Origin: Burkholderiales bacterium
GTDB lineage: Bacteria > Pseudomonadota > Gammaproteobacteria > Burkholderiales > Burkholderiaceae_C
Reading direction: 5' to 3'
Assembly: GCA_947381415.1 (NCBI GenBank)
Contig: CANCVB010000001.1
Span: 186,001 to 250,000, forward strand
Length of the DNA: 64,000 nucleotides
Made by a program: the position numbers and the translations under genes. The notes beneath the pieces were generated by a model that saw only the letters and a program-made list of their open reading frames with translations, did not search any database and was not told the DNA's origin. Shown here in pieces: positions 1 through 64,000 of this stretch (position 1 is the stretch's first letter; each line of letters opens with the position of its first letter).

Positions 1-390
1 TTTAGTCAACGGCAGGTGACGATCAAAGGACATGCCATTGAATGCCGTGTCAATGCAGAAGACCCTTTCAAGTTCACGCCCTCGCCCGGGCGTATCACCA
101 TGTGGCATCCCCCAGGTGGTCCTGGGGTGCGGGTAGATTCGCACATTTACACCAATTATTTTGTGCCGCCATACTATGACTCCATGATTGGCAAAATCAT
201 TGTTTATGGTGAAAACCGAGAGCATGCATTGGCGCGCATGCGAACAGCTTTAGGTGAGACGGTGGTTGAGGGCATTCAAACCAATATTGCTTTGCACCGT
301 GAGCTCATGATGGACCCAGGTTTTATGGCGGGAAGCACCAATATCCACTATTTAGAAGAGTGGTTGGCCGTCAGGGCGTCTGCGACCTGA
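1..390 (+). CDS. accC: Biotin carboxylase of acetyl-CoA carboxylase, C-terminal part (partial)
   Basis: This is the end of the biotin carboxylase subunit, which uses ATP and bicarbonate to carboxylate biotin on AccB in the first step of fatty acid synthesis. The reading frame is open from base 1, so the gene starts upstream of the window; about 129 residues are visible. The segment includes the typical GHAIECRVNAEDP stretch and the biotin carboxylase C-terminal domain (DSMIGKIIVYGENREHALARM). The stop codon overlaps the prmA start (TGATG), which suggests translational coupling within an acc-prmA operon. The N-terminal ATP-grasp part cannot be judged. Confidence 0.95.
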   Translation, partial: FSQRQVTIKGHAIECRVNAEDPFKFTPSPGRITMWHPPGGPGVRVDSHIYTNYFVPPYYDSMIGKIIVYGENREHALARMRTALGETVVEGIQTNIALHRELMMDPGFMAGSTNIHYLEEWLAVRASAT

Positions 391-1265
391 TGTTTGAATT
401 GATTTTGCTGTGTGCCCAAGCGCAGGTTGAAACCATCAGTGAAGCGCTCTTGGCCTTGGATGCCTTGAGTGTTTCGGTAGAAGATGCCGATGCCCATACC
501 GAGCAAGAGCAGGCTTTGTTTGGTGAACCTGGAATGCCCGTACCCGAGCAAGCCTGGTTGAGATCGCATGTGATTGCGCTATTTGCCGATCAACCTTTGG
601 CCGAACAAGCCGCTCAACTTTTGCTGTTGCAAGATTTTTTTGATAAAGCCAGCGTGGTACGCATCGCTGAAGTGCCCAGCCAAGACTGGGTGCGCTTGAC
701 CCAGTCACAGTTTGAGCCAGTTGAAATCACGCCAGAGCTATGGGTCGTGCCTTCTTGGCATGAGGCCCCTGCCCAAGCAGTGAAGGTGATTCGCTTAGAC
801 CCCGGTTTGGCCTTCGGTACGGGCACCCACCCGACCACGCGCATGTGTTTGCGATGGATTGCACAACATCTCAAGCCTGGCACGCGTGTTCTTGATTACG
901 GTTGTGGTTCAGGCATCTTGGCGATAGGTGCGGCCATGTGTGGTGCTGCGCAGGTCGATGCGGTCGATATTGACCCTGATGCCGTGTCTTCTGCACAAGC
1001 CAATGCAATTGCTAACCACGTTACTGTTCATACAGGCCTGCCTGAGTTGGCGCAAGGTAACTATGGCGTAGTGGTTGCCAATATTTTGGCAGCGCCTTTG
1101 AAAGTATTGGCCCCCCTGTTATGCGCGCATGTTGAAAAAGGTGGGCATTTGGTCTTGGCGGGAATATTGCATCGTCAAACCGAAGAAATACAGTTGGCAT
1201 ATGCCCCATACATTCAACTTCGGGTTGCCGATGGTTTGGATGGTTGGGTGCTGATGACAACCTAA
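390..1265 (+). CDS. prmA: Ribosomal protein L11 methyltransferase
   Basis: PrmA trimethylates ribosomal protein L11 using S-adenosylmethionine in the cytoplasm. The protein is 291 residues, the usual family length. The SAM-binding glycine-rich loop VLDYGCGSGILAIGA lies near residue 167, and the NILAAPL motif that replaces the NPPY-type motif in this family is near residue 231. I chose the ATG at 390 (MFELILLC), because it overlaps the accC stop and matches the usual N-terminus; an in-frame upstream GTG at 360 would only add ten residues that lie inside accC. The gene is probably cotranscribed with accC and the next gene. Confidence 0.94.
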   Translation: MFELILLCAQAQVETISEALLALDALSVSVEDADAHTEQEQALFGEPGMPVPEQAWLRSHVIALFADQPLAEQAAQLLLLQDFFDKASVVRIAEVPSQDWVRLTQSQFEPVEITPELWVVPSWHEAPAQAVKVIRLDPGLAFGTGTHPTTRMCLRWIAQHLKPGTRVLDYGCGSGILAIGAAMCGAAQVDAVDIDPDAVSSAQANAIANHVTVHTGLPELAQGNYGVVVANILAAPLKVLAPLLCAHVEKGGHLVLAGILHRQTEEIQLAYAPYIQLRVADGLDGWVLMTT

Positions 1266-1275
1266 AATCGACCCC

Positions 1276-2001
1276 ATGTCGATAGTGACCCTTTGTCCTC
1301 AGTGTAAAACCGCATTTGCGATCCAAGCTGAGCATTACAGTGCAGCTGATGCCTGGGTTCGTTGTGGTCGATGTGCCCATGTTTTTGAGGTCGATCAGCA
1401 TTTGTTTGAAATTGACCCTGCCGGAAGCGAGCAAGACACGCAGAGTTTAGAAACACCCTCTGCAAAGGTGGTGGATTCATCGCCAACCCAAGCCATGCAG
1501 TCTGGCACAGCCTCTGTGCGGCCTTCTTCACCCAAACTTGGTGGGCTCATGTCTGCATTGGTCACTGTTGCTGCAGTATGCTTTTTATTGGGTCAAGTCT
1601 TGATGTTTCACCGAGACAAAATAGTGGCGATGAATGTGAGTCTGGGCCCAGTGTTCAATGCGGTTTGTCAACATTTGAATTGTCGTGTGGACTGGCCCAA
1701 AGAAACCGATAAAGTGGCAATAGACAATATCAACTTCAAGCAACTTGAAGCCAATCGTTTCTCTTTCACTTTGGCCGTCAAAAACCAAGCGCTCTATTTT
1801 TTAGCGACACCCACACTCGAATTAACACTGACAAACGATGAACAAGGCGATGTTGTTCGCAAAGTGTGGTTTCCCAATGAAATGAATTTACCAGAGGTGC
1901 TCAAACCCATGCGCACCCAAAGTGTTGAAATGGTTTTTCTGGTCGATGACAGCTTGGCTGGCAAAATCAATGGATACCGTGCTTTACTTTTTTACCCTTG
2001 A
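1276..2001 (+). CDS. Zinc-ribbon and DUF3426 domain membrane protein
   Basis: This 241-residue protein begins with an MJ0042-type zinc ribbon: Cys7-x2-Cys10 and Cys30-x2-Cys33 are the likely metal ligands. A Ser/Thr/Pro/Gln-rich linker follows, then a single membrane segment at about residues 91-110, and a C-terminal DUF3426 domain predicted to lie outside the cytoplasm. Its cellular role is unknown. It starts ten bases after prmA, and the prmA-DUF3426 order is common in Burkholderiales, so cotranscription is likely. A signalling or assembly function is only a guess. Confidence 0.85.
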   Translation: MSIVTLCPQCKTAFAIQAEHYSAADAWVRCGRCAHVFEVDQHLFEIDPAGSEQDTQSLETPSAKVVDSSPTQAMQSGTASVRPSSPKLGGLMSALVTVAAVCFLLGQVLMFHRDKIVAMNVSLGPVFNAVCQHLNCRVDWPKETDKVAIDNINFKQLEANRFSFTLAVKNQALYFLATPTLELTLTNDEQGDVVRKVWFPNEMNLPEVLKPMRTQSVEMVFLVDDSLAGKINGYRALLFYP

Positions 2002-2019
2002 CCAATAACAGGAAATTTC

Positions 2020-2904
2020 ATGGCTGCTTTGATTTGTGGTTCTTTGGCTTTTGACACCATCATGCATTTTGAGGGGCGGTTCAAAGAGCAAATTCTGCCT
2101 GAGCAACTGCATATTTTGAATGTGTCTTTTTTGGTGCCACGCTTGCAGCGCGACTTTGGTGGTTGCGCAGGCAATATCGCTTACAGCATGAAACTGTTAG
2201 GTGCTGACCCTGTACCAATGGCAACCTTGGGCAATGATGGCGCGGGCTATCTCAAACGTTTGAATGCGCTTGGCATATCCACAGCCTATGTCAAAACCAT
2301 AGAAGAGACCTATACCGCCCAAGCCATGATCATGACCGACTTGGATAACAACCAAATCACGGCTTTTCATCCTGGTGCCATGATGCAAGCCCATGTATTA
2401 CAGGTCCCCCATCAGGCAGATATACGTTTGGGCATCATTTCTCCTGATGGGCGCGAAGCCATGCTTTCTCATGCGACACAAATGTCTGCTGCGGGCATCC
2501 CTTTTGTGTTTGACCCAGGCCAAGGTTTGCCTATGTTCAATGGTGATGAGTTGCGTCACTTCATCGATTTAGCAAGCTGGGTCACTGTCAACGACTACGA
2601 AGGAAAAATGTTGAGTGAGCGTACCGGCTGGAGTTCGGCTGATATTTCTTCCCATGTCAAAGGACTCATAGTGACCCTGGGTGCACAAGGCTGTGAGGTT
2701 TGGGAGCAAGGTCACAAGCGACTGGTTGATCCAGTCAAGCCTCCAGCCGTGGTCGATCCTACCGGTTGCGGAGATGCTTGGCGCGGCGCTTTGTTGTTTG
2801 GATTAGAACAAGGTTGGGATTTGCTCAAGTGCGCTGAATTGGGTAACCGGATTGGCGCCACCAAAATAGCCAGCCGCGGACCCCAGAACTACACGTTGGC
2901 ATAA
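2020..2904 (+). CDS. PfkB-family carbohydrate/nucleoside kinase
   Basis: A 294-residue ribokinase-fold kinase. The N-terminal signature GGCAGNIAYSMKLLGADP lies near residue 47, and the C-terminal ATP-binding and anion-hole signature DPTGCGDAWRG near residue 246 contains the catalytic Asp. In this family a sugar or nucleoside hydroxyl is phosphorylated with ATP. Related Burkholderiales proteins are usually annotated as adenosine kinase-like or simply carbohydrate kinase; the substrate cannot be read from the sequence. An AGGAAA ribosome-binding site precedes the ATG. The gene ends at the bidirectional hairpin that separates it from the convergent histone-like gene. Confidence 0.87.
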   Translation: MAALICGSLAFDTIMHFEGRFKEQILPEQLHILNVSFLVPRLQRDFGGCAGNIAYSMKLLGADPVPMATLGNDGAGYLKRLNALGISTAYVKTIEETYTAQAMIMTDLDNNQITAFHPGAMMQAHVLQVPHQADIRLGIISPDGREAMLSHATQMSAAGIPFVFDPGQGLPMFNGDELRHFIDLASWVTVNDYEGKMLSERTGWSSADISSHVKGLIVTLGAQGCEVWEQGHKRLVDPVKPPAVVDPTGCGDAWRGALLFGLEQGWDLLKCAELGNRIGATKIASRGPQNYTLA

Positions 2905-2929
2905 AAAAACCCGGTGCTTGCACCGGGTT
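2903..2929 (-). terminator. Intrinsic terminator of the histone-like gene
   Basis: A perfect 9-bp stem (2908-2916 pairs with 2921-2929, loop CTTG) is rich in GC and, read on the minus strand, is followed directly by a run of seven T. It lies 27 bases past the stop of the minus-strand histone-like gene. On the plus strand the hairpin lies directly after the kinase stop codon but lacks a T-run, so it should act mainly on the minus strand. Confidence 0.8.
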
Positions 2930-2956
2930 GGTCTGCTGTTGATAAATCTCTGGCAG

Positions 2957-3502
2957 TTAGGGTTTTGTTGCAGTAGGAAATGGCCAAGCAGCTTGGGGGT
3001 TCAATGTTGTTTGCGCAACATGGTGAGCCGTTGCATGTGCAACGCTGGGTTTGGCCGCAGGGGCAGCAGGTTTTTTGACCACGGATGGCTTAGCCGCTGC
3101 TTTTTTCGCGACGGGCTTTTTTGCTGGTGCCTTTTTAGCTACCGGCTTTTTGGCTGGTGTCTTTTTAGCAGCGGCTTTTTTCGCTGGCGCTTTTTTCGCG
3201 ACGGGCTTTTTGGCTGGCGCCTTTTTAGCTACCGGCTTTTTGGCTGGTGCTTTTTTCGCGACAGGTTTCTTGGCTGGCGCTTTTTTAGCAACAGGTTTCT
3301 TCTTGGCAGCAGGCTTTTTGGCCAGTGCTTTTTTCGCTACAGGCTTTTTAGCAGGGGCCTTTTTTGCAACAGGCTTTTTCTTTGCCACAGGTTTTTTAGC
3401 TACCGCTTTTTTAGCGGCTGGTTTCTTTGCCACAGCTTTTTTTGCTGCTGGCTTTTTTGCTGCTGGTTTTTTCTTTGCAGCGGTTTTTTTTGCAGTTGCC
3501 AT
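2957..3502 (-). CDS. Histone H1-like lysine/alanine/proline repeat DNA-binding protein
   Basis: A 181-residue, extremely basic protein made almost entirely of short imperfect repeats of the type [13 protein letters not shown] between residues 3 and about 140, followed by an Ala/Pro/Val tail. It resembles the C-terminal tail of eukaryotic histone H1 and the AlgP/HctB/BphH1-like proteins of bacteria, which bind DNA without sequence specificity. It should compact or decorate the nucleoid. The ATG has an AGGAG site (CTAGGAGTATCTA). The repeat DNA is prone to slippage, so repeat number may vary between strains. The open frame on the opposite strand is a mirror of the repeat. Confidence 0.85.
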
Positions 3503-3545
3503 TAGATACTCCTAGATCAGGTTTTCAGATCGTTGGTTCAAAACA

Positions 3546-3657
3546 CTTGGCCCTTTGTCAAAGCCAAGAGATTCATGGAACTGGACGCAGGGTCCAATTC
3601 CATGAACGGGTGTAGTTCATTCAAAACAGGTTTGCAATAACCAGTGATTGAATGAAC
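3546..3657. repeat. Cluster of three inverted repeats between nrdB and the histone-like gene
   Basis: Three successive hairpins fill this gap. The first is 3546-3568 (CTTGGC pairs with GCCAAG, TTTG with CAAA). The second is 3572-3606 (TTCATGGAA with TTCCATGAA and, inside it, TGGAC with GTCCA, loop GCAGG). The third is 3615-3624 with 3648-3657 (GTTCATTCAA with TTGAATGAAC). None has a T-run on either strand, so they are not typical Rho-independent terminators. They lie in the 5' region of the histone-like gene and just after the nrdB stop. mRNA stabilisation, a processed leader or protein binding are possible; the function is unknown. Confidence 0.7.
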
Positions 3658-3677
3658 AAATAGTGCGAGCATATTTT

Positions 3678-4874
3678 TCAATCCCAAGACAGGGCACCAC
3701 CGGTTTGGTACTCGATGACACGTGTCTCAAAGAAATTGCGTTCCTTTTTCAGATCAATCATTTCGCTCATCCAAGGGAAGGGATTTTCTTCGTTGGGGAA
3801 CAAGGTTTCTAGGCCAATTTGGGTGGCACGACGGTTGGCGATGTAGCGCAAATACCCTTTGAACATGGACGCATTCATGCCCAAGACGCCACGCGGCATG
3901 GTGTCTTCTGCATAGCGGTATTCGAGTTCAACAGCTTGGTGGAACAACTCAATGATTTCCGCTTTGAATTCATTGGTCCACAGATGTGGATTTTCAAGTT
4001 TGATTTGGTTGATCAAGTCAATACCAAAATTGCAGTGCATGGATTCGTCACGCAGGATGTACTGGTATTGTTCAGCCGCACCGGTCATTTTGTTTTGACG
4101 ACCCAGGGCCAAAATTTGGGTAAATCCCACATAAAAGAACAAGCCCTCCATCAAGCACGCGAAAACAATGAGCGACTTCAGCAGTGTTTGGTCGGTCTCA
4201 GGTGTGCCCGTATGAAAGTTGGGGTTCATGATCGCATCAATGAAGGGGATCAAAAACTCGTCTTTATTGCGGATGGAAGAAACCTCATGGTAGGCATTGA
4301 AGATTTCACTTTCATCAAGGCCTAAGGACTCCACAATGTACTGATAGGCATGCGTGTGAATGGCTTCTTCAAACGCCTGACGCAGCAAAAATTGGCGGCA
4401 TTCAGGCGCGGTAATGTGACGATAGGTGCCAAGCACAATATTGTTGGCAGCCAATGAATCTGCAGTCACAAAAAACCCCAGATTGCGTTTGACGATGCGG
4501 CGTTCATCTTCGGTAAGACCATTGGGGTCTTTCCACAAAGCGATGTCACGGGTCATATTGACCTCTTGAGGCATCCAATGGTTGGCGCAAGTGGCCAAAT
4601 ATTTCTCCCAGGCCCATTTGTACTTGAATGGAACTAACTGGTTGACATCGGTTTGGCCATTGATGATGCGTTTATCTGCTGCATTGACGCGGCGAGAATC
4701 TGCTGTTTGTGCAGACACGGGGGCGGCAGAAGCAATAGGTTTGGCAGAAACCACTGCACCATCGTCCAGCACACGCATGCTTGGTGTTGCAGGTACGGCT
4801 TCAGGTGGCGTCACCATGGTTGCTTGCATAGGAGCACGTGCAAGCGGTGGTGTATCTTCTTCCCAGGTCAGCAT
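3678..4874 (-). CDS. nrdB: Ribonucleoside-diphosphate reductase, beta (radical) subunit
   Basis: This class I ribonucleotide reductase small subunit holds the metal cofactor that generates the radical used by NrdA. From the ATG at 4874 ([10 protein letters not shown]) it is 398 residues; an upstream TTG at 4916 would add fourteen residues of unlikely sequence. Visible ligands include Asp139 (TADSLAANN), Glu170 and His173 in EEAIHTHAY, and later the [11 protein letters not shown] helix. Tyr177 lies four residues after His173, the position of the radical tyrosine in E. coli, so a tyrosyl radical is expected even though the sequence style recalls Chlamydia-type NrdB, where that residue is Phe. 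The first about 75 residues are a low-complexity Ala/Pro/Val extension. It lies 42 bases downstream of nrdA. Confidence 0.93.
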
Positions 4875-4916
4875 AGAGATTTTTCCGTTTTTATGATTAT
4901 CGTTGGTGGCATGCAA

Positions 4917-7835
4917 TTACTGACAAGCTTCGCAGGTGGGGTCGTCAATACCGCACACCTTGATGTCAGTTGCAGGCGTTTGGGTTTGCATTTGCACACG
5001 GGCGCTGGCAGCAGCAATTTCCATGGCACTGAGCCCGGAGGTTGAACCCGACGCCACTGCGTTGTGTGAGCCTGATTGGACAGTGGATTTTTCGACTTGG
5101 GTAGCGCTGGTGGTGCGCAGGTAGTAAGTGGTTTTGAGTCCACGCAACCATGCGAGTTTGTAGGTCTCATCCAATTTTTTACCTGAAGCACCCGCCATGT
5201 AAATATTGAGAGATTGCGCTTGGTCTATCCACTTTTGGCGACGGGCAGCCGCTTCAACCAACCATTGGGTTTCAACCTCAAACGCTGTGGCATACAAATC
5301 CTTGAGGTCTTGTGGAACGCGATCGATCGGTCGCAGTGAGCCATCAAAGTGCTTGAGATCCATGACCATGACATCGTCCCACAGTCCCAAGCGCTTGAGG
5401 TCTTTAACCAAGTAAGAGTTGATGATGGTGAATTCACCCGACAGGTTGGATTTGACAGAAAGGTTGCCAAAGCAGGGTTCAATCGAGGCATCAACACCCA
5501 CAATGTTAGAGATGGTGGCGGTAGGCGCGATGGCAACGCAGTTGGAGTTACGCATGCCATCGGTTTTGATTTTTTGACGCAGTGCGTCCCAATCAAGCGT
5601 GATGCTGCGGTCAGCTTCGATGTAGCCACCCCGTGCTTTTTCCAACAAGTTCAAAGTGTCCAGCGGCAATATGCCTTGGTCCCAAAGCGAGCCTTGGTAA
5701 GTGGAGTAACGGCCACGTTCTTTGGCGAGTTCGGTCGATGCCCAGTAAGCGTAGTAGCAGACGGCTTCCATGGAGCGGTCGGCAAATTCAACGGCCGCCT
5801 GAGACGCATAAGGCACGCGCATGGCGTACAAACTGTCTTGGAAAGCCATGATGCCCATGCCCACGGGACGGTGCTTGAAGTTGGAGTCGCGGGCCTTTTT
5901 GACAGCGTAGTAATTGATATCGATCACATTATCGAGCATGCGCATGGCGGTGTTCACTGTGCGCTTGAGTTTGTCATGGTCGAGTTCAGGGCCATGCGTA
6001 CCTTGTTTCAGGTGTTGAATCAGGTTGACAGAGCCTAAGTTGCAAACGGCAGTTTCGGTGTCGCTGGTATTGAGTGTGATCTCGGTGCACAGGTTCGAGG
6101 AATGAACCACGCCTACATGCTGTTGGGGAGAGCGCACATTGCAAGCGTCTTTAAAGGTAATCCAAGGATGACCTGTTTCAAACAACATGGTCAACATCTT
6201 GCGCCACAAATCGGCCGCTTGCAAAGTTTTGGTTGGTTGGATCAAGCCTTGTTTGGCTTGCGTTTCGTAGTTGGTGTAAGCCTTTTCAAACTCGCTACCG
6301 AATTTGTCGTGCAAGTCTGGTGTGGTTGAAGGTGAGAACAGTGTCCATTCGCCTTTTTCCATGACACGGCGCATGAACAGGTCGGGAATCCAATTGGCCG
6401 TATTCATGTCGTGGGTGCGACGGCGATCGTCGCCGGTGTTTTTGCGCAACTCCAAGAATTCTTCGATGTCGAGATGCCAGGTTTCCAAATAGGTACACAC
6501 CGCACCCTTGCGTTTACCACCTTGGTTGACCGCAACTGCAGTGTCATTGACGACTTTAAGAAATGGAACAACACCTTGCGATTCGCCATTGGTGCCTTTG
6601 ATGTGGCTGCCTAAAGCGCGCACACGCGACCAATCGTTGCCAAGGCCACCTGCAAACTTGGATAGCAAAGCGTTTTCTTTGATGGACTCATAGATACCGT
6701 CTAAATCGTCGGGAACGGTGGTCAGGTAACAACTCGACAACTGAGGGCGCAAGGTACCACTGTTGAAAAGCGTGGGGGTGCTGGACATGAAGTCGAACGA
6801 CGACAGTACTTCGTAAAACTCTATCGCACGCTCTTCACGGTTAACTTCGCCCAAGGATAAGCCCATGGCCACACGCATGAAAAACGACTGTGGTAATTCA
6901 ATACGTTGTTTACGCACGTGCAAGAAATAGCGGTCATAAAGGGTTTGCAGGCCCAAATAATCGAATTGCAAATCGCGCTCAGCCTTGAGTGCTTTGGCCA
7001 GACGTGGCAAATCAAATTGCAACAAACGGGCGTCTAAGAGATCGTTATCAACCCCTTTTTTAATGCAACTGGCAAAGTGTTCAACATAGTTAGCACCCAT
7101 TTCTGCCTGTGTCACTTCCTTGCCCCAAACTTCTTTGGCAATGGAGTACATCAGCAAGCGTGCGGTGGCATAGGTGTAGTCGGGTTCTTTTTCAATCAGT
7201 GTGCGCGCCGCCAGCACAGAGGCTTTGTGCACCTCTTCCATGGGGATGCCGTCATAGAGATTGCGCATGGTTTCATTCAAAATAGGCGCAGCCTGTACGT
7301 CTGAATTCAAACCGGCGCACGCCGCTTCGACCAAGCTGCGCAGACGCACGGTATCAAGCACGATGCGTTTGCCGCTGTCGATCACATGTAAAACGGGCTC
7401 TGAGGGGTTCGCTTGTTCTTTATGGGCAGCGCGCTCTTGGGTTCTTCTTTCGCGGTACAAAACATAGGCGCGTGCAACTTCATGGTGACTTCCGCGCATG
7501 AGGCCAAGCTCGACCTGGTCTTGCACATCTTCAATATGGAAGGTGCCACCGCCTGGGCGTGAGCGCATGAGTGCGCGCACCACGGCTTGCGTCAGCAGAT
7601 CGACCGTTTCGCGAACGCTGGCAGACGCGGCGCCTTGGGTGCCATGAACAGCCAAAAAGGCTTTCATCATGGCGACAGCAATTTTGGCGGGTTCAAAAGG
7701 AACCACTGCGCCGTTGCGACGAATGATTTGGTAGTTGCTAAGGTTGGTTTGGAGCGCAGAGGTTTTGCTGGCGTCAGTCAAGTCAGACGGGTTGACATAG
7801 TTGGTGCTAACGGCAGAGGATGAAGCAATTTGCAT
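4917..7835 (-). CDS. nrdA: Ribonucleoside-diphosphate reductase, alpha (catalytic) subunit
   Basis: The large subunit reduces ribonucleoside diphosphates to deoxyribonucleotides. At 972 residues it is the long form found in many proteobacteria. An N-terminal ATP-cone starts near residue 35 (IIRRNGAVVPFEPAKIAVA), giving allosteric activity control by ATP/dATP. Central active-site stretches include NLCTEITLNTS and CNLGSVNL, then PTATISNIVGVDASIEPCFG. The C-terminus carries Cys residues (CGIDDPTCEACQ) that serve thioredoxin- or glutaredoxin-dependent re-reduction. It is transcribed with nrdB from a promoter that overlaps two NrdR-type boxes upstream. Confidence 0.95.
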   Translation of the reverse strand: MQIASSSAVSTNYVNPSDLTDASKTSALQTNLSNYQIIRRNGAVVPFEPAKIAVAMMKAFLAVHGTQGAASASVRETVDLLTQAVVRALMRSRPGGGTFHIEDVQDQVELGLMRGSHHEVARAYVLYRERRTQERAAHKEQANPSEPVLHVIDSGKRIVLDTVRLRSLVEAACAGLNSDVQAAPILNETMRNLYDGIPMEEVHKASVLAARTLIEKEPDYTYATARLLMYSIAKEVWGKEVTQAEMGANYVEHFASCIKKGVDNDLLDARLLQFDLPRLAKALKAERDLQFDYLGLQTLYDRYFLHVRKQRIELPQSFFMRVAMGLSLGEVNREERAIEFYEVLSSFDFMSSTPTLFNSGTLRPQLSSCYLTTVPDDLDGIYESIKENALLSKFAGGLGNDWSRVRALGSHIKGTNGESQGVVPFLKVVNDTAVAVNQGGKRKGAVCTYLETWHLDIEEFLELRKNTGDDRRRTHDMNTANWIPDLFMRRVMEKGEWTLFSPSTTPDLHDKFGSEFEKAYTNYETQAKQGLIQPTKTLQAADLWRKMLTMLFETGHPWITFKDACNVRSPQQHVGVVHSSNLCTEITLNTSDTETAVCNLGSVNLIQHLKQGTHGPELDHDKLKRTVNTAMRMLDNVIDINYYAVKKARDSNFKHRPVGMGIMAFQDSLYAMRVPYASQAAVEFADRSMEAVCYYAYWASTELAKERGRYSTYQGSLWDQGILPLDTLNLLEKARGGYIEADRSITLDWDALRQKIKTDGMRNSNCVAIAPTATISNIVGVDASIEPCFGNLSVKSNLSGEFTIINSYLVKDLKRLGLWDDVMVMDLKHFDGSLRPIDRVPQDLKDLYATAFEVETQWLVEAAARRQKWIDQAQSLNIYMAGASGKKLDETYKLAWLRGLKTTYYLRTTSATQVEKSTVQSGSHNAVASGSTSGLSAMEIAAASARVQMQTQTPATDIKVCGIDDPTCEACQ

Positions 7836-7885
7836 CTTGGTTAAATTCCTGTTGTTCTGAATGCTTTGGTTATCGTATGAATTGC

Positions 7886-7907
7886 TGCTGGTTTCTGTGA
7901 ACCAGCA
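7886..7907 (-). other. Hairpin in the nrdA leader
   Basis: TGCTGGTT and AACCAGCA form an 8-bp stem with a six-base loop. It lies between the predicted nrdAB transcription start and the nrdA ATG at 7835, so it would form in the 5' untranslated leader. No function is assigned. Confidence 0.45.
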
Positions 7908-7929
7908 AAAGAGAAAATGTGACTACCCC

Positions 7930-7977
7930 ACACTATATATGGGGTGGAAACTCTTTTCAACACACTAGGTGTAGTGT
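7930..7977 (-). promoter_or_regulatory. nrdAB promoter with paired NrdR boxes
   Basis: Two 16-bp palindromic sites match the NrdR box type (ACACTA-like half sites): 7930-7945 (ACACTATATATGGGGT) and 7962-7977 (ACACTAGGTGTAGTGT). Their starts are 32 bases apart, three helical turns, the usual spacing for NrdR pairs. On the minus strand a sigma-70 promoter TTGAAA (7955-7960), 17-base spacer, TATAGT (7932-7937) is interleaved with them. Box 1 covers the -10 element and box 2 lies just upstream of the -35. NrdR, not encoded in this window, would repress nrdAB when dATP is abundant. Confidence 0.8.
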
Positions 7978-7999
7978 TTACGAAAAAAAAGCAAATAAA

Positions 8000-8578
8000 C
8001 TAATTTAGACCAAGCTCTGCGGGAAAGTACGTAGCTTTCAATCCCACAGCGTGTTGCAAATACCGCCATGCAAAACCTGCTCCAGGGTCTTTTTTTCGCT
8101 CTGGGGCAATGTGTTCATGCCCTGCAATGGCACAAACTGGGTATTGGCTAAGCAACATTGGGACAAGCGAAATTAAACTTTCGTATTGGTAGGCAGAAAA
8201 TGTCTCACCTTCTAAGCCTTCGAGTTCTATGCCAATAGAAAAATCGTTGCAATTGCTGCGTCCTGCGTGGGTTGACACACCTGCGTGCCAAGCGCGATGG
8301 TCACAACTGACGAATTGCAGCAATTCACCGCCGCGGCGAACCAAAAAATGCGCAGACACTTTGACGCCACGAAGTTGATCAAAGTAAGGATGACTGTCAT
8401 GGTCCAGGGTATTGGTGAAGAATGCCTCAATCGCGTCCCCCTTGAATTGACCGGGCGGCAAACTGATGGAGTGCATGACCAACAAATCTGCTTGGATACC
8501 CACAGGCCGAGGTTCAAAGTTGGGTGAAGGAATGTGTTTGGCAAACCGATACCAACCCTGAGACCAAGCTGCGGTCAT
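8000..8578 (-). CDS. ampD: 1,6-anhydro-N-acetylmuramyl-L-alanine amidase
   Basis: This cytoplasmic zinc amidase cleaves the peptide from 1,6-anhydroMurNAc-peptides during cell-wall recycling; its loss usually derepresses AmpC-type beta-lactamases where AmpR exists. The protein has 192 residues. Zinc ligands fit His36 (VMHSISLP), His154 (AGHEHIAPERKKDPG) and Asp164, with catalytic Glu118 (IGIELEG) and Lys162, closely matching Citrobacter AmpD numbering. No signal peptide is seen, as expected. It starts six bases past the PP0621-like stop and is probably cotranscribed with it and the CcsA-like gene. Confidence 0.93.
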   Translation of the reverse strand: MTAAWSQGWYRFAKHIPSPNFEPRPVGIQADLLVMHSISLPPGQFKGDAIEAFFTNTLDHDSHPYFDQLRGVKVSAHFLVRRGGELLQFVSCDHRAWHAGVSTHAGRSNCNDFSIGIELEGLEGETFSAYQYESLISLVPMLLSQYPVCAIAGHEHIAPERKKDPGAGFAWRYLQHAVGLKATYFPAELGLN

Positions 8579-8584
8579 GCTTGT

Positions 8585-8809
8585 CTACCCTTCTTTGGCT
8601 TGACGGTGTGCGCTGCTGCAATACTGTCCAAGCGCGCCTGTAACAGCATCTGATTGGGGTAAGTGCAGGTCGCAGTAAGCACAACGAACCATGTTTTGCG
8701 GCTGCTTACCTGTGACTGTGCTGTCGTTGCCAGGATTGGACGTGTTGCGCTGGACTCTCAGCCACCAAAGCACCACTGAGATGACACCTATCAAGACAAG
8801 GTATTTCAT
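8585..8809 (-). CDS. PP0621-like small membrane-anchored zinc-ribbon protein
   Basis: A 74-residue protein starting at the ATG at 8809, which overlaps the stop of the CcsA-like gene (ATGA). It has an N-terminal hydrophobic segment (about residues 2-16, KYLVLIGVISVVLWWL) and a C-terminal cysteine cluster (CAYCDLHLPQSDAV, then YCSSAHR) that probably binds a metal as in the PP0621 family. The function of this family is unknown. Longer upstream starts in the same frame lie inside the neighbouring gene and are less likely. Confidence 0.75.
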   Translation of the reverse strand: MKYLVLIGVISVVLWWLRVQRNTSNPGNDSTVTGKQPQNMVRCAYCDLHLPQSDAVTGALGQYCSSAHRQAKEG

Positions 8810-9618
8810 AGCTCGCGGTGCAGCAGCACTTCCAGCACAAAGCGCGAGCCCACATACGCCAAAAGCAACATGGCCGAGCCAAGATAGAGCAGTCGAATGG
8901 CCACAGGACCTCGCCATCCCTTGGCCTGGCGTCCCCACAGCAAAACTGCAAATGTCAGCCACGCCATCAGTGACAAAACAGTTTTGTGGTCCCAGCGCAA
9001 GGCGTTGTCGGGGCCATACAAACGCTCACCGAACACCAGTCCTGCGAACAAAGTGGCTGTGAGAAGAAAAAAACCAATATGCACAAAGCGAAAAGTCAGT
9101 CGCTCTAGGGTGAGCAATGGCAATCCTGACGGGTCATCCTCTGCCATACGTATTTGACGCTCTGCGCGGTTCATCAAACCTGCATGCACCACGGCAGCAG
9201 CAAACAACGCATAAGAGGCCATGCCCAAGGCCCAATGCAAGGGCAGCCACAACGAGGCTGAAGCGTGCAAATCGTGACCAGGGAAAAACAATGGCAACAA
9301 AACAGCGGCCAAGCCTGCACTTGTCAGAACCCAGCGGGTTTTCATTTGAGGAAACCAGTGGTGTTCGAGGGTGTAGACCATCAAAACAAGCCAAGCGGTG
9401 GCGGACAAAGCTGGCGCAAAGCCAAACCGGGGTGGGGTGTCGGGTTCGGGAATGAGGCTGGCTAAGACACTCAAACCGTGGAACAGCGAAATAACCCAGA
9501 GGTAGTTGCGGCTTTGTTGGGGAGAGAGTCGACCACCCAAGAGCGCGCCAAGCGCATACGCCAAAGCAGCTAACAAACCCCATACTGTGCTGAAGGTTGA
9601 GGCGCTGAATACAATCAT
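8806..9618 (-). CDS. CcsA/YpjD-like inner-membrane cytochrome assembly family protein
   Basis: A 270-residue integral membrane protein with about eight hydrophobic segments and the cytochrome c assembly (CcsA/CcmC/HemX) fold. His residues between helices (LHWALGMASYALFAAAVVHAG, then LRWDHKTVLSLMAWL) are the type of residues that handle haem in this family. Orthologues next to ffh are called YpjD in enterobacteria; a direct role in cytochrome c maturation has not been established for them. It diverges from ffh, with 65 bases between the two starts, and its stop overlaps the start of the PP0621-like gene. Confidence 0.8.
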   Translation of the reverse strand: MIVFSASTFSTVWGLLAALAYALGALLGGRLSPQQSRNYLWVISLFHGLSVLASLIPEPDTPPRFGFAPALSATAWLVLMVYTLEHHWFPQMKTRWVLTSAGLAAVLLPLFFPGHDLHASASLWLPLHWALGMASYALFAAAVVHAGLMNRAERQIRMAEDDPSGLPLLTLERLTFRFVHIGFFLLTATLFAGLVFGERLYGPDNALRWDHKTVLSLMAWLTFAVLLWGRQAKGWRGPVAIRLLYLGSAMLLLAYVGSRFVLEVLLHREL

Positions 9619-9683
9619 GCGAACAGTTTAGCGTCTTGTAGCCCTTTGGGGCACATTCACCCGATTTCTTTCAGGTTTAAACC

Positions 9684-11045
9684 ATGGCAACCGCGCTCAG
9701 CGACAAACTCTCCAAGCTGGTCAAACACATCAGCGGTCAAGCCCGCATCACCGAAACCAATGTCAGCGACATGCTGCGTGAGGTGCGCATGGCCCTGTTA
9801 GAAGCTGACGTGGCGCTGCCAGTGGTGCGCGACTTTATTGCACGCGTCAAAGATAAAGCTGTGGGACAAGAGGTGATGAGCTCGCTCACGCCGGGCCAGG
9901 TGTTGGTGGGCATTGTTCAAAAAGAATTGGCCGCCACCATGGGCGAGGGGGTTGCAGACATTGATTTGGCCGCCCAGCCACCGGCCGTCATTTTGATGGC
10001 TGGTTTGCAGGGCGCGGGTAAAACCACCACCACCGCCAAATTGGCCAAGCACCTCATCACCAAGCGCAAGAAAAAAGTATTGACAGTGTCTGCGGACGTT
10101 TACCGGCCTGCGGCTATTGAGCAACTCAAAACCGTCACCGCCCAGGCTGGCGCCGAGTGGTTTGCCTCTGATGCCAGTCAACAGCCTGCTGCGATTGTGT
10201 TGGCGGCTTTGGATTACGCGAAAAAACACTATTTCGATGTGTTGCTGGTGGACACCGCTGGCCGCTTAGCCATCGATGAGGCTTTGATGCAAGAAATCAA
10301 AGCCTTGCATGCAGCTGTCAAGCCTGTGGAAACCCTTTTCGTGGTTGATGCCATGATGGGGCAAGACGCGGTGAACACCGCGCGGGCTTTCAAAGAGGCG
10401 CTGCCTCTCACGGGCATCGTGTTGACCAAAACCGATGGCGATTCGCGAGGCGGTGCCGCCTTGTCGGTGCGGCAGATCACCGGTGTGCCGATCAAATTTG
10501 CGGGTACCAGTGAAAAAATCGATGGCCTAGAGGCTTTTGACGCCGACCGTCATGCGGGTCGTATTTTGGGCATGGGCGACATCGTGGCCTTGGTCGAGCA
10601 AGTCACAGCCAACATCGATATGGAGGCGGCCCAAAAAATGGCCGCCAAGATGAAAAGTGGGGACGGCTTCGACCTGAACGACTTTTTGGCACAAATTCAG
10701 CAGATGAAGCAAATGGGTGGCCTGTCCAGTTTGATGGACAAACTCCCCAGCCAACTCACGGCCAAAGCGGGCGCTGTCGATTTTGACAAAGCAGAAAAAG
10801 AGATGTTGCGTAAACAGGGCATCATCCACAGCATGACTGCGATGGAGCGCACCAAACCCGATGTCATCAAAGCCACCCGCAAGCGCCGTATTGCTGCAGG
10901 TGCGGGTGTTCAGGTGCAAGACGTTAACCGACTGCTCAATGAGTTCGGTCAAATGCAAGACATGATGAAAAAAATGCGTGGCGGCGGTTTGATGAAAATG
11001 ATGAAAAAACTCGGTGGCATGAAAGGCATGCCAGGTCTGCGATAG
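9684..11045 (+). CDS. ffh: Signal recognition particle protein Ffh
   Basis: The SRP54 GTPase binds signal sequences of nascent membrane proteins and, with 4.5S RNA and FtsY, directs ribosomes to the SecYEG translocon. The 453-residue protein shows the N domain, then the G domain: G1 GLQGAGKTTT near residue 107, DTAGRLAIDE near 190, TKTDGDSRGGAAL near 247. The methionine-rich M domain follows from about residue 300, with the RNA-binding region around RKRRIAAGAG and a Met/Lys/Gly tail. It is the usual family length. The 4.5S RNA gene is not in the window. Confidence 0.97.
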   Translation: MATALSDKLSKLVKHISGQARITETNVSDMLREVRMALLEADVALPVVRDFIARVKDKAVGQEVMSSLTPGQVLVGIVQKELAATMGEGVADIDLAAQPPAVILMAGLQGAGKTTTTAKLAKHLITKRKKKVLTVSADVYRPAAIEQLKTVTAQAGAEWFASDASQQPAAIVLAALDYAKKHYFDVLLVDTAGRLAIDEALMQEIKALHAAVKPVETLFVVDAMMGQDAVNTARAFKEALPLTGIVLTKTDGDSRGGAALSVRQITGVPIKFAGTSEKIDGLEAFDADRHAGRILGMGDIVALVEQVTANIDMEAAQKMAAKMKSGDGFDLNDFLAQIQQMKQMGGLSSLMDKLPSQLTAKAGAVDFDKAEKEMLRKQGIIHSMTAMERTKPDVIKATRKRRIAAGAGVQVQDVNRLLNEFGQMQDMMKKMRGGGLMKMMKKLGGMKGMPGLR

Positions 11046-11068
11046 GGGTTCGCGCGTTTTGTCAGACT

Positions 11069-12556
11069 TTAAACAGGACTGTCAATGCGAATCCAAGTGG
11101 TTTTCAGCTCTGTGTATTTGTCAAACGCATGCAGTGACTTGTCTCGCCCCATACCGCTTTGTTTATAGCCCCCAAAGGGCACGGTGATGTCATCTTCATC
11201 GTATTGGTTGACGTGCACCGTACCCGCACGCAGAGCGCGCGCCACGCCATGGGCACAGTTGATGTCACGCGTCCAAATCGATGCTTGCAAGCCATAAACA
11301 TGGTCATTGGCAATCTGCACGGCTTGGCTCACATCGTTGAATGTCATGACACTCAGCACAGGACCAAAAATTTCTTCACGGGCAATCGTCATGTGGCTTT
11401 GAACCGCATCAAAAACAGTCGGCTGAATATAAAAACCACCACTCTCGGTTCGTGCAGCGTGTCCACCGGCCAGCAGTTTTGCGCCCTCGTTTTGCCCTTG
11501 TTTGATATAGCCCAACACCGTGTCCATTTGGGTGCGATCGACAATGGCGCCCATGACCGTGTCTTTGTGCAATGGGTCTGCAGGCTGGTACTGGGGCAGC
11601 AATTGCAAGGCCCGTTCCAAAAACGCCTCTTTGATCTTATGATGCACCAATAAACGTGAAGGTGCATTACAGCTTTCGCCTTGGTTGAAAAAAATACTGC
11701 CAACGGCGGTTTGTACGGCCCGTTCTAAATCGGGGCAATCGTCCATGACGATAAAAGGTGACTTGCCCCCAAGCTCGGTCCAGGCGCGTTTGAGGTTGCT
11801 TTGCCCCGCCATGATGTGTATGTGTTTTCCCACACGGGTGGAACCTGTGAAACCGATGCAGTCCACATCCATGTGCAACGCCAAAGGGGAACCGGCTTCG
11901 GTGCCAAAGCCTGGCACCACGTTCAAAACCCCTTCAGGCACGCCCGCATCCATCGCCAGCTCTGCCAAGCGCAATGCCGTCAATGGCGATTTTTCGCTGG
12001 GCTTGAGTACCACCGAATTGCCACTGGCCAAGGCGGGCGCAATTTTCCATGCCGCCATGATCATGGGGTAATTCCAAGGCACGATCACACCCACCACGCC
12101 CATGGGTTCGCGTGTGATCAGCGCCAGTGCATGCGCCGGGGTGGGGGCAATTTCATCGTAAACCTTGTCAATCGCTTCGCCATACCAGCGCAGGCAATTG
12201 GCTGTGCTGTTCACATCCACGCTTTGCGCATAGCGTATGGGCTTACCCATGTCCAAGGTTTCCAGCATGGCCAATTCATCGGCATGTGCCGTGACCAAAT
12301 CTGCCCACTTGATCAGCACCCGCTTGCGCGCAGCAGGGGCCAAGCCACGCCAACGCTTGTCATCAAAGGCTTGCCTGGCCGATAAAACAGCCGCATCGAT
12401 GTCTTTGTCATCACAACGGGCCACTTCGCACAACAAGCGCCCATCCACAGGCGAAATATTGTCAAACCGAGCCCCCGCTTTCGCCCACACGCGTTGTCCA
12501 TGGATAAAAGCGCGTCCATCCAAGCGCAAGGATGGGGTGGAAGAGGGGGTGGTCAT
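11069..12556 (-). CDS. puuC: Gamma-glutamyl-gamma-aminobutyraldehyde dehydrogenase (PuuC-type)
   Basis: An NAD(P)-dependent aldehyde dehydrogenase of 495 residues. Catalytic Cys296 (NQGESCNAPSRLL), general base Glu261 (WTELGGKSPF) and Asn163 (PWNYPM) are present. By homology style and context it oxidises gamma-glutamyl-aminobutyraldehyde, the PuuB product, and possibly free 4-aminobutyraldehyde from SpuC. It is the last gene of the putrescine cluster, four bases after the porin gene, and is convergent with ffh. Close relatives accept several omega-amino aldehydes, so the substrate comes mainly from context. Confidence 0.87.
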   Translation of the reverse strand: MTTPSSTPSLRLDGRAFIHGQRVWAKAGARFDNISPVDGRLLCEVARCDDKDIDAAVLSARQAFDDKRWRGLAPAARKRVLIKWADLVTAHADELAMLETLDMGKPIRYAQSVDVNSTANCLRWYGEAIDKVYDEIAPTPAHALALITREPMGVVGVIVPWNYPMIMAAWKIAPALASGNSVVLKPSEKSPLTALRLAELAMDAGVPEGVLNVVPGFGTEAGSPLALHMDVDCIGFTGSTRVGKHIHIMAGQSNLKRAWTELGGKSPFIVMDDCPDLERAVQTAVGSIFFNQGESCNAPSRLLVHHKIKEAFLERALQLLPQYQPADPLHKDTVMGAIVDRTQMDTVLGYIKQGQNEGAKLLAGGHAARTESGGFYIQPTVFDAVQSHMTIAREEIFGPVLSVMTFNDVSQAVQIANDHVYGLQASIWTRDINCAHGVARALRAGTVHVNQYDEDDITVPFGGYKQSGMGRDKSLHAFDKYTELKTTWIRIDSPV

Positions 12557-12560
12557 GGCT

Positions 12561-13949
12561 TTAGAAGGCGAACACGATGGATGAGAGGAACATCAAACTT
12601 CCTTCGCGGTAATGGCCATCGGAGCCCAAGAAGACATTGCCATTGGCACCGTCATAGCGCAACTCGGTTTTGATCCAAGTGCCTGTGCTCCACAAGCCAC
12701 TGCCAGGGGTATGGTTGGGCGTGAGCAGGTAGTTCAGACCCACCGCCAAGGCATAGCGATTCACGCCTTTGTTGGCATCTATCACGTTACCCGAGCTGTC
12801 ATAAGCAGGGCCAAAGCCGTTGCGGGTATCACTGGTAAAACCACCCGCATTGTCAAAAGCGGTACCGAGAACACCACCCCCATTTTTGGTGTTCCAAATG
12901 GTGTCGTAGCGGCCCGTCAGCTGCAGTCTGGGGTTGAGTTTGTAGCCCAGCAAGAAGGAGGTGCCTGTCCAGCTGGCGCGACCGCCATTGCTGGCCAAGC
13001 CTTCTGCAGAGCCTTGCCCTGCTTGGGCTTGGAAGCTCAAGTCCCCACGGGTGTAATAACCATCGACCTCAAACAAATTGATGCGTTTGGTGGTGTTGAA
13101 GGTATGGGTTCCAGCAAAACCCAAACCACTGAATTCGCTTTGGGCATAGTCGCTTCTAAAGGTCAGGCCGACAGTTTTGTCGGTGGGGTCTTTCAGTGTT
13201 TGGTTGATATTGCCGACCAAGAACTTGGTGTCCCATTTGCCATTGATAAATTCCATGCCTGCGCCGCTGTAGTAGCTGGGGATGGTGAAATCGAACAACA
13301 GGTTATGGCTGATCAGAGGTTGTTGGTTGGCAAAATAATATTCATAGCCTGACCAATCGGGCAATTGGCCAGCGATCAAACGGGTATTGGGTCCATCAAC
13401 AGGGATGGACACCGAGGCTTCGTGAACAATCGAGCCGACGTTAAAGCCGGAATTGGCCGATTTGTGGGGCGCCATGGTGAAGCGCCATTTTTGACCCGAC
13501 TCGGTTTCTTTTTGGAAATCCAGCATCAGCATGCCGAAGTAGGAATTGTCATAGGCATAGGCGTCGCCAGTGCCAGAATTTTCTTGGCCATCAAAGTTGT
13601 TTAAAAAAGCAAAACTCGATGTGCCTCTGTTTTTGTTGGCCACAAACGTGGGGTCCATCATGCCGCTGATACGCAAGCCTTTAAAACCCATGGACTCTGT
13701 GGCGTCTTCTTGGGCTTCCACTTTCAGGCGGATGCGGTTGAACTCCTCGGGGTCAATCGCAGACGCAGCGGGTGCGGCAGCTGCTGGCGCTGCTGTCAGT
13801 TGTTTTTCCAGTTGCTGCACCCGAGATTTGAGTTCTTGCAACTCTTTGAGCAAATCGGCATTGCTTTGCGCCAAAGCGGTTCCATGCAGACCAAGGCTGC
13901 ACAAGCCTAGGACAGCCAGTGCCAAAGGGGTTCTCCGCAGTGTTTTCAT
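12561..13949 (-). CDS. DUF3138-family outer-membrane porin-like protein
   Basis: A 462-residue exported protein. It has a signal peptide (residues 1-27, ending ALAQ), a short coiled coil (about 28-53, LKELQELKSRVQQLEKQL) and an Ala-rich linker. The rest is a beta-rich domain ending in Phe (FLSSIVFAF), typical of outer-membrane barrels. The sequence fits the DUF3138 family of betaproteobacteria. It follows potI by 30 bases with a strong AGGAG site and precedes puuC by four, so it appears to belong to the putrescine operon and may be the outer-membrane entry route for polyamines. That role is inference. Confidence 0.78.
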   Translation of the reverse strand: MKTLRRTPLALAVLGLCSLGLHGTALAQSNADLLKELQELKSRVQQLEKQLTAAPAAAAPAASAIDPEEFNRIRLKVEAQEDATESMGFKGLRISGMMDPTFVANKNRGTSSFAFLNNFDGQENSGTGDAYAYDNSYFGMLMLDFQKETESGQKWRFTMAPHKSANSGFNVGSIVHEASVSIPVDGPNTRLIAGQLPDWSGYEYYFANQQPLISHNLLFDFTIPSYYSGAGMEFINGKWDTKFLVGNINQTLKDPTDKTVGLTFRSDYAQSEFSGLGFAGTHTFNTTKRINLFEVDGYYTRGDLSFQAQAGQGSAEGLASNGGRASWTGTSFLLGYKLNPRLQLTGRYDTIWNTKNGGGVLGTAFDNAGGFTSDTRNGFGPAYDSSGNVIDANKGVNRYALAVGLNYLLTPNHTPGSGLWSTGTWIKTELRYDGANGNVFLGSDGHYREGSLMFLSSIVFAF

Positions 13950-13979
13950 GAGTTGCTCCTGTGATGAAAGTGTGAATGA

Positions 13980-14837
13980 TCAATGAAGTTCGGTGGTCTC
14001 TTGTTTCCAAGTCAAGGCCATGTCTTTGGCGCGTTGCCGTTCTTGGCGAGCCATCCACCAACTGCTTGCCAGCAGTGCAACACCCACCACCAGCACGGTG
14101 AGCGAGGCAACGACATTCACCATCGGGTTGAGACCCAGTTTCGCGCGCGAAAAAATCACAATCGGCAAGGTATTGCTGCCAGGACCGGATAAAAAAGCGG
14201 TGATGACGACGTCATCCAGTGAGACCGTGAAGGTTAGCAACCATGCCGATAGCAAGGCTTGGGTGATCAGGGGCAGGGTGATGCGACGAAACACTTGAAA
14301 GGGCTGCGCGCCCAAGTCCAGCGCCGCTTCTTCCAAGGATTTGTCCATTTCCAGCAAGCGTGAGCGAACCACGACTGTGGCGTATGCCATGCCCAACAAA
14401 CTGTGTCCCATGATGATGGTCATCATGCCGCGTTCGGGCACACCAAAGGCTTTTTGAATGGCGACCAACATCAGCAACAGGGACAGTCCCACCAGAACAT
14501 CGGGCATGACCAAGGGCGCGTTGACCATCGAAGAAAACAAGGCCCGCCCGCGAAAACTGCGGTAACGAACCAAAGCCAGCGCAGCCATGGTGCCCAGCAC
14601 CACCGACAAGGTCGCGCTGATCAACGCAATTTGCAAGGACAGCTTGAAGGCATCCATGATGTCGCGGTCATTCCACAGTTCGCTGTACCACCGAAAAGTA
14701 AAGCCACCCCACAAGGTGACCATCTTGGAGTCATTGAAAGAATAAGCAATCAGTGTGGCAATCGGGAGGTACAGAAAAAGATAGATCGCCAGCATCCAGG
14801 CGATGCCGATGCGTCGACCGGAAGTCATGGCGCTCAT
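13980..14837 (-). CDS. potI: Putrescine ABC transporter permease PotI
   Basis: The second inner-membrane permease of the PotFGHI putrescine importer, 285 residues with about six membrane segments. The cytoplasmic EAA loop that contacts the ATPase is visible (EEAALDLGAQPFQVFRRITLPL). Its ATG overlaps the potH stop (ATGA), indicating translational coupling. It is followed by the porin gene. Spermidine-type systems (PotC) are the alternative, but the neighbouring catabolic genes favour putrescine. Confidence 0.9.
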   Translation of the reverse strand: MSAMTSGRRIGIAWMLAIYLFLYLPIATLIAYSFNDSKMVTLWGGFTFRWYSELWNDRDIMDAFKLSLQIALISATLSVVLGTMAALALVRYRSFRGRALFSSMVNAPLVMPDVLVGLSLLLMLVAIQKAFGVPERGMMTIIMGHSLLGMAYATVVVRSRLLEMDKSLEEAALDLGAQPFQVFRRITLPLITQALLSAWLLTFTVSLDDVVITAFLSGPGSNTLPIVIFSRAKLGLNPMVNVVASLTVLVVGVALLASSWWMARQERQRAKDMALTWKQETTELH

Positions 14838-15760
14838 GCATGCCTCCCTTCATGCTCGGCAGCTTGAATGCGGTTGAACCACGTCATCGGTCCCAGAATG
14901 AGCAGCAGCATCACAATGGCGACCGATGAGGCCATGGCCCAGTCGTTGTTGTTGAAGAACTCATCCCATAGCACCCGGCCAATATTGAGTGTGTCTGCCC
15001 CACCTAGCAGCGCGGGGATGACGTACTCACCGACACAGGGAATAAAGACCAGCATAGAGCCAGCCAAGATACCGTTGTAGGAAAGGGGGATGGTGATGCG
15101 TCGAAAAATGGTCCAAGGTTTCGCGCCCAAATCAGCTGCCGCCTCCAACAAGCGCAAGTCCATCTTCACCAAATTGGCATACAAGGGCAAGACCATGAAA
15201 GGCAAATAAACATACACCATGCCTATTTCCAGCGAAAACGGTGTGTGCATCATGAGCAAAGGTTCAGAGATGACGCCCAATGACAACAACACCTGGTTGA
15301 TCAAGCCGTTGTTGTCCAGCAAACCTGCCCAGGCATAGATACGCAGCAGAAAAGATGTCCAAAACGGCAGCATCACCAGCATCATCAGCATGGGACGAAT
15401 CGCCACAGGCGAGCGTGCAAGAAAGTAGGCAAAGGGGTAACCTAGCAACAAGCAAATGCAGGTGGTGAGCAAGGCATACCCTATAGACGACACATAGGTC
15501 AGCAGATACAGCGAGTCACTCAGCAAGAACGCATAGTTAGAGAGCTTCAAGCGCAGTTGAAGTACACCTTCTTGCAAACTCACCATGTCCAAAAAACCGA
15601 TGCCGGTGTCTGCCAATTCAGACATGCTGATTTTGAAAACAATCAAGCAAGGCAATAAAAAAAACACCATCAGCCACAGGTAAGGTGTGCCAATCAACAC
15701 CCAACGCCCCCATGGCAGGCGTTGCCAGGGACGGTTGGGGGATTCTTGTGAAGTTTGCAC
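14834..15760 (-). CDS. potH: Putrescine ABC transporter permease PotH
   Basis: The first permease of the importer, 308 residues, with about six membrane segments and the EAA motif LEAAADLGAKPWTIFRRITIPL split across the coupling loop. The start is a GTG at 15760 preceded by AGGACCCACAG; no ATG in a suitable position gives the complete first membrane segment. The N-terminal cytoplasmic stretch is short and basic. It lies 16 bases after potG and overlaps potI by four bases. Confidence 0.9.
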   Translation of the reverse strand: MQTSQESPNRPWQRLPWGRWVLIGTPYLWLMVFFLLPCLIVFKISMSELADTGIGFLDMVSLQEGVLQLRLKLSNYAFLLSDSLYLLTYVSSIGYALLTTCICLLLGYPFAYFLARSPVAIRPMLMMLVMLPFWTSFLLRIYAWAGLLDNNGLINQVLLSLGVISEPLLMMHTPFSLEIGMVYVYLPFMVLPLYANLVKMDLRLLEAAADLGAKPWTIFRRITIPLSYNGILAGSMLVFIPCVGEYVIPALLGGADTLNIGRVLWDEFFNNNDWAMASSVAIVMLLLILGPMTWFNRIQAAEHEGRHA

Positions 15761-15776
15761 CTGTGGGTCCTGTTCG

Positions 15777-16904
15777 TCAGTGGGTCAGTACGACCACATC
15801 GCTGCCGTCCCACCATGCCCACACCTCGTCACCAACGCTTAAACGGCGGTCTTCATGGCGCGCCGCATTGGCCAAGGTGGCTTTGAGGGTGGTGTGTTCA
15901 TCAATGCGAACATGGTAGGTGGTGAAACTGCCAAAGTAAGCCAGCCCGGTAATGCGGCCTTTGACTTGGTTGTGTCCGTTTTCTGCGGGCAGTTCCCGTT
16001 CTTGGGCCGTGGGTTCGCTGGTGCTTAAACAAATTTTTTCAGGGCGCAGTGCCACTGCCACTTCCATGTCGGTGGTGCCTGTGATGCCATGGCTGACGAA
16101 GTGACTGCATTGCGGTGTTTGGATGATGACGTGGTCAGCCTCATCCACGACCACCTTGCCAAAAAACAAATTCACATTGCCAATGAAGTCTGCAACATAG
16201 CGTGAGTGGGGGGTTTCGTAGATGTCCATGGGTGGACCCATTTGCAAGATCTTGCCATCGCGCATGATGGCGATGCGATCTGCCATGGCCATGGCCTCTT
16301 CTTGGTCATGGGTCACCATCACACAGGTCACACCCACTTTTTTCAAGATGTTGACCAATTCAATTTGGGTTTGCTCGCGCAATTTTTTGTCCAAAGCCCC
16401 TAAGGGCTCATCCAACAACAGCAAGCTGGGGCGTTTGGCCAAACTTCGGGCCAAGGCCACCCGTTGTTGTTGCCCACCCGAGAGTTGATGGGGTTTGCGT
16501 TTGGCATAGGGTTTGAGTTGCACCAAACTCAGCATTTCCTGCACACGTTCCTCAATTTCTTTGGCTGGCAGTTGATCGCACTCCAAACCAAAAGCAATGT
16601 TTTGTGCCACCGTCATGTGCGGAAACAGCGCATAGGACTGGAACATCATGTTGATGGGGCGCTCAAAAGGTGGCATTGCGCCAATGGATTGACCAGCCAA
16701 ATGGATGTGTCCACTGGTGGGGCTTTCAAACCCCGCCAACATGCGCAACAAGGTTGACTTGCCGCACCCTGAACCACCCAGCAAGGCGAAAATTTCACCT
16801 TGTTGGATGTCCAAACTGACCTCGTCTACCGCTTTGACCTCGTCAAAGTGTTTCGAGAGTCGCTCTACGTGCAAAAACGGTTTGACGTTTTGCTGTGGGC
16901 TCAT
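15777..16904 (-). CDS. potG: Putrescine ABC transporter ATP-binding protein PotG
   Basis: The ATPase of the importer. Walker A GGSGCGKSTLLRML, signature LSGGQQQRVALARSL and Walker B LLLLDEPLGALDKKL are intact, and the C-terminal part has a TOBE-type regulatory domain. I chose the ATG at 16904 (MSPQQ), which has an AGGA site ten bases upstream; an in-frame TTG at 16928 lacks support. The protein is then 375 residues, a normal length. It sits between potF and potH in one operon. Confidence 0.92.
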   Translation of the reverse strand: MSPQQNVKPFLHVERLSKHFDEVKAVDEVSLDIQQGEIFALLGGSGCGKSTLLRMLAGFESPTSGHIHLAGQSIGAMPPFERPINMMFQSYALFPHMTVAQNIAFGLECDQLPAKEIEERVQEMLSLVQLKPYAKRKPHQLSGGQQQRVALARSLAKRPSLLLLDEPLGALDKKLREQTQIELVNILKKVGVTCVMVTHDQEEAMAMADRIAIMRDGKILQMGPPMDIYETPHSRYVADFIGNVNLFFGKVVVDEADHVIIQTPQCSHFVSHGITGTTDMEVAVALRPEKICLSTSEPTAQERELPAENGHNQVKGRITGLAYFGSFTTYHVRIDEHTTLKATLANAARHEDRRLSVGDEVWAWWDGSDVVVLTH

Positions 16905-16937
16905 GTGTGTCGTCCTGAGAATGGTCAAACCAAAAAC

Positions 16938-18071
16938 TTAACGACCGGTTTTGAACGTGGTGTAACTGCGCGTGACGATACGGCGTTGGTCGTTGTTGTA
17001 CATGCGCGGTGCAACCATGCGGGCCATATCCTCTTTGCTGAGGTAAATGGTTTTGTTGTTAAAGACCTCGGGGTTGATGAGTTTGTCGCTGTCCGCAATG
17101 GGGCTGGGGTATTGCACTTTGTTGCTGTCACCCGCGGCCACTTCAGCACGCAAGCGGTAGTTGATGAATTTGTAGGCGTTTTCAACGTTGGCAGCATCGC
17201 TTGGAATCACCATGGTGTCATAAAACAGCACCGCACCTTTTTTCGGTACCAGCACCTGAATTTGCGTGCCATTTTTGGCTTCGATGGCGCGTGCGCGTGC
17301 GATGTTCATGTCGCTGGACCAACCCAAGGCCACACAAATCGAGCCACCTGCCATGTCATTGATGTAGCCAGAGGAAGAAAACAAGCTGACATTGCCCCGA
17401 ATTTTTTGCAACTCGGTCCAGGCACGTTGGAAGTCAGCCGCGTTGTTGGTGGCCACGGGTATGCCCAAATACACAAACATGGCTTCCATGATGTCTGGGC
17501 CAGAGTCCAAGAAGGACACGCCGCAGGACTTCACGCGTGAGGCGTATTGCGGGTCAAACACCAGGGCCCAAGGATCGTCGGGCATGGGCAGGTCGCCCAG
17601 GGCTTTTTTCACCTTGTCCACATTGATGCCCACTGTGGTGTAACCCCAAAACCATGGAATCAGGTATTGGTTGCCGGGGTCCAGTTTGGCCAATTGCTCC
17701 ATGACCGAGGGATCGAGGTTTTTGTAATTGGGTATCTTGCTCTTGTCGATCTTGGTAAGCAAACCACCGCGCGCTTGCAGGGCCGCCCAATTGGATGAGG
17801 GCACCACGATGTCGTAGCCTGTTTTGCCTGCCACCAGTTTGGCGTGCAGCACTTCATTGGAGTCAAACACGTCATAGCGCATCTTCACGCCAAACTCTTT
17901 TTCAAAGTTGGGCACGGTTTTTTCGCTGATGTAGTCCGACCAGTTGTACATATTGAGCTGGCCCTCGGCGTGGGCAACCAGGCTCATGCCGCAACCCAGC
18001 AACAAGGTGCTGAGACCGCGAATCAGGGACGAAGCAGGATGCAAGCGAGGCAGGCGGAAACGGCTGAACAT
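16938..18071 (-). CDS. potF: Periplasmic putrescine-binding protein
   Basis: The substrate-binding protein delivers putrescine to the PotGHI complex. The 377-residue precursor has a Sec signal peptide (basic start, hydrophobic LSTLLLGCGMSLVAHA, cleavage near residue 35). The mature N-terminus is LNMYNWSDYI, where Trp and Tyr residues line the ligand pocket in PotF/SpuD-type proteins. A strong AGGAG precedes the ATG. It follows spuC by 54 bases. Homologues bind putrescine or spermidine; the linked catabolic genes favour putrescine. Confidence 0.92.
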   Translation of the reverse strand: MFSRFRLPRLHPASSLIRGLSTLLLGCGMSLVAHAEGQLNMYNWSDYISEKTVPNFEKEFGVKMRYDVFDSNEVLHAKLVAGKTGYDIVVPSSNWAALQARGGLLTKIDKSKIPNYKNLDPSVMEQLAKLDPGNQYLIPWFWGYTTVGINVDKVKKALGDLPMPDDPWALVFDPQYASRVKSCGVSFLDSGPDIMEAMFVYLGIPVATNNAADFQRAWTELQKIRGNVSLFSSSGYINDMAGGSICVALGWSSDMNIARARAIEAKNGTQIQVLVPKKGAVLFYDTMVIPSDAANVENAYKFINYRLRAEVAAGDSNKVQYPSPIADSDKLINPEVFNNKTIYLSKEDMARMVAPRMYNNDQRRIVTRSYTTFKTGR

Positions 18072-18125
18072 ATAGAGATCTCCTGGTTAATCAAAATCGG
18101 GCGAAAAAACTTGCCATGGCTGCAT

Positions 18126-19556
18126 TTAACACCAATTTTTGGACTGGGCTTCAGCCAAGGTCAGGTCGAGGCAACGCAGAATCAGGGCCATCATGGTGTC
18201 AATGTCTTGGCGGGTCATGATCAGCGGTGGCGCAATGATCATGCGGTCTCCCACGGCGCGCATGATCAAACCATTGCCAAAGCAGTGGGCACGACAAGCC
18301 ATGCCCACGCTGAGCTCGGACGGAAACAGCTCTCGGGTGGTTTTGTTTTTCATCAGCACCAAGCCGGCCATCATGCCGTGGGTGCGGGCCTCACCCACCA
18401 AAGGGTGGGACAGCAACGAGGTGAAGCGTTCAGCCAGGTAGGGTGCGGTGTCTTGGCGCACCCGTTCAATCAAATGCTCTTTTTCCATCCATTCCAAATT
18501 GGCCAATGCCACTTGGCAAGCGACCGGGTGGCCGCTGTAGGTGTAACCGTGGTTGAACTCGCCGCCTTTTTGGATCAATACCTCGGACACCCTGTTGCCT
18601 ACCAAGACCCCGCCCAAAGGCAAATAACCGCTCGTCACACCCTTGGCAAAGGTGACCAAATCGGGCTTGTAGCCCATTTGCTCGTAGGCAAACCAAGCCC
18701 CAAGACGACCAAATGCGCAAATCACCTCGTCACTGATCAGCAAAATGCCGTATTGGTCCACGATGCGCTGGATTTCCGGCCAGTAACTCGCGGGCGGGAT
18801 GATGACACCCCCAGCGCCTTGCACCGGCTCGCCGATGAAAGCGGCGACTTTGTCTGCGCCAATCTCCAGGATTTTGGCTTCGAGTTGCCGCGCCATGCGC
18901 AGACCAAAATCATGCTCTGATTCACCGGGCAAGGCATTTTCAAGGTGGTAGGGTTGGTCAATGTGGGTGATGCCTGGAATGGGCAAGTCACCTTGTTCAT
19001 GCATGCCCTTCATGCCGCCCAAAGAGGCGCCGCCGATGGTGGAGCCGTGGTAGCCGTTGTGCCGCGCAATGATGACTTTGCGCTGGGGCTGGCCCAGACT
19101 GGCCCAGTAATGGCGCACCATGCGGATGTTGGTGTCGTTGCTCTCCGAGCCCGAGCTGGAAAAAAACACATGGGTGAAATGGCGATCACCCACTGGGGGC
19201 GCCAATGCACACAGTTTGCTGGCCAGTTTCACCGCAGGCACATTGGTGGTGTTGAAAAAGCTGTTGTAGTAGGGCAGCTCCATCATTTGCAGGTAAGCGG
19301 CCTGCGCCAGTTCTTGGCGGCCGTAGCCAATGTTCACGCACCACAGGCCACTCATGGCGTCCAGTATTTTTTTGCCCTCGGAGTCCCAGATGTAGATGCC
19401 CTCACCGCGGGTGATGACCCGCGCGCCTCGCTCGGACAGGGCCTTGGTGTCGGTGAAGGGGTGCATGAAGTGGGCACTGTCCATGGCTTGGACATGGTGG
19501 GTGTCAACCTCGCGGCGTTCAATCGCAATGGGGTTGAGCAAGGGGGTGGATGTCAT
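18126..19556 (-). CDS. spuC: Putrescine-pyruvate aminotransferase
   Basis: A class III PLP-dependent aminotransferase that moves the amino group of putrescine (and related diamines) to pyruvate, giving 4-aminobutyraldehyde and alanine. From the ATG at 19556 the protein is 476 residues. Asp276 (LLISDEVICAFGR) pairs with the PLP ring nitrogen, and Lys305 (FAKGVTSGYLPLGG) forms the internal aldimine. An AGGA site eleven bases upstream supports this start rather than the 20-residue-longer reading. It lies between puuA and potF. Other omega-amino acid substrates cannot be excluded. Confidence 0.88.
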   Translation of the reverse strand: MTSTPLLNPIAIERREVDTHHVQAMDSAHFMHPFTDTKALSERGARVITRGEGIYIWDSEGKKILDAMSGLWCVNIGYGRQELAQAAYLQMMELPYYNSFFNTTNVPAVKLASKLCALAPPVGDRHFTHVFFSSSGSESNDTNIRMVRHYWASLGQPQRKVIIARHNGYHGSTIGGASLGGMKGMHEQGDLPIPGITHIDQPYHLENALPGESEHDFGLRMARQLEAKILEIGADKVAAFIGEPVQGAGGVIIPPASYWPEIQRIVDQYGILLISDEVICAFGRLGAWFAYEQMGYKPDLVTFAKGVTSGYLPLGGVLVGNRVSEVLIQKGGEFNHGYTYSGHPVACQVALANLEWMEKEHLIERVRQDTAPYLAERFTSLLSHPLVGEARTHGMMAGLVLMKNKTTRELFPSELSVGMACRAHCFGNGLIMRAVGDRMIIAPPLIMTRQDIDTMMALILRCLDLTLAEAQSKNWC

Positions 19557-19582
19557 GGCGAAGGTCCTGGTGTGAGGTGGGG

Positions 19583-20962
19583 TCAGACGTGAAGCAGCAA
19601 ATGCTCGCGCTCCCATGGAGAAATCACTTCCATGAACTCTTCAAACTCGGTTTCTTTGATTTCGGTGTAGACCGTGACAAATTCATCTCCCAGCACCTCA
19701 CGCAAGTCGTCGTCGCGGCGCAACCACTCCAAGGCTTCTCCCAAACTGCGTGGCAAAGCGTAAGGTGCCAAGTAGGCGTCGCCTTTCATTTCAGCTTTGG
19801 CGGGTAATTTGTTTTTCAGTCCGAGGTAGCCACAGGCCAAGGTCATGGCCAAAGCCACATAAGGGTTGGCATCTGCACCAATCACCCGGTTTTCAATGCG
19901 GCGCGCCTCGGGCGTGGACAGGGGTGAGCGAAAACCCACTGAGCGGTTGTCTTCGCCCCATTCGATGTTGATGGGTGCGGCCGTGTGACGGGCCAGTCGG
20001 CGGTAACTGTTGACATAGGGGGCGACCAAGGCCATGGCTGAAGGAACGTGTTTTTGCAAGCCACCGATGTAGTTGAAGAACGCATCGGAGGGCGAGCCAT
20101 CGGCATTGCTGAAGATGTTGCGCCGGCTTTGTTTGTCCAAAATGCTTTGGTGCACATGCATGGCGCTGCCCGGTTCACCGGCAATCGGTTTGGCCATGAA
20201 GGTGGCGTACATGTTGTGCCGCATGGCCGCTTCGCGCACGGTGCGTTTGAAGAAAAACACCTCGTCGGCCAAGCCCATGGGATGGTCGTGAAAGAAATTG
20301 ATTTCCATTTGACCGGCACCCACCTCGTGGATCAAGGTGTCTACGTTGAGGCCCATTTTTTCGCAGTAGTCGTAAATTTCCTCAAACAAAGGGTCGAATT
20401 CGTTCACCGCGTCGATGCTGTAGGCCTGTCGGGAGGTTTCTGCGCGGCCACTGCGGCCAATGGGTGGGTGCAGCAAAGAGTTGGGGTCGGGGTTGCGTGC
20501 CACCAGGTAGAACTCGAGTTCGGGGGCGACCACGGGTTCGAGGCCCATCTCGTTGTACAAATCGCAGACGCGGCGCAAGACGCTGCGCGGCGCAAAGGGT
20601 ATCAATTTGCCATGGCGGTCGAAACAGTCGTGGATCACTTGGGCGGTGGGGTCCGAGGCCCAAGGCACGATGCGCACCGTGGTGGGGTCGGGTTGCAAAT
20701 GCATGTCGCGGTCATTGGGGTTGATGACGTCGTAATAAGGCCCAGACTTGGGAAATTCACCCGTCACCCCCAGTGCCACCACCACCTCTGGCAAGCGCAT
20801 GCCGCGGTCTTCCGTGAACTTCACGCGGGGCAAAATTTTGCCGCGGGCCACACCCGTCAAATCGGGTGCCAGGCATTCCACTTCAGTGACGCGGTGGACA
20901 TTCAGCCAATGCTCTAACTCGCTGAAATTGGTGGGGGTGGGCAATGAGGCGGTATCAGACAT
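19583..20962 (-). CDS. puuA: Gamma-glutamylputrescine synthetase (glutamine synthetase family)
   Basis: This 459-residue member of the glutamine synthetase family ligates glutamate to putrescine at the expense of ATP, the first step of the gamma-glutamyl (Puu) pathway. The GS beta-Grasp and catalytic domains are recognisable, including the metal-binding region GAGQMEINFFHDHP, the ATP/His region SAMHVHQSI and NRSVGFRSP near the glutamate site. It sits between puuD and spuC in a run of polyamine genes, which separates it from true GlnA. Affinity for other amines is possible. Confidence 0.9.
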   Translation of the reverse strand: MSDTASLPTPTNFSELEHWLNVHRVTEVECLAPDLTGVARGKILPRVKFTEDRGMRLPEVVVALGVTGEFPKSGPYYDVINPNDRDMHLQPDPTTVRIVPWASDPTAQVIHDCFDRHGKLIPFAPRSVLRRVCDLYNEMGLEPVVAPELEFYLVARNPDPNSLLHPPIGRSGRAETSRQAYSIDAVNEFDPLFEEIYDYCEKMGLNVDTLIHEVGAGQMEINFFHDHPMGLADEVFFFKRTVREAAMRHNMYATFMAKPIAGEPGSAMHVHQSILDKQSRRNIFSNADGSPSDAFFNYIGGLQKHVPSAMALVAPYVNSYRRLARHTAAPINIEWGEDNRSVGFRSPLSTPEARRIENRVIGADANPYVALAMTLACGYLGLKNKLPAKAEMKGDAYLAPYALPRSLGEALEWLRRDDDLREVLGDEFVTVYTEIKETEFEEFMEVISPWEREHLLLHV

Positions 20963-20990
20963 AGGCAGACTTTACAAAGTGAGAGGCGCC

Positions 20991-21782
20991 CTAAACAGTG
21001 GCGGGGGCAGGGTGTTGAGCAAGCCCCAGACGTTGGGCTTGACGGCTTCGGCAGGCATCCCCGAACGACTGGAATATCTGTTGGTACAGCGGATGTTCTT
21101 GGCAACGCCACTCGGGGTGCCATTGGACCGCAAAGGCATAGGCTTTGGCATGGCGTATCTGTACCGCCTCTACCAAGCCATCGGGTGCATACGCCATCGG
21201 CTCTAAACCATCGGCCAATCGGTCAATGCCTTGGCCGTGCAGCGAATTGACCATGGCGGTTTCGGCGCCTGCCCATCGGGCAAGCGGGGTATGCGGCAGG
21301 ATGCGAATCGGGTGGCTGGGGGCGTACTGGTCGGCGAACGGCACGCCACGGGGTTCGCGGTGGTCCATCATGCCTGGGACCTCTTGCACCTGTTGGTGCA
21401 AACTGCCACCCAAAGCCACATTGATTTCTTGGAAACCGCGGCAAATACCCAGCAAGGGAATACCGTGCGCCAGACAGGCACGAATCAGCGGCAAAGTCAG
21501 CGCATCGCGTTGTGGGTCCAAAGGCAATTCGGGTCGAAGCACCTCTTGATCAAAATGGCTGGGATGCAAATTCGAGGGTGAGCCTGTTAACAAAACACCA
21601 TCCACTGCCGCCAAAAGCTGGGGTATTTGCGCTGCGTGGGCTGTGGGGAAGGTCAAGGGTTCAGCGTGTGCACCTTGTTTGACGGCCAATGCATATTTGT
21701 CACCCAAAACCGTGAAGGGAGACTTGACGTCCCCTTCGCCGAGTTGCCGATGATCGTGGGTGACCCAAACCCATGGCTGCAT
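20991..21782 (-). CDS. puuD: Gamma-glutamyl-gamma-aminobutyrate hydrolase
   Basis: A class I glutamine-amidotransferase-fold hydrolase that releases GABA and glutamate from gamma-glutamyl-GABA, the last step of the Puu pathway. The nucleophile is Cys114 (LGICRGFQEIN) and the His222/Glu224 pair lies in QWHPEW. I prefer the ATG at 21782, six bases after GAGGAG; the ATG at 21788 directly abuts that site. The protein is 263 residues. A candidate sigma-70 promoter lies just upstream, so puuD may start a transcript through puuA, spuC and the transporter. Confidence 0.9.
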   Translation of the reverse strand: MQPWVWVTHDHRQLGEGDVKSPFTVLGDKYALAVKQGAHAEPLTFPTAHAAQIPQLLAAVDGVLLTGSPSNLHPSHFDQEVLRPELPLDPQRDALTLPLIRACLAHGIPLLGICRGFQEINVALGGSLHQQVQEVPGMMDHREPRGVPFADQYAPSHPIRILPHTPLARWAGAETAMVNSLHGQGIDRLADGLEPMAYAPDGLVEAVQIRHAKAYAFAVQWHPEWRCQEHPLYQQIFQSFGDACRSRQAQRLGLAQHPAPATV

Positions 21783-21808
21783 GCCCATCTCCTCAGAATA
21801 GTGAAGAC

Positions 21809-21837
21809 ATTATGTTGCATTTCTGAAGCATTTTCAG
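21809..21837 (-). promoter_or_regulatory. Possible sigma-70 promoter of puuD-puuA-spuC-potFGHI
   Basis: On the minus strand CTGAAA (21832-21837), a 17-base spacer and CATAAT (21809-21814) match the -35 and -10 at four and five of six positions. The puuB-puuD gap of about 105 bases is the largest within the cluster, which fits an internal start. No clear operator is seen. Confidence 0.35.
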
Positions 21838-21887
21838 CCCGACCTGCCATTTAAATGCGTGACCGCGACTGACGCTGCGGCGCGGAC

Positions 21888-23195
21888 TCAGCTCAGCCAG
21901 TCGAGCAAGCGGTAATAGCTGGTGCCCAAGAGCAAAAGCGGAATGCGCATGGCGGGGCCGCCAGGAAAAGGGTTTTGTCGGATGCGTTGAAACAAGGCCA
22001 AGGCCGTGGTGTCGCCCCCAATGGCCTGGCTCACGACCCGCCCTGCCAAGGTGGTTGCCGCGACACCGTGGCCGCTAAAGCCTTGCATGAAAAACACCCC
22101 TGGTGCCAGTTGACCCCAGTCGGGAGCGCGGTCGCGGGAAATATCGACAAATCCGCCCCACGTATGCGCTACAGGCGTGTCTGCCAATGCAGGAAAGACT
22201 TGCACCATGCGCTGTCGCATGGTCTCGGTAAGGTCTGAAGGGGTGGCTGCGGTGTAGCTGACCCTGCCGCCAAACAACATGCGCTTGTCGGCAGCCAGAC
22301 GAAAGTAGTCCAGTACAAAATTGTTGTCACACACCGCCGCTTGGGTGGGCAGCAAGCTGTTGGCCAATTCGTCTGACAATGGTGGCGTGGCCACGATATA
22401 GGTGCCCACGGGCATGATGCGCGCATGCAGGCGTGGCGCCAAGCCAGGCGCCTGCCAGAGCAGGCCGCAATTGCCAGCCAGCACCACCTGACGAGCGCGC
22501 ACGTGGCCTTGGGCGCTGCGCACCACCCAATGCTCGCCCGAGCGCTCCATGGATTGGGCCGGACTGTGTTCAAACAAACGCACCCCGGCTGCGGCGGCGG
22601 CTTGGGCCAAGCCCAAACCATAGCGCAAGGGGTTGAGGTGACCCGAGGCGGGGTCGATCAAGCCAGCAACATAACGTTGACTGCCGATGTGGGCTTGCAA
22701 TTCAGACCCTTCAACATACTGCATGCGGTGGCCATGGTTTTTCAACATGTAGGCTTGTTCTTGTTGAAGCGCCAAGGCTTTGCGTCGGCGATCAGCCACT
22801 GTGATGTAAGACCACACTGGCTCGCACTCGATGGCATAGCGACGCATGCGCTCTTGCATCCATTGCAAACTCGCCAGCGACAGTTGCCACAGTTCTTGTC
22901 CAGCTTTCAAACCCAGGTGCTGGTCCAGCCAGGCTTGGCCACAGGCAAAACCGCTGATGGCTTGGCCACCATTGCGCCCCGAGGCATGGCCACACAGCTG
23001 CTGCGCTTCCAGTACCACCACCTCTTGGCCTTGTTCGGCCAACTCCAGCGCGGTTGACAGGCCTGCCAAGCCGCCGCCGACCACCAGCACATCAGCGACG
23101 GTATCCGACTGCAAAGACGGCCAATCTTGGCGGGTCACGGTGGTTTCGTAATAGCAGTCTTTGCCAAGGTTCTGGTTCAGGTAAGCCAAATCCAT
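21888..23195 (-). CDS. puuB: Gamma-glutamylputrescine oxidoreductase (FAD-dependent)
   Basis: A DAO-family flavoprotein that oxidises gamma-glutamylputrescine to the aldehyde, releasing ammonia and hydrogen peroxide. The dinucleotide-binding motif VVGGGLAGLSTALELAEQG lies near residue 40, followed by the acidic VVVLEA strand end. The ATG at 23195 (MDLAYLNQNL) follows AAAGGA by five bases; an upstream in-frame start at 23243 lies within speB. The protein is 435 residues. It is ten bases downstream of speB and was probably cotranscribed from miaB or speB. Confidence 0.88.
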   Translation of the reverse strand: MDLAYLNQNLGKDCYYETTVTRQDWPSLQSDTVADVLVVGGGLAGLSTALELAEQGQEVVVLEAQQLCGHASGRNGGQAISGFACGQAWLDQHLGLKAGQELWQLSLASLQWMQERMRRYAIECEPVWSYITVADRRRKALALQQEQAYMLKNHGHRMQYVEGSELQAHIGSQRYVAGLIDPASGHLNPLRYGLGLAQAAAAAGVRLFEHSPAQSMERSGEHWVVRSAQGHVRARQVVLAGNCGLLWQAPGLAPRLHARIMPVGTYIVATPPLSDELANSLLPTQAAVCDNNFVLDYFRLAADKRMLFGGRVSYTAATPSDLTETMRQRMVQVFPALADTPVAHTWGGFVDISRDRAPDWGQLAPGVFFMQGFSGHGVAATTLAGRVVSQAIGGDTTALALFQRIRQNPFPGGPAMRIPLLLLGTSYYRLLDWLS

Positions 23196-23205
23196 GGGTG
23201 TCCTT

Positions 23206-24135
23206 TCAGGGGCGCAATGCTTGAAGCCTTTTGGCCTGACCACTCAGGTAGGACCAGACCAAGGTGGAAGCCGCCAGACTGCTGAGTTCTGCATGGTCAT
23301 AGGGCGGAGACACCTCGACACAGTCCATGCCAATCCAATTCAAATCGGACAAGCCTTCGACCCAGTACAGCAATTGGCTCATGCTCAGGCCCCCAGGCTC
23401 TGGCGTGCCGGTTCCAGGCGCAAAGGCAGGGTCCAGGCAATCGATGTCGAGCGTCAAATACACAGGGCGTTGGCCGATGCGCTCGCGCACCGCTTGCAAC
23501 AGGGGGTCCAGCTGCTGACCCTCTCGCCCCCACAGGTCGCGGGCATGGTAAATCAGGCCGCCTTGGTCTCGTACGTACTCGCGCGCGCTGCGTTCTGCGG
23601 CCGAGCGCAAGCCCACTTGCACCGTGTGGCTGGCGCTGACCAAACCTTCTTCAATGGCTTCACGGGTCCAAGTGCCATGGCCTGAGGGCTCGCCAAAATG
23701 GTCTTCCCAGGTGTCGCAGTGCGCATCGAAATGCAGCAAAGCCACGGGACCCTGTTGGGCATGGATGGCGCGCAGCAAGGGCAGGGTGATGGCGTGGTCG
23801 CCCCCCAAAAACACGCAGTGGTGATGGCGCAGCAAAGGCTGGGCCTGGGCCTGAATGGCCGCGCGTGCCGCCATCAATCCACTGGCGTTGGGCAAGGTCA
23901 GGTTGCCAGCGTCTCCCAGCCAGGGCAAGGGGCTGACATCAAACACCGGATGGGTGGCGTCACACAGCTGCAAGCTGGCGGTACGGATGCTTTGAGGGGC
24001 CATGCGCGCACCCGGGCGGTTGGTCACGCTGCCATCCCAAGGCACACCGACCACGGCCAAGGGCTGGTGGTGCAAGGGGGGGCAGTTGGCAAAACCGCCG
24101 TTGCTTTGGCTGTAGGGAAACGCCAGTTCAGCCAT
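23206..24135 (-). CDS. speB: Agmatinase (ureohydrolase family)
   Basis: A 309-residue manganese ureohydrolase that splits agmatine into putrescine and urea, feeding the catabolic genes downstream. Metal ligands are visible: His114 (GGDHAITLP), Asp137, His139 and Asp141 (HFDAHCDTW), and Asp230/Asp232 (LDIDCLDPAF). The loop sequence around SGHGTW favours agmatinase over arginase, but related guanidino substrates are possible. The gene starts only three bases after the miaB stop, so it may depend on miaB transcription. No arginine decarboxylase is in the window. Confidence 0.85.
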   Translation of the reverse strand: MAELAFPYSQSNGGFANCPPLHHQPLAVVGVPWDGSVTNRPGARMAPQSIRTASLQLCDATHPVFDVSPLPWLGDAGNLTLPNASGLMAARAAIQAQAQPLLRHHHCVFLGGDHAITLPLLRAIHAQQGPVALLHFDAHCDTWEDHFGEPSGHGTWTREAIEEGLVSASHTVQVGLRSAAERSAREYVRDQGGLIYHARDLWGREGQQLDPLLQAVRERIGQRPVYLTLDIDCLDPAFAPGTGTPEPGGLSMSQLLYWVEGLSDLNWIGMDCVEVSPPYDHAELSSLAASTLVWSYLSGQAKRLQALRP

Positions 24136-24138
24136 GCA

Positions 24139-25473
24139 TCAAGCCACCACGACTTGGCCGCGCAAGGAGTGCGGCAAGGCTTCGGTGATGCGCACATCGA
24201 TCATCTGGCCGACCAAGCGCTGCCCTTGCGGGCCGGCGTCAAAGTTGACGATGCGGTTGCATTCGGTGCGGCCCATCAACTCGGCCGCACTCTTGCGTGA
24301 CGCGCCTTCCACCAAAATCCGCTGCACCGTGCCCACACGGCTTTCGCCAATGCGCCGCACGTTGTCTTCCACCGTGGCTTGCAGGTGTTGCAAACGGCGC
24401 AACTTCACCTCGTGCGGCGTGTCGTCGTGCAAATTGGCGGCAGGCGTGCCAGGGCGGGGACTGAAAATAAAACTGAACGAGGCGTCAAAACCGATGTCGG
24501 TGATCAACTTCATGAGCTTGTCAAAGTCTTCCTCGGTCTCGCCAGGAAAGCCCACGATGAAATCCGAGCTCATGGAAATATCGGGGCGCACCGCGCGCAG
24601 TTTGCGGATGGTGCTCTTGTATTCCATGGCGGTGTAGCCGCGTTTCATGGCCATCAGGATGCGGTCTGAGCCGTGTTGCACAGGCAAGTGCAAATGGCTC
24701 ACCAACTGCGGCACCTTGGCATACACATCAATCAGGCGCTGGGTGAATTCGTTGGGGTGGCTGGTGGTGTAACGGATGCGCTCCACACCAGGAATTTCAG
24801 CGATGTATTCAATCAGCAAGGCAAAGTCGGCGATCTCTGCGCTCTCGCCCATGCGGCCACGGTAGGCATTGACGTTTTGGCCAAGCAGTGTGATTTCTTT
24901 CACGCCTTGTGCAACCAAGCCCGCCACTTCGGTCAACACATCGTCCAAGGGGCGGTTGATTTCTTCGCCCCGTGTGTAAGGCACCACGCAATAGCTGCAG
25001 TACTTGGAGCAGCCTTCCATGATGGAGACAAACGCCGAGGCGCCGTCTACCCGTGCGGGCGGCAGGTGGTCGAACTTCTCGATCTCGGGAAAACTGATGT
25101 CGACCTGAGGCTTCTTCAAATCGCGGCGCTGGTTCAGCAACTCGGGCAGGCGGTGCAGGGTTTGCGGCCCGAACACCACGTCCACATAGGGCGCGCGGGC
25201 GATGATGGCCTCGCCTTCTTGGCTGGCCACACAACCACCCACAGCAATTTGCACGCCTTTTTGTTTGAGGTGTTTCACGCGCCCTAAATCGGAAAACACT
25301 TTTTCCTGGGCTTTTTCGCGCACCGAGCAGGTGTTGAAGACCACCAAATCGGCTTCGTCGATGTCTTGGGTTTGTTCGTAGCCTTGGGCAGCGCCCAAAA
25401 CGTCAGCCATCTTGTCCGAGTCGTACTCGTTCATTTGGCAGCCAAAGGTTTTGATGAAGACTTTGCGGCTCAT
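24139..25473 (-). CDS. miaB: tRNA-2-methylthio-N6-isopentenyladenosine synthase
   Basis: A radical-SAM methylthiotransferase acting on isopentenyladenosine 37 of tRNAs that read UNN codons. The protein has 444 residues. Auxiliary cluster cysteines are Cys12 (FGCQMN), Cys49 (NTCSVR) and Cys81 (GGCVAS). The radical-SAM triad is Cys155, Cys159, Cys162 ([16 protein letters not shown]). A TRAM domain lies at the C-terminus. It is a housekeeping gene directly at the head of the putrescine cluster. Confidence 0.96.
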
Positions 25474-25570
25474 GGCGAAGTCCTTGAAGAAATGCAGCGG
25501 GTCATGGTGTAGATCCAGAGGCTGTGAAAGGAGGGCAGATTGTAGCCAGGGCGTTCTTTATGATCGCCCC

Positions 25571-25954
25571 ATGACCACCTTCACCCGCACCGTTTTATTC
25601 ACCGACACCGATGGCCGTGCGCGTTTTCGCGCTGAGGCCGTGGCCTTGGACCAAGGCAGCCCGCAGGCCCGCTTGAGCGAGTTGTTGCCCACCCAAGGTT
25701 TGCAGTTGCGTGAAAGCCCCGTGGGCTTCAAAAGCGAGTTTCATGTGAGCAGCCACCCCCAGTGGGTGTTCATCTTGCAAGGCCAGATGGAGATTGGATT
25801 GCAAGACGGCACATCCAGGGTGTTTGGACCGGGGGAGCATTTTTTCTCGGCGGATCTGTTGCCCACTGGCGCGGTTTTTGACCCCGAGGTGCATGGCCAC
25901 TGGAGTCGGCAGTTAGGGCAGGAAAAGTTGGTGACGGTGTTTGTGCGGGCCTAA
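25571..25954 (+). CDS. Small cupin-domain protein
   Basis: A 127-residue protein starting at the ATG at 25571 (MTTFTRTVLFTDTDGRARF); a longer reading from 25412 would run into the opposite miaB start. Residues about 60-125 form a single cupin barrel (HPQWVFILQGQMEIGL, then FGPGEHFFSADLLPTG). Only some of the usual metal-binding His/Glu residues are present. Its substrate or role is unknown. It is transcribed away from miaB and stands alone, with a 179-base gap to the next gene. Confidence 0.7.
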   Translation: MTTFTRTVLFTDTDGRARFRAEAVALDQGSPQARLSELLPTQGLQLRESPVGFKSEFHVSSHPQWVFILQGQMEIGLQDGTSRVFGPGEHFFSADLLPTGAVFDPEVHGHWSRQLGQEKLVTVFVRA

Positions 25955-26033
25955 AGACCGGTTGGTGCATACCTGCTTGTACGCAAATTCTGCGAAATAT
26001 GAATCATTTGGGAGTATTTTTCGGTTTCATGAT

Positions 26034-26061
26034 TAAAGTCTTGCCTTGTTCAAGCCGATCA
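26034..26061 (+). promoter_or_regulatory. Possible sigma-28 (FliA) promoter of the carbonic anhydrase gene
   Basis: TAAAGTCT (26034-26041) and GCCGATCA (26054-26061) match the flagellar sigma-28 consensus (TAAAGTTT, 11 bases, GCCGATAA) at seven of eight and seven of eight positions. The spacer is 12 bases, one longer than ideal. It lies 72 bases before the ATG. Confidence 0.5.
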
Positions 26062-26133
26062 AACCCTTAGCATCTTGGGCGAGAATCTGCCCTGAACCCG
26101 ATTTCCCTTTTTTTACCTTCTTGTTGAGTAGCC

Positions 26134-27360
26134 ATGAAAAAACATTTGCGTCTTATCCTGGAAATTTTGCTGGGAATTTGTCTGGTTGCTACCGCAGCCC
26201 TGGCTTACTGGAATTTTTCCGCTAAAAAACATTTGAATGAACAAGTGGCTGAGTTGAGTGAGCAACTTGATGAAGCCAAAGAATCCTTGGAAAAAGTCCA
26301 TGAAGAGGCCGACGCCTCCAAAGACGCCAAAGCAGAGCCAGACAACACGGCCAACCAAGAAATGGAAGCTTTGAAATCGGCTTTTGCCAATGGCGTGGTT
26401 CTGCAAGACGTTGAAACCTTGTACAAAGCGCAAAAGGCTTTGAGCGCTGAAAGACAAGTGGGTATGGCATCTTTGCGTTTGCTCACCAAAGGCGCGCAAG
26501 ACCCTGACACCATCGCCGCTTACCAAAAAGCCTTGGAGATGGCTGAATGGAGCAACCGTTTGCAAACCGTGTGTGCTGCGCAAAATGCCTTGGCCGCTGC
26601 CGGTCAAAAGGTGAAAGTGCTGTCCGAGTGCAAAAAATCCACCGATAAAGAGGCCGATGCCAAGGAAGAGCACGCCAAGAAAGACGACAAAGCGCACGAC
26701 GTGCATTGGGGTTATGAGGGCGATAACGGCCCTGAACATTGGGGCGATGCGTTCCCAGTCTGTGGCAAAGGCAAGAAACAGTCACCTTTGAACATCGTTG
26801 GCCCGTTTGAAAAATCCAAAGACAGCCTGAGCGTGGACTACAAAGAAGGCCCACTCAAAATGTTCAACAACGGCCACACGATCCAGGTCAACATAGAGCC
26901 AGGCAGTACCTTGACGATTGGCAAAGAGACCTTCGATTTGTTGCAATTTCACTTCCACCGCCCCTCTGAAGAGCAGGTCGAAGGCAAAAATGCCAGCATG
27001 GTCGCCCACTTTGTTCACAAGAGCAAAGAAGGCAAATTGGCGGTGATTGGGGTGTTGCTCAATGAAGGCAAAGACAGTGCGCCCATCAAAACCTTGTGGG
27101 CCAATTTGCCGCCTAAAGAAGGCGAGGAGTTCTTGCCTTCCAAAGTCACTTTTAACCCTGCAAGCATGTTGCCCAAGGAAATGGCTTTCTATAACTACGA
27201 AGGCTCTTTAACCACCCCCCCTTGTACAGAGGGTGTGCAGTTTTATATCTTGAAGTCGCCGATGGAGATTTCCAAGCAACAGTTGGCAAAATTCCCTTAC
27301 AAAGTCAACGCCCGCCCTGTGCAGTCACTCAATGGCCGCAAAATTTCAGCAGGCGGTTAA
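26134..27360 (+). CDS. Membrane-anchored alpha-carbonic anhydrase with N-terminal coiled coil
   Basis: A 408-residue protein. Residues 1-30 form an uncleaved-looking membrane anchor (LILEILLGICLVATAALAYW) without a clear signal-peptidase site. Residues 30-66 form an acidic coiled coil, followed by a helical domain to about 167 and a charged linker to 188. From residue 190 a complete alpha-carbonic anhydrase domain is visible: zinc ligands His273 and His275 (QFHFHRPSEE) and His292 (VAHFVH), the proton-shuttle position His248 (NNGHTIQV) and the SLTTPPCTEGV loop. It should hydrate carbon dioxide in the periplasm while tethered to the inner membrane. It abuts fliN tail to tail, and a possible sigma-28 promoter precedes it. 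Normal alpha-type enzymes of bacteria are about 240 residues. Confidence 0.88.
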   Translation: MKKHLRLILEILLGICLVATAALAYWNFSAKKHLNEQVAELSEQLDEAKESLEKVHEEADASKDAKAEPDNTANQEMEALKSAFANGVVLQDVETLYKAQKALSAERQVGMASLRLLTKGAQDPDTIAAYQKALEMAEWSNRLQTVCAAQNALAAAGQKVKVLSECKKSTDKEADAKEEHAKKDDKAHDVHWGYEGDNGPEHWGDAFPVCGKGKKQSPLNIVGPFEKSKDSLSVDYKEGPLKMFNNGHTIQVNIEPGSTLTIGKETFDLLQFHFHRPSEEQVEGKNASMVAHFVHKSKEGKLAVIGVLLNEGKDSAPIKTLWANLPPKEGEEFLPSKVTFNPASMLPKEMAFYNYEGSLTTPPCTEGVQFYILKSPMEISKQQLAKFPYKVNARPVQSLNGRKISAGG

Positions 27361-27364
27361 GGGT

Positions 27365-27694
27365 TTAAATCGATTGCAGGCGATCGGTGGAGGGTACGAC
27401 GCGGGTGAGTCGTATGCCGTAACGGTCATTGACCAAGACCACCTCGCCTTGTGCCACCACCGTTTCGTTGACCAACAGGTCTAGCGGTTCACCGGCGATG
27501 CGGTCGAGTTCGACCACACTGCCTTGGGTGAGGCGCATCAAATCTTTGATCTTGATATTGGTACGGCCTACCTCGATAGAGAGCGTGACAGAGATGTTTT
27601 GCAGCACTTCCGGATTGATATTGCCGGGTTGGCTGACCTGAAATTCCTCGGAACTGGGAGGCGTTTCGTCTGGGGTTTCGGTGGTGTCGTTCAT
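27365..27694 (-). CDS. fliN: Flagellar motor switch protein FliN
   Basis: A C-ring component that binds FliM and the export apparatus. The protein is 109 residues from the ATG at 27694, with an AGGAAAG site; an in-frame start at 27712 overlaps fliM. The SpoA (C-ring) domain fills residues 35-105 (SVTLSIEVGRTNIKIKDL, then GEPLDLLVNETVVAQGEVV). The N-terminal 30 residues are acidic and probably flexible. It ends the fliKLMN operon and is convergent with the carbonic anhydrase gene, four bases away. Confidence 0.95.
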   Translation of the reverse strand: MNDTTETPDETPPSSEEFQVSQPGNINPEVLQNISVTLSIEVGRTNIKIKDLMRLTQGSVVELDRIAGEPLDLLVNETVVAQGEVVLVNDRYGIRLTRVVPSTDRLQSI

Positions 27695-27708
27695 GGTACT
27701 TTCCTGTC

Positions 27709-28707
27709 TCAAACCTGTCCTGGGACAATTTGCTTTTCAACCCGCACAGCCACATTAGAGCCGCGCGTGCCGATGTTGACCCCAAAGGTGGGGACGCCGT
27801 TGGCCAGGAATTGCGCCTGGTCGGGTTTCTTGAAGAACAGCAAATCGCCTTCTTTCATGTTTTGCAGGTGATAAAGCGTTGTTTTGATCTCGCCCATCAT
27901 CACCCGCACATCGAGTTCGGAGTCGCCCACAGCGACGGCCAAATCCTCGCGCCAAATTTTGTCTGACTCTTCGTTGCCGTCGCTGGCCGAGACGCGGTTG
28001 CGCAGCAAGTCGCGCAAAGGCTTCAAGGTGGCGTAAGGGTAGACCAAGTCCATGAAGCCTTTGCCGCCAGAAGCGGTGGCCTCGGCATCAAAGCGGGTGA
28101 GAACGACCAAGTCGTTTTCATCGGCAATTTGGGCAAACTGAGGGTTGATCTCGGCGCTGATTTGTTCGCAGTCGATTTCTAATATCGGTGACCAAGCTTC
28201 CTTGAGCGAGCGGAAAAACACACTCAAGATGATGTGAATGATGCGGGTTTCGGTGGGGGTGAACAATCGGCTGGGGGGTAAATCGGAAACCCCTTTGCCA
28301 AAACCACCAAAAAAGCTGTCCAGCGAGCTGAAAATCACATTCGGGTCAATGATGATGACCGAATTGCCACGCATGGGACTGATGCGGATGGTGTTCACAG
28401 CCAGAGGCGCTTTGAGGGTTTTGACGTAATCGCCAAACTTCAAAATTTGCACCCGCGTCGGGTTCACGCGCGGGGTGGTGCGCAAGACTTCCAGCAAACC
28501 CAATCGGAACATGCGGATGAACCGCTCATTGATCATGTCGATGGCCGACACATTCACGCCCAGGCTGCTGTTCTCGCTGGCCAGGTCATGCTTGCGCACC
28601 CGGACTTTGGTATTGAAACCCGTGTCCGATTCGATAGATCCGTCCTTCAAGCCCTCGGCCAAGGCCGTGAGCTCTTCCGGACTGAGTAAGTTTTGTCGGG
28701 TTGCCAT
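27709..28707 (-). CDS. fliM: Flagellar motor switch protein FliM
   Basis: The 332-residue middle part of the C-ring switch, which binds phospho-CheY and sets rotation direction. The N-terminal CheY-binding peptide is recognisable as LLSPEELTALAEG, somewhat diverged from the usual LSQxEIDALL. The CheC-like middle domain contains the LKFGDYVKTLKAPLAVN stretch and the GGxG-like FGGFGKGVSD segment; the C-terminal SpoA domain binds FliN. It lies between fliL (7-base gap) and fliN. Confidence 0.95.
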   Translation of the reverse strand: MATRQNLLSPEELTALAEGLKDGSIESDTGFNTKVRVRKHDLASENSSLGVNVSAIDMINERFIRMFRLGLLEVLRTTPRVNPTRVQILKFGDYVKTLKAPLAVNTIRISPMRGNSVIIIDPNVIFSSLDSFFGGFGKGVSDLPPSRLFTPTETRIIHIILSVFFRSLKEAWSPILEIDCEQISAEINPQFAQIADENDLVVLTRFDAEATASGGKGFMDLVYPYATLKPLRDLLRNRVSASDGNEESDKIWREDLAVAVGDSELDVRVMMGEIKTTLYHLQNMKEGDLLFFKKPDQAQFLANGVPTFGVNIGTRGSNVAVRVEKQIVPGQV

Positions 28708-28714
28708 GGGGGAA

Positions 28715-29302
28715 TTACTGCATCACAAACGAAGTGAACATGACTTCTTCGATACCGCCAAAGTCTTCGTACTCTTCCAACATGGAATTCATCACGTCTT
28801 TGAGTTTGACCGCGAGTTCTTTGCGGAAGTCGGGCTTGTTGACCTCTGCTTCGGTGGACTGGCGCATGATGTCAAGCATGGCTGAACGCAGCGCAAACTC
28901 ATGTTTTTTGATGTTGTCAAACACGCGGGTGTCATAGTGGGTCATGACGGCGAGTTGCACCACCATGACTTTCTTGGAACCGGTGATGTTGGTCATCAGC
29001 TCTTTTTCAATTTGAAAATAGTTCTTTTCAAAGCGTGTGGCTTCAGGCGCTTCTTTCTTCAATTTAGAAGGGGCTTCATCCTTGGCTTTGGTCGCGGCTG
29101 CTTCAAGCTCTTCAAGTTTGTCCATCGCAGCGAGTTCGGCTTTTTTCTCGTAGTAACCAGAGAAGTACAAAGTGCCAAAGGCGACGCCAACCACGATCAC
29201 AATGGCCAGAACCGCAATACCTGCGATCAGCAATATCGGCTTTTTCTTTTTCGGCTCTTCTGCGCCCTCTTCGGGGGTTGCTTCTGGTGCTGCTGTTGCC
29301 AT
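28715..29302 (-). CDS. fliL: Flagellar basal body-associated protein FliL
   Basis: A 195-residue single-pass inner-membrane protein that surrounds and supports the stator units. A short cytoplasmic acidic N-terminus is followed by a Lys-rich stop and a membrane segment at about residues 23-43 (ILLIAGIAVLAIVIVVGVAF). The periplasmic stomatin-like domain ends in the typical CDS end FTSFVMQ. An AAAGAGGAG site precedes the ATG. It sits between fliK and fliM in one operon. Confidence 0.93.
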   Translation of the reverse strand: MATAAPEATPEEGAEEPKKKKPILLIAGIAVLAIVIVVGVAFGTLYFSGYYEKKAELAAMDKLEELEAAATKAKDEAPSKLKKEAPEATRFEKNYFQIEKELMTNITGSKKVMVVQLAVMTHYDTRVFDNIKKHEFALRSAMLDIMRQSTEAEVNKPDFRKELAVKLKDVMNSMLEEYEDFGGIEEVMFTSFVMQ

Positions 29303-29331
29303 GATTTACTCCTCTTTCATTCGATGTGTGG

Positions 29332-31131
29332 TCATGCAAACGTGTCTAACAAGGCACTGTTGCTGTGACGCGCTGTGATGGGTGCGGCTTCTTGCTGCTC
29401 GCCCACGCTGCCATTGCCAAGTGTGACACGATTGTCTGGCGCGGCTTGCTGGGAGGCAGATTGACCCGAACCCCCTTGCGAAGACTGTCGGTTATCTTGT
29501 CCTACAAAAACGTATGCATTGTTCATGCCAAGTTCGGCCAAAGCTTCTTTCAGGCGGGTACTGCCATTTTGAATCAGGTTTTGTGTCAAGCCGTTGTCAG
29601 CCTGGAATTGGGCGCTTAACTGGCCATCGCGCATTTCCAGCTGAACATCGACCAGCCCCAAGCTGGCGGGTTTGAGGGCAAATTTCATTTTCCACTCACC
29701 CGCATTGAGCTGGTCGTTCATGCGGCTGGCCAATTCGGTGGCCAACTTCTGGCTGAGTTTTTCAAAGGTTTGCGCCATGTCGGGGTGGTTTTTCAAAGCC
29801 TGTGCAGGCGTTGCGCTGCTCGATGCAGTGCTGCTGCGGGCATTCGCCAGACCGGTGTCTGCCATACCGTCATGCGGGGTGGATGTGCTGTCATCGATGG
29901 CGCTGAGTTTGTCGAATTCATTTTTCAAACGGTCAATGTCTTCGGGACGCAAATCGGCATCCATCATGGACAACACCGCCAAGGTGCTGATGGTTTCTGG
30001 CGTTTCGGCCGTTTGGGCGACGTCTGTAAGGCTCAGCGTGGGCAAAGGGTTGAAGGTTTTGTCGGCGGCTATATCGGCCGAGGCTGCGCTCACCTGCACC
30101 TGCAAACCGATCGGTGTCAAAGGCATCGCGTCGCTGGGCAGGACATTGGCATTGGCCAAGGCACCCAGGTCTGGCGCAACAGGCAGGGGCTGCGCCAGTA
30201 CGGCGCTGGTGGGCAACGCTTGGCCGTCAGAACCCAAACCCAATGCTGTGGCATTGGCTGCGGCGTTGAAACCATTCACACCCGACGCGGCCAGCGTAAA
30301 GCCTGCGCCCGAGGGTGTATGGCCCAAGGCCATGCCTGGCAAGTTGTTCATGGCCAATATTTGCTGTGTGCTGGTTGTGGCTGGCGGCGCGTCAGAGGCC
30401 ACCGAGCCTGCGTCGCCCAGCAATGCCTGGACTTGTAATGGGTCTAAGCCCATGGCCAAGGCAAAGTCGGTCAAGCTTTTCTCACTGGTGGCGGGTTGCG
30501 CCACGGTGATGATCTCTACGTCAGGGCTCAGGCTGATCGATTGCAGATCTTGTGTATCTTGCTGCGCCCGTGCTTTGGCATGCGCTTTGGCTGTATGGGA
30601 TGAATCGACGCTTTGGGCTTGCGCGCGCGCCGCATCTTGCTGTGAATCGCTGGCTTGTTGAGCCTGTTGGGCTTTGTCGTTGGCTGCTGCAGTATTGGCC
30701 TGCTGCGCTTCATGAGCTGGGCGCTGTTCGCTGCGAACCGAATGGATGTGCGGCGCCACTGGCTTGGCGGTCATGAACGGTTTGGTGGAATGCCCCCCCA
30801 GACCGAGTGAACCCATGCCCTTGGAAAGCGGCGTTTTTTGATGCAAAAACTGGCCAGGATGGAAAGCCTGGCGCAAAGCTTGCTGTTCAAACAAACCCTT
30901 GCGATCGCTGGCGTTGGCCTTGTCAGCCAAGGTTGGCGAGCTGTCAGCGGCAATGTCTTGCCGTTGAGGAGATTGCAAGGAGGCAATTTGCTGGCGCAAA
31001 AACGCCGCGAACTCCTCACCGGTCTGGGTACCTGAGGCAGGGCGAGACAGCTCGCCGCCAAGCTTGTTTATCTCGGCGGAGACTGGGTTGGTGGCTTGCG
31101 ACAGGCCTGAATTCAATGCAGATAAGTTCAT
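29332..31131 (-). CDS. fliK: Flagellar hook-length control protein FliK
   Basis: The exported molecular ruler, which triggers the switch from hook to filament export by contacting FlhB. It has 599 residues. The N-terminal two thirds are low-complexity, rich in Ala, Gln, Ser and Thr. The conserved Flg_hook domain is near residues 455-550 (WKMKFALKPASLGLVDVQLE, then GSTRLKEALAELG). It is longer than the 405-residue Salmonella protein. Because FliK length sets hook length, this should be considered with the enlarged FlgE. It heads fliKLMN behind a sigma-54 promoter. Confidence 0.92.
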   Translation of the reverse strand: MNLSALNSGLSQATNPVSAEINKLGGELSRPASGTQTGEEFAAFLRQQIASLQSPQRQDIAADSSPTLADKANASDRKGLFEQQALRQAFHPGQFLHQKTPLSKGMGSLGLGGHSTKPFMTAKPVAPHIHSVRSEQRPAHEAQQANTAAANDKAQQAQQASDSQQDAARAQAQSVDSSHTAKAHAKARAQQDTQDLQSISLSPDVEIITVAQPATSEKSLTDFALAMGLDPLQVQALLGDAGSVASDAPPATTSTQQILAMNNLPGMALGHTPSGAGFTLAASGVNGFNAAANATALGLGSDGQALPTSAVLAQPLPVAPDLGALANANVLPSDAMPLTPIGLQVQVSAASADIAADKTFNPLPTLSLTDVAQTAETPETISTLAVLSMMDADLRPEDIDRLKNEFDKLSAIDDSTSTPHDGMADTGLANARSSTASSSATPAQALKNHPDMAQTFEKLSQKLATELASRMNDQLNAGEWKMKFALKPASLGLVDVQLEMRDGQLSAQFQADNGLTQNLIQNGSTRLKEALAELGMNNAYVFVGQDNRQSSQGGSGQSASQQAAPDNRVTLGNGSVGEQQEAAPITARHSNSALLDTFA

Positions 31132-31168
31132 ATCCGTTCAATGCTTCCCATAAAAGACAGAGCATTTA

Positions 31169-31184
31169 AGCAAGAACCGTGACA
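31169..31184 (-). promoter_or_regulatory. Sigma-54 promoter of fliKLMN
   Basis: On the minus strand TGTCAC-N5-TTGCT matches the -24/-12 consensus TGGCAC-N5-TTGCW with one mismatch. It is 38 bases upstream of the fliK ATG and faces away from a second such promoter driving flhA. Confidence 0.75.
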
Positions 31185-31245
31185 GGTCAATCTTTGCCGT
31201 TGCCTGGCAAGACCCAAGTGTCGGACCTTGAGGGCTGCAAGGAAC

Positions 31246-31261
31246 TGGCACATGGATTGCT
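31246..31261 (+). promoter_or_regulatory. Sigma-54 promoter of flhA-flhF-flhG-fliA
   Basis: TGGCAC (31246-31251), five bases, TTGCT (31257-31261) is a perfect -24/-12 element. It lies 74 bases before the flhA ATG. The FleQ-like activator encoded at 39786-40898 is the obvious candidate regulator. Confidence 0.88.
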
Positions 31262-31334
31262 TCATCACCTTGAGTGCGTTGAAAAACGTGTGGAAATGAA
31301 TCCTTAATGTTTCAAAACAAGTGACAAAACGACC

Positions 31335-33437
31335 ATGAGCACCTTAACCCTGTCAACGATTCGACAGAATCTGACCAAGTTTGACTACACCGGATTGGGA
31401 ATTCCCGTCCTGGTGTTGTTGATCATGGCGATGTTGGTGTTGCCGTTGCCGCCGCTTTTATTGGACTTTTTGTTTACTTTCAACATCGTCATCAGCCTGG
31501 TCATCATCATGATTGCCATTGGCACCCGCAAACCACTGGATTTCTCCTCCTTTCCTACCATCTTGTTGTTTGCCACCATGTTGCGACTGGCATTGAACGT
31601 GGCCTCTACCCGCGTGATCTTGGTGGATGGTCACACCGGCCATGAAGCGGCAGGCAAAGTGGTGGCGGCGTTTGGTGAATTCGTGATTGCAGGTAACTAT
31701 GTGGTGGGTTTCATCATCTTTGCGATTTTGATGATCATTAACTTTATTGTGGTGACCAAGGGCGCGGGCCGTGTCTCTGAAGTGAATGCCCGTTTCACCT
31801 TGGACGCCATGCCTGGCAAACAAATGTCCATCGATGCCGACTTGAATGCCGGCGTGATCGACCAACCGACCGCCCAAAAACGCCGCGCCGAGTTGTCCCA
31901 AGAATCTGACTTCTTTGGTGCCATGGACGGTGCTTCTAAATTTGTCAGTGGTGACGCCATCGCCGGTTTGTTGATTTTGCTCATCAACTTGGTGGGTGGT
32001 TTGACGATTGGCGTGATTCAACACAATTTGTCGGTGTCTGACGCCGGCAAGATTTACACCTTGCTGACCATCGGTGACGGCTTGGTGGCGCAAATTCCTT
32101 CGTTGTTGTTGTCGTTGGCCACGGCCATCATCGTGACACGTGTCACCACCTCCGAGTCGATTTCCGAGCAGGCCCACACCCAGTTGGCCAACCCCGCGGC
32201 TTTGTTTATTTCCTCCATCATCTTGGCGGCTTTGGGCTTGGTTCCTGGTATGCCGCACCTGATGTTCATCACCTTGGCCGCCGCGACCGCAGGCTTGGGA
32301 CTGATGGTGATTCGCAACGAGGTTGAAGAGGAAGCGGTGCAAGTGGCCGAGGCGCAAGCGGCAGCCACCACCGAATCCACCAAAGACCTGGATTGGGACG
32401 ATGTCGACCAAGTGGACTTGATTGGTTTGGAAATTGGTTATGGCTTGATTCCTTTGGTGAACACCGAAACCGGCGGCGAATTGATGAGCCGTGTCAAAGG
32501 TGTGCGCAAAAAATTGTCGGCAGAGTTGGGCTTTTTGGTGCAACCTGTGCGCATTCGCGACGACTTGAACATCGACCCCGACTCTTACAACATTGTGTTG
32601 AAGGGCGTGGTGCGCGGCAAAGGCGAAATCAAAGTGGGCCGTGAATTGGCCATCAATCCCGGTCAGGTGTATGGCGAATTGCAAGGCACGCCCACCCGCG
32701 AACCCGCGTTTGGTTTGGAGGCGGTGTGGATTGAGTCTTCCCAACGCGATTTGGCCCGTACATTGGGGTACACCGTGGTCGATGCGAGCACCGCTATCGC
32801 CACCCATTTGAATAAAGTATTGCGCGAAAACTCAGCTGACTTGCTCAGCCATGACGAGGTACAGCAACTGTTGGACAAGTTGTCTGCCAAGTCTCCCAAA
32901 TTGGTGGAAGAGTTGGTGCCAGGCAAGCTGTCATTGGGCGTGGTTACCCGCGTGCTGCAACACTTGTTGAACGAAGGTGTGTCGATTCGCGATATGCGCT
33001 CCATCACCGAGTCCTTGACCGAGGCCAGCGCGCGCAGCACCGATCCCGAGCAACTTGCGGCCTATGTGCGTCCCAAGCTGGGTCGCATGATCATGCAAAG
33101 TTTGGTTGACGAGTCCAGCAATTTGTCAGTCATGACCTTGGAGCCTGGTTTGGAGCAACTGCTGCACAATGTGTTGCAACAAAGCCAGCCCGGTCAACCC
33201 GTGGTTTTAGAGCCAAGTTTGGCCGAGAACCTGTTCAATTCCCTGCGCATGGGTGCGCGGGCCATGGAAGACGACGGCCATGCGGCTGTGTTGGTGGTCT
33301 CGCCGCTGATTCGCAGCTGGCTGTCCAAGGCTGTGCGCTTTCGCGTGACCGATTTGACCGTCTTGTCTTACAGCGAAATTCCAGATGACCAAGCTGTCAA
33401 AGTGATTCACACCGTGAACGCGACCAACCGCAGCTAA
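31335..33437 (+). CDS. flhA: Flagellar type III export gate protein FlhA
   Basis: The main proton-coupled export gate component, 700 residues, the usual length. The N-terminal half has about eight membrane segments. The conserved FHIPEP-family stretch FPTILLFATMLRLALNVAST lies near residue 75, and the cytoplasmic loop ARFTLDAMPGKQMSIDADLN near 150. The C-terminal half (from about 350) is the cytoplasmic domain that docks chaperone-substrate complexes. It begins the flhA-flhF-flhG-fliA-unknown operon behind a perfect sigma-54 promoter. Unusually for many species, flhB does not precede it. Confidence 0.96.
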   Translation: MSTLTLSTIRQNLTKFDYTGLGIPVLVLLIMAMLVLPLPPLLLDFLFTFNIVISLVIIMIAIGTRKPLDFSSFPTILLFATMLRLALNVASTRVILVDGHTGHEAAGKVVAAFGEFVIAGNYVVGFIIFAILMIINFIVVTKGAGRVSEVNARFTLDAMPGKQMSIDADLNAGVIDQPTAQKRRAELSQESDFFGAMDGASKFVSGDAIAGLLILLINLVGGLTIGVIQHNLSVSDAGKIYTLLTIGDGLVAQIPSLLLSLATAIIVTRVTTSESISEQAHTQLANPAALFISSIILAALGLVPGMPHLMFITLAAATAGLGLMVIRNEVEEEAVQVAEAQAAATTESTKDLDWDDVDQVDLIGLEIGYGLIPLVNTETGGELMSRVKGVRKKLSAELGFLVQPVRIRDDLNIDPDSYNIVLKGVVRGKGEIKVGRELAINPGQVYGELQGTPTREPAFGLEAVWIESSQRDLARTLGYTVVDASTAIATHLNKVLRENSADLLSHDEVQQLLDKLSAKSPKLVEELVPGKLSLGVVTRVLQHLLNEGVSIRDMRSITESLTEASARSTDPEQLAAYVRPKLGRMIMQSLVDESSNLSVMTLEPGLEQLLHNVLQQSQPGQPVVLEPSLAENLFNSLRMGARAMEDDGHAAVLVVSPLIRSWLSKAVRFRVTDLTVLSYSEIPDDQAVKVIHTVNATNRS

Positions 33438-33469
33438 GCCACCCTTTTATTTGACCAACGAGAAACACC

Positions 33470-34921
33470 ATGGAACTCAAGCGAATCATTGCCCGTGACA
33501 CCCGGGCGGCCAACGAGAAGGCAGTTGCCTTGTACGGCCCCGACGTGCTTGTCATCTCTACCAGCAAGGTGAGAGGCAAAACCGAGTTGATCGTTGCTGT
33601 CGATGTCGAACCCATGAACGCCGAAGCTGCGCTGGCAGAAAGCTTTGTACCGACCGAAAAAACCTACAGTTTGTCGGCCACTGTTGCCAGCGATGACGCA
33701 CCCACCGTGCAAGCCCAGCCAAGCAGTTTTGGCGAGGTGCTGGATGAAACCATGGCCAAGCACAAGCGCCAAACCAAACCCGTCAAGAGCGAAGTCAGCG
33801 GTTTTATGCCTGCTGCCACACTGAAAAAAGTCGCCCTCGAGCAAACATCGCAGGTGACGCAAGAAGTTGTGCCTGTGCAAGAAGCCCCCGCTGTCTCAAC
33901 ACCTGCACCAGCCCAAGCAGCCGCTGTACAGGCTCAGGTCGAACAAATGGTCGAAGAGCGCGATGCCCTGCGTGGTCGCGAAATCGTGCAAATGGTGCGC
34001 GAAGAATTAGCCACTTTGCGCAAAGAATTCAAGCTCAGCCAACAAATGGCCTGGCAAGGCACGGGCCTGGCCCGCAACCTCATTCCTTTGCGTAACGCCT
34101 TGCAAGAAGCGGCCATTCCGGTGGCGTTGCGGGCTTTGTTGGTCGACAGCATCCAAAGTTTTGAAGACGTAGAGCCAGCGATAGATGAAATTCGACGCCA
34201 ACTCTGCCATTCCATGCAACACAGCAGTGTGAGCGCACCCGATCAAGGTGTGCATGTGCTGGCAGGCCCCTCTGGCGCTGGCAAATCGTTGATGGTGGCG
34301 CGTTTGGCCCAACACGCCAGCGTGCATCTGGGTTGCGAACAAGTGGCTGTCATCAGTTACAGCGACCAGCGTGCAGGTGCCTGGAACCAAACCCAGTTGC
34401 TCAGCGCCCAGTCAGGCGTGGATTGTTTCCGTGCCACCAACGTCACCACTTTGAAGTTGTTGCTCGAAGAGCATGCGGGGCGCAAACTCATCATCATTGA
34501 CACCCCGGGTGTTCAAATGAGCGAGCGCGTAGGCGAAATTGCTGCTATTCACAAAGAGGCACAATTCCACGTGGTGCTTCCTGCAGATGCCTCGCAGTCT
34601 TCCTTGCGCAGAATGCTTTCAACCCCTCAAATTCAATGGCAAAGCCTGATGATTTCCAAGTTGGATGAAGCCAGTCAACCGTGGGCACTGATCCAAGTGC
34701 TGACCGAAGGCCACGTGGGTGTGAGCGCGGCCAGCCGCGGTGAACGCATCAGTGAATGGTCGGTCCCTATGCAAGCAGAAGAATTGGTCACTGTGGCTTT
34801 GGCAAACCTGCCTTTGAGCCACGCCGACACTCCGCAAGAAGACATGAGCAGCACGCTGGCCATGGCTTCTGCCAGAATTTCGCGCTTGGCCGCGCAACAC
34901 ACAAGGTCTACCCATGACTAA
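33470..34921 (+). CDS. flhF: Flagellar biosynthesis GTPase FlhF (divergent)
   Basis: An SRP-type GTPase that marks the flagellar pole and helps set flagellar number. The protein has 483 residues: a typical FlhF N-terminus (MELKRIIARDTRAANEKAVA), a variable linker to about residue 165, an NG domain with P-loop GPSGAGKS near 265, DTPG near 344 and SKLDE near 398. The motifs are diverged: the usual GPTGVGKTT and D(T)YRIGA are GPSGAGKSL and SDQRAGAWN here. It overlaps flhG by eight bases, so translation is coupled. Confidence 0.9.
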   Translation: MELKRIIARDTRAANEKAVALYGPDVLVISTSKVRGKTELIVAVDVEPMNAEAALAESFVPTEKTYSLSATVASDDAPTVQAQPSSFGEVLDETMAKHKRQTKPVKSEVSGFMPAATLKKVALEQTSQVTQEVVPVQEAPAVSTPAPAQAAAVQAQVEQMVEERDALRGREIVQMVREELATLRKEFKLSQQMAWQGTGLARNLIPLRNALQEAAIPVALRALLVDSIQSFEDVEPAIDEIRRQLCHSMQHSSVSAPDQGVHVLAGPSGAGKSLMVARLAQHASVHLGCEQVAVISYSDQRAGAWNQTQLLSAQSGVDCFRATNVTTLKLLLEEHAGRKLIIIDTPGVQMSERVGEIAAIHKEAQFHVVLPADASQSSLRRMLSTPQIQWQSLMISKLDEASQPWALIQVLTEGHVGVSAASRGERISEWSVPMQAEELVTVALANLPLSHADTPQEDMSSTLAMASARISRLAAQHTRSTHD

Positions 34922-35741
34922 TAGCAAAACCACCGAGGTTATTGGCATCGCCAGCGGTAAGGGCGGGGTGGGTAAAACCACCGTGTCGATCAATTTGGCT
35001 GTCGCATTGGCCCAGCGCGGTCACGATGTGATGTTGTTTGACGCTGACCTGGGTTTAGCGAATGCGCAAATTGCTTTGGGTGCGCGCGCTGAATACAACC
35101 TCAGCCACTTTCTGGCGGGTCAAAAAACCCTGGAAGAAATCACCATCACCACCCGCCAAGGCATCCAACTCATCCCTGGCGCATCTGGGGTGCAAGAACT
35201 CGCGGCACTCAGTCAATTGCAAGCCGCCAGCATCGTGCAAGCGTTTAGCAACCTGGGTAAAAAAATCGATTACCTCATCGTTGATGTGGCCGCAGGTATC
35301 TCTCCTTCGGTATTGGCTTTTTTGGCCGCTTGTCAACGCCGCTTTATCGTGGTGCAAGACGACCCGTCCTCCATTGCTGATGCTTACGGCACCATCAAAG
35401 TGCTGACGCAAGAAATGAAGCTGGATGAAATTTATTTGGTGCCCAATTTGGTCGACACCCAAACCCAAGGTTGGAAGCTTTACCAGCGTTTAAACGACGT
35501 TTGTGTGCGCTTCTTGGGTGAGTCCATCCATTATTTAACCTCGATTGAAAACGATGAAATGGTCTTGGCCGCGCTGAAAAAGTACCAGTCGGTCATGGAG
35601 ATGGCGCCGGGCACGGCCGCCGCTCGCGATTTCCGCCGTTTGGCCGAGTTATCGACCCAGTTGCGACCCATCGACCATCCGTCTGGTGGCCTGCAGTTTT
35701 TCATGGAGCGCTTGCTGCAAAGCAATGCGAAAAACACATGA
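34914..35741 (+). CDS. flhG: Flagellar number regulator FlhG/FleN (MinD-like ATPase)
   Basis: A 275-residue deviant-Walker ATPase of the ParA/MinD family, which limits flagellar number and can inhibit the FleQ activator. The deviant Walker A GKGGVGKTTVSINLA is at residues 15-29, followed by DADLGLANAQIALG, and the MinD-like DVAAGISPSVLAF segment. It lacks a long N-terminal extension, like Pseudomonas FleN. Its ATG lies inside the flhF end and its stop overlaps the fliA start (ATGA). Confidence 0.93.
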   Translation: MTNSKTTEVIGIASGKGGVGKTTVSINLAVALAQRGHDVMLFDADLGLANAQIALGARAEYNLSHFLAGQKTLEEITITTRQGIQLIPGASGVQELAALSQLQAASIVQAFSNLGKKIDYLIVDVAAGISPSVLAFLAACQRRFIVVQDDPSSIADAYGTIKVLTQEMKLDEIYLVPNLVDTQTQGWKLYQRLNDVCVRFLGESIHYLTSIENDEMVLAALKKYQSVMEMAPGTAAARDFRRLAELSTQLRPIDHPSGGLQFFMERLLQSNAKNT

Positions 35742-36490
35742 GACCCAATTCCCCCATGAAGATGTACCAACAGGCTCGCCCCCAAGGCGAGGAGTTGGTG
35801 TTGGCCCACTTAGGGCTGGTCAAGCGCGTGGCCTTGCATTTAAAAGCCCGTGTTCCTGCCTATATGGAATTGGATGAACTGATTCAAGTGGGCATGATGG
35901 GTTTGCTTGAAGCCTCCCGCGTGTTCGATCCCTCCAAAGGAGTGGATTTTGAAAATTTTGCCCACAGCCGTGTGCGTGGCGCCATGCTTGACGAGGTGCG
36001 TCGCTTGTCTTTTTTGCCACGCTCTGCGGTGGCTTTCAACAAAGAGCACAACGAAACCTTGCATGCCTTGTCCGCTGAGCTCGGTCGTGCCCCCACCCAA
36101 GCCGAAATGGCTGAGTACATGGGCAAAGACTTGGATGATTTCCAAAAAGAGCGCGGCAAAGCGCGCCGTTTTGAAACCTACTCCTTGGAAGTTGTCACCG
36201 AAGAGGTGATGAGCATTGCCGATGATGCCTCGCACCAGCCTGATGTGATGGTGGAAGAGGCCGAATTCATGGAAGCGGTGACCGATGCCATCGCGCAGCT
36301 GCCCGAGCGCGAGCAATTGGTCATGCAGTTGTATTACGTGGAAGAGCTCAACCTGAAAGAAATCGGTGAAGTGCTAGAGGTGAGCGAGTCGCGCATCAGT
36401 CAAATTTTGTCTTCGGTGGTGAAAAAACTGCGGGTGCAGTTGCAAGTCGCCCCGGAAAACATCTTTAAACCGGTCAGGAGCATGGCATGA
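35738..36490 (+). CDS. fliA: RNA polymerase sigma factor for flagellar operons (sigma-28)
   Basis: A 250-residue sigma-70-family factor of the FliA type, needed for late flagellar genes. Region 2 is seen from about residue 20 (LGLVKRVALHLKARVP, then ELDELIQVGMMGLLEA). Region 3 lies around DEVRRLSFLPRSA and region 4 has the helix-turn-helix LNLKEIGEVLEVSESRISQI. Its ATG overlaps the flhG stop; an ATG at 35756 (MKMYQQ) is a possible shorter start. The next gene also overlaps its stop. Anti-sigma factor FlgM is encoded at 45276-45584. Confidence 0.96.
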   Translation: MRPNSPMKMYQQARPQGEELVLAHLGLVKRVALHLKARVPAYMELDELIQVGMMGLLEASRVFDPSKGVDFENFAHSRVRGAMLDEVRRLSFLPRSAVAFNKEHNETLHALSAELGRAPTQAEMAEYMGKDLDDFQKERGKARRFETYSLEVVTEEVMSIADDASHQPDVMVEEAEFMEAVTDAIAQLPEREQLVMQLYYVEELNLKEIGEVLEVSESRISQILSSVVKKLRVQLQVAPENIFKPVRSMA

Positions 36491-37248
36491 ACAGCTTCTT
36501 TCAACTTTTTTTGGTGTGGGGCGTGTTGTTGGTTTTTTTGCTCGTTCTGTATGTGATCGACAAAGTCAACGTCATTTACCAAGGCTATTCACGAGAAGAG
36601 GTGCCTGCCACCTACGACGATGGCCTGTTTGGTGAATTGGCGGGCAAAACCCTGTGGGACGCCATGAGCGGCATCCCTTTGCCAGGCGTGGATGCGAAAC
36701 ATGTCTCAGATTTAAAACCGCATTACGAGCCCATCTTGCGCCAACACATTGAACAAGTGTTCATGGAAGGCTATAACCACGGCAAAGCCGGTACCGTGGG
36801 TGTGCCTACCAACAACCGCCAAGTGCCTACGCCGCGTGGCTCGGTGGTGTCATGGTTGCCTATGCACCATTTGGCCAGTCTTTACCAAGCCGGCGTCGAT
36901 TTCGCCTCCAGCCAACCCGATGATGTGCTGCGAATTCAGCAGTCTCTGGACCAAGTCACCGGCATGATTTACGCCCGCATTGGCTTAGGTCTGGGTGAAC
37001 CGTATTCCGCAACCTTGCTGATTCATCCCGTGACTTCGGAAGAAGACGCGATGTTGCCGCCCGCTGAGGAAGCAGCAGCGCCAGTGGCGACACCTGCCGC
37101 GGCTGCACCTGCCGCTTTGGCCGCTGCATTGCCTGCCATGGCAGACAATTTGGCCGACAGTGGCGAGGTATTGGAGCCCGACTTGTCCCAGTTGAACAGC
37201 CTGCAGGCCGCCAGTAGCGAAGATAAGGCGGTACCCGTTGCTGCCTGA
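36487..37248 (+). CDS. Unknown single-pass membrane protein in the fliA operon
   Basis: I do not recognise this 253-residue protein. Residues 5-25 are a membrane anchor (FQLFLVWGVLLVFLLVLYVI), so residues from about 27 on face one side of the inner membrane. Residues 30-185 look folded (motifs GYSREEVPATYDDGLFGEL, IEQVFMEGYNHGKAG, SVVSWLPMHHLASLYQAG). From about 190 the chain is Ala/Pro-rich and disordered. The ATG overlaps the fliA stop (ATGA), giving firm translational coupling with sigma-28 and pointing to a flagellar or chemotaxis role. It has no visible catalytic motif. Confidence 0.75.
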   Translation: MNSFFQLFLVWGVLLVFLLVLYVIDKVNVIYQGYSREEVPATYDDGLFGELAGKTLWDAMSGIPLPGVDAKHVSDLKPHYEPILRQHIEQVFMEGYNHGKAGTVGVPTNNRQVPTPRGSVVSWLPMHHLASLYQAGVDFASSQPDDVLRIQQSLDQVTGMIYARIGLGLGEPYSATLLIHPVTSEEDAMLPPAEEAAAPVATPAAAAPAALAAALPAMADNLADSGEVLEPDLSQLNSLQAASSEDKAVPVAA

Positions 37249-37250
37249 TC

Positions 37251-37277
37251 TCAAGTTAAGCCGTATGACGCCGATGT
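37251..37277 (+). promoter_or_regulatory. Sigma-28 promoter of fliS-motA-motB
   Basis: TCAAGTTA (37251-37258), an 11-base spacer and GCCGATGT (37270-37277) match the FliA consensus closely. It begins three bases after the stop of the preceding gene and lies 38 bases before the fliS ATG. Confidence 0.8.
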
Positions 37278-37314
37278 ATCCATGGTCAATGATTGAACAC
37301 AGGAGAACCTGATC

Positions 37315-37740
37315 ATGCGAGCCCATTCCAAAGCCATTGCGAGTTATGGCGACGTCAAGGTAACCACCGGCGTTTCCAAAGCCAGCAATAACGTCGAACT
37401 CATACAAATGCTGTTTGACGGCTTGATCGAGAGCCTGGCGACCACCAAAGGCCATATTCAACACAACAACATTGTTGAAAAAGGCAAATCCATCGCCCGT
37501 GCCAGCCGTATCGTGATCGGTCTGCAAGGCGCTTTGGACTTTGACAAAGGCGGCGAACTCGCCGGCAATTTGAACGAACTTTATAACTACATCACGCGCC
37601 GTTTACTGCATGTGAATGCGCGCAATGACTTGGTGGCCTTGGATGAAATCCATGGCTTGATGACAGAAATTCGCAGCGCATGGGAAACCGTGCCTGCTTT
37701 GATCCCGCGAACCGCCCCTGGACGCGAATTTGTAAATTGA
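37315..37740 (+). CDS. fliS: Flagellin export chaperone FliS
   Basis: A 141-residue, mostly helical cytoplasmic chaperone that binds the flagellin C-terminus and delivers it to FlhA. The FliS signature is visible: YGDVKVTTGVSKASNNVELI, then LIQMLFDGLIESL and LNELYNYITRRLLHVNARND. A strong AGGAGA site precedes the ATG. A sigma-28 promoter lies directly upstream, as expected for a late gene. Flagellin itself is not in this window, and fliD is 25 kb away rather than adjacent. Confidence 0.93.
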   Translation: MRAHSKAIASYGDVKVTTGVSKASNNVELIQMLFDGLIESLATTKGHIQHNNIVEKGKSIARASRIVIGLQGALDFDKGGELAGNLNELYNYITRRLLHVNARNDLVALDEIHGLMTEIRSAWETVPALIPRTAPGREFVN

Positions 37741-37741
37741 T

Positions 37742-37767
37742 ATTTTGTCGGGTCAAATTGACAAAAT
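37742..37767. repeat. Inverted repeat between fliS and motA
   Basis: ATTTTGTC (37742-37749) and GACAAAAT (37760-37767) form a perfect 8-bp inverted repeat directly after the fliS stop. A second imperfect stem (37799-37824, CATGTTGGCG with CGTCAGCATG) follows. Neither has a clear T-run after a GC-rich stem, so strong termination is unlikely; attenuation or mRNA processing is possible. Confidence 0.4.
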
Positions 37768-37845
37768 AATCAGTTAATCTAGGGACAGTTTTGCGAGGCA
37801 TGTTGGCGTGAAAACGTCAGCATGCTTTAACACTTGGAGCTTGCA

Positions 37846-38706
37846 ATGGCAGCAGTTGGTTTGGTTGTATTGATGATCGCCGTGTTCGGTGTGTTCGTTG
37901 CCCACGGCGGTGATTTGGCACCTGTGATCAAGGCAGCGCCTTGGGAGTTTGCCCAGATTTTTGGCGCGGCGGTCGCAGCCGGTTTGATCAGTAACAGTGG
38001 TGCCACAGTGGGTTCGGGTTTCAGCGCCGTTGGCAAAGTGTTCAAGGGCCCGAAATACCACAAAGACGATTATTTGGCCATTATTTTGGTGGTGTCCAAA
38101 ATCTTGAAAACCCTTAAAGCCGAGGGCGCGGTGGCGTTGGAGCCGCACATTGAAAACCCAGAGTCCAGCGCGATCTTTGCCGAATACCCCCCCTTGTTGC
38201 AAGACCACGCCTTGCTCGACATGATTTGCGACACCATCCGTTTGATGGTGGTGTCTTCTGGCAATTTAAGCCCTTACGCGGTGGAAGACGTGATGGTGGC
38301 CAACATCAAAAACCACCACCACCACGAAATGCTGAATGCGGCTTTTTGGTCGAGCATGGAAGGTGCCTTGCCTGCGCTGGGTATTGTGGCCTGTGTGTTG
38401 GGTGTGGTGAAAACCATGGGTGCGATTGACCAGCCCCCCCCTGTGTTGGGTGCCTTGATCGGCAGTGCGTTGGTGGGTACGTTCATGGGCGTGTTGTTGG
38501 CTTACGGTGTTGCCGGTCCTTTTGCGGTGCGTATCGCACAGGTGATCGACGAAGACGGTGAAGTTTTCAAATGCGTTCAATACCTGATCGTTGCCAATTT
38601 GCATGGCCATCCCATGCCTTTGGTGATTGAGGCCGCCAGGTCTGCCATTAACCACCACAACAAACCGTCGTTCGGAGAGATCTTCGACGGTATGCGAGGC
38701 AAATAA
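37846..38706 (+). CDS. motA: Flagellar motor stator protein MotA
   Basis: The proton-channel stator subunit with four membrane segments, 286 residues from the ATG at 37846 (GGAG ten bases upstream); a TTG at 37834 is less likely. The hydrophobic N-terminus MAAVGLVVLMIAVFGVFVAHG, the large cytoplasmic loop and the Pro-containing channel helices (PPPVLGALIGSALVGTFMG) are typical. The start lacks the extra residues of E. coli MotA but the length is close. It is 2 bases upstream of motB. Confidence 0.93.
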   Translation: MAAVGLVVLMIAVFGVFVAHGGDLAPVIKAAPWEFAQIFGAAVAAGLISNSGATVGSGFSAVGKVFKGPKYHKDDYLAIILVVSKILKTLKAEGAVALEPHIENPESSAIFAEYPPLLQDHALLDMICDTIRLMVVSSGNLSPYAVEDVMVANIKNHHHHEMLNAAFWSSMEGALPALGIVACVLGVVKTMGAIDQPPPVLGALIGSALVGTFMGVLLAYGVAGPFAVRIAQVIDEDGEVFKCVQYLIVANLHGHPMPLVIEAARSAINHHNKPSFGEIFDGMRGK

Positions 38707-38708
38707 CC

Positions 38709-39782
38709 ATGGCTGAAGCAGCAGTCGCCGAAGCAGACGCCGCCATAGACGACGCGCCTGCGGAAGCCGCACCCGAAACGCCCGCAGCGGCGCCGGCCGC
38801 AGAGGCGCTCGCGCCGGTCATCATCATCAAGAAAATTGAAGATGGTCACGGCGGCGCCCACGGTGGTGCGTGGAAGATTGCGCTGGCCGACATGATGACC
38901 GCCATGATGGCGTTCTTCTTGTTGATGTGGTTGCTCGGCGCCTCCAATGCCGACCAACGCAAAAGCATTGCTGACTATTTCAAACCCACCTCGCACAGCT
39001 TGACCCCCGTGGGTCAATTGGCGGGCTCCAACGGTGTCTTGGGTGGCCGCTCCATCATCGACCCCGATGCCTTTCCCTATGGTTCACGCCAAACCGGTTT
39101 GTTGGAGCGCTTGACGCCCAAGTCTGAGGGCGGCCCCAACCCAGATACCGAACCGGGTCCCGAAAATGAAAACGAGGCCAAAGACCCCACCTCAGGCGGC
39201 AAAGGCGAGGGTGCAGGCTCTGGCGAAGGCGGCAAAGGCGAGGGCGGCAGCGACCCCGAAAAAATGACCAAAGCCGAACGCAAAGCCGCGGCGGAACAAG
39301 AAGACAAAGAAAACTTTGAAAAGCTTGAAAAAGAGCTGAAAGAAAAGCTGTCTGAAAACAAAAAATTTGAAACCTTGAAGGACAAGGTGGCGATCAGCCG
39401 AGACAAAGACGGCTTGCGTATCGAAATCATCGACAACGCCGATTTCGCCATGTTCCCCAGCGGTGGCGTGGGCATGCAAGGCAAGGCTGCGGCCTTGATT
39501 GGTGAGGTGGCAGCGTCTTTGGGTGGCATGCCCAACCAGGTGGCCATCCGCGGTCATACCGATGCGGTGCCCTTCCAAAACCCTGAAGGTAAAAACAACT
39601 GGTCCTTGTCGGCAGAACGCGCCGAGGCCACGCGTCAAATTTTGCAGAAAAAAGGCATCAAGGAAGAGCGCTTTAAACGCATTGAGGGTGTGGCCGATAC
39701 CGACCCCTTTAACCCCAAGGACAAGTTTGATCCGCGTAACCGCCGCATGAGCATCACGGTGCTCAACCAAGACCCGAAATAA
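38709..39782 (+). CDS. motB: Flagellar motor stator protein MotB
   Basis: The peptidoglycan-anchored stator subunit, 357 residues. The essential proton-accepting Asp is Asp61 (ALADMMTAMMAFFLLMWLLG), about 30 residues later than in E. coli (Asp32), because of an Ala/Pro/Glu-rich N-terminal extension. A long charged periplasmic linker (about residues 138-220, Gly/Glu/Lys-rich) leads to the OmpA-like domain (AIRGHTDAVPFQNPEGKNN, then LSAERAEATRQIL). The gene is convergent with the FleQ-like gene, with three bases between them. Confidence 0.95.
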   Translation: MAEAAVAEADAAIDDAPAEAAPETPAAAPAAEALAPVIIIKKIEDGHGGAHGGAWKIALADMMTAMMAFFLLMWLLGASNADQRKSIADYFKPTSHSLTPVGQLAGSNGVLGGRSIIDPDAFPYGSRQTGLLERLTPKSEGGPNPDTEPGPENENEAKDPTSGGKGEGAGSGEGGKGEGGSDPEKMTKAERKAAAEQEDKENFEKLEKELKEKLSENKKFETLKDKVAISRDKDGLRIEIIDNADFAMFPSGGVGMQGKAAALIGEVAASLGGMPNQVAIRGHTDAVPFQNPEGKNNWSLSAERAEATRQILQKKGIKEERFKRIEGVADTDPFNPKDKFDPRNRRMSITVLNQDPK

Positions 39783-39785
39783 AGC

Positions 39786-40898
39786 TTAAGCGGTTCGCAG
39801 GTCGTATTTGTTGATCTTCTCGATCAAGGTGGTGCGCTGAAGGTTGAGCAACTTGGCGGTGCGCGACACATTGCCTTGCGAGCGCTCCAAGGCTTGTTCG
39901 ATGATGTTGCGCTCAATTTCTGCCAAGCGGTCTTTCAGCGACATGCCCTCGGGCGGCAAATGCGGCATGCCTTGGGCCAGCATGATGATGCTCTCCACCT
40001 CGTTGTCTTGCGGGACTGGTTGGTCCACCATGGCCGAGCCACCCATTTCAGCCAGTACCTCGGGCGGCGGCGTCATGTCTTGTGAGATGCATGGCCCCAT
40101 CTGCAACAGCATTTGCTCTTGTATGGGCACCAAACCTTTGGGCAACAAACTTGGTGGAATCGAGCGAATGTCGAGTTCTTGGCCCGCATACAAGGTGCTG
40201 AAACGGTCCATCAAATTCGTCAGTTCGCGCACATTGCCAGGCCAAGCGTAGTTGACCAAGGCGTCTAAAAACGCCGCATTGAAACGAATCGATGGCGCTT
40301 GGGGTGTTCGGTAATGCGCGGCATAAAAATTCAGCAACTCAGGAATGTCTTGCGGGCGCTCGCGCAAAGGCGGCGTGACCACGGGCAGCACATTAAGCCG
40401 ATAGTACAAATCTTCGCGAAAGCGACCGGCTTGAATTTCGGCCTCTAAATCACGGTGTGTGGCGGCAATGACACGAACGTCGATGGGAATTTGCCGTGTT
40501 GAGCCAACCGGGTCAATCACCCGCTCTTGCAAGACACGCAGCAATTTAACCTGCATGTCTAGTGACATGTCGCCAATTTCATCTAAAAAGATGGTGCCAC
40601 CATGGGCCAGTTCGAAGCGGCCAATGCGGTCAGCGACCGCGCCCGTGAAAGAGCCTTTGCGGTGACCAAAGAGTTCACTTTCCAATAACTCTTTGGGAAT
40701 GGCTGAACAATTTATGGGTACAAATGAGCCACCCAAACGGTCAGATTGCTCGTGCAGCGAACGCGCCAAAAGCTCCTTGCCCGTGCCACTTTCGCCCGTG
40801 ATGAGGACCGTGGCGGCGGAATTGGCAATGGTGGAGATAAGGCGGCGCAGGGCTTGCGCGATCGGGCTGGTACCGATGAAATGAGAGGGTGCTTTCAT
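39786..40898 (-). CDS. FleQ/FlrA-like sigma-54-dependent activator without N-terminal domain
   Basis: A 370-residue enhancer-binding protein. It starts almost directly with the AAA+ domain: Walker A GESGTGKE at 35-42, the sigma-54 contact loop GSFTGA at 82-87 (usually GAFTGA), then FLDEIGDMSLDMQVKLLRVL. A Fis-type helix-turn-helix lies at about 330-368 (ERSQGNVSRTAKLLNLQRTT). The AAA+ sequence is closest in style to FleQ. There is no receiver or FleQ regulatory domain. It probably activates the sigma-54 promoters found before fliK, flhA, flgA and flgB. Confidence 0.85.
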   Translation of the reverse strand: MKAPSHFIGTSPIAQALRRLISTIANSAATVLITGESGTGKELLARSLHEQSDRLGGSFVPINCSAIPKELLESELFGHRKGSFTGAVADRIGRFELAHGGTIFLDEIGDMSLDMQVKLLRVLQERVIDPVGSTRQIPIDVRVIAATHRDLEAEIQAGRFREDLYYRLNVLPVVTPPLRERPQDIPELLNFYAAHYRTPQAPSIRFNAAFLDALVNYAWPGNVRELTNLMDRFSTLYAGQELDIRSIPPSLLPKGLVPIQEQMLLQMGPCISQDMTPPPEVLAEMGGSAMVDQPVPQDNEVESIIMLAQGMPHLPPEGMSLKDRLAEIERNIIEQALERSQGNVSRTAKLLNLQRTTLIEKINKYDLRTA

Positions 40899-40975
40899 GC
40901 TTAAAGAGATTGTGACGCATGGCTTAAATACGGCAAGTCGTCAAAAGTATTCCACCAATAACTTGCAAAGCCCCT

Positions 40976-41002
40976 TAAAGAACCGCCGCTGTGTTCCGAT
41001 TC
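40976..41002 (+). promoter_or_regulatory. Sigma-28-type promoter of the flgP-like operon
   Basis: TAAAGAAC (40976-40983), 11 bases and TCCGATTC (40995-41002) keep the TAAAG and CCGAT cores of the FliA consensus. It lies 31 bases before the flgP-like ATG, in the gap shared with the divergent FleQ-like gene. Confidence 0.6.
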
Positions 41003-41032
41003 CTAGCTTGAACCCATTCAGAGGAACCTACC

Positions 41033-41575
41033 ATGATGTACCGAATTGCTCTCGCTGCTGCCGCTTTGTCTGGCTTGACCGCTTGCGAAACCATTCATTC
41101 CTTGACAGCCCCTAACCAGGCGCCTGTGGTGGCCATGGCTGGCCCTGCAAGCCTTTCTTCAGCCAAAGTGGCGCCCTCGGTGGCGCCCGAACCCGCGCCT
41201 GTCTCCATGATCACGCCGATGATGGAAAAGCGCGAAACCTTTGTGGCCACGGGCTATGCTGTTATCAGTATCCAAAACCATAAAAATCCCGCGCAACAGC
41301 GTTTGCTCGCGATCCGCGCTTCCAAGTTAGACGCTTACCGTGCGTTGACCGAACAAGTCTATGGTCAGCAAATGGATGCCACCACCACTGTGGCGGACAT
41401 GACGGTGATGAATGACACATTCCGCGCCCGCGTTGAAGGCGTGATTTACGGTGCCAATTTGGTGAGCATCACCCCCATCGGTGACGACACCTACGAGACC
41501 ACCTTGTCGCTGGACCGCAATGCTGTGCAAGATTTACGCACGCTGTACCTGACCCAAATCGCTGCCCGCCGTTAA
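41033..41575 (+). CDS. FlgP-like LPP20-family outer-membrane lipoprotein
   Basis: A 180-residue lipoprotein: signal peptide with lipobox LTAC (Cys19), so it should be lipidated and sorted to the outer membrane. The C-terminal 110 residues (QQRLLAIRASKLDAYRALTE, then NDTFRARVEGVIYGANLVS) fit the LPP20 domain of Vibrio FlgP, part of the H-ring around the flagellar L ring. Neighbours flgT-like downstream and flgN-flgM-flgA nearby reproduce the Vibrio context. An AGGAA site precedes the ATG at 41033. Confidence 0.75.
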   Translation: MMYRIALAAAALSGLTACETIHSLTAPNQAPVVAMAGPASLSSAKVAPSVAPEPAPVSMITPMMEKRETFVATGYAVISIQNHKNPAQQRLLAIRASKLDAYRALTEQVYGQQMDATTTVADMTVMNDTFRARVEGVIYGANLVSITPIGDDTYETTLSLDRNAVQDLRTLYLTQIAARR

Positions 41576-41597
41576 ACCAAACCAAACCAAACCAAAA
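41574..41597 (+). repeat. Pentanucleotide tandem repeat (AAACC)4
   Basis: Four perfect AAACC units plus AAAA follow directly on, and share bases with, the stop codon of the flgP-like gene, in the 38-base gap before the flgT-like gene. Repeat number could vary by slippage and alter the spacing of the downstream ribosome-binding region without affecting either reading frame. Confidence 0.85.
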
Positions 41598-41613
41598 TCT
41601 TGGGCTGACGCAA

Positions 41614-42687
41614 ATGCAACGACGCACGCTTTCCTTGGTGGTGACCGCCTGGGCATTGGCCAATGCCTTGCTGTCCTCGGTGTGGGCGCAGGCGCTCACC
41701 GCTGAAGAGCGTTTGGACGCGATTCGGCAGTCCTTGGTCCAGCGCTCGCTAGAGGGGCCAACCCAGGTACGTTCTACCCAGTGGGTGGACGGCAATGGCG
41801 CTTTGCGCGAGAGCAACAGCTTTGTCACCGGCATGGAAGTGCGTGGTGTGCGTATCTTGGCGTATGGCCGCGACATGGACAAACAAGCCACGGCCAACGG
41901 CATGCAACTCGATGGCAAAACCGCTTTGGCGCCCACTTGCACATCCCCAGCCGCTGATGGTGCTGTGTGGCACCAACTGAACTGGGAAGTGCGCTATGCC
42001 TCCCCCATGCCGGCAGCACGTCGCTATGAAGCCCAGTTGATTGCCCAGAGCTTTCGCCAGCACACGTTTGCCGCTTCACACCATGCCAAAACCTGGCGGG
42101 TGAGCGAGCGTAAGTTGCCACAGGATGGCTACGAGCAATTGTTGGTGGGACAGGGCGAGCAGAACGTGCCTTGGGTTTTGCGCGTGACGGTTGCCGCCAG
42201 TTTGGACAGCTATGTCGCTGCCAACATCTATGACGTGACTTGGGAGGTGATTGGCCGTGGTGCTGGCCAAGACCCTGCTTACCGTGGGTCGCAACAAATC
42301 AGCATCGATGTGCCACGCACCGTGGGTATCGAGTCCAAGCCTTTGCCACCGGTTGTGGTGGCGCAAATCCAAGCCAGCTTGCAAACTTTCCAAGAAGGCA
42401 TGGAAAAAGTGCTGTCTTGCAAAGTGCCTCAGTTTCAGGTGGTGAATGTGAATGGCGGTAGCGTGCGCATCGCTGGTGGCGCTGCCAGTGGCATCCGCGT
42501 GGGCAGCCAAATGGTGCTAGCCGACCGCCTCAAATTGCCTTTGCGTGCTTTGGAGCCGCGCGCTTTGGAGCGTCTTGCCATGGGCGAGGTCGTCTCTGTG
42601 AGCGATTATTATGCGGAGATCAAACTCACCGCTGCAAGCAAATTTCCCGCAAATGCGCAATGGGTCGCCATTCCGCATACGCCTTGA
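41614..42687 (+). CDS. FlgT-like flagellar assembly protein
   Basis: A 357-residue exported protein with a Sec signal peptide (residues 1-26, ending VWAQ). It shows the overall layout of Vibrio FlgT: an N-terminal part, a middle domain, and a C-terminal beta domain (VNVNGGSVRIAGGAASGIRVGS) resembling the FlgT C-terminal fold. FlgT builds the periplasmic H-ring that stabilises the basal body and recruits the T-ring. The assignment rests on position after a FlgP-like lipoprotein and on similarity of style; sequence identity to Vibrio is probably low. Confidence 0.7.
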   Translation: MQRRTLSLVVTAWALANALLSSVWAQALTAEERLDAIRQSLVQRSLEGPTQVRSTQWVDGNGALRESNSFVTGMEVRGVRILAYGRDMDKQATANGMQLDGKTALAPTCTSPAADGAVWHQLNWEVRYASPMPAARRYEAQLIAQSFRQHTFAASHHAKTWRVSERKLPQDGYEQLLVGQGEQNVPWVLRVTVAASLDSYVAANIYDVTWEVIGRGAGQDPAYRGSQQISIDVPRTVGIESKPLPPVVVAQIQASLQTFQEGMEKVLSCKVPQFQVVNVNGGSVRIAGGAASGIRVGSQMVLADRLKLPLRALEPRALERLAMGEVVSVSDYYAEIKLTAASKFPANAQWVAIPHTP

Positions 42688-42706
42688 TTTTCAGGAGTGA
42701 TTGACC

Positions 42707-43342
42707 ATGTTGTTTGCCCTTACCCGTAGCTTCGCCAGTCCCTTGGTTTTCTCCTGTGTCGTGATGTCAACGGCCTGGGCCGCGGAGTCTGCGCGCCAAG
42801 CCCCTTTGGAGTTGCCCAAAGAGCTCGTGCCCGCTGAAGCCATGCCTGTCAAAAAACCCATTCCCAAGCCCATCAAAGTGGCCAAGGCAGACATTCCCCC
42901 CGAGCCCAACAGTGCCGCCGTGGCCACGCCCGTGGCACCCGCTTCCAAACCCGTGGTGGAAGACATGGCCGCCGCTGTTTGGAAAACCCATACCGTGGTT
43001 GCAGGCGATACCTTGGACAAAGTGGTTCAAAAATACTATGCCAACAGCCCCTTGAAAATCGAGGTGTTGCGTGACTGGGTCGTGGTGAACAACCCCAAGG
43101 CTTTCACCAAAGCCAACACGAAAAAATTGCAACCTGGCACGGTACTGAATTTGGCTGACCAAGCCGAGTTGATTCAAAAGCTGATGCCCAGCCCCAGCGT
43201 GAAAGCCAGTACCCAAGCGGTGCCCAACAGCCCGTCACCCAATCCCTTGCCAGCACCGGTCGGTGGCGCGGCGGCGCACCAAGCGGGTAATATGCAAGCG
43301 CTGGTTGAACCCAACAAACGCAACTGGGTGCGCTACCCCTGA
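42707..43342 (+). CDS. Periplasmic LysM/FimV-like protein of the flagellar operon
   Basis: A 211-residue protein with an N-terminal signal peptide (cleavage near AWAAES, residue 26). A Pro/Lys/Ala-rich linker follows to about residue 88, then a LysM/FimV-type domain (THTVVAGDTLDKVVQKYYAN, then LRDWVVVNNPKAF and KKLQPGTVLNL). The C-terminal tail is Pro/Ser-rich. LysM domains bind peptidoglycan, so it could anchor flagellar ring parts to the wall. The ATG at 42707 has an AGGAG site; a TTG at 42701 is less likely. It lies 19 bases after the flgT-like gene. Confidence 0.72.
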   Translation: MLFALTRSFASPLVFSCVVMSTAWAAESARQAPLELPKELVPAEAMPVKKPIPKPIKVAKADIPPEPNSAAVATPVAPASKPVVEDMAAAVWKTHTVVAGDTLDKVVQKYYANSPLKIEVLRDWVVVNNPKAFTKANTKKLQPGTVLNLADQAELIQKLMPSPSVKASTQAVPNSPSPNPLPAPVGGAAAHQAGNMQALVEPNKRNWVRYP

Positions 43343-43381
43343 TACCTGCTGCCGCCTTGGGCGGTGCCAAGGACAAGCCAG

Positions 43382-44521
43382 ATGCTCGGTCCCGAACTTG
43401 TGAGTGCTGCCAGCCGGATAGGCTCAGTCCAGGTGGAGAACCGTTCGGTCTGGGTGCAAACACCGGTGGCCCAGCAACTGGGTTTGCGCGATGGGCAAAT
43501 CGTGCAAGCCACCGTCGAGGTTCGTGACCAACGGGTTCGACTGTGGTTGAAAGATTTCTTTTTTGAATTGCCCAATGGCTGGGTGCTCAAAGACGGCGAT
43601 AAACCGTTTTTGCGGGTCAGCCATAACGCGGGCAATTGGGGCTTTTTGATCCAAGCCTATCCCAACGGCCAAGCGCCTGCCGCGACTGCCACGCCGGTGA
43701 ACCAGTTGTTTGGCTTGCGTGAGACACCACCAGCGATGCTGTTGGACACAGCCACCCCCGAGCCATTGCCCAACCGTTTGGGCATGTTGCTGATGCATCC
43801 GCCCGGTTTCGCCACGTTTTCCAAGTTGCTCAACGACATCGCGCAAGGCAGTTGGGGCGCCCAAGCCGAGATCGGGCCGTGGTTAGGGCGTCTTTTGCAG
43901 CAGCGCAATTCCTTGGCACAAATGAACCCTGGCATGTTGCGCAAAGCGGTGCTGGGGCAGGCTCGCAGCATTGAAAATATTTTGTTGCAAGGCCAAGAGG
44001 GCGCGGACGAACCCAAGAGTTTGCTCAAACGCATTTTGGGCATGTTGACCGAAGAAGGCGGCAGCAAAGAAACCTTGCGCCAATTGGAAGAAGCCACCAC
44101 CGAGTTTGAGGCGGCACAAGCTCAAAGCGCGCAAAAAATGTTGCAAGGTGAACTTTCATTGCATGTCATCTTGCCCTTCGTAGACCATGAACCTGTGGAT
44201 TTGCATTTCCAGCGCCCGCCACGCAAAAAAGGCCAAGAAGAGCCGCCACTGAGCGTGGACATCCATTCACGCAGCCGCGTGTTGGGCGAGGTGTGGCTGA
44301 ACACCCAAATCTCCAAAGGCAACGATGTGGATTTGGTGATGTGGGCCATGCGCGGCGAGGTGGCGCATTTGGCGCGCGAACGCTCGGGCGAATTGGGACT
44401 GGAGCTAGGCTCGGCAGGCTTGCAGCTTCAGTCGTTTCAAATTTTCAATGCGCCTCGACCGCTGGCCAGGGTGAGCGAGTCCACGGGGACGCGGGGCTCG
44501 GTGGTTGATTTAAGGGCATGA
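43382..44521 (+). CDS. Second FliK-like hook-length-control domain protein
   Basis: A 379-residue cytoplasmic-looking protein whose C-terminal domain (LSLHVILPFVDHEPVDLHFQ, then GEVWLNTQISKGNDVDLVMW and SAGLQLQSFQIF) fits the FliK C-terminal (Flg_hook) fold. The N-terminal half has a short beta-rich region (SVQVENRSVWVQTPVAQQLG) rather than the Ala/Gln-rich spacer of classical FliK. The start at 43382 has AAGGA upstream; GTG 43364 is an alternative. It is followed by an FhlB-like gene. The canonical fliK is at 29332-31131, so this is a paralogue. Confidence 0.68.
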   Translation: MLGPELVSAASRIGSVQVENRSVWVQTPVAQQLGLRDGQIVQATVEVRDQRVRLWLKDFFFELPNGWVLKDGDKPFLRVSHNAGNWGFLIQAYPNGQAPAATATPVNQLFGLRETPPAMLLDTATPEPLPNRLGMLLMHPPGFATFSKLLNDIAQGSWGAQAEIGPWLGRLLQQRNSLAQMNPGMLRKAVLGQARSIENILLQGQEGADEPKSLLKRILGMLTEEGGSKETLRQLEEATTEFEAAQAQSAQKMLQGELSLHVILPFVDHEPVDLHFQRPPRKKGQEEPPLSVDIHSRSRVLGEVWLNTQISKGNDVDLVMWAMRGEVAHLARERSGELGLELGSAGLQLQSFQIFNAPRPLARVSESTGTRGSVVDLRA

Positions 44522-44525
44522 GCAC

Positions 44526-44849
44526 ATGAAAGCGCCGTTTGAAGCCGTTGCCCTGGAATATGGCAAAAAAAAAACCCCTCGCGTGGTGGCCAAGGGCCAG
44601 GAAGAGCTGGCGTTGCGCATCATCACCGAGGCCAAGCGCCAAGGCATTTATGTCGCAGAAGACCCGCAGTTGTTGGCCTTGCTGAGCCGTTTGAATGTCG
44701 GGGAAGAAATTTCACAAGACATGTACACCGCAGTGGCCGTGATTTTGTCTTGGGTGTATTGGCTCAAAGGCATGCAGCCAGGCGATGAGGCCAAGAAGAG
44801 CGAGCCTGACGCAGATCAGGCTGCGAAGCCAGATCAAGCTTCGTTGTAG
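44526..44849 (+). CDS. FlhB C-terminal-domain paralogue (FhlB-like)
   Basis: A 107-residue protein corresponding to the cytoplasmic C-terminal domain of the export switch FlhB: VALEYGKKKTPRVVAKGQEE, then GIYVAEDPQLLALLSRLNVG and EISQDMYTAVAVILSWVYWL. It has no membrane segments and no autocleavage NPTH motif, because it starts after that point. FhlB-type proteins can replace the FlhB C-terminus or act as switch accessories. It lies four bases after the FliK-like gene, its natural partner class, and overlaps flgN tail to tail by 16 bases. Confidence 0.8.
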   Translation: MKAPFEAVALEYGKKKTPRVVAKGQEELALRIITEAKRQGIYVAEDPQLLALLSRLNVGEEISQDMYTAVAVILSWVYWLKGMQPGDEAKKSEPDADQAAKPDQASL

Positions 44850-45256
44850 CCGCGCATACGGCGCAGTCGCTTGATTTGACCCAAACGGTCATAGACCTCC
44901 ACGGGGCTGGTGGGGTCGTTCACATTCAAGCTTTCTAAGGCGCCACGGATGGCGTCGAGCTTGCGCAAGATCAAAATTTCATTGCGCCGGTGCATGTCAC
45001 GGCAGCTGGCCATGCGCGTGCGAAAAGGTGTCCATTCAGGACCTAAACGGTCAGCGTCTTGTGGTTGACGCACGCCCGTGAGTTGGGTGAGATCGGCCAA
45101 GATATGGTTTTTCTCGTTCAACAATTCTTCAAATGCGTCCAAGTCTTGTTCTTTGAGGGCGTTGAACTCCTCATCGAGCAAATCCACCAAACGGTCGAGC
45201 TGCATTTCAGCATACGACACGTCTTGGGGTAGGTCTAACAGCGCTTGGGCATTCAT
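44834..45256 (-). CDS. flgN: Flagellar export chaperone FlgN
   Basis: A 140-residue helical chaperone for FlgK and FlgL. The sequence is a long helical hairpin (LDRLVDLLDEEFNALKEQDL, then ELLNEKNHILADL) typical of FlgN. It follows flgM by 19 bases. Because its client FlgK is unusually large here (1258 residues), FlgN is of interest, but the client-binding regions of FlgK are at its C-terminus, which is normal. The end overlaps the FhlB-like gene by 16 bases in convergent orientation. Confidence 0.88.
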   Translation of the reverse strand: MNAQALLDLPQDVSYAEMQLDRLVDLLDEEFNALKEQDLDAFEELLNEKNHILADLTQLTGVRQPQDADRLGPEWTPFRTRMASCRDMHRRNEILILRKLDAIRGALESLNVNDPTSPVEVYDRLGQIKRLRRMRGYNEA

Positions 45257-45275
45257 GGAACAGTCCTTGGGACGA

Positions 45276-45584
45276 TCAAATCATTTTTTCCAGCGCAACA
45301 AAGTTTTTGGCAATGCGACTGGGGTCGATGGGGTAAGTGCCTTCACGCAAAGCCGCTTTGATGGCTTCGACTTTGACGCGGTCAAAGTCAGGCGCATCTT
45401 TGGCGCGTTGGGTGACGTTACTCAGGTTGACAGAGTCAGCGTTTTGAGGGGCGGGCGCATTGGCAGCCTTGGTCTCAGAAGCGGAACTGCTTTTGACGGC
45501 TTTTGCCTTGTTGTCAAGCTTGTCCAAAGTCGAACGCGATGCTGCATTGGCAGGTCGGGTATTGATGGAAACAGGGTCAGACAT
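45276..45584 (-). CDS. flgM: Anti-sigma-28 factor FlgM
   Basis: A 102-residue anti-sigma factor that binds FliA until the hook is complete and FlgM is exported. The N-terminal half is Ala/Ser/Lys-rich and disordered, and the C-terminal half has the sigma-binding helices (SNVTQRAKDAPDFDRVKVEA, then REGTYPIDPSRIAKNFVALE). A sigma-28-like promoter lies upstream, which would make its synthesis autoregulatory, and readthrough from flgA is also possible. Confidence 0.93.
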   Translation of the reverse strand: MSDPVSINTRPANAASRSTLDKLDNKAKAVKSSSASETKAANAPAPQNADSVNLSNVTQRAKDAPDFDRVKVEAIKAALREGTYPIDPSRIAKNFVALEKMI

Positions 45585-45635
45585 GGTGATTCCTTATGAA
45601 TGAAAGCTGAGTTTATAGAAAACTTCGCATTGCCA

Positions 45636-45662
45636 GAATCGACAGCAAATCTTGAGACTTGA
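45636..45662 (-). promoter_or_regulatory. Sigma-28-like promoter of flgM
   Basis: On the minus strand TCAAGTCT (45655-45662), an 11-base spacer and GTCGATTC (45636-45643) resemble the FliA consensus with three mismatches in the -10 element. It is about 50 bases from the flgM ATG at 45584. Confidence 0.5.
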
Positions 45663-45715
45663 GGTCGGTGAGGCAAAAAAGTCAGAAAAAATCAAAAAGA
45701 GTTGTTTTGTACTCA

Positions 45716-46489
45716 TTACAACCCCCTTGCCGTGTTCATACCGGTGACTACCGCTGACAAGAATCGGCCTGATTCTGGATTTTTCAAGCGAATTTGGTCG
45801 CCCAAAGTGCCATCTTGTTGGGCTTCAGCCCGAACAGTGATCAAAAACCCTTTGCCTTCACCCACAGCGACCAAGACCTGTTGGCCGCGTTTGACCATGG
45901 TGGAGGACTTCAGGTCTTGTTGGCGAAGTGGCGTGTTGGGGGGTAAATCGCGCTGCAATTCCATGTTGAGCATGTCGCGTTCATCACCAACGAAACGGGT
46001 TTCGTAGGAAGGAACTGGCATGTCGACTTGCTTGAACATGCCAGCTTGTAAGGGCGTGCCACGCTTGAGGTTTTGGGTAGATACCCAGACCGTGCGGTTG
46101 ATTTGGCCGTTGTTATTGGCTTGGTTGATTTGGTTGCCCAAGGTGTTTTTCACCTGAACCATCACAAAGTGTTGCCACAGCGGTTGGGCACAACGGGCAC
46201 GAACGCTTTGTTTGTTGCCAAAGGGTTGGTCAAACACGATGTCTTGGGCGCAAGCCTCGATCTTGATGCGGCTGTCCATGGGCAGGATGCTGACCAGGCT
46301 GGGATCGACTTTTTGGCTATCGACGACAAATTGTTTGGCACCCATCTCCAAAGCTGGCCAAGCAGTGGCTGCAGGCGCAGGCGTGTTTTGGGCTTGGGTC
46401 AAAGACACCACGCCGCCCAAGAGCACGGCTGCCAGTGCCAGGCTACCGCGAGTGGGTCTGGACATTGTCTGGAAGGTTCGGCACAGCAT
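45716..46489 (-). CDS. flgA: Flagellar P-ring chaperone FlgA
   Basis: The periplasmic chaperone for FlgI. About 258 residues, with a Sec signal peptide (LALAAVLLGGVVSLTQAQ) and a C-terminal SAF/ChapFlgA domain (TQNLKRGTPLQAGMFKQVDM, then GQQVLVAVGEGKGFLITVRA). Start choice is open: ATG at 46489 is used here. A TTG at 46495 has better spacing (six bases) from the GGAG site, and an ATG at 46465 has no site. A sigma-54 promoter and a large hairpin lie directly upstream. Confidence 0.88.
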   Translation of the reverse strand: MLCRTFQTMSRPTRGSLALAAVLLGGVVSLTQAQNTPAPAATAWPALEMGAKQFVVDSQKVDPSLVSILPMDSRIKIEACAQDIVFDQPFGNKQSVRARCAQPLWQHFVMVQVKNTLGNQINQANNNGQINRTVWVSTQNLKRGTPLQAGMFKQVDMPVPSYETRFVGDERDMLNMELQRDLPPNTPLRQQDLKSSTMVKRGQQVLVAVGEGKGFLITVRAEAQQDGTLGDQIRLKNPESGRFLSAVVTGMNTARGL

Positions 46490-46507
46490 TTGCAAGATGG
46501 TCTCCAA

Positions 46508-46548
46508 GGGTGTGAAAGTTTTGACGTTTTAGCGTCGTGTTCACACCC
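46508..46548 (-). other. Large hairpin in the flgA leader
   Basis: GGGTGTGAA (46508-46516) pairs with TTCACACCC (46540-46548), and inside this GACG (46523-46526) pairs with CGTC (46533-46536). It would form near the very 5' end of the mRNA from the sigma-54 promoter at 46551-46566 and ends directly before the GGAG site of flgA. It could also be an operator between the divergent genes. Confidence 0.6.
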
Positions 46549-46550
46549 GA

Positions 46551-46566
46551 TGCAAATTTGATGCCA
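46551..46566 (-). promoter_or_regulatory. Sigma-54 promoter of flgA-flgM-flgN
   Basis: On the minus strand TGGCAT (46561-46566), five bases, TTGCA (46551-46555) matches the -24/-12 consensus with one mismatch. The predicted start would be near 46540, at the foot of the leader hairpin. Confidence 0.75.
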
Positions 46567-46596
46567 GCAGAAATTCAACCCAGAGTCGGACGCAAA

Positions 46597-47739
46597 ATGA
46601 ACTTCAATATGGATCCCAAAGCATTCGTTAGAACAACGTTTGTCAATCCAAATGACCCGAACACATCTGCGCGCGCGACCAGCTTGGCTTTGCCGGGTCG
46701 GGTCGGTTTTGCCCAAACCTTGTCACAACTGCAACAAAGGTCAAGTGTCAATTCATCGACCATTTTGAATCCGCATGTCAAAAGTGTGGCGGTGCAAGAC
46801 GGTGACACCTTGAGCAGCATCGTCAAAGACCATTTGGCAGAACTTGGGCGGCCTGTTTCCAACAGCGAGGCTTTGCGTCTGTCGCAAGACGTTGCCAAGG
46901 CCAACGGCATCAGCAATCCCGACCGCATCTTTCCTGGGCAACGCCTGAACCTGAGCGTGTTGAGCCAGCCGCAGCAGGCTGCACCCAACCTGTCTACCCA
47001 ACAAGCCTTGCAAAGCAAACGTTTGCAGGCAAGCACTAACTTTCCTGTTTTGCCAGGCCAAAACCCGATTTTGCAAAAAACTTTGGACCGTGCCGTGGAG
47101 AAGGGCTATATACCTGCTGAAGAAAAGCAGCAGGTTTACCAAAAGATATTGGGCATGGCGCGCAACTACCAGTTCGCGCCCGATGACTTTGCCCGCTTGA
47201 CCTTGATGGAGAGCGACGGCATGAATCCCAAAGCCACCAATAACCGCTGCCACGGCATCATCCAGTTTTGTGATGGCCCCGACCGTGGCGCCGCCGCCGC
47301 CGGTTTTGCCAGCAACCCCAAGGCGATTTTGGGCCACAGTGTGCTCGAGCAGTTAGATATGGTGGACAAGTATTTCGACCATAACGGTTTGAAAACCATG
47401 GGCCCGACCAACTTGGACGATTTGTACCTCACGGTACTGACCCCTGCAGCGCGACGTGAAAAAGCACCCAACGCTGACTTGAATATCGCAGGCACGCAGG
47501 CGCAAAAGCTGTATGTCAACCGCGATCCCAACACCTTTATTACCCGCAACTCGATTGTGCAAGGCCTGCACCAGCACGCCAACGAACGTCTTGGCCTGTA
47601 CGAAACCGCCAAAGCACAGGCGCAAAAGCTGGCCCAAACCCTCACCCGCAGCAATCCACCGGTGCAAGTGGCCAACAACCAGCAGCGTGCCCAGGTGCTG
47701 AGGGTCGGCGCTTACCTGAACCAGGACTATTTGCGATGA
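46597..47739 (+). CDS. LysM plus lysozyme-like protein, candidate flagellar peptidoglycan hydrolase
   Basis: A 380-residue protein without a Sec signal peptide. A LysM domain lies at about residues 62-119 (VAVQDGDTLSSIVKDHLAEL, then IFPGQRLNL). A lysozyme/transglycosylase-like domain follows from about 160 to 330: the LTLMESDGMNPKAT stretch with candidate catalytic Glu205, and CHGIIQFC with two cysteines. It resembles an SLT-type fold (ESxxNPxA, GxxQF). The ATG at 46597 is preferred; an earlier frame start at 46537 would overlap the sigma-54 promoter of flgA. It is divergent from flgA and upstream of flgB. FlgJ in this window lacks a hydrolase domain, so this protein may do that job, perhaps after export through the flagellar apparatus. 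Confidence 0.75.
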   Translation: MNFNMDPKAFVRTTFVNPNDPNTSARATSLALPGRVGFAQTLSQLQQRSSVNSSTILNPHVKSVAVQDGDTLSSIVKDHLAELGRPVSNSEALRLSQDVAKANGISNPDRIFPGQRLNLSVLSQPQQAAPNLSTQQALQSKRLQASTNFPVLPGQNPILQKTLDRAVEKGYIPAEEKQQVYQKILGMARNYQFAPDDFARLTLMESDGMNPKATNNRCHGIIQFCDGPDRGAAAAGFASNPKAILGHSVLEQLDMVDKYFDHNGLKTMGPTNLDDLYLTVLTPAARREKAPNADLNIAGTQAQKLYVNRDPNTFITRNSIVQGLHQHANERLGLYETAKAQAQKLAQTLTRSNPPVQVANNQQRAQVLRVGAYLNQDYLR

Positions 47740-47829
47740 AGCGGCAAAACTTTGCCGCAATGTCGACAGCTTGGACAGGGCTTGCCGCATGGCGGGCCCT
47801 AAGCGAAACGATAAGTACTCAGCTTGGCG

Positions 47830-47845
47830 TGGCACATAACTTGCA
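47830..47845 (+). promoter_or_regulatory. Sigma-54 promoter of flgBCDEFGHIJKL
   Basis: TGGCAC (47830-47835), five bases, TTGCA (47841-47845) is a perfect -24/-12 element, about 75 bases before the flgB start. The downstream genes are closely spaced up to flgL, so this is probably the main rod-hook operon promoter. Confidence 0.9.
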
Positions 47846-47920
47846 TAGTCAACCTGAGCTTTTGTTTTTTGCAACCCAAGCGTCGTGAAAACGGCGGATT
47901 AACAAGGTAAGGAGGGGATG

Positions 47921-48304
47921 ATGGATTTATTGACCAACGCATTTGGCATCCACGAACGTGCCTTGGCCGTTCGCAGTCAGCGCATGGAAGTCTTGGCGCG
48001 CAACATCGCCAACGCGGATACGCCTAATTACAAAGCGGAAGAGCTGGATTTCAAAGCCATGCTCAAAGAAACACAGCGCGAATACATCTCCGCCACGCAT
48101 GAAAAACACTATGCGGCGTTGGAAGAGCAACCTGACAACGGCATGCGCTACCGCGTGCCCTTTAACAGCTCGTTTGACGGCAACACGGTAGAGATCAACG
48201 TCGAGCAAGCCAACTTTGGTAAGGCAGCGGCCGACTACCAAACCACTTTGAGCTTTTTGGAAAACCGCATCAGCGGTATCCGCAAAGCCTTGCGAGGGGA
48301 GTGA
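47921..48304 (+). CDS. flgB: Flagellar proximal rod protein FlgB
   Basis: A rod subunit exported through the flagellar apparatus. The protein has 127 residues from the ATG at 47921, five bases after AGGAGG; an ATG at 47918 is only two bases after it. The rod/hook N-terminal motif RSQRMEVLARNIANADTPNYKA is split across residues 18-40, and the C-terminal helix includes ADYQTTLSFLENRISGI. It is the first gene of the sigma-54-driven rod and hook operon. Confidence 0.95.
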   Translation: MDLLTNAFGIHERALAVRSQRMEVLARNIANADTPNYKAEELDFKAMLKETQREYISATHEKHYAALEEQPDNGMRYRVPFNSSFDGNTVEINVEQANFGKAAADYQTTLSFLENRISGIRKALRGE

Positions 48305-48310
48305 TAAGCC

Positions 48311-48739
48311 ATGAGAACACTTGATTCTGTTTTCGGCATTGCAGCTACCGCCTTGAACGCACAAACCGTGCGCATGAACACCACCGCCTCTAACTTGGCC
48401 AATGCCACCACCGTCGCGAAATCGGAAGAAGAAGCCTTTCGCGGCAAACGCACCGTCTTCAAAGCCTTGCTCAAAGACGAAATGACCAACGCTGGTTTTC
48501 CCTACAAGGGTGGCGTGAAAGTGGACCAGGTGGTGGATGACCCTACCCCTATTCGCAGTTTGTACGACCCGGGCAATCCTTCAGCGGACGCCAATGGTTT
48601 TGTGTACCTGTCTAACGTTAATGAGATGCAGGAAATGATCGAAATGATGGCTGCGTCGCGCTCCTATCAAAACAACGTCGAGGTGGTCAATACCGCCAAG
48701 CAACTCATGATGCGCACTTTAGACATCACCAAATCTTGA
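48311..48739 (+). CDS. flgC: Flagellar proximal rod protein FlgC
   Basis: A 142-residue rod protein with the N-terminal motif ALNAQTVRMNTTASNLANA and the C-terminal motif VNEMQEMIEMMAASRSYQNN, both typical of FlgC. It follows flgB by six bases with a GGGGAG site. No unusual insertion is present, in contrast to flgE and flgK later in the same operon. Confidence 0.95.
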   Translation: MRTLDSVFGIAATALNAQTVRMNTTASNLANATTVAKSEEEAFRGKRTVFKALLKDEMTNAGFPYKGGVKVDQVVDDPTPIRSLYDPGNPSADANGFVYLSNVNEMQEMIEMMAASRSYQNNVEVVNTAKQLMMRTLDITKS

Positions 48740-48756
48740 ATTTTTGAAAGCCTGAA

Positions 48757-49464
48757 ATGACCACCACAGCCACCACCAAAGCACCCTTGCCCAGCGGTAT
48801 TGTGAGCTACGAGGACTACGTTGCCAAAAACAAAACCAAGGGCACAGGCAGCGCTTCAGGCGCCATGGACCAAGGTGCATTTTTGACTTTATTTACCACC
48901 CAATTGAAGAACCAAAACCCCTTGGACCCCGTGAAGAACGAGGCCTTTGTGGCGCAGTTGGCGCAGTTCTCTCAGTTGGAAGCCACCACCTCCATGAAAA
49001 CCAGCATGGAGACCATGGTGCAAAGCATGCAAGGCGACAAGATGCTGGCCGGTGCGGCCATGATTGGTCGCAAGGTTGCTGTTCCGAATGCCCCCGCTGT
49101 TTTACTGGGTGGTCAGCCTGTGCAAGCCAGTGTCGACCTGCCCAACGGCGCCGACGGTGTGCAATTGCAAGTGCTGGACAGCAAAGGTCAAGTGGTACGC
49201 AAACTCATTTACGGCGCGCAACCCACTGGCTCGATGAAGCTGGCTTGGGACGGTATGAGCGACAGCGGTGCAGCCATGCCCGACGGCTCTTACACCATGC
49301 AGGTATTGGCCAGTGCCCAAGGCAAGGCGCTGCAACCGGTGGTCAATATGTTGTCTACCGTGCGCAGCGTCAGCAGCGCGGGTACCGGTGACAACACTTG
49401 GCTGCTGGAAGTCGATGGCGGCAAGAGTGTCAGCTTGGCAGACGTCAAACAAATCGCTTACTAA
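48757..49464 (+). CDS. flgD: Flagellar hook cap / scaffolding protein FlgD
   Basis: The hook cap, needed for FlgE assembly and lost after hook completion. The 235-residue protein shows the conserved N-terminal segment FLTLFTTQLKNQNPLDPVKN and FVAQLAQFSQLE, then a beta-rich C-terminal part with a FlgD Ig-like/Tudor domain (LAWDGMSDSGAAMPDGSYTM). Its size is normal, so it has not grown with the enlarged FlgE that it caps. Confidence 0.94.
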   Translation: MTTTATTKAPLPSGIVSYEDYVAKNKTKGTGSASGAMDQGAFLTLFTTQLKNQNPLDPVKNEAFVAQLAQFSQLEATTSMKTSMETMVQSMQGDKMLAGAAMIGRKVAVPNAPAVLLGGQPVQASVDLPNGADGVQLQVLDSKGQVVRKLIYGAQPTGSMKLAWDGMSDSGAAMPDGSYTMQVLASAQGKALQPVVNMLSTVRSVSSAGTGDNTWLLEVDGGKSVSLADVKQIAY

Positions 49465-49499
49465 AACACACGCAAAAATCACAACGGAGTATCTGAACC

Positions 49500-52400
49500 A
49501 TGTCCTTTTTTACCTCACTCACCGGTTTGAATGCAGCCACCGCGCAGTTGGGCGTGACCTCGAACAACATTGCCAACGCGAGTACCGTAGGTTTCAAGCG
49601 CAGCCGTGCAGACTTTGGCGATATTTTTGCCACATCGCCTTTGCAAAAGGCCACTTCAGCGGTCGGTCAAGGTGTGTCCTTGAAGCGCGTGACCCAAGAG
49701 TTTGGTCAGGGCAATATGAACTTCTCGTCCAACACCTTGGACTTGGCGATTTCAGGTGACGGTTTCTTCCCACTCAAATCAGCTGACGGCTTCCAAGACA
49801 TCTTCACACGCAATGGCTCATTCATGATGAATGACCAGTACAACGTGGTGAACTCGGCGGGACAGCGTTTGATGGCGGCGTCAGTGGACTCGACCGGTAA
49901 AGCCAACTTGAGCGACATGAATGTGTTGACCATTCCGCAAAAGACAACCGGCATGGCCAAAGAAACCTCTCTGGTGCAATTGGGTTTGAACTTTCCTGCG
50001 GACGCACAGGTGGTGACCAAGGCCTTCAGCCGTAACGACCCCTCAACCTACAACAAGAGTACCGCTTTGACGGTGTATGACAAGGGTGGTAACGGTTACT
50101 TGGCCACGGTGTATTACGCCAAAACACAAAACGCCAGCCAAGCCGACCCCAATAACAAATGGCAAACCTATGTGTATGTGGGTGACACGCTGGTGGCAGC
50201 GGCTTTGCAGCAAGCCACAGACTCCACCACCGGCGAAAAAATGTATGTCAACAAATACGGTCAGTTAAAGCCAGAAAGCGAAGTCAGTGATTTGTTGGTG
50301 AATGCGAAAACCCAAAAGTTCTCACTGAACCAACTCACTGACTTGCGCTCTTCCGAACCTGCCACCGTGACCGGTGGCAAAGCCAAAGACATGGGCAGTT
50401 TGTTGGGTATCAATGTCACGACAACTCCGACTGAAAAGCTTGACAGCCTCTTTACGCTGAATGTGGATGATTCTGGTCCCGTCACGATTGGTTTGGGACA
50501 TTTGGCGGGTCTTAAAACCAAAGATGGTGGTGATTTAACGCTGTCCGGCACAGAGATCGCCAAAGAACTGACCAATGTGATCAACCGCAAATTCGGTGAC
50601 GAGCGTTTCTTCAATTTCTTGGGTCAAGAAAACTTTTCCATCTCATCCACCAACAAAGAAGGCACGGTCACTGAAAACCGCGTGATTCAACTTGACACCA
50701 CCGACATGACCTATGAAGAGGTGGTTAACAAAATCAACCAGCAACTCAACGGCAGCAGCGCTGTACTGTCTAACGTGGGCTTCAGTGCCAACCCCACCGC
50801 TGGTGAATTCAAGGGTTACAGCTTTGACCTCAAGATTGGCGACAAAACCGTTCCGGTTTCCGGCACCCTGAGCTTGCCCTCGTCACTGAGCACAAAGCCC
50901 ATGCAAGACTTGTCGACCACCTTGCAAACCCGTGTTCAATCGGACTTACAAAAATACTACGGCTTCAGCAGAGAACAAGCCGCCAAATTCACAGTCAATG
51001 TTCAAAATGGCAGCGAAATTCGTTTAACCAGTGGCGACACTTCAACGGTTTCAAATTTGCAACTGTCCACCGTTAGCACGGGCTCACCCGCCACAGTGAC
51101 CAATACGGTTGCCTTGGCTATTCCAGACACTTTAGCCACGGATACATACAGTACTTTGGATGTGTCCATTGGCGGCGTTACCTTGCCTACGATTGACATC
51201 AGTCTCTTGGATACATCTACGCCGGAAGCTTTCGCGAAAGGTCTCAAGGCCAACCTGCAAACGGCACTGGTTGCCAAAAATTGGCCTACCTACCAAGTCA
51301 ATTCCATCGACGTGACGGTAGACGGTACAGACTTTATCGTCTCCGATGCCACAGGTCACAAAATATCCAATTTCACCATTACGCCCAAGCCAACTGAAGC
51401 AGAACCTTCACCGACCCCGTTGAGCGCCCTCGCGGCTGATTCCAAAGTGGTGATCTCGGATGTTGCTTTTGCCGCTGCGACATTGGGCAGTGAAAGCAAG
51501 CTGGACCACTTTGACAATTTAAAAATTGAATTGACCACCAAAGATGGCGACAAGATTGCGAGAAAAATCACCTTGGCCGAAATCAAGGCCGCCGCAGGCG
51601 ATTTGTTAGCGGATTTCGATCCAGACAACACAGAGCAATGGGCCGCCTTGGAAGACACTGTCAAAACGCTTGTCAACGATGGCAACAATTGGTATGACAA
51701 CTCTGACCCGACGGCAGTCAGTCCAGACCCTGTGGCTGATCCGACGGCATTGATTGGTCCATTGACCCTTGCCTGGCCTGACGCCAAAACATTCTCACTC
51801 AGCGCCGAAGCGGGTAGCGAAACATTTTTATCGAACGTGTCATTCAACGTGAGTACCGATACGGCTATCAATGAATACCTTGTCAAGGGCAAGGACATAT
51901 TGCAAGTAGGAACGACAGCAACCAACTCCACCAGTTCATTGACTTTGCCCAATGTGAGCTTTCCCATGTCTGGGAAAGTCGATGGCAAGGAGTTTGAAAA
52001 CTTCAGTTTCACCGTGGATGGTGTGGTCTATCCCGACCCCGCTGTCAACAACCAAACCTATGGGAAGCTAGACCTGTCCTCCAAACTGAGCAGCTCGCCC
52101 ATCAACGATTTGGCGGCTGAGATGCAAAGTCAAATCCGCGCGCAACTGCTGAATTCGGCCGATGCTGCTTGGAAGGTGCCTGATCGTGTGACCAAGGTGA
52201 CTGTGACGGTGGTCAATGGCAAAGATTTGAAGATCACTGACGCAGGTGGTGCTGATTTTTCAGATTTGACTTTGACGGCCAAAGACCCGACGACAACATC
52301 TGCAGGCGGCAGGCACTTCGCTGTGTCAGCGATGAAAAACCAAGTGACAGCCAGCTATGACCCTGTGGCGCAGAAATTCAACTTTACCCCTCCCTTGAGT

Positions 52401-53783
52401 TCGGGTACTGTGGTGGGCTTGTCGGGTGCGAACAAACAGATTGGTATTTCTACCCCTGTCACACAAGACCCTGGCAGCGATTCCTTGAGCACCTCGGGTG
52501 CCCCTGGCAACGACAACAACTTCATTCGTCCCGAAAAATTCCAACGTTTCGGCATGAAGGTGGAGTTCGATACGGTCAACGATAAATTCATTTTCAAATC
52601 GGGGACCACAGGAGACACCTCCAGCATTACCGTCAAAGACGCGGCGGGTATTGCGACAGAGCGTTTGGGTTTGGTGGCTGACACAAAATACACGGTGACC
52701 AATTCTGCTGTCGCCTTGCGCGGTATCGCTTCGCAGCCCGCTGTGATGCAAGGTTCACCCTTGGGCATCAACGCCAACAACAACTTCAGCGTGAATGCCA
52801 CCAACAATAAATTCGTGGTGTCGGTCGATGACGTCAAAGGTACTGTTTACCTGGACCAAGACAACAACTACACGATTGAAAAATTTGTTCAAGCGCTGCA
52901 AAAAGGTATCAACCGATTGTCGGGGCCTGCAGATAAAAATGGCTTGACGGGATCTTCGGTCTCAGGCGTCAAGGTGTCTTACGATTCTGCAACCAACAGT
53001 TTGAAGTTCACCACGGGTACCGCATCGACCAATTCGTTTATCAAGGTCTCTGGCGACAGTCAGTGGGGCTTGGCCAACGTCGACGGTGGTCGCGGTGCCA
53101 CATCCACATGGATTAAGCCTACCCAATACACCCAAGTGGTCAATGGTGTGGCCGTTGCGCAGTACATCGATGAATTCGGCAAAGAGACCTTCAGCCCTGA
53201 TGGCTTCAAGTCTTTGCCTGAATGGTCACCCATCTTCTTGGAAAAAGGCGAACTGACCTTTGACACCGGCGGTAACTTGGTGTCACCCAAACAAGGTTCA
53301 CAGTTGGACACCGTATACCTGCCAGACGGTAAGGGTGCGTTGACCATCAACATCAATTATTCCAAGTCAACCCAGTTCTCCTCCCCCTATGCGGTGTTGT
53401 CTCAGTCGCAAGACGGTGCACCTGAAGGTGATTTGGTGGGCTTGTCTTTGGGCGATGATGGTTTGGTCAATGCGTCTTACTCCAACGGATCACAAAAATC
53501 CTTGGGCAAGGTGGTCTTGGTGAACTTCACCAACCCGACCGGCCTGCGCCAGATTGGTGACACCAGTTACTACAAATCGGCCTCCTCAGGCACACCAAAG
53601 TATGGTGAGGCTGGTTCTGCCGGTTTTGGCACGGTGCGCTCGGGCGCCACAGAACGTGCCAACGTGGATTTGACGCAAGAGTTGGTGGATTTGATCACCG
53701 AACAGCGTAACTTCCAGGCCAATGCCAAGGCGATTGAGACCAGCACCACGCTGACCCAATCTATTATTCAAATCAGAGCGTAA
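49500..53783 (+). CDS. flgE: Giant flagellar hook protein FlgE
   Basis: The hook subunit, 1427 residues against about 400 in enterobacteria. The ends are normal: N-terminal FFTSLTGLNAATAQLGVTSN, SNNIANASTVGFKRSRADFG and the D1 segments, and C-terminal DLITEQRNFQANAKAIETST. The extra about 900 residues between roughly 340 and 1280 hold three diverged repeats (about residues 425-527, 550-630, 817-930) with alternating beta strands and a short helix, then beta-rich regions with a flagellin-hook-type motif (GTVYLDQDNNYTIEKFVQAL). The frame is continuous, with no sign of a frameshift. The outer hook domains should be very bulky. It follows flgD by 35 bases. Confidence 0.93.
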   Translation: MSFFTSLTGLNAATAQLGVTSNNIANASTVGFKRSRADFGDIFATSPLQKATSAVGQGVSLKRVTQEFGQGNMNFSSNTLDLAISGDGFFPLKSADGFQDIFTRNGSFMMNDQYNVVNSAGQRLMAASVDSTGKANLSDMNVLTIPQKTTGMAKETSLVQLGLNFPADAQVVTKAFSRNDPSTYNKSTALTVYDKGGNGYLATVYYAKTQNASQADPNNKWQTYVYVGDTLVAAALQQATDSTTGEKMYVNKYGQLKPESEVSDLLVNAKTQKFSLNQLTDLRSSEPATVTGGKAKDMGSLLGINVTTTPTEKLDSLFTLNVDDSGPVTIGLGHLAGLKTKDGGDLTLSGTEIAKELTNVINRKFGDERFFNFLGQENFSISSTNKEGTVTENRVIQLDTTDMTYEEVVNKINQQLNGSSAVLSNVGFSANPTAGEFKGYSFDLKIGDKTVPVSGTLSLPSSLSTKPMQDLSTTLQTRVQSDLQKYYGFSREQAAKFTVNVQNGSEIRLTSGDTSTVSNLQLSTVSTGSPATVTNTVALAIPDTLATDTYSTLDVSIGGVTLPTIDISLLDTSTPEAFAKGLKANLQTALVAKNWPTYQVNSIDVTVDGTDFIVSDATGHKISNFTITPKPTEAEPSPTPLSALAADSKVVISDVAFAAATLGSESKLDHFDNLKIELTTKDGDKIARKITLAEIKAAAGDLLADFDPDNTEQWAALEDTVKTLVNDGNNWYDNSDPTAVSPDPVADPTALIGPLTLAWPDAKTFSLSAEAGSETFLSNVSFNVSTDTAINEYLVKGKDILQVGTTATNSTSSLTLPNVSFPMSGKVDGKEFENFSFTVDGVVYPDPAVNNQTYGKLDLSSKLSSSPINDLAAEMQSQIRAQLLNSADAAWKVPDRVTKVTVTVVNGKDLKITDAGGADFSDLTLTAKDPTTTSAGGRHFAVSAMKNQVTASYDPVAQKFNFTPPLSSGTVVGLSGANKQIGISTPVTQDPGSDSLSTSGAPGNDNNFIRPEKFQRFGMKVEFDTVNDKFIFKSGTTGDTSSITVKDAAGIATERLGLVADTKYTVTNSAVALRGIASQPAVMQGSPLGINANNNFSVNATNNKFVVSVDDVKGTVYLDQDNNYTIEKFVQALQKGINRLSGPADKNGLTGSSVSGVKVSYDSATNSLKFTTGTASTNSFIKVSGDSQWGLANVDGGRGATSTWIKPTQYTQVVNGVAVAQYIDEFGKETFSPDGFKSLPEWSPIFLEKGELTFDTGGNLVSPKQGSQLDTVYLPDGKGALTININYSKSTQFSSPYAVLSQSQDGAPEGDLVGLSLGDDGLVNASYSNGSQKSLGKVVLVNFTNPTGLRQIGDTSYYKSASSGTPKYGEAGSAGFGTVRSGATERANVDLTQELVDLITEQRNFQANAKAIETSTTLTQSIIQIRA
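50772..52290 (+). repeat. Three diverged internal repeat modules within flgE
   Basis: Modules at about 50772-51080, 51147-51390 and 51950-52290 share a pattern: a strand ending in IGDKTVP, IGGVTLP or VDGVVYP; a segment containing DLSTTLQTRV, FAKGLKANLQ or NDLAAEMQSQ; then a strand with VNVQNGSEIRL, DVTVDGTDFIV or VTVVNGKDLKI and a final SNLQL, SNFTI or SDLTL. The similarity is visible at protein level only. Confidence 0.65.
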
Positions 53784-53805
53784 AGCCCCTCCTTAGAGAA
53801 TCGAC

Positions 53806-54573
53806 ATGGATCGTCTGGCCTTTAACGCTTCTGCTGCCATTACTGAAATGCGTTTGGCCCGTCAGGCCTTGGCCAATGAAATGGCCAACATCACGACGAC
53901 GGGTTTTAAGCGTTCCTATGAAGTCTCGCTCAAGGCCTTCAAGGCCGAAGGCGAGGGCTTTGACTCCAATTACCAGCCTCAGGCTCAACATGCGGACTTC
54001 ATCAAGTTGGCCCCTGGTCCCTTGATGGCAACCGGCCGCGATTTGGACATTTTGATGAACGACCAGACAGTGTTGGGTGTGCAAGCCCCTAACGGTGAAC
54101 TGGCATTTACCCGCCGTGGCGACCTGCAGCTCAACGTCAATGGTGTGCTGCAGACCGGCAATGGTCATCCGGTCCTGGGTGAGAATCAGTCTCCTATCAC
54201 CGTTCCGTCAGGCTTTAAAGCGACGATTACCCAAGACGGTGGCGTTTATATCCATGATCCCAGCCAGCCTGGTACCCGCCAAGAGACCCAAATTGCTCAG
54301 CTTTTGCTGCGTGACGCCAGCAAAACCCCCTTGACCCGGCGCGAAGACGCCTTGTTTCGGGCGCACGATAAACCGTCAGGCGCGGATTTTGCTTCAGGTC
54401 CTGTGAAGGCGTCAGTCACGACACAGGCACTCGAGGGCAGCAATGTCAGCCCCACCGAGGCCATGGTCAAACTGATTGAACAGTCGCGCATGTTTGAACA
54501 ACAGGTCCGCATGGTGAAAGCCAGCCAAGAAAACGACCAGTCCGGTTCTTCCATGCTCAAACTGTCGACGTGA
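53806..54573 (+). CDS. flgF: Flagellar proximal rod protein FlgF
   Basis: A 255-residue rod protein with the N-terminal motif LARQALANEMANITTTGFKR and the C-terminal motif SPTEAMVKLIEQSRMFEQQV. It connects FlgB/FlgC to FlgG. The gene follows flgE by 22 bases and precedes flgG by 48. Size and motifs are normal for the family. Confidence 0.94.
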   Translation: MDRLAFNASAAITEMRLARQALANEMANITTTGFKRSYEVSLKAFKAEGEGFDSNYQPQAQHADFIKLAPGPLMATGRDLDILMNDQTVLGVQAPNGELAFTRRGDLQLNVNGVLQTGNGHPVLGENQSPITVPSGFKATITQDGGVYIHDPSQPGTRQETQIAQLLLRDASKTPLTRREDALFRAHDKPSGADFASGPVKASVTTQALEGSNVSPTEAMVKLIEQSRMFEQQVRMVKASQENDQSGSSMLKLST

Positions 54574-54621
54574 TGACAGGCGCTCAGGCGCTGATTGATT
54601 GAAGAAAACAGGGGTTAAGCG

Positions 54622-55407
54622 ATGGATGCAGCTTTATGGGTTTCAAAGACCGGCTTGGATGCGCAGCAAACGCGCATGAATGTCATTTCGAACAACTTGG
54701 CCAACGTTTCCACAACGGGTTTTAAGCGCGACCGCGCGGTGTTTGAAGACTTGCTGTACCAAAATATCCGCCAAGCGGGTGGTCAAAGCACCGCCAACAC
54801 CCAGGCACCCACGGGTTTGATGCTGGGTACGGGTACCAAGGTGGTTGCGACTGAAAAACTGCATATCCAAGGTAACTTGGTCAACAGCCAAAACCCTTTG
54901 GATGTCGCCATCATGGGTGACGGGTTTTTTCAAATTCAGCAACAAGACGGAACCGTTGCCTATTCGCGTGACGGCGCATTCAAGCTGTCGGGAACCGGAC
55001 AACTGGTCACATCCACTGGCTTTTTGCTCGAGCCCAATATCACCATTCCCAATAACGCATCGGCATTGACCATTGGTCGCGATGGCACGGTGTCGGTTGA
55101 ATTGGTCGCTGGCGGCGGCCAGCAGGTCTTGGGTCAAATTCAAATTGCCAAGTTCGTCAATCCAAGTGGTTTAAAGCCATTGGGTAACAACTTGTTGGCT
55201 GCCACGGCATCCAGTGGTCAGGTGCAATTGCTGCAACCTGGCACCGTGGGTGCAGGTGTCTTAAACCAAGGCTCGATAGAAGCCTCTAACGTCAACGTGG
55301 TGGAAGAAATGGTCAACATGATCGAAACCCAGCGCGCCTATGAAATCAACTCCAAATCGATCGAAGCGGTCGACGGCATGTTGAAGTACTTGAACCAAAA
55401 CCTGTAA
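54622..55407 (+). CDS. flgG: Flagellar distal rod protein FlgG
   Basis: The distal rod subunit, 261 residues. The N-terminus shows VSKTGLDAQQTRMNVISNNL and STTGFKRDRAVFEDLLYQN, including the FlgG-specific extended loop region; the C-terminus has NVVEEMVNMIETQRAYEINS. Length matches Salmonella FlgG (260). It lies between flgF and flgH. Confidence 0.96.
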   Translation: MDAALWVSKTGLDAQQTRMNVISNNLANVSTTGFKRDRAVFEDLLYQNIRQAGGQSTANTQAPTGLMLGTGTKVVATEKLHIQGNLVNSQNPLDVAIMGDGFFQIQQQDGTVAYSRDGAFKLSGTGQLVTSTGFLLEPNITIPNNASALTIGRDGTVSVELVAGGGQQVLGQIQIAKFVNPSGLKPLGNNLLAATASSGQVQLLQPGTVGAGVLNQGSIEASNVNVVEEMVNMIETQRAYEINSKSIEAVDGMLKYLNQNL

Positions 55408-55427
55408 ACCTTTAAGGCACTGTCACC

Positions 55428-56111
55428 ATGAAAACCCTTTTTTCATCTCTCGCTGTATTGCTTGCCTTGCAAGCTTGTGCCACCCAAGAGCCGGTGTTGG
55501 CAAGTTTGACACCTTCGCCCGACTTTGCACCGGTTTACCCCTTGGTCAGAGACCAAGTCGCACCCGCTACCGGTGGTATTTATGGCAATCGCCAAAGCGA
55601 TGCTTGGTTTGGCCGTGGACGCAATTACCAGGTGGGTGACTTGATCACGGTAGAGCTCAATGAAGAAAGCCAAGGCACGCGCAACCAAAAAACAGACATC
55701 AGCCGTGACTCCTCCAACACTGCATTGCCCGCGGGCACCAATGTGCTGATGGGCAATATTCACCCCATTTTGGAAGGTTTGAATTTGAATGCCGCCAAAA
55801 CGGTGAGTACTGGCAAAGGCGATGCAAACCAATATGCCAAGCTGACTGGCAAAGTCACAGTCACCGTGACAGAGATTTTGGCCAACGGCAATTTGGTGGT
55901 GCGCGGTGAGAAAAAACTGGGCCTCTCAGAAGGTACCGAAGTCATTCAAGTCGCTGGCGTGATTCGCCCGCAAGACGTTGGCCCCAACGGCACAGTGAAC
56001 TCATTGCGTTTGGCCAATGCCCAAATTTCCTACCGTGGTACCGGCGACTTGGCGGCTGCCAGCAAACCCGGCTGGGGTACCAGCGCCTTGTTGAAATACT
56101 GGCCCTTTTAA
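55428..56111 (+). CDS. flgH: Flagellar L-ring lipoprotein FlgH
   Basis: The outer-membrane L-ring subunit, 227 residues. A lipoprotein signal peptide ends in LQAC (Cys17). The mature protein shows the family motifs YGNRQSDAWFGRGRNYQVGD, LITVELNEESQGTRNQKTDI and the C-terminal LRLANAQISYRGTGDLA. It follows flgG by 20 bases. The likely partner FlgP/FlgT H-ring proteins are encoded at 41033-42687. Confidence 0.95.
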   Translation: MKTLFSSLAVLLALQACATQEPVLASLTPSPDFAPVYPLVRDQVAPATGGIYGNRQSDAWFGRGRNYQVGDLITVELNEESQGTRNQKTDISRDSSNTALPAGTNVLMGNIHPILEGLNLNAAKTVSTGKGDANQYAKLTGKVTVTVTEILANGNLVVRGEKKLGLSEGTEVIQVAGVIRPQDVGPNGTVNSLRLANAQISYRGTGDLAAASKPGWGTSALLKYWPF

Positions 56112-56130
56112 TCCTCTAGGTTGAATAACG

Positions 56131-57264
56131 ATGAAACCTTCTTTAATCAAAACCTGTTTGCTGAGCTTGGCGTGTACCTTGGCCATGCCGGTGTGGGCTG
56201 ACCGTGTCAAAGATTTGGTGACGGTGGCTGCACAACGACCCAACCAGTTGATTGGTTTTGGTTTGGTGGTGGGCTTACAAGGCAGTGGTGACGATGCCTC
56301 CGTGCCCTTTACCACGCAAAGCATGAAAGCCATGCTGGCACAAATGGGCGTGCGCATTGACGGCCCCATGTCAGACTTTGAACAGGTCACCTCTGCCAGC
56401 CGTATCGATATTAAAAATGCAGCGGCTGTCATGGTGACAGCCGATTTGCCTGGCTTTGCCAAGCCGGGTCAGCGTATCGACGTGAACGTGTCCGCCATTG
56501 GCAAGGCCACCAATTTGCGTGGTGGCAACCTGATCATGACCGCCATGCGTGGTGTGGATGGTGAGATTTACGCTTTGGCCCAAGGCGCATTAACCGCCAC
56601 CGGTATCGACGCATCGGCCGCGGGCTCAAAGGTCGCCATTGGTGTACCGACATCTGCGCGCATTCCTGCGGGCGCGATTGTGGAGCGTGCAGTCGACAAC
56701 CCCTTTGAAAAAGCCGAGTTCCTGGTGATGAACCTGCGTGACAACGATTTTTCGACCAGCAGCAGCATCGTCGCTGCCATCAATAAAAAATTTGGCGATG
56801 GGGTGGCACAAGCTGTTGATGGCACATCGATATCGGTACGACCTCCTCAAGACTTGAATCAAAGAGTGTCATTCATGGGACTCTTGGAGAACATCGAAGT
56901 CACACCCTCCGAGCCCAATGCCCGTGTGGTCATCAATTCACGCACCGGCACCGTGGTCATCAACCGCGCTGTGCGCGTCACTGCTGCCGCCGTTTCGCAC
57001 GGCACGATTTCAGTGGCTGTCACAGCCACCAACGAGGTGTCACAGCCTAATCCGCTGTCACAAGGCCAAACGCGTGACGTGCAAAACGCCGACATCGCTG
57101 TCAATGAGCCTAAGAACCCGATGTTCTTGTTCAAGCCTGGCGTTGATTTGCGTGAAATTGTGGATGCGGTTAACCAAGTTGGTGCCAGCCCCTCGTCTTT
57201 GATCGCCATTTTGGAAGCTTTACGCAGCTCTGGCAGCTTGCGTGCCGAGCTCATCATCATCTAA
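56131..57264 (+). CDS. flgI: Flagellar P-ring protein FlgI
   Basis: The periplasmic P-ring subunit, 377 residues. A Sec signal peptide (residues 1-23, CTLAMPVWA) precedes the mature protein DRVKDLVTVAAQRPNQLIGF, which is highly conserved. The C-terminal DLREIVDAVNQVGASPSSLI and EALRSSGSLRAELIII end are typical. FlgA, encoded at 45716-46489, is its chaperone. It is 17 bases upstream of flgJ. Confidence 0.96.
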   Translation: MKPSLIKTCLLSLACTLAMPVWADRVKDLVTVAAQRPNQLIGFGLVVGLQGSGDDASVPFTTQSMKAMLAQMGVRIDGPMSDFEQVTSASRIDIKNAAAVMVTADLPGFAKPGQRIDVNVSAIGKATNLRGGNLIMTAMRGVDGEIYALAQGALTATGIDASAAGSKVAIGVPTSARIPAGAIVERAVDNPFEKAEFLVMNLRDNDFSTSSSIVAAINKKFGDGVAQAVDGTSISVRPPQDLNQRVSFMGLLENIEVTPSEPNARVVINSRTGTVVINRAVRVTAAAVSHGTISVAVTATNEVSQPNPLSQGQTRDVQNADIAVNEPKNPMFLFKPGVDLREIVDAVNQVGASPSSLIAILEALRSSGSLRAELIII

Positions 57265-57281
57265 ACCGACGCGCATACCCC

Positions 57282-57791
57282 ATGAGCGATACCACCCACA
57301 TCAACAGCGCCAAGTCGTATAACGACTTCACGGCCTTGGGCGAACTGCGCGGCAAAGCGCAGCGCAGTGATGCAGGTGCCATGCGCGAGTCGGCCGAGCA
57401 GTTCGAGGCCTTGTTCATTCAAATGATGCTCAAGTCCATGCGTGAAGCGTCCAGCGCCATGAAAAGCGATTTGTTGCACAACAATGCACAAGAGACTTTC
57501 GAAGGCATGTACGACAAAGAAATTTCCATGCAAATGGCCAAGCGCAATGCGTTGGGCTTTTCGGATGTGGTGGTTAAAAACCTGAGCCAGCAAAAGTCTG
57601 TGCCCAGCACCTCAGAGTTACTGCAACTGCGCCAAACCTCAACCATCCAAAACGGCATGCCCTTGAATGCGCCTGTGTTGCCCATGTCATTGGCCAACAA
57701 AGCGCAAGCAGGCATGGTTTTGCAGAAAAACACCTTGAAACCTTTGCCGCTGACACCGTCTTTGCCTTTGAGCCTGGGGAATGAGCCATGA
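57282..57791 (+). CDS. flgJ: Rod-capping protein FlgJ, single-domain form
   Basis: A 169-residue FlgJ limited to the N-terminal rod-capping domain (MRESAEQFEALFIQMMLKSM, then GMYDKEISMQMAKRNALGFS) and a Ser/Leu/Pro-rich tail. Enterobacterial FlgJ is about 313 residues and carries a muramidase domain, which is missing here. The missing part is not a frameshift product, because the stop overlaps the flgK start by four bases (ATGA). A hydrolase must come from elsewhere; the LysM-lysozyme protein at 46597-47739 is the best candidate. Confidence 0.93.
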   Translation: MSDTTHINSAKSYNDFTALGELRGKAQRSDAGAMRESAEQFEALFIQMMLKSMREASSAMKSDLLHNNAQETFEGMYDKEISMQMAKRNALGFSDVVVKNLSQQKSVPSTSELLQLRQTSTIQNGMPLNAPVLPMSLANKAQAGMVLQKNTLKPLPLTPSLPLSLGNEP

Positions 57792-60700
57792 GTGACTTGC
57801 TAGGTATCAGCAGTACCGCCGTCGCTGCCTATCAGCGGGCTTTGGGCACGGTCAGCAACAACATTGCCAACGTCAGCACCGAGGGCTATTCACGCCAAAC
57901 ATCAACCCTGCAACAAAGTGCGCCTTCCAAGCAGGCCAATATGTATTTGGGCACCGGTGTGTTGTTCACATCGGTGAAAAGAGCTTTTGACACCTTTGCA
58001 GAATCGAATCTTCGCAACAGCAACTCTGACTTAGCGACCCAAACCCCGATGGTGGAGTACACCCAAAGGGTGATGGACATCATGGGCGACAAAAGCGTGG
58101 GCTTGAGCTCTGCGCTGGATTCCTTTTTTGAATCTGCGCGCAGTTTGTCGGTAGACCCTGCCTCTGGAGTGATGCGTACCAGTTTTTTGCGCTCTACCGA
58201 GGGCGTGGGTTCGCGTTTTGCGGAGTTGTCGGGTCAGTTGAATTTGGTCTCCGCTGAGATGCGCCAAGCACTAGAGGGTTCTGCCAGCGAACTCAATGCC
58301 TTGACAGAGCAACTGTCATTGGTCAACCAGCAATTGACCAAAGGGACCTCGTTAGAGACCCAGCCACCAGAACTTTTGGACCGTCGCGACTTGTTGTTGC
58401 GACAAATCTCCCAGTTTTCACGCATCAAAACCGCATTCACCTCGAATGGCATTGTGTCGGTGAGTTTGGGTGCGACCATGAAGCAAAGTTTGTTGGTGGA
58501 TGGCATCAAGTTTCGTCCTATTGGTATTGATCCCAATTCAAAGAGCAAACTGGACATGATGATTGACCCCTATGGCAACACCGAGCCCTTGGTGGGCGCC
58601 AGTGGCGGTACTTTTGGTGGGCTCAATACCTTTGTTTCGCAGGTGCTCGAACCCACCCAAAAAAATCTGGACTTTTTGGCACAAACCTTCGTCGACGAAG
58701 TGAACAAGGTGCAAAAAAGTGGCATTGATGGCTATGGCAACATGGGCCAGGCCTTGCTCAAAATCGACCCGACCGCAGTCAACAAAGCCCAAGGCATTGG
58801 TATGGCAATTTCTGACCCCATGCGGGTCGCAACGGGGTCCTTGTTTCGCGTTTCTGAAAGTAATAAAAACGCCAGCGATGTCAGAGCCAAAGTGGCTTAC
58901 ACGCCGCAACCAGCGCCTGCAGGCGTGAGCAATGCCCGACTGACCAACAACCCTTACACCAATAACCCTGTCCCTGTTGATGTCGGTGGGGGGCGTTTGG
59001 TTGCGCCAGTCACCACATTGTCAGCAGGCATGCAAGACCCGGTGATTTATTTGGACAACGTCAAGCCAGGGCAACAATTGCAAATGTTGACCAAAGACGG
59101 TCGTCACCTGATTGGCAGCGATATGAGCGCTGACGAGAAATACCAATTGCTGACCAAAGAGAACGGCTTTAACGATCCCGTCACTTTCAGCGATGCCTAT
59201 CTGAATAAATCAGGCCCCAATGGTTACTTGAAGACCAATGTGTTTTATGGTGCCAAGAGCACTGTGCTTGCCACCAATGATGTCTATACCCAAGACTCGC
59301 ACACCATTGAAGTTGCGCAATTTGCGGATGGTCAAAAAGACACCTTTGGCAGTTCCAATGGTGGCGCAGGCTTTGACACTCAGACCGACCCGATTGCGGA
59401 CTTGTCTGGTTTGACACTTTCTTTCACCAAAGACGGTGTGCCTGGTAAACCGCTCACCATTTCTGCGGATACCCCTGAAGGCATAGTGAGTGAAATCAAT
59501 GCCCATTCATCAGCGACCGGCGTCAAAGCGGCGTTGTTGCTTGACGATAACGCCCAATACAAAATCGTTTTGACAGGCGAGAGTGGCGTGAGCAATTCAT
59601 TCAGCCTCGCTGCCGACACTGGTTTGATCAAAGATGCACAAGCACACCAAGCATCATCCGACGCCAAATTCACTTTGGATGGTGTCAATTACAACAGCAA
59701 CACCAATTTGGTAGCAGGCTTGCTTCCCAGTGGGACATTGAATTTAAAGTCTTTTTATGTGCTGAACGTACAGCAATTGGCCAAGTCCATGCAAGTCAAA
59801 AGCACTGGGTTTGCTTCAGCCACAACCTGGCTAAGCCCAACCGATTTCAATTTATCCCTGACGGTGCACGGTGGCGAACCTGTCACCATACCCATCACCG
59901 CCCACCAATCGAGTCCACAAGACATTGTGAAAGCCATCAATGACGCCAAGTCAGGGGTGACTGCGGAATTGATCAACACGCATGATGGCAGCGTCAACCC
60001 CTACAAAATGGTGTTGACCAGCAGCGAAACCGGTGCAGCCAATACCTTTACGTTGGACGTGGACCCGGGTGGTCCGGACTTGGGTTTGAACTTTGCGAAC
60101 CCCGAACAACTTGGCCAAGATGCAAAATTCACACTCAACGGAAATGCTTACACACGCTCGAGCAATTTCCAACCCAATTTGGTACAAGGTCTTCCCTTCA
60201 ATTTTAAAAAGTTGGGTACCAGTACCGTCAGCAATTCTGCCAATTTCAATGGGATTGCATTTAAAAAAGGCGATCCGGTTTTAGAACCTGCGCAGCTAGA
60301 GACCGCACATATTCAGAAATTGACCGCAGGGCCTGAAGGCTTGACCGTGGTCGCCAATGGCGCCATCACCTTGAATGGCAAGCCTTTGGGTGCTTTGGAA
60401 TTGGGTTCAGGCTCTTCTTTAACGCCGCAAAAGGTGGCAGCATGGTTACAAAAAGGCTTGGACGATAACAAATTGACCGACATGCAGGTCGAGGTTTTTA
60501 ACCAAGTTCGCTTCAATGCCGCAACGCTGGATTTTCACAAAGCCCTGTCCATCAACGACGTCAAGATAGGCACCATCAATCTCACCTCAAAAATCGCCAC
60601 TGAATACAAAGACCTGCCCAGCATGGTCAAAGCGATTCAAGCAGCCCAAGACAAGACAGGTGTGACTGCCCGCATTGCAGAAAATGGCGATTTGATCTTG

Positions 60701-61564
60701 GAAAACACCATTGGCCATGAAGGCGAAGACATTGTCTTGGGCCCCAAGGACATCAACGGCAAGTCATCCAATATTTTCAACATGAGTTTGAGCGATGTGA
60801 ACAGCACCATCCAAGGACAGGTGCGACTCACACGAGGCTTAGGTGACCCGAGTAATTCGGATATTCGTTTGTCATTTGGCAGCAGTCCCCAAGCGGGCTC
60901 ACCCTTTGACTTGAGCTTGGTAGGCTTTAGAACCGGCGCCTATATTGAGGGCAAAGTGCCCGACGATTTGCAAGTGTTTGTCACTGGCGAGGGAAAAGCC
61001 ACCGTGTCAGCGAGTTTCTCTGGTCAGCCCTTAGACCCCCAGCAAAAACTTCGCGCGCAAAACCTGGTGGTGACTTTTGATGCTGCCGATCACTACACCA
61101 TCAAAGACGGCTCAACCGGCACGGTGTTGGCAGAAAGACATTACGACAACTCGGTGGTTAACCCCGTGGTGAATTACCAAGGTTTGGCGATTCAATTGTC
61201 GCGCGCGCCAGATGTGGGCGATGTGTTTACAGTTGACGGAAACCATGATGGTTTGGGCAATAACACCAATATGTTGGCCATGGCTGACTTGGCCAAGCAA
61301 GGCGTGGTGGGTAACAAAAGTTTTTCGGATTCATACATTGACCAGGTCAATACCATTGGTAATGCGGCCCAGCAGGCCAAGATTACCCAACAAGCCTTGA
61401 CCGTGGTGAATGACCAAGCCAAGCAGTCGCGTGACAAGGTATCCGGCGTTAACTTGGATGACGAGGCAGCCGACCTGATTCGCTTCCAACAGGCCTACCA
61501 AGCGGCGGCCAAGTCACTGCAAATTTCGGGTCAGTTGTTTGACTCGATTGTTCAAATTCGCTGA
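57788..61564 (+). CDS. flgK: Giant hook-filament junction protein FlgK (HAP1)
   Basis: The first hook-filament junction protein, 1258 residues against about 550 in Salmonella. Conserved ends are intact: N-terminal YQRALGTVSNNIANVSTEGY and the D1 regions to about 400; C-terminal VNLDDEAADLIRFQQAYQAA and LQISGQLFDSIVQIR. The insertion (about residues 530-1015) holds modules resembling flagellin-IN/FliD domains (about 536-657, 685-811, 918-1014). The beta-rich region before the C-terminus is found in other Burkholderiales FlgK proteins. The ATG overlaps the flgJ stop. Its chaperone FlgN is encoded at 44834-45256. Confidence 0.93.
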   Translation: MSDLLGISSTAVAAYQRALGTVSNNIANVSTEGYSRQTSTLQQSAPSKQANMYLGTGVLFTSVKRAFDTFAESNLRNSNSDLATQTPMVEYTQRVMDIMGDKSVGLSSALDSFFESARSLSVDPASGVMRTSFLRSTEGVGSRFAELSGQLNLVSAEMRQALEGSASELNALTEQLSLVNQQLTKGTSLETQPPELLDRRDLLLRQISQFSRIKTAFTSNGIVSVSLGATMKQSLLVDGIKFRPIGIDPNSKSKLDMMIDPYGNTEPLVGASGGTFGGLNTFVSQVLEPTQKNLDFLAQTFVDEVNKVQKSGIDGYGNMGQALLKIDPTAVNKAQGIGMAISDPMRVATGSLFRVSESNKNASDVRAKVAYTPQPAPAGVSNARLTNNPYTNNPVPVDVGGGRLVAPVTTLSAGMQDPVIYLDNVKPGQQLQMLTKDGRHLIGSDMSADEKYQLLTKENGFNDPVTFSDAYLNKSGPNGYLKTNVFYGAKSTVLATNDVYTQDSHTIEVAQFADGQKDTFGSSNGGAGFDTQTDPIADLSGLTLSFTKDGVPGKPLTISADTPEGIVSEINAHSSATGVKAALLLDDNAQYKIVLTGESGVSNSFSLAADTGLIKDAQAHQASSDAKFTLDGVNYNSNTNLVAGLLPSGTLNLKSFYVLNVQQLAKSMQVKSTGFASATTWLSPTDFNLSLTVHGGEPVTIPITAHQSSPQDIVKAINDAKSGVTAELINTHDGSVNPYKMVLTSSETGAANTFTLDVDPGGPDLGLNFANPEQLGQDAKFTLNGNAYTRSSNFQPNLVQGLPFNFKKLGTSTVSNSANFNGIAFKKGDPVLEPAQLETAHIQKLTAGPEGLTVVANGAITLNGKPLGALELGSGSSLTPQKVAAWLQKGLDDNKLTDMQVEVFNQVRFNAATLDFHKALSINDVKIGTINLTSKIATEYKDLPSMVKAIQAAQDKTGVTARIAENGDLILENTIGHEGEDIVLGPKDINGKSSNIFNMSLSDVNSTIQGQVRLTRGLGDPSNSDIRLSFGSSPQAGSPFDLSLVGFRTGAYIEGKVPDDLQVFVTGEGKATVSASFSGQPLDPQQKLRAQNLVVTFDAADHYTIKDGSTGTVLAERHYDNSVVNPVVNYQGLAIQLSRAPDVGDVFTVDGNHDGLGNNTNMLAMADLAKQGVVGNKSFSDSYIDQVNTIGNAAQQAKITQQALTVVNDQAKQSRDKVSGVNLDDEAADLIRFQQAYQAAAKSLQISGQLFDSIVQIR
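59395..60830 (+). repeat. FliD-like modules inserted within flgK
   Basis: At protein level three modules (about 59395-59757, 59842-60219, 60540-60830) share the pattern helix-like PEGIVSEIN, PQDIVKAIN or LPSMVKAIQ, then TGVKAALLL, SGVTAELIN or TGVTARIAE, and a strand YKIVLTGES or YKMVLTSSE. The second matches FliD (PQDVVNAIN, TGVKAQLIN, PYQIVLSGP) especially well. Confidence 0.7.
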
Positions 61565-61578
61565 AGGAGATTCAAGCC

Positions 61579-62508
61579 ATGGTGATGAAAGTTTCTACCA
61601 GCATGTTTTTTGACAATGCCAGCAAGCAACTGGGCAATATTCAAGGCAGCTTGGCCAAAACCCAAGAGCAGTTATCCACGGGCAAGCAAATCAACAAACC
61701 CAGTGACGAGCCTGACAAGGCCTCATTGATCACGCGCTTAGAGTCAGAAATGGCCAGACAAGGCAGCTACCAAGGCAACTTGAAAGCTGTCGATATTCGC
61801 TTGCAAGCCGAAGACACTGCCCTGAAAAATACCAGTGACGTGATGTACCGCCTTAAAGAATTGGCTGTACAAGCAGGCAACGATACCTTGAGCCCAGCGG
61901 ATCGGCGCACGATTTCTTTGGAAATGGCGCAGCTCAAAGAGCAGATTTTGAGTTTGGCCAACTCCCAAGACTCCAATGGCAATTACCTGTTTGCAGGCTC
62001 TCGTGTAAGTCAAGCCCCATTTGCACAAGATGCCAAAGGGCAGTTGGTTTACCAAGGCGATCAAAGCCGAATGGTGGTGCAAGTGGGCGATAACCGACGC
62101 ATGAATTTGAACGTTCCTGGCTCGGATGTGTTTGTGCATTTGGTACGCGACGATGGCAAGGGCAACAAAGAGGGTGTGGGGTTTTTCCAAGCCCTCTCAG
62201 ACATGGTGGACGCGGTGACGAAAAGCGACAGAGTCAATATTCAGCGCGGCATTCAAGAAATTGACCGCATGCAACAAGGCATCAGCGATGCCAATGCGCA
62301 AATAGGTACGGATATGAATGTGGTGGATTCACAAAACAGTGTGTTGGATGAAATCAGCTTGCGTTTGAAGACCACCTTGTCGGATGTGCAAGACCTGGAC
62401 TACACCGAAGCAATCACCAAGATGAACAAAGACCAGCTGGCCTTGGAGTCTGCGCAAAGCAGTTTTGCCAAGATTTCAAAACTGAGCTTGTTCAATTACA
62501 TCAATTAA
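61579..62508 (+). CDS. flgL: Hook-filament junction protein FlgL (HAP3)
   Basis: The second junction protein, which links FlgK to flagellin. It is 309 residues, a normal length, with the flagellin-like N-terminal coiled coil (KTQEQLSTGKQINKPSDEPD) and a C-terminal helix (NKDQLALESAQSSFAKISKL). A GGAGA site precedes the ATG. It is the last gene of the rod-hook operon before the fliD promoter. It has no enlarged outer domain, in contrast to FlgE and FlgK. Confidence 0.95.
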   Translation: MVMKVSTSMFFDNASKQLGNIQGSLAKTQEQLSTGKQINKPSDEPDKASLITRLESEMARQGSYQGNLKAVDIRLQAEDTALKNTSDVMYRLKELAVQAGNDTLSPADRRTISLEMAQLKEQILSLANSQDSNGNYLFAGSRVSQAPFAQDAKGQLVYQGDQSRMVVQVGDNRRMNLNVPGSDVFVHLVRDDGKGNKEGVGFFQALSDMVDAVTKSDRVNIQRGIQEIDRMQQGISDANAQIGTDMNVVDSQNSVLDEISLRLKTTLSDVQDLDYTEAITKMNKDQLALESAQSSFAKISKLSLFNYIN

Positions 62509-62513
62509 CGGGC

Positions 62514-62540
62514 TCAAGTTTGTTCAAGTTGATCCGATCC
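62514..62540 (+). promoter_or_regulatory. Sigma-28 promoter of fliD
   Basis: TCAAGTTT (62514-62521), 11 bases and TCCGATCC (62533-62540) match the FliA consensus well in the -35 and in the CCGAT core. It lies 23 bases before the fliD ATG and 5 bases after flgL. Confidence 0.75.
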
Positions 62541-62563
62541 TATTGATGACCCACTCCTAAATC

Positions 62564-64000
62564 ATGGCTACCTCCGCTGTCAATTCAACCACGACGTCCG
62601 CTGCGGGTGCGACCACGGCCGCGCAAGTGGCAGCTGCCAACAAGGCAAACGCGCAAAAAATCAAAACGTCCTTGGGTGCGGGTTCGGGTGTGGATGTCTC
62701 GTCATTGGCGCAAAATTTGGTCGATGCCGAGAAAATGCCTAAGGCTAATTCGATCAATGCCAAAATTTCGAAAAACGACGCGCGTATTTCTGGTTATTCC
62801 GCGGTGTCCTTCGTGGTCAATGAAGTACAGACCGCTTTGGCAGCCCTGAAAGACCAGTCCAGTTTCAGCTCGGTGACTGGTGTCAGCAGCAATCCCAGTG
62901 CCTTTACAGTCACCGCTGGGGCAGCAGCAGCCACGGGCACACACGAGGTCGAGGTGCTGCAAATAGCCAAAGCCCAACGGCGTGTGAGCAATGGCGTGGC
63001 CTTGCCAAACACTTCGCTCAATGGCGGCAAAGCCATGACCCTGAATTTCACCCTCGGCGGTGTGGCCAAAACGCCCATCAGCTTGGCCGATGGAAAGGAC
63101 ACCCCGCAAGATGTGGTCAATGCCATCAATGCGGCCAATACAGGCGTTAAAGCGCAGCTGATCAACACGGGCGACGGTACGGCAACGCCTTACCAGATTG
63201 TGTTGTCTGGCCCTACCGGTTCGGCAGGCGTCTTTACCATGAGCACCAACTACGGTGCGGGTACCGCCAGCCCAGGTTTGGGCTTTAATGCAGGCAACAC
63301 AGCCAACCAAAATGCCAGCGATGCGATTTTGAAGGTGGATGGTATTTCCGTCACTCGCAGCACCAACAGCATCAGTGATGTGGTGAGCGGCCTGACCTTT
63401 GAGCTGAAAACCCCCAGCGCTGCAGCGCAGGTCAATTTGACCCGCGACACCTCTGCGATCAAAGCCAAGTTTGATGCCTTGGTCACGGCCTACAACGATG
63501 CCAACACCATGTTTGGCGTGGTCACAGACCCCAAGTCCACCGTCGACACCTATGGCGCCACACTGGTTGGCGACTCTACGGTTCGTTCGGTTCGGCAACA
63601 AATGCGCAGCCTTTTTGTGGGCGCCTCTTCGACGCCTGGCACCAACATCAGTGCGCTGTGGCAAATGGGTGTGAAGATCGACGAAAAAGGTGTGATGTCG
63701 GTCGACGCCACCAAGCTAGACACCGCCTTGCAAGACAATTTCAGCGATGTGGTGACAGCTTTCACCGGTAACTACAACGGCCTGAGTTCCTTCAGCACAC
63801 AAAATGCGGGCTTTGCAGGCGATGGCGTTCGAAAATTGTCAAAGCTATTGGGTGCCAATGGCCCCATGCTCAGCCAAAGCACCAATGCCGATACACAAAA
63901 CAGCAAATTCAAAGATGATTTATCCAAGCTCGACACCCGAATGGAGGCATTGCTGGCGCGTTACACCAAGCAGTTTGCAGCCATGGACAGTTTGGTCGGC
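62564..64000 (+). CDS. fliD: Flagellar filament cap protein FliD (partial at window end)
   Basis: The filament cap, which folds flagellin at the growing tip. The frame runs open from the ATG at 62564 to the end of the window, 479 residues. The N-terminal heptad region with SGVDVSSLAQNLVDAEKMPK and the central D2/D3 flagellin-IN module (TPQDVVNAINAANTGVKAQL) are visible. The C-terminal region has started (TKQFAAMDSLVG); about 20 residues and the stop are missing. A sigma-28 promoter precedes it. The FlgK insertion resembles its central module. Confidence 0.94.
   Translation, partial: MATSAVNSTTTSAAGATTAAQVAAANKANAQKIKTSLGAGSGVDVSSLAQNLVDAEKMPKANSINAKISKNDARISGYSAVSFVVNEVQTALAALKDQSSFSSVTGVSSNPSAFTVTAGAAAATGTHEVEVLQIAKAQRRVSNGVALPNTSLNGGKAMTLNFTLGGVAKTPISLADGKDTPQDVVNAINAANTGVKAQLINTGDGTATPYQIVLSGPTGSAGVFTMSTNYGAGTASPGLGFNAGNTANQNASDAILKVDGISVTRSTNSISDVVSGLTFELKTPSAAAQVNLTRDTSAIKAKFDALVTAYNDANTMFGVVTDPKSTVDTYGATLVGDSTVRSVRQQMRSLFVGASSTPGTNISALWQMGVKIDEKGVMSVDATKLDTALQDNFSDVVTAFTGNYNGLSSFSTQNAGFAGDGVRKLSKLLGANGPMLSQSTNADTQNSKFKDDLSKLDTRMEALLARYTKQFAAMDSLVG

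Follow-up and report, generated by a model that had tools for sequence, protein, structure and literature searches.

The window (the whole 64,000-nucleotide stretch of DNA that was analysed), from a freshwater bacterium related to Limnohabitans, encodes a flagellar hook protein, FlgE, over three times as large as usual, with a large insertion inside domain D2 that holds four tandem homologous modules (residues 418–939), the third weakly supported (Table 1). With a rough probability of one in two, these modules would add outer layers to the hook, much like D3/D4 of Campylobacter, and render it thick, reinforced and scaled to an enlarged propeller.

Table 1. Features of the flg region in the window, including putative domains and modules of FlgE.
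Feature	Coordinates	Strand	Basis
flgD, hook cap, 235 aa, ordinary size	48757..49464	+	
flgE, giant flagellar hook protein, 1427 aa	49500..53783	+	open frame with ATG start
N-terminal core (D0/D1 and first part of D2), residues 1–244	49500..50231	+	aligns with PDB FlgE of 402–437 aa
Insertion inside D2, about residues 245–1254, about 1,010 aa, edges approximate	50232..53261	+	gap between aligned stretches
M0, residues 312–412, predicted strand-strand-helix-strand-strand-helix	50433..50735	+	AF2 model, mean pLDDT about 85
Module M1, residues 418–530	50751..51089	+	module HMM E 3.9e-32, leave-one-out 5.6e-12
Module M2, residues 541–642	51120..51425	+	module HMM E 4.9e-24, leave-one-out 8e-8
Module M3, residues 648–799, most divergent copy	51441..51896	+	module HMM E 2.3e-18 with M3 in model
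Module M4, residues 811–939	51930..52316	+	module HMM E 1e-32, leave-one-out 2.4e-15
Conserved outer segment, residues 1092–1175, module-like	52773..53024	+	iterated module HMM
C-terminal core (end of D2, D1, D0), residues 1255–1427	53262..53780	+	aligns with PDB FlgE C-termini
flgF (255 aa) and flgG (261 aa), ordinary size	53806..55407	+	
flgK, enlarged hook-filament junction protein, 1258 aa	57788..61564	+	Pfam FlgK_D1 and three Flagellin_IN stretches
flgL, 309 aa, ordinary size	61579..62508	+	PF00669 match

An earlier note on this DNA had described FlgE as one continuous frame with normal rod and hook ends, and both points were borne out. The Pfam matches Flg_bb_rod (residues 5–33), FlgE/F/G D1 (83–151), FlgE_D2 (in two stretches, best 167–289) and Flg_bbr_C (1381–1425) place the N-terminal rod/D0 motif, D1, D2 and the C-terminal motif in order; PDB FlgE chains match at E 5e-70, and residues 4–229/244 and 1255/1271–1426 align to solved chains of 402–437 aa. 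Judged by these alignments, D0, D1 and D2 look ordinary. The gene lies between flgD and flgF within the flg operon, as expected for a hook gene. NCBIfam FlgE equivalog models matched strongly yet fell short of the cut-offs set for whole proteins (best 365 of 472 bits), as expected when a large insertion divides the match. A hook-protein search of the same genome returned three matches, flgE itself and two fragments of a single 262-aa frame, flgG; no hook protein other than the window FlgE was found in this Limnohabitans-type genome. FlgE is not a giant flagellin, a class marked by Flagellin_N and Flagellin_C at over 1,000 aa, since Pfam finds neither domain in it; the genome does have one such flagellin, of 1383 aa. 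The insertion, further marked by the splitting of FlgE_D2, lies within D2, apparently at a point that corresponds to residues of about 229–247 in Salmonella FlgE. No PDB hook chain matched residues 290–1250 by sequence at E up to 10, the search yielding just three chance-level lines (E 0.26–0.91).

Where the earlier note had seen three repeat modules at about residues 425–930, the repeat homology stood and the number rose to four. The best self-alignment (about 419–534 against 812–934; score 109, z 11.6) was not equalled in any of 300 shuffles, the shuffling test being applied to the best 15 of 210 scored pairs of sequence windows; self-BLASTP found nothing besides the full-length match. Profile–profile comparison (hhalign), built from the window FlgE and seven close orthologues, related M1 to M4 at E 2.7e-21, M2 to M4 at 1.4e-12 and M1 to M2 at 3.6e-10. 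M3 is the least sure of the modules, since it matches the later segment 1085–1200 (4e-4) about as well as it matches M2 and M4 (both about 6e-4); its comparison with M1 gave 2.3e-5 (76%), and a leave-one-module-out HMM that finds M1, M2 and M4 misses it (E 0.9). In the module HMM control, 0 of 545 shuffled sequences matched at i-E<0.01. The compact domain M0 ahead of M1 showed no significant homology to M1–M4 (hhalign below 1%).

The earlier note's ‘flagellin-hook-like segment’ survives as a conserved, module-like segment. The iterated module HMM matches residues of about 1092–1175 in 60/60 FlgE proteins, and their predicted strand/helix order is that of the modules. Pfam Flagellin_IN (PF07196) matched none of 28 FlgE (of those available) and none of seven pieces of the window FlgE. 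Direct hhalign of the segment against the modules was not significant (13.7%); its homology to them is suggestive, and we left it out of the family because the direct comparison fails to confirm the iterated HMM.

Within the modules, Pfam searches of FlgE pieces gave no family above cut-off. M1 drew chance-level lines only (CBM_6, E 0.043; a zonadhesin cohesin-like model, E 0.075), which lends no backing to the role in adhesion proposed earlier. The insertion might instead be processed after export or carry an enzyme, as does the protease in flagellinolysins, which are reported from Hylemonella, Rhodoferax, Limnohabitans and Comamonas (PMC7643111, accessible text); we consider this quite improbable for an insertion that holds no enzyme family above cut-off.

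For structure prediction, a single-sequence AF2 model (pLDDT 36) was discarded in favor of an alignment-based one. This monomer model (pTM 0.63; pLDDT < 50 at the two ends next to the core, residues 1–20 and 1092–1161 of the model) predicts the insertion to fold as a chain of compact modules, each built as strands-helix-strands or, for M3, strands-two helices-strands, with mean pLDDT values of 71–88 per module (lowest for M4, 71). Foldseek related the whole model to Helicobacter pylori FliD (6iwy; E 4e-4, probability 0.84) and, at weak scores, to Campylobacter jejuni junction and FlgK chains. It also pointed to named phage tail sheath proteins (8fvg, 111 columns, probability 0.97, E 0.02; a second sheath match, 140 columns, probability 1.00, E 0.0045), at TM-scores of 0.14–0.17 normalised by target. 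DUF3383, which we take to be a sheath family, lay over M3 in 3/28 FlgE below cut-off (E 1.4e-4 to 0.016), and PHROG searches returned no match for M1–M4 and only chance lines for segment 1085–1200. The likeness to contractile tail sheath domains is a weak lead on the fold only, and the earlier note's idea of a sheath gains nothing from it.

The search for large FlgE in related genomes that the earlier note advised turned up the giant type again. All 14 complete same-genus genes encode 931–1441 aa (from 20 loci; flgE runs off the contig in L035, L048, L050, L051 and L052 and is interrupted in L049), 59 complete named loci, isolates among them, span 840–1572 aa, and the clade ranges from 794 to 1729 aa; the first two counts are not independent, since many named loci are the same contigs as the same-genus genomes. 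The named set comprises 78 loci, with 59 complete flgE, 45 complete flgK and 39 with both; it includes the Limnohabitans sp. isolates B9-3, Jir61, JirII-31 and Rim11 with FlgE of 1056, 1280, 1260 and 840 aa. Seven GC-rich genomes outside the genus, at first candidates for giant FlgE (frames of 575–1179), were rejected as stop-to-stop frames, the corrected lengths being 406–421 aa.

Selection was gauged in four pairs, as averages over regions and with dS near saturation in two of them: dN/dS was 0.01–0.06 in the N-terminal core (residues 2–290), 0–0.06 in the C-terminal core and 0.08–0.19 in the modules, which are on average under purifying selection. In one relative (G023; L049/L066), flgE is interrupted and the frame of flgK is short, as would suit an assembly fusion, frame error or decayed gene. 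For the window FlgE, with its continuous frame, such an origin has a practically negligible probability: the same architecture type recurs in independent assemblies, including the named isolates, and purifying selection acts at the codon level.

Module number is variable, with all four modules kept in 6/7 close orthologues and two in L073, which lacks counterparts of M2 and M3. Between P0001 and L061, dN was 0.003–0.011 in the core and 0.515 in the modules. Such fast evolution of the module region, together with its differing length among close relatives, would be in line with a variable surface coat that serves to evade phages or grazing protists, or to make contact with surfaces, mechanics being secondary; strain variability of D3/D4 in C. 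jejuni had likewise been ascribed to host selection (PMC5097172, accessible text). The retention of four modules in most close orthologues, the low average dN/dS and the lack of any adhesin or enzyme family above cut-off argue against it, and we regard it as possible but rather unlikely.

The reading as a reinforced hook draws on the remainder of the flagellum. Not only FlgK (Table 1) but also the two flagellins of this genome (726 and 1383 aa) are oversized, while its rod and ring proteins are not, and the hook may therefore be fitted to an enlarged propeller. FlgK measures 830–1523 aa in genomes with the giant FlgE type (the interrupted G023 excluded) and 626–729 aa in 12 ordinary Burkholderiales whose FlgE is 406–456 aa. 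The largest flagellin has a median of 1357.5 aa in 14 same-genus genomes versus 353 aa in 34 others with FlgE < 550 aa; in a whole-phylum flagellin sample, meant to extend the comparison beyond Burkholderiales, no frame above 800 was among the matches listed, which has no bearing on the coupling. FlgE and largest flagellin sizes correlate across all genomes (rho 0.70, n=57, with related genomes treated as independent and few lineages behind the value) and outside the genus (rho 0.42, n=43, p 0.005), but not significantly within it (rho 0.32, n=14, p 0.26). These correlations include G015, G038, G060, G196, G333 and G236, whose flagellin frames look cut or doubtful, and exclude G014 (complete FlgE, no flagellin match), and some flagellin lengths are those of stop-to-stop frames; with those six genomes set aside, the within-genus correlation was likewise not significant. 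Exceptions are G254 (FlgE 794, flagellins 283–291 aa), G015 (FlgE 1179, flagellin frames of 404 and 276, perhaps cut, among the matches listed) and G207 and G053 (FlgE 1033 and 703, FlgK about 500), so that the coupling of the three sizes is loose.

This looseness within the genus, as well as the wide spread of FlgE lengths, could also reflect a neutral ratchet, in which insertions and duplications are tolerated in the outer parts of axial proteins and size drifts upward without specific function. We deem this unlikely, given dN/dS well below 1, the retention of giant FlgE in a small genome (2.5 Mb) and in every complete same-genus gene, and the presumable cost of exporting so large a hook subunit.

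The FlgE module profile also matches FlgK segments of some relatives (E 2e-14, 98.3%, against 6.6% for a reversed control) and, more weakly than these, giant flagellins; the module HMM does not match the window FlgK. The outer domains of FlgK, with the Flagellin_IN motif (PF07196), are in this respect a near known counterpart of the modules, though none of the 28 FlgE matched PF07196. A tentative and rather doubtful extension is that one outer-module family has been traded among FlgE, FlgK and giant flagellin in freshwater Betaproteobacteria, giving a matching coat and a continuous thick, armoured flagellum with its thickness tuned by module number.

In the reinforced-hook reading, D0, D1 and D2 would build the usual 11-protofilament tube, around which the four modules and flanking domains would stand outward as layers D3 and beyond; the hook would be unusually thick (34–38 nm by rough extrapolation), and contacts among outer domains would reinforce it to bear the torque of the enlarged propeller. 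The large exposed domains postulated in the earlier note gain support from the predicted compact module chain and from the insertion site, as D2 carries the extra domains of FlgE in C. jejuni and Caulobacter (PMC5069557, accessible text); we infer that the modules point outward and contact one another, that they make the hook thicker and stiffer, and that selection has acted on this. By the precedent of C. jejuni (PMC5097172), it is plausible that the modules stiffen the hook. The C. jejuni hook is reported to be 280 Å wide against 180 Å in Salmonella (PMC5097172, PMC5069557), when D3/D4 were deleted, >90% of the cells bore flagellar stubs and broken flagella were numerous (PMC5097172), the D3 of Caulobacter crescentus goes with a wider hook of 245 Å (PMC5069557), and giant flagellins form filaments of at least 30 nm versus 24 nm (PMC6248924). 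Close relatives that differ by whole modules offer a natural series on hook diameter, stiffness and strength, the clade lets one ask whether hook, junction and filament sizes match each other, and a 1427-residue subunit raises the question of how the export channel handles it.

Size variation of FlgE is already known, and the window FlgE is an extreme case. The C. jejuni protein, which at 865 aa was ranked among the longest in 2016 (PMC5069557), likewise joins a conserved D0–D2 to a large outer D2 insertion (D3, D4; PDB 5jxl, 5az4), but with 851–865 aa and about 386 extra residues. In the literature searched, mostly without subscription journals, we found no paper on Limnohabitans and FlgE and no title or abstract describing hooks this large. 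Caulobacter crescentus FlgE, with 591 aa and one extra domain, is a far smaller protein. In Oceanospirillales, an axial protein has likewise grown stepwise, through duplication of outer DE regions in tandem, to give a thick filament, though it is a flagellin and not a hook protein; the accessible text of that work mentions hook/FlgE just for telling flagellins from other proteins (PMC6248924). C. jejuni D3/D4 have no sequence match to the window insertion in the PDB search with residues 290–1250, and the latter apparently lies later in D2 than the 167/168 junction of the published C. jejuni-domain chimera.

The giant FlgE is real and conserved, and is an extreme form of a known design. Its gene lies in a genome of 2.51 Mb (40 contigs, 99.9% complete), where its 1427-aa product is the sole FlgE detected, two other matches being pieces of one 262-aa frame, flgG. 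The normal rod/hook ends ascribed to it in the earlier note were confirmed: both conserved FlgE ends were matched, and residues 4–229/244 and 1255/1271–1426 align with solved FlgE chains of 402–437 aa. About 1,010 residues are left between the aligned ends, within D2, in a gap between ~229 and 247 in Salmonella numbering; the insertion apparently sits further along D2 than the 167/168 junction of the published C. jejuni chimera (PMC5069557). Bit scores put the core nearer to the FlgE of PDB entries 9yee and 8z5u (238–240) than to that of Salmonella (181), 8z5u being identical in sequence to 8z5y, which is titled as the hook of a polar flagellum. The insertion alone matched no hook chain in the PDB.

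Coordinates of the features discussed (window nucleotides, FlgE residues or positions in fetched loci, L)
Feature	Position	Strand	Remarks
flgE	window 49500-53783		between flgD and flgF, within flgBCDEFGHIJKL cluster
Module M1	FlgE 418-530
Module M2	FlgE 541-642
Module M3	FlgE 648-799; window 51441-51896
Module M4	FlgE 811-939
FliK-like protein and 107-aa protein	window 43364-44849	+
flgA	window 45716-46507
LysM protein	window 46537-47739	+	divergent from flgA, upstream of flgB
FlgJ	window 57282-57791	+
726-aa flagellin	L142:3705-5885		own genome, directly past window end
ALTTAQ repeat frame	L142:10444-15000	-	own genome, outside window
1383-aa giant flagellin	L143:3965-8113	-	own-genome contig C26, outside window

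The earlier note had also proposed three repeat modules in the insertion; they proved homologous, but our HMM places four (418–939), with M3 the weakest. On self-alignment, residues ~419–534 pair with 812–934 (score 109, z 11.6, 0/300 shuffles); self-BLASTP returned nothing beyond the full-length match. Per-module profiles, built from the window FlgE and seven close orthologues, place the mutual relation of M1, M2 and M4 beyond doubt, that of M3 being weaker. Likewise, a leave-one-out module HMM recovered M1 (5.6e-12), M2 (8e-8) and M4 (2.4e-15) and missed M3 (0.9), and none of 545 shuffled sequences matched the module HMM. In an alignment-based AF2 model of residues 145–1305 (28 sequences; mean pLDDT 76, pTM 0.63), M1, M2 and M4 are predicted as strands, one long helix and three strands, an element order recurring in a conserved segment at ~1092–1190; M3 is predicted with two helices. 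For the preceding stretch, M0 (312–412), no sequence relation to the modules was found, despite a similar element order. M3 and the AF2 model also weakly resemble a contractile phage tail sheath domain, named sheath proteins being matched over 111 and 140 columns; DUF3383 appeared below cut-off in 3 of the 28 FlgE relatives.

Giant FlgE is a lineage trait. Within its Limnohabitans-type genus, the protein found some match in 27 of 36 other sampled genomes, in a few of them to a fragment or rod protein alone; flgE is complete in 14 of 20 fetched loci, all 14 encoding 931–1441 aa. Loci from named organisms, isolates among them, hold complete flgE in 59 of 78 cases (840–1572 aa, median 1142), in a set comprising the best 80 hits to a giant-type query and thus no random sample. 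Across the order, FlgE_D2 occurs in at least 256 of 399 sampled genomes, mostly in frames of 405–540 aa among the matches listed; seven larger frames outside the genus were rejected as giants, start correction reducing them to 406–421 aa. In one genome (G023; L049, L066), flgE is broken up into frames of 1192 and 225 aa, and the best flgK frame, of 560 aa, lacks the C-terminal end, which may reflect decay or assembly error.

In a FlgE core tree (41 rows, midpoint root), giant-type FlgE forms one clade on a long branch (support 100/100), which also takes in two genomes of another family (f18), G175 and G363, and one, G254, that shares the family of the window genome but not its genus. A second, separate clade holds enlarged FlgE of 557–1033 aa from families f18 and f32. 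Since the one clade mixes families and the other enlarged clade stands apart, the giant type was probably transferred between families, and the tree suggests at least two independent origins of enlargement. The largest FlgE encountered has 1729 aa (G363, L165). Loci L161–L168 derive from G254, G175, G207, G236, G363, G053, G370 and G348, with giant-type FlgE in f18 reaching that length.

Four modules are present in six close orthologues and two in L073 (1179 aa), and in ten further relatives a single clear copy lies at ~396–502 (E 8e-8 to 2e-13). In FlgE alignment A1 (15 sequences), the ends (~1–300 and 940–1427) are conserved and the middle is hypervariable. Codon comparison of four pairs gave dN/dS of 0.08–0.19 for modules, with module dS near saturation (about 2.5–2.7) in two pairs, and 0–0.06 for the core. 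The insertion is translated and constrained, yet evolving fast.

Most deserving of follow-up is a module family common to hook, junction and filament proteins. An HMM of FlgE modules only matches relatives' FlgK (e.g., 4.7e-7 and 6e-8 in L089) and, after iteration, 10 of 46 FlgK (21 domains; 0/327 shuffled controls). Among 15 flagellin frames, the FlgE-only HMM also matched three with E <0.01 (best 6e-5), including the own-genome 1383-aa flagellin (4e-3; 2e-10 after iteration); the window genome's FlgK gave no match to the module HMM. Profile comparison of FlgE modules yielded 98.3% with FlgK modules (E 2e-14; reversed control 6.6%) and 90.4% with flagellin segments (reversed control 13.9%), values biased towards agreement because the segments were chosen with FlgE-grown HMMs.

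FlgK measures 1258 aa in the window genome and 908–1523 aa among 45 complete proteins of the named set, versus 626–729 aa in 12 genomes whose FlgE has 406–456 aa. Uncorrected for relatedness, FlgE and FlgK lengths correlate with rho 0.65 in the named set (n=39) and, in a second comparison, with rho 0.79 overall (n=30) and 0.46 outside the genus (n=20, p 0.04); FlgE and largest flagellin correlate with rho 0.70 (n=57) and 0.42 outside the genus (n=43, p 0.005), with no significant correlation inside it (0.32, n=14, p 0.26). Removing six doubtful rows changed the flagellin values to 0.71, 0.37 and 0.23, respectively. Exceptions are G254 (FlgE 794, flagellins 283–291), G015 (FlgE 1179; flagellin frames 404 and 276 among the matches listed), and G207 and G053 (FlgE 1033 and 703, FlgK about 500). 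FlgL has 309 aa, and FlgB, C, D, F, G, H, I and J are ordinary-sized where present in same-genus loci. Another protein frame of the window genome, at least 1518 aa long, gave matches to the ALTTAQ repeat (PF20080) in 63 stretches.

By analogy with C. jejuni D3/D4, the modules would most likely form further outer hook layers. Extrapolated by mass scaling from three hooks (filling 0.41–0.51), hook width would be 34–38 nm, assuming a rise of 4.1 Å per hook subunit and 591 aa for Caulobacter FlgE. The simplest common reason would be a hook and junction matched to a thick propeller in strength, perhaps in diameter. PMC5097172 describes C. jejuni D3/D4 as outer rings that widen the hook to 280 Å and contribute contacts within and between protofilaments, their absence leaving stubs in >90% of cells; according to PMC5069557, Salmonella given D3 and D4 forms bulkier, functional, perhaps slightly stiffer hooks. 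Giant flagellins build filaments of at least 30 nm, and the benefit of such flagellins is termed unclear (PMC6248924). PMC7643111 lists flagellinolysins in Hylemonella, Rhodoferax, Limnohabitans and Comamonas. Our literature search found no paper covering both FlgE and Limnohabitans. The modules may instead serve as a surface coat, given the loose size correlation and their fast evolution.

Elsewhere in the window, FlgJ (169 aa) matches the rod-binding domain only, and the 400-aa LysM protein may supply the wall-cutting done by FlgJ in other bacteria. One 385-aa protein resembles FliK, with a Flg_hook match at E 5e-4 that stays below cut-off; after it comes a protein of 107 aa that matches the last part of the FlhB family model.
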